From the IMG/VR virus record IMGVR_UViG_3300027833_000204, positions 1 to 25,369 of that record: a stretch of 25,369 bases of DNA; one strand, given 5' to 3'. The DNA is from a virus. Below the pieces are notes generated by a model. It made no database searches. It was not told the origin of the DNA and saw nothing but the letters and a program-made list of their open reading frames with translations. Positions 1-25,369 of the stretch are shown one piece after another (position 1 is the stretch's first letter; each line of letters begins with the position of its first letter). The position numbers were made by a program, and so were the translations under genes.

Positions 1-1
1 C

Positions 2-556
2 CTGCCTTATGACAACACTAACATGTCTATCCAGATGGATGGCAAGATGACGTATGCTGATAATGGGCTTACTCCAACCACCACAGGCGGGGCGGGGGAG
101 GTATCTTTTCTTCTTTGGAAATCTGGCAGTACAGACTACATCAGCACTGGTATTGACACTGGTGGTAGTAGGCTAGGTCAATACGATGCCTCGCAAAGAA
201 GCACGAACAGTGGAGGTCAGCAGTTATCACAAGGCTCAACTACCGACTACTCTCCTAACACCAACGTACCCTTCAACATTGCATCACGTCACGGCTCTAC
301 GTTCATCAACGGTGCAACCGAGGGTACACTCACAACATCTGTCTACCCAAGTCGTCAAGGTCTCCCTGACCTGTCCTCTACTGACTTAGACCTTGGTTTC
401 GTCTTCATGGGTACAATCGGAGAGTTCCGTATGTGGTCTGATGACTTAGGTGACGTAGGTATTACGGAAGCAACTCTACCATCAACTGAACCATCTCTGA
501 GCCTGACCTTCGATGGCAGTGAGAACAGCTTTATCGTACTAGATTGGAGTGAGTAA
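2..556 (+). CDS. lectin-like (LamG/concanavalin-type) phage fibre protein, 3' part
   Basis: The frame is open to the left edge of the window, so this is the C-terminal 184 residues of a longer protein; the ATG at 23 is probably an internal methionine. The visible part is rich in Gly, Ser, Thr, Asp and aromatic residues, with alternating beta-strand character. A segment near the end, GTIGEFRMWSDDLG, resembles the last strands of LamG/concanavalin-like lectin folds, where it is followed by a 'ligand placement' helix. A role as an adhesin or decorating fibre on the virion is inferred. It is followed 2 bp later by another fibre-like gene, and both lie upstream of the head protease, so head fibre is as plausible as tail fibre. 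No catalytic motif is visible. Confidence 0.6.
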   Translation: MPYDNTNMSIQMDGKMTYADNGLTPTTTGGAGEVSFLLWKSGSTDYISTGIDTGGSRLGQYDASQRSTNSGGQQLSQGSTTDYSPNTNVPFNIASRHGSTFINGATEGTLTTSVYPSRQGLPDLSSTDLDLGFVFMGTIGEFRMWSDDLGDVGITEATLPSTEPSLSLTFDGSENSFIVLDWSE

Positions 557-558
557 TC

Positions 559-1653
559 ATGGGTACTAAACAATACGACAGTGCAACTGATCTCATTACG
601 TTCTCCCGTACAAGCGGGGGGACATTCCTTGGTAGCAATGGTTTACTTCAGACTGCTGCAAACAACGTACCTCGTATTGAGTACGATGCTACTGGTGCAG
701 TCAAAGGTTTACTGATTGAGGAAGCTCGGACTAACGTATGCACATACTCTAACGACTTTTTGACCACATGGGCTGCAGCATACATCACTGCTACCCCAAA
801 CTCTGCAATTTCCCCTGATGGCACAATGAATGCTACAAAGTTTGACATGGCTTCTAATGGCTACACTAGAAGGTTAAGTGGGCATGTTCCTACTGTTGGT
901 CAGACCTATACGTTCTCTGTCTGGATAAAGGCAGGGACTGCTAGTGAAGTAAAAACTGTTATGCTATTTACTGGTGGTGGACTTGGTTACACCTCAGTAA
1001 CTCATACCCTTACTAATGAATGGCAACGGTTTACCATTACGTCGACTCTCGCTTCCGGAACACCTGACCAAGTTAGAGCGAGAATTATGGCAACACAAGC
1101 TGGTACTATCTTTGTTTATGGCGCGCAAATAGAAGAAGGCGCTTTCCCTACGTCATACATCCCGACAGAAGGTGCCGCAGCTACTCGTGCTAGAGACCTA
1201 GCCGAAATCCCAACGAGTGCCTTTGGTTATAACAACGATCAGGGTAGCTTAGTTGTTGATGTCTTAACGCCTGTTGTAGACCAGTTTATGGGACTAGCTT
1301 ACTTTAACACAGTTTCTTTTTATAATTCCCGTGGGTTCTTTAAAAGCAACACCAGTTCCAGTTCAACTGGTTCGTTTTACGTACTTGCAGCATATGATAG
1401 TGGATCAACAATTCTAGCACTTACTCAACAGACCCAAGCTGAGTACACAAAGTTGGGTTTATCTTATGGAGATAGCGAAAAGGCTGTCAGAGATGGTGGT
1501 ACAGTTATCTCTGGGGATAGTCGTAGTCCAACCCCAAATCGTTTGCACTTAGGGGGTAGAGATAACGGCTACCAAAGCCAGTGCTGGATCAAGTCCATCC
1601 AGTACTACCCACGCCGACTAACTGATACACAGCTACAGGAGCTAACAACATGA
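559..1653 (+). CDS. fibre/head-spike-like adhesin with carbohydrate-binding and LamG-like domains
   Basis: The 364-residue protein starts at ATG 559 behind a GGAGTGAG ribosome site. Residues about 30-60 contain RIEYDATGAVKGLLIEEART, a signature of phage fibre proteins that I recall being annotated as head spike fibre or carbohydrate-binding domain proteins. Residues 60-210 look like a CBM-type jelly roll (TFSVWIKAG, then EWQRFTIT, then GAQIEEGAFPTSYIPT). Residues 225-364 look like a LamG domain ending in IKSIQYYPRRLTDTQLQELT, the usual C-terminal signature. The likely job is binding surface sugars on the host. The stop overlaps the next start (ATGA), indicating translational coupling with the small protein that follows. 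Whether it sits on the head or the tail cannot be told from sequence alone. Confidence 0.75.
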   Translation: MGTKQYDSATDLITFSRTSGGTFLGSNGLLQTAANNVPRIEYDATGAVKGLLIEEARTNVCTYSNDFLTTWAAAYITATPNSAISPDGTMNATKFDMASNGYTRRLSGHVPTVGQTYTFSVWIKAGTASEVKTVMLFTGGGLGYTSVTHTLTNEWQRFTITSTLASGTPDQVRARIMATQAGTIFVYGAQIEEGAFPTSYIPTEGAAATRARDLAEIPTSAFGYNNDQGSLVVDVLTPVVDQFMGLAYFNTVSFYNSRGFFKSNTSSSSTGSFYVLAAYDSGSTILALTQQTQAEYTKLGLSYGDSEKAVRDGGTVISGDSRSPTPNRLHLGGRDNGYQSQCWIKSIQYYPRRLTDTQLQELTT

Positions 1654-2057
1654 CCGACGAACTAACCCTTGAAGATGGTGTAGTAGCTCCGAAGAACGAC
1701 TTCTACCTCAAGCTAGATGCTGAGGCTGACATGCCCACAGTCCTATCTGATTTCTATGAACAGGACTACAGCACCATTGTAGACCCTGAGACTGGCGAGG
1801 AGAGCCTTCAGATAGAGGGTGAGCCTTACTTGGTCAGTAGTACAGCAGATTACGCTATCGACGTTGTGGGGGTCTTACATGAGCCTACAGGCGTTACCAT
1901 CACGAATGACGATGGTATGGAGTATCCTGAGATGGAAGCATTAGACGGTTGGCATGTAAACATCCGCTTATCTAGCGAGACTATGCGTGATGCTGTCGAG
2001 GCTCTTGATGTATCACACGGTGTTACACCTGATGCACCTAAGCGTGTGTGGCTATGA
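1650..2057 (+). CDS. small acidic protein of unknown function, coupled to fibre gene
   Basis: This 135-residue protein begins at ATG 1650, which overlaps the stop of the fibre gene by 4 bp. It is acidic (many Asp and Glu), has no transmembrane segment or signal peptide, and shows no motif I recognise. The middle, VVGVLHEPTGVTITNDDGME, and the following GWHVNIRLSS look like a small beta domain. A position directly after a fibre gene and directly before the protease gene (another ATGA overlap) suits a fibre-associated structural protein or a fibre assembly factor, but this rests on context only. Confidence 0.6.
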   Translation: MTDELTLEDGVVAPKNDFYLKLDAEADMPTVLSDFYEQDYSTIVDPETGEESLQIEGEPYLVSSTADYAIDVVGVLHEPTGVTITNDDGMEYPEMEALDGWHVNIRLSSETMRDAVEALDVSHGVTPDAPKRVWL

Positions 2058-2974
2058 TAAGTATCCTTAAAGGGCAGTACGCAACAGACGTATTTACTAC
2101 TCAGGCTGAAGCTAGGGTTCGCTCTATGGAGCTAGGTCTTGATGGTGTAACTCACGTCTATGATTATGAGGGTCAAGCAGTCTACATGCCAGCAGCCTCA
2201 CACGAGGCTTATATGGCCTTTATGGGGGGCTACACACCAGAGATGGAAGAAGCCTCTCCAGTGGACCGCTTAGAGGCTCTCAGGGCTATCGTAGCAGAGA
2301 TACTTAAGTCTGAGATCACTAAGGCTGAGTATCAGGGTGAAAAGGTGTCCCTAAACAAGCCTAGACGTATCAAAGGTGGCAACAAGAAGTTTGAAGTCTT
2401 TGTACAGTCTGGCGACAAAGTTAAGCGAGTTACCTTCGGTGATCCTAACATGGAAATACGCCGTGATGATCCTAAAGCTCGTGCCAATTTCCGCTCTAGG
2501 CACTCTTGCGACACTAAGAACGATAAGACAACGGCTGGTTACTGGTCCTGTCGTATGTGGCAATCAAATACATCGGTGAGTGAAATGACAAAGAACATTG
2601 AAGGTAAAATACTTAAGACTGATGACGAACAGCGTATGGTTTACGGTTGGGCATCGGTTATCACTGAAAAGGGTGAGCCAGTAGTAGATCGTCAAGATGA
2701 CATGATCGAAGCTGACACTCTAGTTAAAGCAGTGAATGAATTTATGGAGCATGTGCGGGTCGGCAAGGCTATGCACGTTGGGGAGCAAGTAGGGACAGTA
2801 GTTCACTCCCTCCCAATCACTAAAGAAATTGGTGATTCTCTAGGTATCCAGTCTGACCGTGAAGGATGGGTTGTCGCTTACAAAGTATTCGATGATGATG
2901 TCTGGGCTATGGTCAAGTCTGGTGAATTAGCAGCATTTTCCATTGGTGGAAAAGCTATCAAAGAGGAGATATAA
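2054..2974 (+). CDS. XkdF-like prohead serine protease (S78_2 type) with N-terminal GDPNM-motif domain
   Basis: I chose ATG 2054 (306 aa) because it makes a 4-bp ATGA overlap with the preceding gene; a GTG at 2048 is also in frame. Three parts are visible: residues 1-55, a small unknown domain; about 85-175, a module with KRVTFGDPNMEIRRD, FRSRHSCDTK and YWSCRMW, a motif set I recall from many phage proteins of unknown function; and about 178-306, the XkdF-type protease. His241 in KAMHVGEQ and Ser296 in AAFSIGG fit the His and Ser expected of this family. The protease would cut scaffold and capsid precursors during head maturation. An in-frame ATG at 2585, with GGTGAG 4 nt upstream, could make the protease domain alone. 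The frame stops only 10 residues after Ser296, while the family's usual continuation (LTELSLVDRPAN) lies in the next frame. Confidence 0.8.
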   Translation: MISILKGQYATDVFTTQAEARVRSMELGLDGVTHVYDYEGQAVYMPAASHEAYMAFMGGYTPEMEEASPVDRLEALRAIVAEILKSEITKAEYQGEKVSLNKPRRIKGGNKKFEVFVQSGDKVKRVTFGDPNMEIRRDDPKARANFRSRHSCDTKNDKTTAGYWSCRMWQSNTSVSEMTKNIEGKILKTDDEQRMVYGWASVITEKGEPVVDRQDDMIEADTLVKAVNEFMEHVRVGKAMHVGEQVGTVVHSLPITKEIGDSLGIQSDREGWVVAYKVFDDDVWAMVKSGELAAFSIGGKAIKEEI

Positions 2975-2978
2975 CTTG
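2963..2978 (+). promoter_or_regulatory. SD-like element at protease/scaffold junction (re-initiation or +1 frameshift site)
   Basis: GAGGAG at 2963-2968 is followed by ATA, the in-frame stop TAA (2972-2974) and then C. Seven bases after GAGGAG lies TTG 2976 in the +1 frame, an ideal spacing for initiation. The same arrangement (SD-like element, then a stop codon followed by C) also resembles the layout of the bacterial prfB +1 frameshift site, although the spacing here is tighter. The element therefore either starts the downstream protein at TTG or helps ribosomes shift into it. Confidence 0.55.
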
Positions 2979-3818
2979 CCCAATCTCTTAAAAAAGTTAC
3001 AGCTTACAGAGCTTTCCCTTGTGGATCGCCCAGCCAATGCTCAGGCAATGGTATCCCTCTTTAAGCGTGACACTTCCGAAGAGGAACTTATTAAAATGAC
3101 AGATGAAATGGAAGCCAAAGTAAAGGCGTACATGGATGACAAAGGATGTGGTCGTGGAGAAGCTATGAAGGCTCTCGACATGGACATGGAAAAGTCTGAA
3201 GAAGTGGCTGAAGAAGCTGAAGTTGACAAGGCTGCTGAAGAAGTAGCTGAAGAAGTCAGCCCACTAGAAGCTGAAGTTGCTGCACTTAAAGCTGAGAATG
3301 AGACACTACGTAAGGGTCTTATCGAAGCTGGCTACGTTATCAAAGCTGACGCTATCGAAAAGAAAGCTGAAGTAGAGATGATGGAAGTCGAAGGCGAGAT
3401 GGTAGTTAAGTCTGACATCCCAGCCCCAGTTCTTAAAGCACTTGAAGCTGCTGATGTAGCCAAGCGTGAACATGAAATCGAAAAGGCTGACATTGAGTTG
3501 ACTAAACGTGCTGGTGATACTCTCCCACACTTTGCAACTGATGTAGCTAAATCCCTCGTAGCTAAGTTCTCCGAGGATGAAGCAATTATGGAAGCTCTTA
3601 AGGCCGCTGATGCAGCTTTTGAAGCCTCCATGCAAGAATTTGGTAAGTCTGACGTAGACGGCGAGTTCGCTAATTCTGCTGACAAACTGGATGCTCTCGT
3701 AAAGTCCTACATGGACGACAACCAACTGAAAAAGAGTGAATTTGCCAAGGCCTATGCTGCTGTAGCTAAGACCGACGAAGGCAAGACACTCATCAATAAA
3801 TCCTACAAAGGGGAATAA
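2976..3818 (+). CDS. C-terminal part of XkdF-like protein with acidic coiled-coil scaffold
   Basis: The frame is open from 2943, but TTG 2976, preceded by GAGGAG at 7 nt, is the best start (280 aa). Residues 8-20 read LTELSLVDRPANA, the sequence that in XkdF-family proteases normally follows the FSIGG serine motif in the same chain. From about residue 30 on the protein is very rich in Glu, Lys and Ala with heptad-like spacing (for example PLEAEVAALKAENETLRKG), as in phage scaffolding proteins. The end is again helical. The protein is therefore the tail of the protease fused to a scaffold. A second start, ATG 3096 with GAGGAA 9 nt upstream, would give a 240-residue free scaffold. It lies 3 bp before the cement protein and two genes before the capsid gene, as expected. 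Confidence 0.75.
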   Translation: MPNLLKKLQLTELSLVDRPANAQAMVSLFKRDTSEEELIKMTDEMEAKVKAYMDDKGCGRGEAMKALDMDMEKSEEVAEEAEVDKAAEEVAEEVSPLEAEVAALKAENETLRKGLIEAGYVIKADAIEKKAEVEMMEVEGEMVVKSDIPAPVLKALEAADVAKREHEIEKADIELTKRAGDTLPHFATDVAKSLVAKFSEDEAIMEALKAADAAFEASMQEFGKSDVDGEFANSADKLDALVKSYMDDNQLKKSEFAKAYAAVAKTDEGKTLINKSYKGE

Positions 3819-3820
3819 TC

Positions 3821-4192
3821 ATGGCTGTTATGCAATCACGCGACAACCGCACCTTCATCGCTGGGGAAGACCTATCCGCAGCACAATTCAAATTCGTAAC
3901 TCTAGAAGCTGATGGCCAAGTTGATCTTGCCGACTCTGCTGGTGAAAACGCTATGGGCGTATGCCTTGTTGGCGCAGCCGCTGGTAACGCTGTGACCGTA
4001 TGTGTCTCAGGTTCAGTAATGGTAGAAGCTGGTGGCACGATTGCTGCTGGTGCCCAAGTACAAACTGGTGCTGATGGTACTGCTTTGCTTGCAGCCACTG
4101 GTGATGTTGTACTTGGTTATGCCCGTGAAGCTGGTGTAGATGGTCAAATCATCGAAATCGAAATGATCCAAGGCGGCAACGTAGCAGCCTAA
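3821..4192 (+). CDS. capsid cement/head decoration protein (DUF2190-like)
   Basis: This 123-residue protein has a ribosome site AAAGGGGAAT before ATG 3821. The sequence is almost wholly short beta strands with Gly and Ala turns: DLSAAQFKFVTLEADGQV, then AMGVCLVGAAAGNAVTVCVS, then a GTIAAGAQVQTGADGTALL strand pair and a VVLGYAREAG ending. This layout (modest charge, repeated GxAVTV strands, about 110-125 residues) matches phage capsid cement proteins of the DUF2190 type, which bind the outside of the expanded capsid and stabilise it. Location between scaffold and major capsid gene is the usual place. It is probably made in high amounts with the capsid protein. Confidence 0.82.
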   Translation: MAVMQSRDNRTFIAGEDLSAAQFKFVTLEADGQVDLADSAGENAMGVCLVGAAAGNAVTVCVSGSVMVEAGGTIAAGAQVQTGADGTALLAATGDVVLGYAREAGVDGQIIEIEMIQGGNVAA

Positions 4193-4215
4193 TCTAGCAT
4201 TTAAAGGAAATTATA

Positions 4216-5196
4216 ATGCCACTATTGACCCCATCCGCAGTACATATCGACCAACCGTTGTCAAACTTGACACTGGCGTATGTACAAGAGCAAACAAACT
4301 TTGTTGCTGATAAAGTATTCCCAGTTGTTGGTGTACAGCGTCAGTCTGACAAGTATTACATCTATGACCGTGCGAACATGAACCGCTCTGGTGACGTTAA
4401 GAAACTAGCGCCACGTACAGAAGTTAACCGCATCGGTATGGCAGTGTCTAACTCTGCTTACTACGCTGACGTTTACGGCATTGGCATGGACTTCGATGAG
4501 CAGACTATCGCTAACGAAGATGCTATGTTGGAAATCCGTGCAGCAGGCGCACAGACACTTATCAACCGTGTCTTGATTGAGCGTGAGGAGCAGTTCGCTT
4601 CTACATTCTTCAACGCAGGTGTATGGACTACAGACGTAACTCCAGCAAACTTGTGGTCTGACTACACAAACTCAACACCAATCTCAGACGTAACTAATGG
4701 TAGCCGTACCATGCAGTTGACATCTGGTGGCTTCAAGCCAAACACAATGGTTGTTGGTAAAGAAGTTCGTGACATCTTGATTAACCACCCTGACATCCTT
4801 GCACGTTTGAACGGTGGTTCTACCATCAACAACCCTGCATTGATCACAGACGGTAAGTTGGCTGAAATCTTTGGCGTAGAGAACTTCTTCGTCATGGAAG
4901 CTGTCAAGAACGGTGCTGTCGAAGGTCTAGCAGAATCTAACGCCTTCATCGGTGGTAAGAACGCACTGTTGGTACACACACCACGCGCATCTGGTCTTAT
5001 GACACCAGCGGCTGGCTTGACATTCGCTTGGAACAACATTCCAAACGTAAACAACTTGGGCATCACAGTAGAGTCATTCTCTGACGATGCTTTGAAGCGC
5101 CAGCAAGTTGCAGAGCATATCCAAGTTAAAATGGCATACGACATGAAAGTCGTCGGTGCTGACTTGGGTTACTTCTTCTCCGCTGTTGTAGCTTAA
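4216..5196 (+). CDS. major capsid protein (lambda gpE-like)
   Basis: The 326-residue protein starts at ATG 4216 behind TTAAAGGAAATT. It begins with a short N-terminal arm (HIDQPLSNLTLAYVQEQ) followed by NFVADKVFPVVGV, a hallmark of the E-like branch of HK97-fold capsid proteins. It continues with SDKYYIYDRANM, a long spine-helix region (ANEDAMLEIRAAGAQTLINR) and a C-terminal beta part (GITVESFSDD, HIQVKMAYDMKVVGADLGY). Length and position after a protease, scaffold and cement protein fit. Its codons are biased (frequent TTG for Leu, AAC for Asn, GCA or GCT for Ala) compared with neighbouring genes, as expected for the most highly expressed virion gene. A hairpin follows the stop at once. Confidence 0.92.
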   Translation: MPLLTPSAVHIDQPLSNLTLAYVQEQTNFVADKVFPVVGVQRQSDKYYIYDRANMNRSGDVKKLAPRTEVNRIGMAVSNSAYYADVYGIGMDFDEQTIANEDAMLEIRAAGAQTLINRVLIEREEQFASTFFNAGVWTTDVTPANLWSDYTNSTPISDVTNGSRTMQLTSGGFKPNTMVVGKEVRDILINHPDILARLNGGSTINNPALITDGKLAEIFGVENFFVMEAVKNGAVEGLAESNAFIGGKNALLVHTPRASGLMTPAAGLTFAWNNIPNVNNLGITVESFSDDALKRQQVAEHIQVKMAYDMKVVGADLGYFFSAVVA

Positions 5197-5213
5197 GCTA
5201 CTTAAACTAAAGG

Positions 5214-5241
5214 GGAACCCTGAGCTTAGTCTTGGGGTTCC
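5214..5241 (+). terminator. hairpin after capsid gene (attenuator-like)
   Basis: GGAACCCTGAG (5214-5224) can pair with CTTGGGGTTCC (5231-5241) across a 6-base loop: an 11-bp stem with two G-U pairs, 18 nt after the capsid stop codon. No run of T follows, so it is not a textbook intrinsic terminator. It could be a partial terminator, a transcript 3' end stabiliser, or a processing site that keeps capsid transcripts in excess over downstream genes. The rest of the 92-bp gap up to 5288 shows only the ribosome site of the next gene. Confidence 0.5.
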
Positions 5242-5288
5242 ACCCAACTATAAAAGAACATAACAATATTCATATAATGGAGAGTCCT

Positions 5289-5711
5289 ATGCACCCCACA
5301 TACTTGGGTTGGCAGGTCGATTGGCCTGTATTCGTTAAGCTACCTTTGTTGGCTGACAATAAGAATTGGAAACGTGGAGATCACTTTAACTGGTTAGAGC
5401 GAGGTATGCAGCAAGATAAGGTTGCTATACTTTACGCCACTGGTTATCTTTATCACAACACAGAACTAGAGGTTCAGAATAAAGTTGGAGACCGACTGTC
5501 TGAACTAGCTGGAAAAGAACTAGAGACTTTAGTTAATCTTCTTAATGCGGAAGTTAAGTCTCGTACATCAAGTAATGCAGAGTTTGAAGCTAAGAAGTGT
5601 AAGAAGTCTAAGATTGATGATAAGCAACGTGGTCTTATTCGTCGCTTCCTTAATGCAAACCACTGGGTGACACAAGACTTCCACGCTATTAGAGATAAAA
5701 TTATCGGTTAA
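5289..5711 (+). CDS. conserved head-module protein of unknown function
   Basis: ATG 5289 is chosen because GGAGA sits 5 nt upstream (140 aa); ATG 5277 and a TTG at 5232 are also in frame. The N-terminal half has many Trp (GWQVDWPVFVK, NKNWKRGDHFNWLERGM) and then HNTELEVQNKVGDRLSELAG. The middle is a helical stretch (KELETLVNLLNAEVKSRT). The basic C-terminal part (KCKKSKIDDKQRGLIRRFL then WVTQDFHAIRDKII) looks like a small helical, possibly nucleic-acid or protein-binding module. I do not recognise a named family. The place between the capsid protein and the head-tail adaptor suggests a minor head or DNA-contact protein, but function is unknown. Confidence 0.65.
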   Translation: MHPTYLGWQVDWPVFVKLPLLADNKNWKRGDHFNWLERGMQQDKVAILYATGYLYHNTELEVQNKVGDRLSELAGKELETLVNLLNAEVKSRTSSNAEFEAKKCKKSKIDDKQRGLIRRFLNANHWVTQDFHAIRDKIIG

Positions 5712-5728
5712 CAACAACGGAGACGACT

Positions 5729-6184
5729 ATGAGTTGGTCTTATGATCCCACAGACTTAAATACCACTACGGCTTCTGGTCGTCTCAACACAGTACGCCTC
5801 TTAGTTGGTGACACTGACACCCTAGACCCTCAAAAGGATAACGAAGAGATTACCTTCGCCCTGACTGAGAATGGTAATAACGTGTACTACGCTGGAGCTT
5901 GGGTTGCTCGTGCTATCGCATCTAAGTACTCTCGTAAGGTTAATACAGAACTAAGCGGTTCCCTTAAAGCGGATTACTCAGACTTAGCTTCTCAGTATAG
6001 GACACTGGCAGACAGCCTAGAGTACCAAGGAAAGACTTCTGGTGCTTCGGTGGGTGTACTGGCTGGAGGCATCACTAAGAGCGGCATAGAGGCTGTTAGA
6101 GCAGACACTAACCGTATCGAAGGTTCCTTCCGTAGAGATCGTTTCAAGAACCCTCCGAGCTATCAAACACCAGAATACGAATAA
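5729..6184 (+). CDS. head-tail adaptor (HK97 gp6-like connector)
   Basis: The 151-residue protein starts at ATG 5729 behind CGGAGACG. Its N-terminus, RLNTVRLLVGDTDTLDPQKD followed by NEEITFALTENGNNVYYAGA, matches the pattern of neck adaptor proteins: 'VRLLVGDTD...P.L.DEEI' and then alpha-helices with Ala-rich packing (WVARAIASKYSRKV). The C-terminal tail is polar and probably extended (FRRDRFKNPPSYQTPEYE), as expected of a protein that inserts between portal and closure rings. Such proteins form a 12-fold ring below the portal. Its neighbours (closure, completion and terminator genes immediately downstream in canonical order) strengthen the call. Confidence 0.82.
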   Translation: MSWSYDPTDLNTTTASGRLNTVRLLVGDTDTLDPQKDNEEITFALTENGNNVYYAGAWVARAIASKYSRKVNTELSGSLKADYSDLASQYRTLADSLEYQGKTSGASVGVLAGGITKSGIEAVRADTNRIEGSFRRDRFKNPPSYQTPEYE

Positions 6185-6194
6185 GGAGTAAGTC

Positions 6195-6545
6195 ATGTCG
6201 TTTCGTTCCTATGATCTCCTTAACTTAGTACGTGACTTTGGTGAAGCTCTTACCCTACGTCAGGTTACAACTGACGGTACATACAATCCTGCTACAGGGT
6301 CTGTTGGTGGCTCTGCTACAACTGATACGGTCTTCACTGGCTACATGTATGACTACGCCAACCTAAACCCAAGTGAAGTTATTCGTGGCTCACGTAAGTG
6401 CGTTATTCCCTCGTTAGGGTTTACCCCTGAGCCTCAGCCAGATGACCTTATCTTAGGCAGTGGCGACACAGTAAAGATCAGTAGGGTTGTTACGATATTC
6501 TCTAGTGGATCGCCTGTATGTTACTTATGTGACGTGGAGGAATAA
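6195..6545 (+). CDS. head closure / head-tail joining protein
   Basis: The 116-residue protein starts at ATG 6195 (AAGGAG 7 nt upstream) and is mainly beta: ALTLRQVTTDGTYNPATGSV, then TDTVFTGYMYDY, RKCVIPSLG, and LGSGDTVKISRVVTI. The sequence 'L.R...GTYnp.tG....t..t..' followed by 'GDtvki..V' is typical of small beta-barrel head closure proteins (SPP1 gp16 or lambda FII/HK97 gp7-type stoppers), which plug the connector after DNA packaging. It lies between the adaptor and the tail completion gene, the order expected in siphophages. Overall sequence similarity in this family is low, so the call rests on pattern and position. Confidence 0.72.
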   Translation: MSFRSYDLLNLVRDFGEALTLRQVTTDGTYNPATGSVGGSATTDTVFTGYMYDYANLNPSEVIRGSRKCVIPSLGFTPEPQPDDLILGSGDTVKISRVVTIFSSGSPVCYLCDVEE

Positions 6546-6549
6546 TAAC

Positions 6550-6960
6550 ATGAAGAGTACATTCACTGTTAACTCTTCGTTCTACAACAAGCTAAAGCAC
6601 TTAGATGCTCTTGCAGTAGACAGCGTTAAGGGTAGGCTAGAAGACATCGCTAGAACTGCTGTAGACTACTCCCCAGTTGATACAGGCGCTTATGTCACAT
6701 CATTCTCCTACACTATAGGTGCTGGTCGCCCAAGAGGCAAATCCTCTGATAACTTACCAAAGGGGCAAAGCCTTGAGGGTAAACAAGAGGAAGGTTACGG
6801 AAACCTAATGCAGGACATATCCCGTATCAAGAGCATTGAAGACCTAGATAACATTCAACTCAGGAACGGTTCACCCCACGCAACTGATGTAGAGTACGGG
6901 GAAAATTGGTACGGTTCTGGTTACTTCGTCTTTGCTAAATTGGAGAGTATCTATGGCTAA
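6550..6960 (+). CDS. tail completion/neck protein (HK97 gp10-like)
   Basis: The frame is open from 6487, but ATG 6550, with GGAGG 9 nt upstream, is the proper start (136 aa). The N-terminal half contains ALAVDSVKGRLEDIARTAVDYSPVDTGAY; the SPVDTGAY element, preceded by a helix, is the signature of the HK97 gp10/lambda Z-like family ('...aP.dTG.L..Si'). It ends with VEYGENWYGSGYFVFAKLES, close to the family's '.YA.yvE.Gt' element. This protein would sit at the head-tail junction and is required for joining. Residues 55-100 carry a polar insert (KSSDNLPKGQSLEGKQEEGY). The gene overlaps the next by 8 bp. Confidence 0.8.
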   Translation: MKSTFTVNSSFYNKLKHLDALAVDSVKGRLEDIARTAVDYSPVDTGAYVTSFSYTIGAGRPRGKSSDNLPKGQSLEGKQEEGYGNLMQDISRIKSIEDLDNIQLRNGSPHATDVEYGENWYGSGYFVFAKLESIYG

Positions 6961-7378
6961 CGACATCTACAACACTATCCGCGCTGCCTTAGAGACACAC
7001 CTTTCTACTACTCTTTCTGGCACAGACATAGCTTACGAGAACGTAGCCTTTAGTCCAACTACAGGCACTCTCTTCGTCAAGCCAACATTCATTCCTACGG
7101 TAACACAACCTGCTACTCGTGGATTAAACCCGCAGCTTCTGTATCAAGGCGTATTTAACGTCATGGTAAACGCACCAGAAGGTAGTGGCCCTTCCTTAGC
7201 TGACACTACTTGCAACACAATAACTAATGCCTTCGCAGCTACTACTGACTTATCTATCGTTGTAGGTGCAGAGACATACATCGTTCGCATACGCTACGCT
7301 GAAAGACAGCAAGGTCGTATTGACACCCCTTGGTACGCAGTCCCAATAAACATCGGCTGGTACATCTATAACACTTAA
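6953..7378 (+). CDS. tail terminator protein (DUF4128-like)
   Basis: ATG 6953, preceded by TGGAGAG, gives 141 residues; the open frame extends to 6932 but without a better start. The layout is a first helix (MANDIYNTIRAALETHLSTT), a strand (IAYENVAFSPTTGTLFVKPT), and RGLNPQLLYQGVFNVMVNAP, followed by a helix (ADTTCNTITNAFAAT) and closing strands (YIVRIRYAERQQGRID, WYAVPINIGW). 'Y.G.fqi.V..p.G.G...a......i...F' is the pattern of DUF4128/lambda gpU-type terminators. These form a hexameric ring that stops tail tube polymerisation and docks to the head. Position just before the tube gene fits exactly. Confidence 0.82.
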   Translation: MANDIYNTIRAALETHLSTTLSGTDIAYENVAFSPTTGTLFVKPTFIPTVTQPATRGLNPQLLYQGVFNVMVNAPEGSGPSLADTTCNTITNAFAATTDLSIVVGAETYIVRIRYAERQQGRIDTPWYAVPINIGWYIYNT

Positions 7379-7392
7379 TTGGAGAATACAAT

Positions 7393-8304
7393 ATGGCCTT
7401 TTCACAAGGATCACGTTCCAGTCTATCATTCATAACCGAAGCAACCTTTGGTACAACCCCTGCTGGCAGCTTCGCTAACCTTCCATTCAGCACTCACTCT
7501 TTGAACCTAACTAAAGACATTCTTGCTGGTAGTGACATCCAAGCTGACCGCATGTCACGGGTTAACCGTCAAGGCAACCGTCAAGTATCTGGCGACATCG
7601 TAGTTGACCTTCGTGATGGCGACTATGACTCACTGCTTGAATCAGCTATGCTTAATACCTTCGCTACTAACGTCCTTAAAGTTGGCGTAGCCCCTAAGTT
7701 CTTCTCTATTGAAGACTTCGCTGCTGACATCGACCAAGCTCGTTTGTTCACAGGTATGTCTGTTTCCAGCATGGCTATTTCCCTTGCCCCTAACCAGATG
7801 GTAACAACTACCTTCAGCATGGTTGGCAAAGACATGACCATCAGTGGTACTGAGAAGACACAGACTGCTGCCTCTGGTGCGCAACCATTCGATGCTTACT
7901 CTGGTGACATCTCAATCGGTACTGTAGGCTCCCCTTCTGCTGTAGCTATCGTAACTGCGCTAGACTTCACACTGAACAACGCTTATGCACCTACCTTCGT
8001 CATTGGTGATGATAGCGCACCTTCCCTTGAATATGGTCGTGCAGAAGTTGAAGGCACTCTGACAGCTTACTTCGAAGATGCTTCTTTGATTAACCGCTTC
8101 TTGAATGAAACAGAGACAGCAATCCGAGTATCTGTAGACGATCCAACAGGTGCTAATGCTTACATCTTTGACTTCCCTAAAGTTAAGATTAACTCTGCGG
8201 ATGTTGGTGTCGATGGCCCAACCAGCCGTATGATTACTATGTCATTTGTTGCGCTGTATGATTCTACTATGGGGACTAACCTCCAGATCACACGCCCAAC
8301 CTAA
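7393..8304 (+). CDS. major tail (tube) protein
   Basis: The 303-residue protein starts at ATG 7393 behind TTGGAGAATAC. It begins SSLSFITEATFGTTPAGSF and then LNLTKDILAGSDIQADRM and GNRQVSGDIVVDLRDGDYD, the pattern of Phage_tube_2-type tail tube proteins ('i.EttfGttPa.p...lr.tg.sl...k....s.ei..dr'). The rest is regular beta sandwich (MVTTTFSMVGKDMTISG; LEYGRAEVEGTLTAYFED; YIFDFPKVKINSADVGVDGP). It would form hexameric rings stacked into the flexible tail tube around the tape measure. The gene is followed by a 94-bp gap with palindrome and hairpins, the only sizeable gap in the tail operon. Confidence 0.88.
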   Translation: MAFSQGSRSSLSFITEATFGTTPAGSFANLPFSTHSLNLTKDILAGSDIQADRMSRVNRQGNRQVSGDIVVDLRDGDYDSLLESAMLNTFATNVLKVGVAPKFFSIEDFAADIDQARLFTGMSVSSMAISLAPNQMVTTTFSMVGKDMTISGTEKTQTAASGAQPFDAYSGDISIGTVGSPSAVAIVTALDFTLNNAYAPTFVIGDDSAPSLEYGRAEVEGTLTAYFEDASLINRFLNETETAIRVSVDDPTGANAYIFDFPKVKINSADVGVDGPTSRMITMSFVALYDSTMGTNLQITRPT

Positions 8305-8309
8305 ACTAA

Positions 8310-8372
8310 TACCTAGCTAGGTACGTGGAGGCTCTGAGTCGGGTCGGGGTCTCCACACTTTAACCACCCGAC
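8310..8372 (+). terminator. palindrome plus two mutually exclusive hairpins after the tail tube gene
   Basis: Three elements fill the gap after the tube gene. TACCTAGCTAGGTA (8310-8323) is a perfect 14-bp palindrome. GTGGAGGCTCT (8325-8335) can pair with GGGGTCTCCAC (8346-8356) using three G-U pairs. GTCGGGT (8338-8344) is a perfect complement of ACCCGAC (8366-8372). The last two hairpins cannot form together because the second straddles the right arm of the first. The first is followed by ACTTTAA, a weak T tract. An attenuator or switchable terminator that limits transcription into the chaperone and tape measure genes is inferred; the purine-rich ribosome site of the next gene follows. Confidence 0.45.
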
Positions 8373-8398
8373 ATAACTCCCCCGAAAAGGAAATCCAA

Positions 8399-8797
8399 AT
8401 GGACCTTAAAGACCTGACACCGAAATTAGATGATATTGTTGTAGAGATCAAGCACCCAACTACAGGTGATATTCTTAAGAATGATGATGGCACACCAATG
8501 ACTATTACAGTCCTTGCACCGCACTCTAAAGAATACAAGAAGATACAACATGAGCAGATTAGCAAGCGACTAAAGAAAGCACAGAAGAGCAAGTCCCAAG
8601 AGGTTGACTACTCTGATATTGAAGAGGCTACGCTGGAGGTTCTATCTAAAGCTACGAAGGCTTGGGATATTACATTCGGTGGAGAGAAGCCTAAGCTGTC
8701 TGTCGCTAAAGCTAAGAGCATTTACGATGAAGTTTTCTGGATCAAGAACCAGATTGAGGAAGAGGTATCTGACTCGCTGGATTTTATGAAGGTCTGA
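8399..8797 (+). CDS. tail assembly chaperone, first frame (lambda gpG-like)
   Basis: The 132-residue protein lies between the tube and tape measure genes, the fixed position of tail assembly chaperones in long-tailed phages. ATG 8399 follows AAAAGGAAATCCAA. It is charged and helical, with a beta N-terminus (LTPKLDDIVVEIKHPTTGD, TPMTITVLAPHSKEY), a Lys-rich helix and LSKATKAWDITFGGEKPKLS in the middle. It ends EEEVSDSLDFMKV at TGA 8795-8797. Such proteins bind the tape measure and bring tube subunits to it. A second open frame (-1) begins at 8773 inside this gene and runs to the tape measure, which fits the G/GT two-product system of lambda. Confidence 0.78.
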   Translation: MDLKDLTPKLDDIVVEIKHPTTGDILKNDDGTPMTITVLAPHSKEYKKIQHEQISKRLKKAQKSKSQEVDYSDIEEATLEVLSKATKAWDITFGGEKPKLSVAKAKSIYDEVFWIKNQIEEEVSDSLDFMKV

Positions 8798-9138
8798 TTT
8801 GTGAGTTAGTTGAGTGGGCTGAACACCAGTTTAATCTCAACAAGCCAGATCAGAACGGAACTACAGAACGAGAACATCTTGAACAAGTAGAGAGGCAGAC
8901 TGGACGTAGAGTAGAAGCATTGGAACCCCCGACACCCTTCCCTGTGCTACTAGCCCACGTTTGGTCTGCCTTTATTAGTTTAAGCTCTAGCAGAGGGTCG
9001 GGCATGAATGGTCCCCTACCTATAGGTTACGAGCAGATTAAGGCTTGGAAAGAACTTACGGAAACTTCTATATTGCCTTGGGAAATTGAGGCTATCAGGA
9101 AACTAGATTTAGAATACTTGAGGGTGGCAAATGGCTGA
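8773..9138 (+). CDS. tail assembly chaperone, -1 frame extension (GT-like T domain)
   Basis: This frame is open from just after a stop at 8770-8772 to TGA 9136-9138 and has no ATG or GTG before the overlap; the first conventional-type codon with any start potential is a TTG at 8920, which would discard about 49 well-formed residues. The protein reads as real coding sequence: ELVEWAEHQFNLNKPDQNGT, then EREHLEQVERQTGRRVEALE, then FPVLLAHVWSAFISLSSSRG and LPIGYEQIKAWKEL. It is best read as the downstream part of a frameshift product of about 245 residues, with the shift inside 8773-8797 (zero frame TCG CTG GAT TTT ATG AAG GTC TGA). The only slippery-like stretch is T TTT ATG at 8782-8788, which is not a canonical heptamer. 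It overlaps the tape measure start by 8 bp. Confidence 0.7.
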   Translation, partial: LAGFYEGLICELVEWAEHQFNLNKPDQNGTTEREHLEQVERQTGRRVEALEPPTPFPVLLAHVWSAFISLSSSRGSGMNGPLPIGYEQIKAWKELTETSILPWEIEAIRKLDLEYLRVANG

Positions 9139-11731
9139 TGACATTAAATTAGTAGTTGGCGTTGACTACAGAGAGCTTACTGGACTAATAAAGACTGCGG
9201 ATCAAACCAAGAGAACCTTAAGTTCTGTTGCTAAAGAGTTTGTTAGGACTGGTGATCAGAAGCAATACATGGCTTCTATAAACAGGATTGTACAAGCGCA
9301 AAAGCAACTTGACTCAACCTCTCAGATGACCCGCTCTAAGATAATGAAACTTGGCGCACAGATGCAGCAAGAGGTTAAGTTTACAAACGCTTTAACCGCT
9401 GCTACACAAAGGTTATCTGTAGCTCAGAAATCCTCTAACAAGGTCTTGCAGCAGACTAAGAATCGCATGAATGGCAACAACATGGCTATTCAACAGCTTG
9501 GTTATCAAATGGGTGACTTTGCGGTTCAAGTACAAGGTGGAACAAGTGCTTTCGTTGCCTTTAGTCAACAAGGTGCGCAATTAGCGGGTATCCTCCCCTC
9601 TATTGCTGGACCTCTTGGGTTAACGACTACCGCTGCCGTTAATCTATCTGCTGCACTTGGTATTGGTATTCCCGTCTTTTCTGCCGCAGGTAGGTTCTTG
9701 TATGAGATGGCTACTGGGGCAAAGAAAGCTGGAGAAGAGGTTAAGACATTCTCTGAGGAGCTGGATGAAACTAATGCTGTTATAGGTAGGGCAAAAGACA
9801 GTTTAATTCTTCTGGGGACAGAGGGTGTAGATAGACTAACCGAAAAGTACGGCATTTTAACAACTGGAATTTTAAACTTAGCTGAAGCTATGGCTGACGT
9901 TGAAGTAAGTGCAATGCAAGATAGGGTTAATAAAACCTTAGCTGATTTCTTTACCCCAGAGAAACTTGACATTATTAGCGGTAAGCTAGGTTCAGTGGGG
10001 CAAGCACTTTTAGAGGCCACTGACTCCTCAGTAATTGCAGAAAACATAGCTGAGATTCAAAGAGAGATAAATGCACTTGAGGCTTCTAAGGCAAGTGGTG
10101 CGTTCTTTGATGCAAACATACTTAAAGAATACAAAGAAGAGCTTGCACTACTCCAAGGGGAGTTTGACAAGGCAGGTTCTCTAGGTGAAGAGTTAGGTTC
10201 AGTAGACCAAGCCACGTTAGAAGACTTCCGATCTTTAGAAGCTGCTATCAAGTCAGCCGTAAAAGAAGAGAACTTTGCGAGTGCTGCTGACCGTATCCAA
10301 GAGCTTCGGGAGTTATTTAAATCTTTAGGTATTGAAGTATCTAAAGGTGATATAGCAAACCTTACAAGGCTTGAAAGTACCTTACGTTTAGCTCAGGCTT
10401 CCACAACAGAATCTCTTAATGATGTCGCTGCTCAAAAAGCGGCTCGTAAAGTAGAGGAAAGTAGACTAAAGTTACAGGGGGAAGCGTTTAGAAATAGGCG
10501 CAAACAGAACCAAGAAGCTAGGACTTTCTATAACGAAGAAAGCGCGTCTTTAAAGGCTTCAAACGAGTTGCTTGGTGAAAAGATCATCTTTGGTAAAGAA
10601 GACTTTGGTGTAAAACAGCTTATCAGAGAGCAGACACTTAAAGCGTATGAAGCAGAGCTAAAGAGGGAAGGTTTAGGCGAAGATTTAATTGCCGATTTGG
10701 TCTCTCAGAAAACTGCGGCCTTAGACTTAGCTCTTTTACTTGAGAGAGCAGAGGCCGCTGATCTCAGACGTAGTAAGATTAAGTTCTCTAACCTTAGTAT
10801 GTCTGATGCAATGCTTGCCCTACAGTATCAAGAGATGGGGAAGTCAAGAGCCAATGCACCTAAAGAGCCACCTAAGGCTAAGGGAACGGGCGGTGGAGCT
10901 AAAGAATCTCCACAAGAGAAACTAGCTAAGTACCTACAAGGTAAGCAACAAGAGCTTACACTTGAAAAGAAACTTGTAGGTGTCTTTGGTGCTGAACGTG
11001 ATATTAAGTCTGAGTTGTTTAAAGTAGAACAAGAGTACGGTAAACTAATTGACACAACACAAGACAGTCAACTAGCTGGCACACTACGTCAGATTGAAGC
11101 TGAGAAAGAACGTCATGCTGCTTTGGAAGAAGCACAAGCACAGCAACAAACTGTAGCTGATACCCTACAGTCTTCTATGTCTGACGCTTTCATGTCTATG
11201 GTTGATGGCACTAAGTCCTTTAAGGATGCTATGAAAGATATGGCTAGGGCGGTTATCAAGCAACTGTTTGAAGTTCTTGTCGTACAACAATTGGTAGGTA
11301 GCTTCAATGCTTCAACAGGTCAAGGCTCAGGTCTTTCTGGCATGATTATGGGTGCCTTCCAAGCTGACGGTGGTGCATGGCAGGGTGGCTCACAAGTTAA
11401 AGCCTACGCTGATGGTGGTGTCGTTGGTGGACCTACAACATTCGGAATGGCTGGCGGTAAGACTGGCCTTATGGGTGAAGCTGGTCCAGAAGCTATTATG
11501 CCACTCAAGCGTGGCGCTAATGGTAAGCTAGGTGTACAGATGGAAGGTAGCGGAGGTGGTGATACTTACGTTACGAACAACTACAGTATCTCAGCTAACA
11601 CGTCTGAAGACACTAAACGTCTTGTTACTCAAACTATACAACAAGCTACACCTACCATAACAGCTAACACCAAAGCCTCTATTATGAATGATCGTCGCAG
11701 AGGTGGTCAAATGAAGTCCGTCTTCGGTTAA
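9131..11731 (+). CDS. tail tape measure protein
   Basis: The 866-residue protein starts at ATG 9131. The N-terminal 120 residues are helical/coiled coil (TKRTLSSVAKEFVRTGD, RIVQAQKQLDSTSQM). Residues about 155-195 are hydrophobic and Gly/Ala-rich (SIAGPLGLTTTAAVNLSAAL), as in tape measure proteins that insert in the host membrane. Residues 200-570 are long charged helices. Around residue 577 lies a Pro/Gly/Lys-rich hinge (PPKAKGTGGGAKESPQEK). Residues 690-725 (KSFKDAMKDMARAVIKQL) and about 757-795 (YADGGVVGGPTTFGMAGG, GLMGEAGPEAIMPLKRG) are C-terminal hallmarks of lambda H-like tape measures. At roughly 0.15 nm per residue the tail would be about 130 nm long. Position directly after the chaperone frames confirms the role. 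Confidence 0.93.
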   Translation: MADDIKLVVGVDYRELTGLIKTADQTKRTLSSVAKEFVRTGDQKQYMASINRIVQAQKQLDSTSQMTRSKIMKLGAQMQQEVKFTNALTAATQRLSVAQKSSNKVLQQTKNRMNGNNMAIQQLGYQMGDFAVQVQGGTSAFVAFSQQGAQLAGILPSIAGPLGLTTTAAVNLSAALGIGIPVFSAAGRFLYEMATGAKKAGEEVKTFSEELDETNAVIGRAKDSLILLGTEGVDRLTEKYGILTTGILNLAEAMADVEVSAMQDRVNKTLADFFTPEKLDIISGKLGSVGQALLEATDSSVIAENIAEIQREINALEASKASGAFFDANILKEYKEELALLQGEFDKAGSLGEELGSVDQATLEDFRSLEAAIKSAVKEENFASAADRIQELRELFKSLGIEVSKGDIANLTRLESTLRLAQASTTESLNDVAAQKAARKVEESRLKLQGEAFRNRRKQNQEARTFYNEESASLKASNELLGEKIIFGKEDFGVKQLIREQTLKAYEAELKREGLGEDLIADLVSQKTAALDLALLLERAEAADLRRSKIKFSNLSMSDAMLALQYQEMGKSRANAPKEPPKAKGTGGGAKESPQEKLAKYLQGKQQELTLEKKLVGVFGAERDIKSELFKVEQEYGKLIDTTQDSQLAGTLRQIEAEKERHAALEEAQAQQQTVADTLQSSMSDAFMSMVDGTKSFKDAMKDMARAVIKQLFEVLVVQQLVGSFNASTGQGSGLSGMIMGAFQADGGAWQGGSQVKAYADGGVVGGPTTFGMAGGKTGLMGEAGPEAIMPLKRGANGKLGVQMEGSGGGDTYVTNNYSISANTSEDTKRLVTQTIQQATPTITANTKASIMNDRRRGGQMKSVFG

Positions 11732-11742
11732 AGGAATAATCA

Positions 11743-12330
11743 ATGGCTATCACTTATCCACTAGCGACACCAACGTCTATCGGGATTGAGAGTATTGAGT
11801 TACGTGCTGTAAACGCTGTAGCTACCTCTCAGTCCCCCTTCACCTACAAGCAACAAACTATCACTCATGGTGGTCAGAGGTGGGAGGCATCCGTTAGTAT
11901 TCCTTCGGTACACCGTGACAAGGCTGCTCAGTGGAAGGCTATGTTAGTGGCTCTAAAGGGCCAACGTGGTACATTCCTACTGGGAGACCCTGATTACGTT
12001 ACACCGCAAGGTACGGTAAGCTCCTGCACTCTCACGGGCACTGTAGGTAGCGAAAGCCCTACCGTTGTGATGACAGGTACACTTAAGGCTGGAGACTACA
12101 TCCAGTTGGGTACAGGGGCTGACTCTAAGTTGCATCAAGTTCTCGTAGACAAATCTGGAAATGGTACTCTAGAGATATGGCCAGCTTTAAGAACTGGCTA
12201 CACTTCTGCAAGCGTAGACTTTAGTTCCCCTAAAGGGGTCTTTAGGTTGTCAACGAACTTGACATCTTGGTCAATAGACAATACGTCTACATATGGCATC
12301 TCCTTTGAGGCTGTCGAAGCTATTACATAA
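11743..12330 (+). CDS. distal tail / minor tail protein
   Basis: The 195-residue protein starts at ATG 11743 behind TAAAGGAATAAT. Residues 1-90 (SIGIESIELRAVNAVATSQS, QQTITHGGQRWEASVSIPSV, AAQWKAMLVALKGQRGTFLL) and 165-195 (FRLSTNLTSWSIDNT, YGISFEAVEAIT) form the split beta fold seen in small distal tail proteins that cap the tube. The middle, residues about 95-160 (GTLKAGDYIQLGTGADSKLH, GTLEIWPALRTGY), looks like an inserted small beta barrel. It lies right after the tape measure gene, where lambda gpM or the GTA distal tail gene would lie. The exact family name is not certain. Confidence 0.72.
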   Translation: MAITYPLATPTSIGIESIELRAVNAVATSQSPFTYKQQTITHGGQRWEASVSIPSVHRDKAAQWKAMLVALKGQRGTFLLGDPDYVTPQGTVSSCTLTGTVGSESPTVVMTGTLKAGDYIQLGTGADSKLHQVLVDKSGNGTLEIWPALRTGYTSASVDFSSPKGVFRLSTNLTSWSIDNTSTYGISFEAVEAIT

Positions 12331-12342
12331 TAAGGATACAGA

Positions 12343-12894
12343 ATGTCGAGAACTTTAACTCCAGCCATAACTAACGCAATACAGCAAACAGAAGTTTTTC
12401 CTTACTTTGCAGTAGAGATGCTCTTTGACAACAACCCTATAAGAACTTGGACAGGTCAGGGGACTCTTACCCTTGATGGAGAGGACTACCTTGGGGTTGG
12501 TCAACTGCTTAACGTATCTGCTATTGAAGAGACCTCTGAGATGGCTGTTAAGGGTGCCACTCTTACTCTAAGTGGTGTCCCAAGCACAAGCCTAAGTCTA
12601 GCCCTAACTCAACCTTATCAGGGTCGTGTCTGTAACATTTACTTTGGTGTAATTGGACAAGTAGGTGCAAGCGAACTGTTCTCAGGTTACATGGACCAGA
12701 TGAATGTTGCAGAGGGTGCAGAAGAGTCTACGATTGAACTTATGGTTGAGAACAAACTGATCGACCTTGAGAGAGCTAGAGTAGCTCGGTTTACCTCTGG
12801 TTATCAGAAGTCAGTCTACCCTGACGACCTTGGGTTGGATTTCATAGAAGACCTACAGGACAGGAAATTGCCTTGGGGGAGGAAAGCGGACTAA
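12343..12894 (+). CDS. minor tail protein (hub/tip adaptor, lambda gpL-position)
   Basis: The 183-residue protein starts at ATG 12343 (TAAGGATACAGA upstream). Mostly beta: PYFAVEMLFDNNPIRTWTGQ, then GTLTLDGEDYLGVGQLLNVS, EMAVKGATLTLSGVPST, CNIYFGVIGQ, LFSGYMDQMNVAEGAEES, and TIELMVENKLIDLERARVAR. It ends with SVYPDDLGLDFIEDLQDRKL PWGR, given here in two parts. I recall this pattern from many marine siphophage tail operons and it resembles N-terminal domains of GTA-type hub proteins (DUF2163-like), but the family name is uncertain. Its role would be linking the distal tail ring with the tip protein. The stop overlaps the next start (TAATG). Confidence 0.68.
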   Translation: MSRTLTPAITNAIQQTEVFPYFAVEMLFDNNPIRTWTGQGTLTLDGEDYLGVGQLLNVSAIEETSEMAVKGATLTLSGVPSTSLSLALTQPYQGRVCNIYFGVIGQVGASELFSGYMDQMNVAEGAEESTIELMVENKLIDLERARVARFTSGYQKSVYPDDLGLDFIEDLQDRKLPWGRKAD

Positions 12895-13337
12895 TGGTTA
12901 ATTATCAACAAGAGTTTCTATGCCAAGCTGAAGTAGAGATAACCCCACTTGCCGAATTAGAGTGGGAAGAGTCAGGCCACCCGACAGAACCCTTGAACAT
13001 CCACTGGGATGCTTACTTTGAACTAGAAGACAAAGGACAACTTAAGTTCTTTACTGCTAGGAAAGATGGATTATTGATCGGTTACTTTGTCGTCATAGTT
13101 ATGATGCCTTTTACAGCTAAGGGAGACCTCATGGGTGTCTATGATGCTGTCTATGTCCATAAGGACTACAGGAAGTCTACTGTGGGCAAGAGACTATTTA
13201 AGTTTGTAGAGACCTGCATGAAAGAAGATGGGGTCTATAGAGTGTTGGCGTCTTCATCTAAGAAGAACCCTATTGGCAACTTTCTTACTCGTATGGGATA
13301 TAACGAGGTAGAAACCAAATACGAGAAGGTACTATAG
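12894..13337 (+). CDS. GNAT-family N-acetyltransferase in the tail operon
   Basis: ATG 12894 overlaps the preceding stop (TAATG) behind GGGGGAGG; the longer open frame from 12873 lacks a better start. The 147-residue protein has a GNAT layout: strand and turn KFFTARKDGLLIGYFVVIVM (51-70), motif A DAVYVHKDYRKSTVGKRLFK (84-103) with Arg93 and Gly98 at the acetyl-CoA loop (the middle Gly of the usual R-G-x-G-x-G pattern is replaced, so the loop is degenerate), a helix FKFVETCMKED, motif B VYRVLASSSKKNPIGNFLTR, and the final MGYNEVETKYEKVL strand. The family transfers acetyl from acetyl-CoA to amines. The substrate is unknown: it could modify a tail protein or be a virion or host-targeted enzyme. 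It sits where lambda has the tail peptidase gpK. Confidence 0.8.
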   Translation: MVNYQQEFLCQAEVEITPLAELEWEESGHPTEPLNIHWDAYFELEDKGQLKFFTARKDGLLIGYFVVIVMMPFTAKGDLMGVYDAVYVHKDYRKSTVGKRLFKFVETCMKEDGVYRVLASSSKKNPIGNFLTRMGYNEVETKYEKVL

Positions 13338-13338
13338 C

Positions 13339-16300
13339 ATGGTTATTTCAACTCTTATTGGCGTTATTGCTGCGGGTGGTGTTTCGGCATTTAGCTTCGG
13401 GACGGCGGCTTTGGGCTGGGCTTCAGTTGGCTTAAGTATCCTAACAAAGGTCGTTCTTGGTGCTGCACTAAGGGCGCTTATGCCTAAGCCTTCCGTTGGT
13501 GCTAATCGTGGTTATGAAACCACAGCTATTGGTACAGCACTAGATCACCAAGTTATCTACGGTAAGGTTCGTGTTGGTGGCGCTCGTATTTATGATGAAA
13601 CTACAGGTACAAACAACAGCTACCTTCACCGCATCATTGCTGTAGCTGGACATGAGATTGAGTCTTTTGATAAGATTTACATCAACGACTCCTATGTAAA
13701 CTACGCGGACATTGATGCAAATGGTAACATATCTAGTGTAGTTGATCCTGACGGGACAACTTCCACTCGTTACAATGACCACGTTCGTATTAAGTTTCAC
13801 TTGGGTTCCCCTACCCAATCTGCTGACGCCACTCTTGTAAGTGAATCTGCTCACTGGACTAGCGCACACAAGCTCAGTGGTATCGCTTACATGTACATCC
13901 GCATGAAGTTTGATGCTGACGTATTCCCTAATGGTATTCCTGACTTTACGGCTGAAGTTAAGGGTAAGAAGGTCTATGACCCACGTACATCAACAACAGT
14001 ATGGTCAGACAACCCTGCATTGTGCGTAAGGGATTACCTTACTGCAAGCTACGGTATTTCTGAGGCTGTTGCCAACATTGATGACACCCTAGTTACCTCT
14101 GCTGCTAATGTAAGCGACCAGACTAACACAGACGCTGGTACGACACGTTACACCTGTAATGGTGCCTTCACTACAAACTCTACTCCATATGAGATGATTG
14201 AAGCCCTACTGACCTCTATGGACGGTAGCATTTGGTATGCTCAGGGTAAATGGCGTATGAAGCCAGCTTACTGGACAGCACCTGTTCTTGATCTTGATGA
14301 GGATGACCTAAGGTCTTCTTTGAGCGTTTCTACACGACACTCTCGTGCAAGCAACTTCAACACAGTCAAGGGTACATTCCGTGGTTCAGAAAGCAACTGG
14401 CAGACAACAGATTACCCACAGGTTCCTGAGAATACAACAGCTAACGCTAACCCATATCTAGCAGTAGATAACGGTCAAGAGTCAGTAGCTGATGTGGACT
14501 TGACGTTCACTGACAACTCAATTGAAGCTCGTCGTATTGCCAGAATTACTCTGGAACGTAACAGACAGCAACTTACTGTTAGCGGTTCATTTGGTCTAAG
14601 CACTCTCCAGCTTCAAGTTGGGGATAACATCCGCTTGACTAACTCTCGCTTTGGCTGGACCAACAAAGAGTTTGAAGTAGTTGCTTGGAACTTCGGCTTG
14701 CAGGATGACCTTGACCTACAAGTTCAAATGACGCTACGTGAGACCTCTGAGTCTGTCTATGACGAAGTGACCGACAGTGTTGTTTACGAAAGAGACAACA
14801 CAACTCTGGCATCTCCTTTCGCTACAGCAGAACCACAGAGCCTCTCCTCAGCAGCAACTGCCTTTGTAAATGATGATGGTACAACTGTACCCTCTATTAC
14901 CTTTAGCTGGTCTGTCGCTAACCCAAGCCTAGCAGAACTCTTTGAGTTTGAGTGGAAGCTAACTACTGATACAAACTATAATTCCACTGTATTAAAAGAG
15001 ACCTCTTGGACACTTGCCCCTGCTGAAAGCTCTAAGTCTTATGACTACAGAGTTAGGTCAATAAGTCCACTAGGTGTCCGTTCAGCCCTTAAGTATTCTA
15101 CATCAGCAGCGGCTACAGTTGACGACTTGACTGTACCTAATGCTCCGTCAGGGTTGAATGTATCTGGTGGCTATGCAGCTACAACTGTTGAATGGGTTGC
15201 TCCAACTGCAAACACAGACGCTAGTGCAATTAAAGACTTGTTCCAGTACGAAGTTTACCGTGGTACTTCCAGCAACCCAACAACTCTTGTTGGTCGTGTG
15301 GCAGGTACTACCTTTAGTGACATTGGTCTAGCTAACAGCACCACTTATCACTACAGAGTAAAAGCACTAGACTTTACAGGCAACAAGAGTGCCTTCTCTA
15401 GCAACGGTAGCGCAACTACAAACCCTGCACTTACTAACGGTACTGATGGCTCATCTGTGCTTGTTGTTTATGCAACCAATACCTCTGGAAGTAGCCAAAG
15501 CCTTACAGCAGGTAGCAGAGAGTACGTTCAGTATTACGAGTACACGGGCACTACACCTAGCTTACCTGTGTCTGGAACCTTTGTTAAGTTCGTCGGGGCT
15601 GGTGGTGATGATGGCAACTCTATATTCCCTATCTATGCTACAAGTTCCGCTGGTGCTAGTCAGAGCTTTAACCCTTCTGGCAAGACCTTTGTTACGTTCT
15701 TTGAGAGCGCAACTACACCATCTTTACCAGTATCGGGCCAGACTTTCGTTGCATATGTCGGTTCAGATGGCACAGATGGCACAAATGGTACAAATGGCAC
15801 AAATGGTACTAACGGAAGTAATGGTACATCTATATTCCCTGTCTACGCGACAAGTTCCGCTGGTGCTAGTCAGTCGTTTAGCCCAACAGGTAAGACCTTT
15901 GTTACTTTCTATGAGGGACTAACATCACCAAGTTTACCCCTATCGGGACAAACCTTCGTTGCATATGTCGGTTCAGACGGCAGTAATGGAACTAACGGTA
16001 CTAACGGTACTAACGGGACTAATGGTAGTGACGGCGCAGCGGGTTCAAACAATGCCACTGTTTTCTTGTACAACAAGAGCAGTAACACAACAGCACCCTC
16101 TTCGTTTAGTGGTACATTCACTTATACCTTTGCTACAGGTGTGTTGTCTGGCGGTACTTTAAACGGTTGGTCTCAGACGCCACCCGCCTTGTCACAAGGA
16201 CAGAACCTTTTCGTGGCATTAGCCACAGCAACCTCAAACGTCTCAACTGACAGTGTACCTAGCTCAGAGTTTAGCACCCCTGTAATTACAAGCGTAGCAG

Positions 16301-19300
16301 GGACTAACGGTAGCAATGGGACTAACGGGACTAACGGTAGCAATGGGACTAACGGGACTAACGGTAGCAATGGTGCATCTACTGCCATTGTAGACTTGTT
16401 TAGAAAGACTTCTACAGCTTCAGCCCCATCTGACCCAACTGGTACATTTACTTATACGTTTTCTACAGGCGTACTAAGCTCTGGCAATTTAAATGGCTGG
16501 AGTCAAACTGCCCCAACACTAAGTAAAGGTCAGTACCTTTGGGTAATAAAGGCATCGGCTTTCTCTAACACCTCTACAGATTCTATCGCTGCCTCAGAGT
16601 TTAACTCTGCTGCTGTTGTGGGCATAGGCGGCTCTGATGGGACTAACGGAACCAACGGAACTAACGGTAGCAATGGGACTAACGGTAGCAACGGGACTAA
16701 CGGGACTAATGGAGACATCTTTAAGACTATCTACTTATACGATGCCAGTGTAACTCAGCCCTCTGCAATTAGCATAACCAATGGCTTTACTCCTTCTACA
16801 GGTAACGCTTCTAGTACAGGAACTTGGACAACAACAGTGCCTTCAATAGGCTCTGGACAAGTTCTGTGGTTAGCTTCAATGGTTGTTAAGCAGACTGCTG
16901 GTACTGGAAACTATGCAGGTCAAAGTCCAGGATGGGTTCGCATCCAAGCTCAAGGTTATGATGGCACTAACGGTACTAACGGTGCGACTGGCGCACAAGG
17001 TCCAACTGGCTTAATAGACAACCCTTATGGTGCCCTTGCAGCTTATGGCAGCGGCATTCAAAGTAACATAACTTGGGATAGCACTGAACAAGCTATGAAG
17101 CTACAGTCTTCTTCTGACACTAGTATAGGTGCAGCTTTTCCTGCATTTAGAGTAAACCTTACAGCTAATGAGACGCACAAACTTTCCATTAAATACAAGT
17201 CTAATGGAAGCTCTTCTAGTGGCTTTTACGCTCGTGTCTATGAGTACAATGCAGCGTTACCCAGCGGTAAGCTGGCTGTCTCTCACAACGCATATAACTC
17301 TCTCGTACAAGAGGATACTAGCGGTAAAACTAACTGGGAATCAAACGTAAGCGTTAGTACCACTTGGGTAACGTCTGACTACACGTACACTCCAACAGCA
17401 GGGGCTGTATGGGCTTCTATCGTCGTCCTAAACTGGACAGGTATGGGCACTCAACCATTGTTTATTCGTGACCCTGAGAACCAACTGATTGGCTCCTCTG
17501 GACCACAAGGAATCCAAGGAATCCAAGGAAACGCTGGAACAAACGGCACTAATGGTACTAACGGTACTAACGGAAGTAATGGTTCAGATGCTCCTCGTTT
17601 CGCCTCTAGGACTTTATACACAAACCCTGCTGTTGTAACCCCTGCGGATACTACTCCCTCAGCGACAATCACTTGGTCTAGTGGGGCTATCTCTAGCATT
17701 ACTTCTGGTTGGTCGTTAACACCTCCCACACAAGTGGCTAGTGCTTCAGAGAAGGTGTGGACATCTAACTTGTTGTTTGTGGATGTATCCCCTCCGTTCT
17801 CATCTACTTCAGCTACAGGATCAACAGCAATCCAAGGTACATCTTTCTCTGGGCTAGTTAGCTTTACTGGGGGAGACTTTGCTTTAGATGGTGCTACTAT
17901 CACTAACATTGATGGTGGTAATATTACTACAGGTTCTATCGTAGCTGATAAAATTAGTGTTGATGGCCCAATAGACATATCATCAGCAAGCGGGTCTTTA
18001 CTAGCGGGTCGCACAAGTGCTTCCGACTTTGGTACTGATGGCTTCTATATTGGCCGCACAAGCACTGATGGGACAACAGCAGATGGTTTCCAGTTATCTC
18101 ACACCTCTGTTACAGGCACTGATAGTATAGGCGACTCAGCTAATTTAATTAATTCGGGCACGGTTCAGGCTGTTATTCATGATGATACACAAGGTCTTCG
18201 TATTTACGAGCCTGTCTTTTATACCCGCGGTAGTGCGACTGGCGCAGACACTTTGCAAACAACCTCAGGCAACGTTACGCTTGCGGCTGGTGATATTCAT
18301 ACAGTCACTCTGTTCGGAGCTGGTGGTGGTGGTTCAGGCGGTAGTGGTGTTGCTAGAAACGGGGGTGGCACTTCAAATATCGTACAGTTCTTAGGTAACA
18401 CAGGGAACGTTGGCGGCACTACAACAGTCACACTCAACGGAGCTACTGGCTATAACGGAACTCGTAACTACTCGGCCACAGGCGGCGCAGGAGGTGTCGG
18501 TGGAGGTGGTACGCAACCTACTGGGCAAGATGGCGTGCGTTCAGTCTTTGGCTATGGTGGTGCTGGAGGCACAACAACTGGTTCCAATAATGGTGGTTAT
18601 GTCGTAGGTGGCACAGGTGGCGTACCTGTAAGCGGTGCGTACTCTGCTGGTGGAGGTGGCGGCGGTGGCGGTCACATTGATGGTGATGAGAGTTTTGACT
18701 CAATCGGTTTTGGCGGTGGAGGAGGAGACACTGGACAGGAACGCACTGTTACCTACGATCTTACTAATGCCAACAGTGATGGTACTCTTGCTGTAACTAT
18801 TAATCCAGCTGGTAATGGAGGTACCGCTAACGCAGTGTCTAACAACAGTAGTAACAGAAGAGTTCAGGGTGGTACTGGTGGCGCAGGCAGATCAGGACTT
18901 GTTGCAGTCTCAGGGATTCTCGATGGATACGTTGCGAGTACTCTCAGTGACCTCAGTGGTAAAAGCGAACCTTGGTTGGACGGTTCAGCACCTACTAATG
19001 TCAACAATGCGACTTTGAACACAGGCAACAACAATAACACAGTTCTCGCTACCGCTTCCGCGAACGGTGATGGTGTTTGGTTCATTGCCAGCGGTCAAAC
19101 AATCTATCAGGATGGTACTTTTAACATCAATGGTTCTAATTCGTGGATGAAAACGAACGGAGTGAGTGGTAGAGGGAACCAATACCTCTACTCAGCTGCG
19201 ACTTCATTTTCTAACACTCAAGTCAACTTTTATAGTGGGGGCAACACCACTACGCAATTCTTTGTTGAAGGCTATATCGACGCAGGTGGAAACTTTGAAG

Positions 19301-19353
19301 GTAAACGCAGAATCCAAATTGGAGCATATGGGCTATCCGAATGGGGGACTTAA
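13339..19353 (+). CDS. J-like tail tip/receptor-binding protein with FN3, collagen-like linkers and glycine-rich C-terminus
   Basis: The 2004-residue protein starts at ATG 13339. Residues 1-50 are hydrophobic (VISTLIGVIAAGGVSAFSFG, ASVGLSILTKVVLGAALRAL), like lambda gpI fused to J. Residues 55-490 are the J-like hub (GTALDHQVIYGKVRVGGARI; NPALCVRDYLTASYGI; IARITLERNRQQLTVSG; LQVGDNIRLTNSRFGW). Residues about 490-597 and 598-697 are two fibronectin III domains. Residues 704-1610 hold small beta modules separated by six collagen-like Gly-X-Y tracts starting at residues 808, 878, 988, 1098, 1209 and 1388. Residues about 1225-1384 resemble a carbohydrate-binding jelly roll. ATITNIDGGNITTGSIVADK (around 1520) is typical of J C-terminal regions. 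Residues about 1660-1853 are glycine-rich, like gp38-type or Gly_rich_2 adhesin domains, and the last 150 residues are a final beta domain. It would form the trimeric central fibre that recognises the host. Confidence 0.9.
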   Translation: MVISTLIGVIAAGGVSAFSFGTAALGWASVGLSILTKVVLGAALRALMPKPSVGANRGYETTAIGTALDHQVIYGKVRVGGARIYDETTGTNNSYLHRIIAVAGHEIESFDKIYINDSYVNYADIDANGNISSVVDPDGTTSTRYNDHVRIKFHLGSPTQSADATLVSESAHWTSAHKLSGIAYMYIRMKFDADVFPNGIPDFTAEVKGKKVYDPRTSTTVWSDNPALCVRDYLTASYGISEAVANIDDTLVTSAANVSDQTNTDAGTTRYTCNGAFTTNSTPYEMIEALLTSMDGSIWYAQGKWRMKPAYWTAPVLDLDEDDLRSSLSVSTRHSRASNFNTVKGTFRGSESNWQTTDYPQVPENTTANANPYLAVDNGQESVADVDLTFTDNSIEARRIARITLERNRQQLTVSGSFGLSTLQLQVGDNIRLTNSRFGWTNKEFEVVAWNFGLQDDLDLQVQMTLRETSESVYDEVTDSVVYERDNTTLASPFATAEPQSLSSAATAFVNDDGTTVPSITFSWSVANPSLAELFEFEWKLTTDTNYNSTVLKETSWTLAPAESSKSYDYRVRSISPLGVRSALKYSTSAAATVDDLTVPNAPSGLNVSGGYAATTVEWVAPTANTDASAIKDLFQYEVYRGTSSNPTTLVGRVAGTTFSDIGLANSTTYHYRVKALDFTGNKSAFSSNGSATTNPALTNGTDGSSVLVVYATNTSGSSQSLTAGSREYVQYYEYTGTTPSLPVSGTFVKFVGAGGDDGNSIFPIYATSSAGASQSFNPSGKTFVTFFESATTPSLPVSGQTFVAYVGSDGTDGTNGTNGTNGTNGSNGTSIFPVYATSSAGASQSFSPTGKTFVTFYEGLTSPSLPLSGQTFVAYVGSDGSNGTNGTNGTNGTNGSDGAAGSNNATVFLYNKSSNTTAPSSFSGTFTYTFATGVLSGGTLNGWSQTPPALSQGQNLFVALATATSNVSTDSVPSSEFSTPVITSVAGTNGSNGTNGTNGSNGTNGTNGSNGASTAIVDLFRKTSTASAPSDPTGTFTYTFSTGVLSSGNLNGWSQTAPTLSKGQYLWVIKASAFSNTSTDSIAASEFNSAAVVGIGGSDGTNGTNGTNGSNGTNGSNGTNGTNGDIFKTIYLYDASVTQPSAISITNGFTPSTGNASSTGTWTTTVPSIGSGQVLWLASMVVKQTAGTGNYAGQSPGWVRIQAQGYDGTNGTNGATGAQGPTGLIDNPYGALAAYGSGIQSNITWDSTEQAMKLQSSSDTSIGAAFPAFRVNLTANETHKLSIKYKSNGSSSSGFYARVYEYNAALPSGKLAVSHNAYNSLVQEDTSGKTNWESNVSVSTTWVTSDYTYTPTAGAVWASIVVLNWTGMGTQPLFIRDPENQLIGSSGPQGIQGIQGNAGTNGTNGTNGTNGSNGSDAPRFASRTLYTNPAVVTPADTTPSATITWSSGAISSITSGWSLTPPTQVASASEKVWTSNLLFVDVSPPFSSTSATGSTAIQGTSFSGLVSFTGGDFALDGATITNIDGGNITTGSIVADKISVDGPIDISSASGSLLAGRTSASDFGTDGFYIGRTSTDGTTADGFQLSHTSVTGTDSIGDSANLINSGTVQAVIHDDTQGLRIYEPVFYTRGSATGADTLQTTSGNVTLAAGDIHTVTLFGAGGGGSGGSGVARNGGGTSNIVQFLGNTGNVGGTTTVTLNGATGYNGTRNYSATGGAGGVGGGGTQPTGQDGVRSVFGYGGAGGTTTGSNNGGYVVGGTGGVPVSGAYSAGGGGGGGGHIDGDESFDSIGFGGGGGDTGQERTVTYDLTNANSDGTLAVTINPAGNGGTANAVSNNSSNRRVQGGTGGAGRSGLVAVSGILDGYVASTLSDLSGKSEPWLDGSAPTNVNNATLNTGNNNNTVLATASANGDGVWFIASGQTIYQDGTFNINGSNSWMKTNGVSGRGNQYLYSAATSFSNTQVNFYSGGNTTTQFFVEGYIDAGGNFEGKRRIQIGAYGLSEWGT
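15619..15981 (+). repeat. tandem DNA duplication of a 51-residue bead module in the tip gene
   Basis: Copy A (15619-15771) and copy B (15829-15981) lie exactly 210 bp apart. They share long identical stretches, including a 24-bp exact match at 15640-15663 and 15850-15873. Each encodes SIFPxYATSSAGASQSF, then KTFVTF, PSLP and SGQTFVAYVGSDG, and is followed by a collagen-like tract. A more distant third copy precedes them at about 15448-15615 (SVLVVYATNTSG onward). The near identity at DNA level points to a recent duplication or recombination between linkers. Confidence 0.8.
15760..17583 (+). repeat. six collagen-like Gly-Thr/Ser-Asn tracts (9-bp period) in the tip gene
   Basis: Tracts of Gly-X-Y lie at 15760-15828, 15970-16044, 16300-16374, 16630-16713, 16963-17010 and 17500-17583. 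Most units are GTN or GSN, encoded by GGNACNAAY and GGNAGYAAY codons, giving a DNA period of 9 bp. The fifth and sixth tracts also contain GAQGPTG and GPQGIQGIQG, the commoner phage collagen style. Such tracts form rigid triple helices in trimeric fibres. The repetitive DNA is prone to slippage and recombination, which would change the number of beads and linkers. Confidence 0.9.
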
Positions 19354-19354
19354 A

Positions 19355-19738
19355 ATGTACTATGTCATCGTAATAGGTTCAGAGATTGACTCTGCAACTG
19401 ACCGTCTTAAACACGCTGAAATCAACGCTTTAAGAAGCGGTGGTACAATAGTTACCTTTAATGAATACGTTGATACTGTTGACAAGATGTACGTTGATGG
19501 TGAGGTAGTGGATATTCCTCTCAATACTGAGGAGCTATTAGAAGCCCGAAGAGAAGAACGTAGAGATAAGTTCGTAAATACACTTGACAGAATGAATCCA
19601 GTGTGGCACAACAGCCTTACCGCCCCTCAGCAGAACGATCTAGCTACGTGGAGAACCCAGTGGCTAGAATACCCAAGTACAGGTATAATCCCCGACGATA
19701 CACTTATACAAGGAATTTTTGAGAGTGATTTGGAATAG
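19355..19738 (+). CDS. small tail-fibre-assembly-like protein (Phage_tail_APC-type C-terminus)
   Basis: ATG 19355, behind GGGGGACTTAA, gives 127 residues; the longer open frame back to 19166 overlaps the tip gene and is a shadow. The N-terminal half is a small alpha/beta unit (YYVIVIGSEIDSATDRLKHA, then a strand, GTIVTFNEYVDTVDKMYVDG). The C-terminal half reads EARREERRDKFVNTLDRMNP, then LTAPQQNDLATWRTQWLEYP. This matches the arrangement of phage tail assembly chaperone-like domains found after fibre genes ('R...l..tD....p....lt..q...l..yRq.L.d.P'). It probably helps fold or attach the preceding tip/fibre protein. The gene ends 14 bp inside the next one. Confidence 0.62.
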   Translation: MYYVIVIGSEIDSATDRLKHAEINALRSGGTIVTFNEYVDTVDKMYVDGEVVDIPLNTEELLEARREERRDKFVNTLDRMNPVWHNSLTAPQQNDLATWRTQWLEYPSTGIIPDDTLIQGIFESDLE

Positions 19739-20573
19739 AAAAGAAAAGCCCTACATTAACTTTCACACAAGCGAGGAGATGCTTGACATAATACCTCACC
19801 CAATTCCTGCTGCCAAGGCAATGCCTAAATGGTTCAGGAAGTTAAAGCCAGTTGCAGAGGGGTCTCATAAGAATGATGCAGGTACAGTCAAACGTTGTAT
19901 GCCTGTTCTTGATGCAGTCTCACAAGGATACATCATCCCCCTCTGGGCAGACCTCCATGTGACTGTAAAGAAATTAACCAACTTCATGGATGCAGACGGG
20001 AAAGTAATTCATCAAGAGATGCACCCAAACCCTGACTCACTTATCGGGACAGAAACGTCTAACACTAAAGAGACGATAGTAGGGCATGAACCTAGTACTG
20101 AATCTGGTGTTCTGATGTCCTTTCCAGAGTTTGACATGGGGATAGGTGATCTCCTTGGCACTCACGGTTGGCAACAGGTAGGTAACGCATGTGATTTAAA
20201 GAAGTTTAAGTTGGGTAAAGTCTTACTTAAGTTTACTAACCCTTGGGTTATTGAAACACCCGCTGGTTGGTCAGTTAAGTTTTCTAACCCCTCTAACGAC
20301 TGGTCTAATGATATTAGCTTGATAGAAGGAGTGGTAGACACTGATGAGTATTATAACACCGTCAACTTTCCCTTTGTCTGGACAGGCAGTGAAGAGGGAG
20401 AGTGGACTATACCAAGGGGAACCCCTCTTGTTCACATTGTACCCTTTAAACGTGAAAAGTTAGAATTAAACGTAGGTGTTAGGGATGAAGGTAAGGTTAA
20501 CCAAGTTAACTTAAAGCTACAAAGTAAATTCTATGATAAGTACAAAGAGTTCTTCTGGAAGAATAAGAAATAA
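19725..20573 (+). CDS. conserved phage protein of unknown function
   Basis: Two starts fit: TTG 19719 and GTG 19725; AAGGA at 19710-19714 gives the better spacing to GTG (282 aa). The N-terminal part reads KPYINFHTSEEMLDIIPHPI followed by PAAKAMPKWFRKLKP and then TVKRCMPVLDAVSQGYIIPL WADL (given in two parts). I recall this 'P.w......T.K.CmP..DA...GYIIPLWADL' pattern from proteins of marine phages whose function is unknown. The C-terminal half is beta-rich (GKVLLKFTNPWVIETPAGWS, PFVWTGSEEGEWTIPRGTPL) and could be a cupin-like or jelly-roll domain. There is no signal peptide, membrane segment or catalytic motif that I can identify. Its place between tip/fibre genes and the endolysin gives no clear job. 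Confidence 0.7.
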   Translation: MIWNRKEKPYINFHTSEEMLDIIPHPIPAAKAMPKWFRKLKPVAEGSHKNDAGTVKRCMPVLDAVSQGYIIPLWADLHVTVKKLTNFMDADGKVIHQEMHPNPDSLIGTETSNTKETIVGHEPSTESGVLMSFPEFDMGIGDLLGTHGWQQVGNACDLKKFKLGKVLLKFTNPWVIETPAGWSVKFSNPSNDWSNDISLIEGVVDTDEYYNTVNFPFVWTGSEEGEWTIPRGTPLVHIVPFKREKLELNVGVRDEGKVNQVNLKLQSKFYDKYKEFFWKNKK

Positions 20574-20583
20574 AGGATATGTT

Positions 20584-20961
20584 ATGTCGTATAAACTAGG
20601 AACACGTAGTCTACAGAACCTGTCAGGTGTACACCCTGATATGGTCGCTGTAGTTAAGAGAGCAATCGAGATCACTGGAGTTGACTTCACAGTCATCGAA
20701 GGTATCCGTAACATTAACCGTCAGCGTGAACTGCTTAAGGCTGGTAAGTCTACTACAATGAACTCACGACACATTACAGGTCATGCTGTGGATATGGTCC
20801 CTTGGCCTGTAGACTGGGAGGACTTAGAACGCTTTGAGCAAATGGCTGAAGCTATGAAGACAGCAGCAGATGAGCTTGACATTTCCATCGTATGGGGTGG
20901 TGACTGGAAGAGTTTTTATGATGCTCCCCACTTCGAATTAAACCGTAAAGAGTACCCATGA
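20584..20961 (+). CDS. endolysin, M15-family L-alanyl-D-glutamate peptidase
   Basis: ATG 20584, with AAAGGA 6 nt upstream, gives 125 residues; the longer frame from 20533 overlaps the previous gene. The protein is a single M15 (VanY/Peptidase_M15_4-like) domain: SLQNLSGVHPDMVAVVKRAI, FTVIEGIRNINRQRELL, SRHITGHAVDMVPW and DAPHFEL. His63, Asp70 and His116 fit the zinc ligands and Asp113 the catalytic acid, in the same order as T5 endolysin. It cuts the peptide stem of peptidoglycan at the end of infection. No signal peptide is present, so a holin is needed, and a candidate holin gene lies downstream at 23502. Confidence 0.9.
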   Translation: MSYKLGTRSLQNLSGVHPDMVAVVKRAIEITGVDFTVIEGIRNINRQRELLKAGKSTTMNSRHITGHAVDMVPWPVDWEDLERFEQMAEAMKTAADELDISIVWGGDWKSFYDAPHFELNRKEYP

Positions 20962-20962
20962 G

Positions 20963-21226
20963 ATGGTTAAGGAAAAGGCTTTGGAGCCTGTAAATAACAA
21001 CAACTTATCTATAGGTCTTATATTCGGACTTGTAACTCAGGGTGCAGCTATAGTCTGGACTGTATCTATGATGATGTCGGATATTGAAGATAACCGTGAA
21101 GACATCATAAAGAACCAACTTAACATACAGAGACTAAATTTAGCCGTACAAACTCAAGCTATAAGCAACGCTAGAATAGACGAAAACATCAAAGCAATCA
21201 GAGATATTATGGAGCGTAGTCCTTGA
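20963..21226 (+). CDS. small membrane protein with one TM helix and coiled coil (i-spanin or holin-like)
   Basis: The 87-residue protein starts at ATG 20963, 1 bp after the endolysin stop. A short polar N-terminus is followed by one hydrophobic helix (residues about 16-38, IGLIFGLVTQGAAIVWTVSM) and then a charged helical stretch (MSDIEDNREDIIKNQLNIQR LNLAV, given in two parts) that ends IRDIMERSP. N-in topology with a periplasmic coiled coil suits an inner-membrane spanin, and the next gene encodes a small lipoprotein that overlaps it by 4 bp, as Rz and Rz1 genes do. A small holin is the alternative. No strong ribosome site is seen, suggesting coupling to the endolysin gene. Confidence 0.62.
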   Translation: MVKEKALEPVNNNNLSIGLIFGLVTQGAAIVWTVSMMMSDIEDNREDIIKNQLNIQRLNLAVQTQAISNARIDENIKAIRDIMERSP

Positions 21227-21435
21227 GATTAATACCCGTACTAATTCTACTCGCTGGATGTTCTACTACGACGATAAGTTACCCGTCCGTTTGTACTAAC
21301 AATGAACCTAAATGTCAGAGAAACTTAGATGCACAAACCCTTGCTATCCTCGGAGAAAAAGAAGCTGCTGTCCAACTTATGTGTATGGACAGTGGCCTTG
21401 CAGATGTCATTGGTGAGCAGTGCGTTAGCCAATGA
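21223..21435 (+). CDS. small lipoprotein, candidate o-spanin (TTG start)
   Basis: The start is TTG 21223, overlapping the preceding TGA stop (TTGA) with GGAG 8 nt upstream. The 70-residue protein opens MRLIPVLILLAGCSTTT, a short lipoprotein signal peptide with lipobox LAGC, so Cys13 would be lipidated and the mature part, 58 residues, would be held in the outer membrane. The mature part contains three more cysteines (CTNNEPKC near the start, MCMDSG and EQCVSQ later) and a helix (AQTLAILGEKEAAVQLM). A small outer-membrane lipoprotein just after a TM/coiled-coil gene is the standard two-component spanin layout. It is not Pro-rich as Rz1 is, so the call is moderate. Its last 107 nt overlap the next gene in another frame. 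Confidence 0.65.
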   Translation: MRLIPVLILLAGCSTTTISYPSVCTNNEPKCQRNLDAQTLAILGEKEAAVQLMCMDSGLADVIGEQCVSQ

Positions 21436-22063
21436 CATAGTAGGTGATCTAAACACGAACATAGCTGACTCTACTGTAGACAGTAATAACGCCAGTACAA
21501 CAAACAACTACAACGCTACGGGTGCGGGTTCTGCTGCACCTGTCATGTCTAGTGTTGCTCCTACTATGATGGGTGGAGGTGGAGGTGACTCTTGCCTTAT
21601 ACCAAACACCAAGGGAATACAGCTTAGTATCATAGGCATCTCTAAGGGTGGTATGGAGCAAGACAGTGAGTGCAACAGACGTAAGGACGCAAGGTTACTA
21701 GGCGCTCCTCAAAACTTAGGTGGCTTAGGCTTGCAAGTCTCTGCCATTAGTGTTATGTGTTCTAACCCTGTAGTAGCTAAGAGCATGGCCCTGAGTAACA
21801 CACCATGTCCAATATCGGATGTGGTTACAGGTAAACTACTAATAGGTCGTGAAGCATTTATTAAGATGAGGCAAGACCCTGATATTTACATTGTAGGGTA
21901 TCTACAGGACAAGAGATTCTGGGACACCCTTCTTATGATAGGAAAGAAGTTACCAGATGTACCACAAGAAACTAATACCCCTAGCCTTTCTGTTAGGTTC
22001 CGCAACAACAGCAACAGCAAACCAGTCGATACAAGACCTGCAATCAGCAGCGGAAGCAATTAG
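21329..22063 (+). CDS. secreted protein of unknown function with four conserved-looking cysteines
   Basis: ATG 21329 lies inside the preceding lipoprotein gene; 107 nt are shared in a different frame. The 244-residue product begins with a Sec signal peptide (KKKLLSNLCVWTVALQ, cleavage likely after SSALA), so it would be periplasmic or exported. A Ser/Thr/Asn/Gly-rich linker (residues 40-85, ending MMGGGGGDSC) precedes a compact domain with Cys89, Cys115, Cys144 and Cys160, the last in NTPCPISDV. I recall a similar 'C...R..AR.L......a....C..p.v..am....PCP' pattern in marine phage proteins without known function. Disulphide bonding is likely. Its end (VPQETNTPSLSVRFRNNSNS) overlaps the next gene's signal peptide. 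Confidence 0.68.
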   Translation: MHKPLLSSEKKKLLSNLCVWTVALQMSLVSSALANDIVGDLNTNIADSTVDSNNASTTNNYNATGAGSAAPVMSSVAPTMMGGGGGDSCLIPNTKGIQLSIIGISKGGMEQDSECNRRKDARLLGAPQNLGGLGLQVSAISVMCSNPVVAKSMALSNTPCPISDVVTGKLLIGREAFIKMRQDPDIYIVGYLQDKRFWDTLLMIGKKLPDVPQETNTPSLSVRFRNNSNSKPVDTRPAISSGSN

Positions 22064-22712
22064 AACTCAAGTAACAACAGCACTGAACTTGTCGTTTAAG
22101 GGTTACAAGCGTTCCAACTCAGCCCAAATAGTAGAAGACCAAGCAATTCAACAGGGTGGCCTTACTCAAGAGCAGGTAGACAAGTACAACAATGCCCTGA
22201 CTGCGGTTAAGACAAGTGTGTACAAGGACGCCTCTGAGGTTCTGTACGACGAGCACATCGTTGCTATGGACAACCTGCACACATCTATTGACCTGCTAGT
22301 AGATGCAGCCTCTGCCCTTAGTGAAGTGGGTGTAGTGGCTGATATGGCTGCTGATGCTACAACGACACCAGCACAAGAGAAACTACAAGAGTACGTTACT
22401 ATTAACGATATGTCCCTTACAGAAGAAAAGGTTGAGAACTTTAACAACTCACTTGTAGTGGTTGAGACCTACGCACAACAGGCGGGTGCTTTCCTCGCAG
22501 GGTCTAGTAGCAGTGAAGTTACTGGTGCTATTGATAACTACGCAGCTAACAATGGTGTCGCAGTTAGTAGTTACACGGCTGTGAGTTATACTCAATCTAT
22601 GGACCAATTTATAATTCAGTTTGAAGCTGGTTCCGTGACTATTTCTGGGTACACTGGTTCCAACCTAGTCACAGCAGAAGAACTATACAAAGAATTGTCT
22701 GCTTACAACTAA
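21957..22712 (+). CDS. secreted helical protein of unknown function
   Basis: ATG 21957 lies inside the preceding gene and follows AGGAAAGAAG; again 107 nt are shared out of frame. The 251-residue product starts with a clear signal peptide (MYHKKLIPLAFLLGSATTATA, likely cut before NQSIQ). The mature part is mostly helical and acidic: IQDLQSAAEAIRTQV, TQEQVDKYNNALTAVKTSVY, AMDNLHTSIDLLVDAASALS, VENFNNSLVVVETYAQQAGA. A small beta domain closes it (DQFIIQFEAGSVTISGYTGS). There are no cysteines. A periplasmic role around lysis or superinfection control is possible from context only; I recognise no family. Confidence 0.66.
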   Translation: MYHKKLIPLAFLLGSATTATANQSIQDLQSAAEAIRTQVTTALNLSFKGYKRSNSAQIVEDQAIQQGGLTQEQVDKYNNALTAVKTSVYKDASEVLYDEHIVAMDNLHTSIDLLVDAASALSEVGVVADMAADATTTPAQEKLQEYVTINDMSLTEEKVENFNNSLVVVETYAQQAGAFLAGSSSSEVTGAIDNYAANNGVAVSSYTAVSYTQSMDQFIIQFEAGSVTISGYTGSNLVTAEELYKELSAYN

Positions 22713-22722
22713 AGGACTAACA

Positions 22723-23136
22723 ATGCAAGACTTAGAGCTAACCACAGGTGGCTACACATTTAAAGCCGCACACTTACTTTTCGCTGCACCTGTAGTGTCT
22801 GCCTTAGCTACTGGCATCTACTTTTCGTATGATGTAGTGAACAGGTTCTATGCTGTTGAGGAAGCCTTCTTTGAGGTAACGGACACTAACTCAAGAGTAC
22901 AGGCACTAGAGCAGACCGTGCTAGATAATGATGTGCGAGGCTTAAACAGTAAGTTGACACAATTAAGTACACAGATGACTACGCTGCTAGAAAGACAGCA
23001 AACCTTACTAGAGTTACGCAGTAAGGTAGAACGTGCTGAGTTAATCACTGATGGCATAGACGACAAGTTGGAAGCACTACAAGACGATATAAACTCCACT
23101 TGGGATGCTATAGACGAACTTGGCAAGCCCCTATAG
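22723..23136 (+). CDS. membrane-anchored coiled-coil protein (alternative i-spanin / lysis accessory)
   Basis: ATG 22723 follows TAAAGGACTAAC. The 137-residue protein has a hydrophobic helix near the N-terminus (residues about 17-38, HLLFAAPVVSALATGIYFSY) and then a long heptad-patterned helix to the end (SRVQALEQTVLDNDVRGLNS, LTQLSTQMTTLLERQQTLLE, DDKLEALQDDINSTWDAIDE). A single N-terminal anchor followed by a long acidic coiled coil fits an Rz-like inner-membrane spanin at least as well as the 87-residue protein at 20963, though no lipoprotein gene follows it. It might also be a structural membrane-associated protein. The ribosome site of the next gene overlaps its stop. Confidence 0.66.
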   Translation: MQDLELTTGGYTFKAAHLLFAAPVVSALATGIYFSYDVVNRFYAVEEAFFEVTDTNSRVQALEQTVLDNDVRGLNSKLTQLSTQMTTLLERQQTLLELRSKVERAELITDGIDDKLEALQDDINSTWDAIDELGKPL

Positions 23137-23145
23137 GAGATATAA

Positions 23146-23505
23146 ATGACAAAGCGGATACCTACCTTATTTGAAGATGTAGATACAGACAACAGTGGTA
23201 CGATTGATAAGTCTGAGTGGGATGCACTTGAGTTAGAGGATCGTCGCCGCAGACTGGAGGACGAAGATGCACACCGTGACCAAACTCGTAAGATGGCTTG
23301 GTTTTCTTTATGGGGTATGTTGCTATATCCTTTCGCAGTTGTACTTACTGGCATTATGGGTCTGGACAGTGCTTCTGCCATTATCGGTAGTATGGCTTCC
23401 ATTTACTTTGTTAGTGTTGCTGGGGTCGTGTCCGTTTTCATGGGAGTAACTAATCTAGCTAAGAGCGCAGTTAAAAAGAAACCACAGGAGGTTGATAACA
23501 GATGA
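23146..23505 (+). CDS. EF-hand membrane protein with two TM helices (holin-like)
   Basis: ATG 23146 follows TAGGAGATATAA. Residues 13-24 read DTDNSGTIDKSE, a full EF-hand calcium loop with Asp13, Asp15, Ser17, Thr19 (backbone), Asp21 and Glu24 at the expected positions, flanked by RIPTLFEDV and WDALELEDRR. A very charged stretch follows (EDRRRRLEDEDAHRDQTRKM), then two hydrophobic helices (about 51-73, AWFSLWGMLLYPFAVVLTGI; and 76-101, SIYFVSVAGVVSVFMGV), and a basic tail. This pairing suggests a calcium-responsive membrane protein, perhaps an antiholin or holin partner, because its stop overlaps the start of the three-helix holin gene. Only one EF-hand is present; these usually work in pairs, so dimerisation may be needed. 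Confidence 0.75.
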   Translation: MTKRIPTLFEDVDTDNSGTIDKSEWDALELEDRRRRLEDEDAHRDQTRKMAWFSLWGMLLYPFAVVLTGIMGLDSASAIIGSMASIYFVSVAGVVSVFMGVTNLAKSAVKKKPQEVDNR

Positions 23506-23852
23506 TAGGACAATTATTAGGTGCAGTAGGAAATCTTGCCAGCACTTACTTAGAGGGTAAGGTAGCGGTACAGAAGGCTAACGCTGAGATTAAAGTCAAG
23601 CAAGCTACAGGTGAGATTGACTGGGACATTGAGGCTATCAAGGCTACACAGAATAGCTGGAAAGATGAGTGGATTACTCTACTTTTCAGTATCCCCCTGA
23701 TATTAGCCTTCTGTGGTGAATGGGGAAACCAGATAGTACAAGCAGGTTTTACCTCACTGGAGACCATGCCAACTTGGTATCAGTATTCCCTCGGAGGTAT
23801 TGTAAGTGCCAGCATAGGGATGAGATCAGTATCGAAGTTCTTCGGTAAGTAA
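23502..23852 (+). CDS. holin, three-helix GTA-type family
   Basis: ATG 23502 overlaps the previous stop (ATGA) behind AGGAGG. The 116-residue protein has an amphipathic N-terminus (GQLLGAVGNLASTYLEGKVA), a Lys/Ala/Gln helix (VQKANAEIKVKQATGEIDWD), then KDEWITLLFSIPLILAFCGE as a first clear membrane helix, a loop with ETMPTWYQYSLG, and a final helix (GGIVSASIGMRSVSKFFGK). 'W.DEwi.ll..iPl...F......' followed by 'P.wy...lg....s..G.r' is the pattern of the Holin_3TM family first described in gene transfer agents. It would open the inner membrane to release the M15 endolysin. The strong terminator follows 19 bp after the stop, so this is the last gene of the late operon. Confidence 0.78.
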   Translation: MIGQLLGAVGNLASTYLEGKVAVQKANAEIKVKQATGEIDWDIEAIKATQNSWKDEWITLLFSIPLILAFCGEWGNQIVQAGFTSLETMPTWYQYSLGGIVSASIGMRSVSKFFGK

Positions 23853-23871
23853 TACTACAACAAACACAAAG

Positions 23872-23912
23872 AAGCCGTAGGTATCCACTCAAGGACGCCT
23901 ACGGCTTTTCTG
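23872..23912. terminator. strong bidirectional intrinsic terminator
   Basis: AAGCCGTAGG (23872-23881) is a perfect 10-bp complement of CCTACGGCTT (23898-23907), with a 16-base loop that can add a short inner TCC/GGA stem. On the plus strand TTTTCT follows. On the minus strand the transcript would end in GGCTTCTTTG, also T-rich. It lies between converging gene sets (holin on plus, small membrane protein on minus), so it most likely stops transcription from both sides. Confidence 0.88.
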
Positions 23913-23915
23913 ATT

Positions 23916-24056
23916 CTAGGTCTTGTCTTCTTCACCAATGACTTGTGCAATACCTTGGTAGAGTATCTCTATGTCAGTCTCTACTCCCCCTATCTTGTAG
24001 GCTAAGTACAGCGACACCCCTAAGTTTAACAGCAGCAGTCCCTCAAATAAACTCAT
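23916..24056 (-). CDS. 46-residue membrane protein of unknown function
   Basis: On the minus strand ATG at 24056 overlaps the stop of the DUF3310 gene (ATGA) and has GAGGAGAG just upstream. The frame runs to TAG at 23916-23918, right before the terminator. The product has one N-terminal hydrophobic helix (SLFEGLLLLNLGVSLYLAY, residues 2-20) and an acidic tail (KIGGVETDIEILYQG, ending IGEEDKT). It is short, but the overlap, the ribosome site and the clear TM helix argue that it is real. No family is recognised. It is the last gene of the leftward operon. Confidence 0.65.
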   Translation of the reverse strand: MSLFEGLLLLNLGVSLYLAYKIGGVETDIEILYQGIAQVIGEEDKT

Positions 24057-24322
24057 TTACTCTCCTCTAACTCAGCTAAACGATCAAGATACCAAGTGGC
24101 TTTCTTGAGGTCTTCCAGCCCGTTCTTATAACGCCAACGGTGTAGGTACTTAGCTATATTCCCTCGGAGGTATCCTACATACTCCTCATGTGACAGGAAG
24201 TCTTCTATGTACTCAATACACTCAATACTGCCAGAGCCGTAGTGTGGTGGGTTGTTTACGTTGTCTACCACTTCCTCATACTCATGTTGTTTAGTAGGTC
24301 CGTCGATTGTCCACTTAGCCAT
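24053..24322 (-). CDS. DUF3310 protein (T7 gp1.7 nucleotide kinase-like family)
   Basis: The 89-residue protein contains VNNPPHYGSGSIECIEYIED, then GYLRGNIAKYLHRWRYKNGL EDLKKA (given in two parts) and TWYLDRLAELEE. This is the complete DUF3310 signature ('HY..g.iEcI......f..GNa.KYl.R...K....DlkKA.wYL..l'). The family includes phage T7 gp1.7, reported as a nucleotide kinase; whether this copy has that activity is unknown. It may take part in nucleotide supply, in line with glutaredoxin and the probable reductase upstream. The start overlaps the PhoH stop (TAATG) and its ribosome site is GGAG. Confidence 0.85.
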   Translation of the reverse strand: MAKWTIDGPTKQHEYEEVVDNVNNPPHYGSGSIECIEYIEDFLSHEEYVGYLRGNIAKYLHRWRYKNGLEDLKKATWYLDRLAELEESK

Positions 24323-25020
24323 TATAGTTTCTCCTTAACAAATGCCTTAACCCACATGGCTGTGATGTCAGACCTTACGATGTCATCAACAGTGAACTCA
24401 ATAATGTTCACAGGCAACATATGCTTCTTAGCGATATGAATAACCTTTGTCAACCCATCTGCTTCTTTAAGGTCACTCTGTTGAGCATCCCCGTTTAGTA
24501 CAATCGTAGTGCCTTCACCCACTCGTGTCAGCAGCATCTTAAGCTCGTGCAGGGTGATGTTCTGTGTTTCATCGACAATAATAAAGGCGTTCTCAAAGCT
24601 ACGTCCTCGCATCAATGCCATAGGTGCAACTTCGATGTTACCGTTCTTAACACCTGTTTCCACTGCACCCTTGCCTAAGTGCTTCTCTAGTACGTCTAGG
24701 ACTGGTAAGGCCCAAGGCATAGTCTTTTCTGACAAGTCGCCCTTAAGGAACCCTAGCTCCCTTCCTACAGCTACGTGAGGACGTGTGATAACGATCTTGT
24801 CGATCTTCTTAGCTGTGTATAGGTCAGCAGCGTAGGTCGCTGTTACATATGTCTTACCCGTACCTGCTGGGCCTAAGATAAAGACCTGTTGACTTTCCTT
24901 TAGGGCTTTGATTAGCTCACCCTGCATGACAGTCTTTGGTACTAACCCAGAGGACTTCTTCTTTGCTGCCCCTTTATAGGTAGTCTCACGCTTAGTCTTC
25001 TTGGGTGCTTGCTGTACCAC
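24322..25020 (-). CDS. phoH: PhoH-like ATPase
   Basis: The start is GTG at 25020, with AAGGA 7 nt upstream (232 aa). After a basic N-terminus (residues 1-30), Walker A is GPAGTGKT (50-57) and Walker B IIVDE (147-151) followed by TQN. KIVITRPHVAVGRELGFLKG (75-94) and TIVLNGDAQQSDL complete the PhoH signature. Cellular PhoH is a predicted ATPase/helicase linked to phosphate starvation and RNA metabolism; phage copies are frequent in marine phages, but their job is not settled. It lies between glutaredoxin and DUF3310 in a tightly packed leftward operon. There is no PIN domain, as in most phage PhoH. Confidence 0.93.
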   Translation of the reverse strand: MVQQAPKKTKRETTYKGAAKKKSSGLVPKTVMQGELIKALKESQQVFILGPAGTGKTYVTATYAADLYTAKKIDKIVITRPHVAVGRELGFLKGDLSEKTMPWALPVLDVLEKHLGKGAVETGVKNGNIEVAPMALMRGRSFENAFIIVDETQNITLHELKMLLTRVGEGTTIVLNGDAQQSDLKEADGLTKVIHIAKKHMLPVNIIEFTVDDIVRSDITAMWVKAFVKEKL

Positions 25021-25269
25021 TTAGTATTCCTTCTTGCTGTTGATAAAGCCCATCTTAGTTTCAAGTTCACGAAACCCGCCAATCCAACTGCCATCAGTGG
25101 CGAACACTTGAGGCACAGTCTTTAGGTTAGCTTCCTTCATAAGAGATAGCACCCACTTGTTTGGAGGGGACTCTATGTTAACGACGACATAATTGATCTT
25201 ATCTAAGTCTAGCATCTCCTTAGCTTTGTCACAATACTTACATTCGTTACGGGTAATGATGGTGTACAT
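25021..25269 (-). CDS. glutaredoxin
   Basis: ATG at 25269 is preceded by AAAGGAGAG. The 82-residue protein is a complete thioredoxin-fold glutaredoxin: MYTIITRNECKYCDKAKEML with redox pair Cys10-x-x-Cys13, the cis-proline motif TVPQVF (Pro53) and the glutathione-binding GGFREL (Gly64-Gly65). It would pass electrons from glutathione to ribonucleotide reductase; the gene fragment directly upstream looks like the C-terminal tail of such an enzyme. The C-K-Y-C active site differs from the common CPYC. The stop lies directly against the PhoH start codon. Confidence 0.92.
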   Translation of the reverse strand: MYTIITRNECKYCDKAKEMLDLDKINYVVVNIESPPNKWVLSLMKEANLKTVPQVFATDGSWIGGFRELETKMGFINSKKEY

Positions 25270-25280
25270 GATCTCTCCTT

Positions 25281-25311
25281 TGATTAAGTGAGCAGTTTAA
25301 TCACATGCTCA
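25281..25311 (-). promoter_or_regulatory. interleaved inverted repeats before glutaredoxin (possible pseudoknot)
   Basis: Two perfect inverted repeats are interleaved: TGATTAA (25281-25287) with TTAATCA (25297-25303), and TGAGCA (25289-25294) with TGCTCA (25306-25311). They could form alternative hairpins or an H-type pseudoknot in the leftward transcript, directly before the glutaredoxin ribosome site. The arms are short and AT-rich, so chance is possible. Confidence 0.3.
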
Positions 25312-25321
25312 GGTGGTCGGG

Positions 25322-25369
25322 TTACACTAGGTCTACGATCTCACAACTATCACCAGAGCAAGCCATAGT
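25322..25369 (-). CDS. C-terminal end of a probable class I ribonucleotide reductase large subunit (partial)
   Basis: The minus-strand frame entering from the right edge ends at TAA 25322-25324 with the residues TMACSGDSCEIVDLV. Class Ia reductase large subunits carry a flexible C-terminal tail with two cysteines spaced C-x4-C (CESGAC in E. coli NrdA) that reduces the active site and is itself recharged by thioredoxin or glutaredoxin. CSGDSC fits this spacing, and a glutaredoxin gene follows 52 bp downstream. Only 15 residues are visible, so the call rests on that motif and the context. Confidence 0.45.
   Translation of the reverse strand, partial: TMACSGDSCEIVDLV

Follow-up and report, generated by a model that had tools for sequence, protein, structure and literature searches.

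The timing of phage lysis is set by holins, and the cue on which they act is a long-standing open question. Several described systems resemble parts of the protein considered here (X), which begins with a canonical EF-hand loop, continues in a linker that is charged and helical, and ends in a pair of membrane helices. The two-TM (class II-type) holins, such as the pinholin S21 of phage 21, share with X the small hairpin, a likely N-in/C-in topology and a lysis cassette with endolysin and spanins. Nevertheless, no known member of this class has an EF-hand, there is no sequence match to X, and X is a candidate holin. GTA_holin_3TM (PF11351, DUF3154) and phrog_2524 occur in the same cassette as X, often adjacent to it, and are membrane hairpins of similar size, but they carry a long N-terminal amphipathic part and lack the EF-hand; hhalign of X against phrog_2524 members gave a probability of 33.8%, over 32 columns only. 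Phage_holin_3_6 (PF07332, Holin-X), also devoid of an EF-hand, matches 13 of 71 X members weakly (best E=9.4e-05, the protein of the window not among these), and such matches are too weak and too few to file X there. Phages CRP-13, CRP-6 and HMO-2011 contain phrog_2524 and lack X; in the first two, the place of X immediately before phrog_2524 is taken by a TM hairpin of phrog_10198, yet this hairpin has no EF-hand and no sequence similarity to X was seen. Among calcium-binding proteins, the EF-hand sensors (calmodulin loops, bacterial EfhP) share the canonical 12-residue loop, whereas the loop of X is unpaired and joined to a membrane hairpin, and its gene lies in a phage lysis cassette. LysGH15 is a phage endolysin with an EF-hand-like Ca2+ site, according to a title cited in PMC11915829, but it is a soluble enzyme and X a membrane protein. 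Papers naming both EF-hand and holin, screened mainly by title, yielded no description of an EF-hand holin, in agreement with the preliminary description of this DNA, to which no characterised phage lysis protein of this build was known.

The window, namely the whole stretch of 25,369 nucleotides analyzed here (IMG/VR record IMGVR_UViG_3300027833_000204), contains a gene block at 20533-23852, arranged as endolysin, TM-coil protein, lipoprotein, secreted helical protein, TM-coil protein, X and phrog_2524. Its features, with those of X itself, are the following:

20533..20961, + strand: M15-family endolysin (Peptidase_M15_4 E=1.9e-12; phrog_465 endolysin E=1.5e-63)
20963..21226, + strand: small TM plus coil protein (N-terminal TM 16-34), putatively i-spanin-like from its position and build
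21223..21435, + strand: small lipoprotein with an LLAGC lipobox in its sequence, putatively o-spanin-like
22723..23136, + strand: N-terminal TM plus coiled-coil protein, upstream partner of X (cluster 20; homologue in CRP-207)
23146..23505, + strand: EF-hand/TM-hairpin protein X, an ORF of 119 aa (family of 557 loci)
23182..23217, + strand: EF-hand loop of X, residues 13-24, DTDNSGTIDKSE (Pfam EF-hand_5 E=2.2e-05; kept in 546/548 complete relatives)
23218..23292, + strand: charged linker of X (in the AlphaFold2 model, part of one continuous helix, residues 22-70, into TM1)
23293..23355, + strand: TM helix 1 of X, ~residues 50-70 (hydropathy; AlphaFold2 model)
23395..23451, + strand: TM helix 2 of X, ~residues 84-102 (hydropathy; model helix 84-110)
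23502..23852, + strand: phrog_2524 membrane protein, holin-like, DUF3154-type (phrog_2524 E=9.9e-33; relatives)

The preliminary description had read an EF-hand loop, a charged linker and two TM helices in this ORF, and all of them are present, followed by a Lys-rich C-terminus after TM helix 2. The gene starts with an ATG, with GGAG ~8 nt upstream, and its stop TGA (23503-23505) shares four nucleotides, ATGA, with the start ATG of the next gene (23502-23504), as had also been described. The naming of that next gene as the holin needs correction: the family to which it belongs, phrog_2524, is annotated 'unknown function', while a Vibrio phage copy of it is annotated DUF3154, and a holin function is plausible. 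The family of the upstream partner is found mostly at position -1 of X. Terminator and promoter scans returned nothing above chance level.

Three further observations concern the window. The partly overlapping ORFs at 21223-21435 and 21329-22063 both match the same zone of phrog_20531, which suggests a duplicated cysteine-containing domain in the lipoprotein and the secreted protein. The product of CRP-207 gp73 (L004:3292-3873), annotated as 'putative lysozyme', is actually a homologue of the TM plus coiled-coil protein at 22723-23136, such that the annotation looks wrong. A tail protein of 2004 aa with long collagen-like GTNGTNG repeats is encoded at 13339-19353.

The loop DTDNSGTIDKSE (D13 to E24) is a full canonical EF-hand loop, with D1, D3, S5, G6, I8 and E12, and thus has the pattern of the EF-hand superfamily (D1, D/N/S at positions 3 and 5, G6, a hydrophobic residue at 8, E12). 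Its match to EF-hand_5 scores 24.1 bits, slightly below the curated cut-off of 25.9 bits, as can be expected of a lone short loop with a short E helix; an HMM of the X family matches calmodulin EF-hands at ~1e-9. An AlphaFold2 model of X, generated with 67 relatives (mean pLDDT 74.6), shows a short helix at residues 8-12, the loop, a long helix at 22-70 that enters TM1, and a helix at 84-110. In this model, the exit helix of the EF-hand thus runs into TM1 without a break. The candidates for the E and F helices flanking the loop are helix 8-12 and the helix from residue 22, in the N-terminal part where pLDDT is 60-68. The linker lengths in the family (22, 24, 25 and 29 residues) were considered as an argument from helical register, which was dropped since the periodicity was not clean.

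Several different queries were run against viral contigs and against a species-level genome collection, each of which retrieved tens to hundreds of relatives of X, and cultured phages supplied more. The resulting 557 members derive from viral contigs, phages and MAGs, and they belong to unrelated phages of both freshwater and marine origin. The loop is almost universal among them: 546 have it in strict form, eight are cut by contig ends, one (L098) has an ambiguous base at D1 and two are loop-less, which amounts to 546 of the 548 complete, unambiguous relatives. Lack of conservation in relatives, which the preliminary description had named as evidence against its reading, is thus not what was found, and a chance EF-hand motif is ruled out. 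Retrieval bias could also be dismissed as the source of this conservation, since 79 of 80 matches to an EF-less query comprising only the hairpin still had the loop.

Position-wise analysis of 98 representatives under 90% identity shows constraint at the chelating positions 1, 3, 5 and 12, at Gly6 and at the hydrophobic position 8, with positions 3, 5 and 8 limited to chelating or hydrophobic residues, while positions 2, 7, 10 and 11 vary freely. In this set, the lack of variation at positions 1 and 6 is imposed by the search pattern, and the unbiased figure is the count over complete relatives given above. D1, G6 and E12 are each encoded by several synonymous codons. At the level of sequence, this pattern is a signature of selection for metal chelation. 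Position 12 is E without exception, even though the pattern allowed D or E, and E instead of D at this position of an EF-hand favours Ca2+ over Mg2+. X would very likely bind Ca2+, while lone EF-hand loops often do so weakly. The only two loop-less members, L060:2562-2852 and L500:2860-3177, provide natural comparison cases: the first has lost the loop by a 27-bp in-frame deletion and is otherwise nearly identical to L036, from which the deletion appears to be recent or an assembly artefact, and in the second the first half of the loop has been replaced.

Sequence and structure searches do not place X in a described holin family. No named family in Pfam, PHROG or NCBIfam scans covers X beyond its EF-hand, the X family matched no lysis family of PHROG, and no described holin family gave a convincing match at the sequence level. 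The model found no match among solved structures and one significant match among viral structures, the unnamed protein A0A516M8G9, with no holin. X is filed as holin-type, as a candidate holin, by position and build, being small, 119 aa in length and predicted to lie in the inner membrane with two TM helices.

Gene context provides the main evidence for its role. Among 395 well-flanked loci, in which X has 1.2 kb or more of sequence to its left and right, lysis genes are found on the same strand within 2.5 kb in 223, in line with the lysis linkage proposed by the preliminary description. These 223 comprise 68 loci with Rz/Rz1/endolysin, 58 with u-spanin/endolysin, 54 with phrog_2524/endolysin, 27 with GTA_holin_3TM/endolysin and 16 with endolysin only; the remainder are 81 T4-like loci (gp51 or tape measure), one with phrog_2524 only and 90 outside the classes of the query set. 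In loci of the type of the freshwater Limnohabitans phage DC31, X is followed by Rz, an Rz1 lipoprotein gene embedded in Rz in another frame, and an M15_3, M15_4 or GH108 endolysin (68 of 79 assessable loci), so that X takes the holin position of the classic cassette. An endolysin lies within 1.5 kb of X in all 29 fully flanked loci of the CRP-1 type, usually together with a u-spanin-like gene. The order is X, endolysin, u-spanin-like gene in the roseophages CRP-1 and CRP-9, where the CRP-9 gene matches an Rz-like spanin family, and X, spanin, endolysin in CRP-345. The family is thus encoded with endolysin and spanins, as expected for a holin, and the association of X with lysis is well supported.

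A second holin-like gene accompanies X in approximately 81 loci (54 with phrog_2524 and 27 with GTA_holin_3TM), and many cassettes also encode single-TM proteins close to X. Cultured phages offer a different picture, in that seven of the eight that bear X lack PF11351, CRP-810 being the only one with it, and phrog_2524 occurs in none of the eight, the single weak match in HTVC008M being X itself. A hydropathy scan of the CRP-1 CDS under 900 nt found no two-TM hairpin besides X; single-TM proteins remain there as other candidates. In the T4-like pelagiphages and methylophages (HTVC008M, Melnitz), the neighbours of X are gp51 on one side and the tape-measure gene on the other. For Melnitz, no holin has been reported and an outer-membrane curli pore was proposed to act like a pinholin (PMC9004378); X, which is CDS 108 of the Melnitz-3 record and is not named in the published text, offers an inner-membrane holin candidate for this phage.

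The charge distribution bears on topology. Across the 98 representatives, the C-terminal tail has a mean of 3.1 K/R versus 0.7 D/E and the inter-helix loop is slightly acidic, which suggests that both ends of X are in the cytoplasm, and thus that the EF-hand is probably cytoplasmic. Cytosolic free Ca2+ is low in healthy bacteria, and the site would therefore fill only once the membrane leaks. The rationale of the preliminary description, that seawater is rich in calcium, is weakened by this placement and by DC31 and its relatives, freshwater phages that keep the loop; a sensor specific to seawater is disfavoured by these phages, which fit any habitat in which Ca2+ is far higher outside than inside the cell.

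Taken at its broadest, a role for X as a lysis membrane protein is likely. The chances are about even that it is a so far overlooked lysis protein of the holin type, whose Ca2+-binding domain would probably be cytoplasmic, and that it is the holin proper falls slightly short of that. Gating by Ca2+ is possible though doubtful, and would suggest a feed-forward trigger. X would build up in the inner membrane with its EF-hand empty while cytosolic Ca2+ is low, until X itself, or the adjacent phrog_2524 or GTA-type holin, causes the membrane to start leaking or depolarising. Ca2+ would then enter the cytoplasm and fill the loop, the filled loop may stiffen, and the lone EF-hands of separate X molecules may pair, whereby X would assemble in one step into a lesion, and the endolysin would be released or activated by it. 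It is a speculative and somewhat unlikely extension that such Ca2+-gated holins are widespread and unannotated in marine and freshwater phages, include the missing holin of the T4-like SAR11/OM43 phages, and use Ca2+ entry at the first leak as a positive-feedback trigger of lysis.

The coexistence of X with a second holin-like protein, in the window and in 54 similar loci, speaks against X as the holin, and the presence of the Pfam GTA holin in CRP-810-type loci means that X could be a regulator there. X may accordingly be an antiholin or holin regulator that restrains the true holin (phrog_2524, or GTA_holin_3TM in CRP-810) until Ca2+ binds, a role that the 4-nt overlap in the window and a cytoplasmic sensor domain would suit. 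This alternative is nonetheless unlikely, in view of the seven cultured phages that have neither PF11351 nor phrog_2524 as a partner, and of the holin position of X in the X-Rz/Rz1-endolysin cassettes. The lysis regulator or antiholin of the preliminary description thus stands as far as the linkage to lysis is concerned, whereas the closest role is that of holin or holin partner, considering the cassettes and the only hairpin found in CRP-1. It also counts against a holin that the structural searches gave no significant match to one.

In the T4-like phages X does not lie beside lysis genes, and the gp51/tape-measure context, seen in 81 well-flanked loci, could point to a tail-associated virion protein that inserts into the host membrane at DNA entry with Ca2+ as a cue; in at least four other contexts, X is found among endolysin and spanin genes and not near tail genes, which makes this improbable. 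As a small membrane protein that carries a sensor domain, X might also block superinfection or manage host Ca2+ instead of acting in lysis, but its recurrence in late lysis cassettes renders this very improbable, and the superinfection sensor proposed earlier found no specific support. The EF-hand itself may have only a structural role, stabilising the N-terminus by bound Ca2+ or Mg2+, and sense nothing. A periplasmic N-terminus would mean a permanently full site, and the loop is kept in freshwater and marine phages alike; still, this is rather unlikely, as the positive-inside charge suggests an N-in orientation and the exceptionless E12 suits a Ca2+-specific site.

If the holin reading is true, calcium may help trigger the burst of the host. 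A holin-type family with a nearly universal Ca2+ site, abundant in phages of major aquatic bacteria, would make one lysis trigger directly testable by point mutation of D1 or E12.

Two additional membrane proteins were observed in these cassettes. A second two-TM hairpin of 80 aa, with no family match, is encoded between X and Rz at L346:4330-4569, and the two could possibly form a holin/antiholin pair. A family of ~153-aa proteins, which have one TM at the C-terminus (MDPVTIISGATVAFNALKKG...), adjoins the lysis genes of CRP-1, DC31, CRP-6 and HMO-2011 (copies at L269:3254-3715, L267:3514-3996, L087:3316-3792 and L088:3310-3765); the CRP-1 copy belongs to phrog_32327, and the family is possibly another lysis membrane protein.
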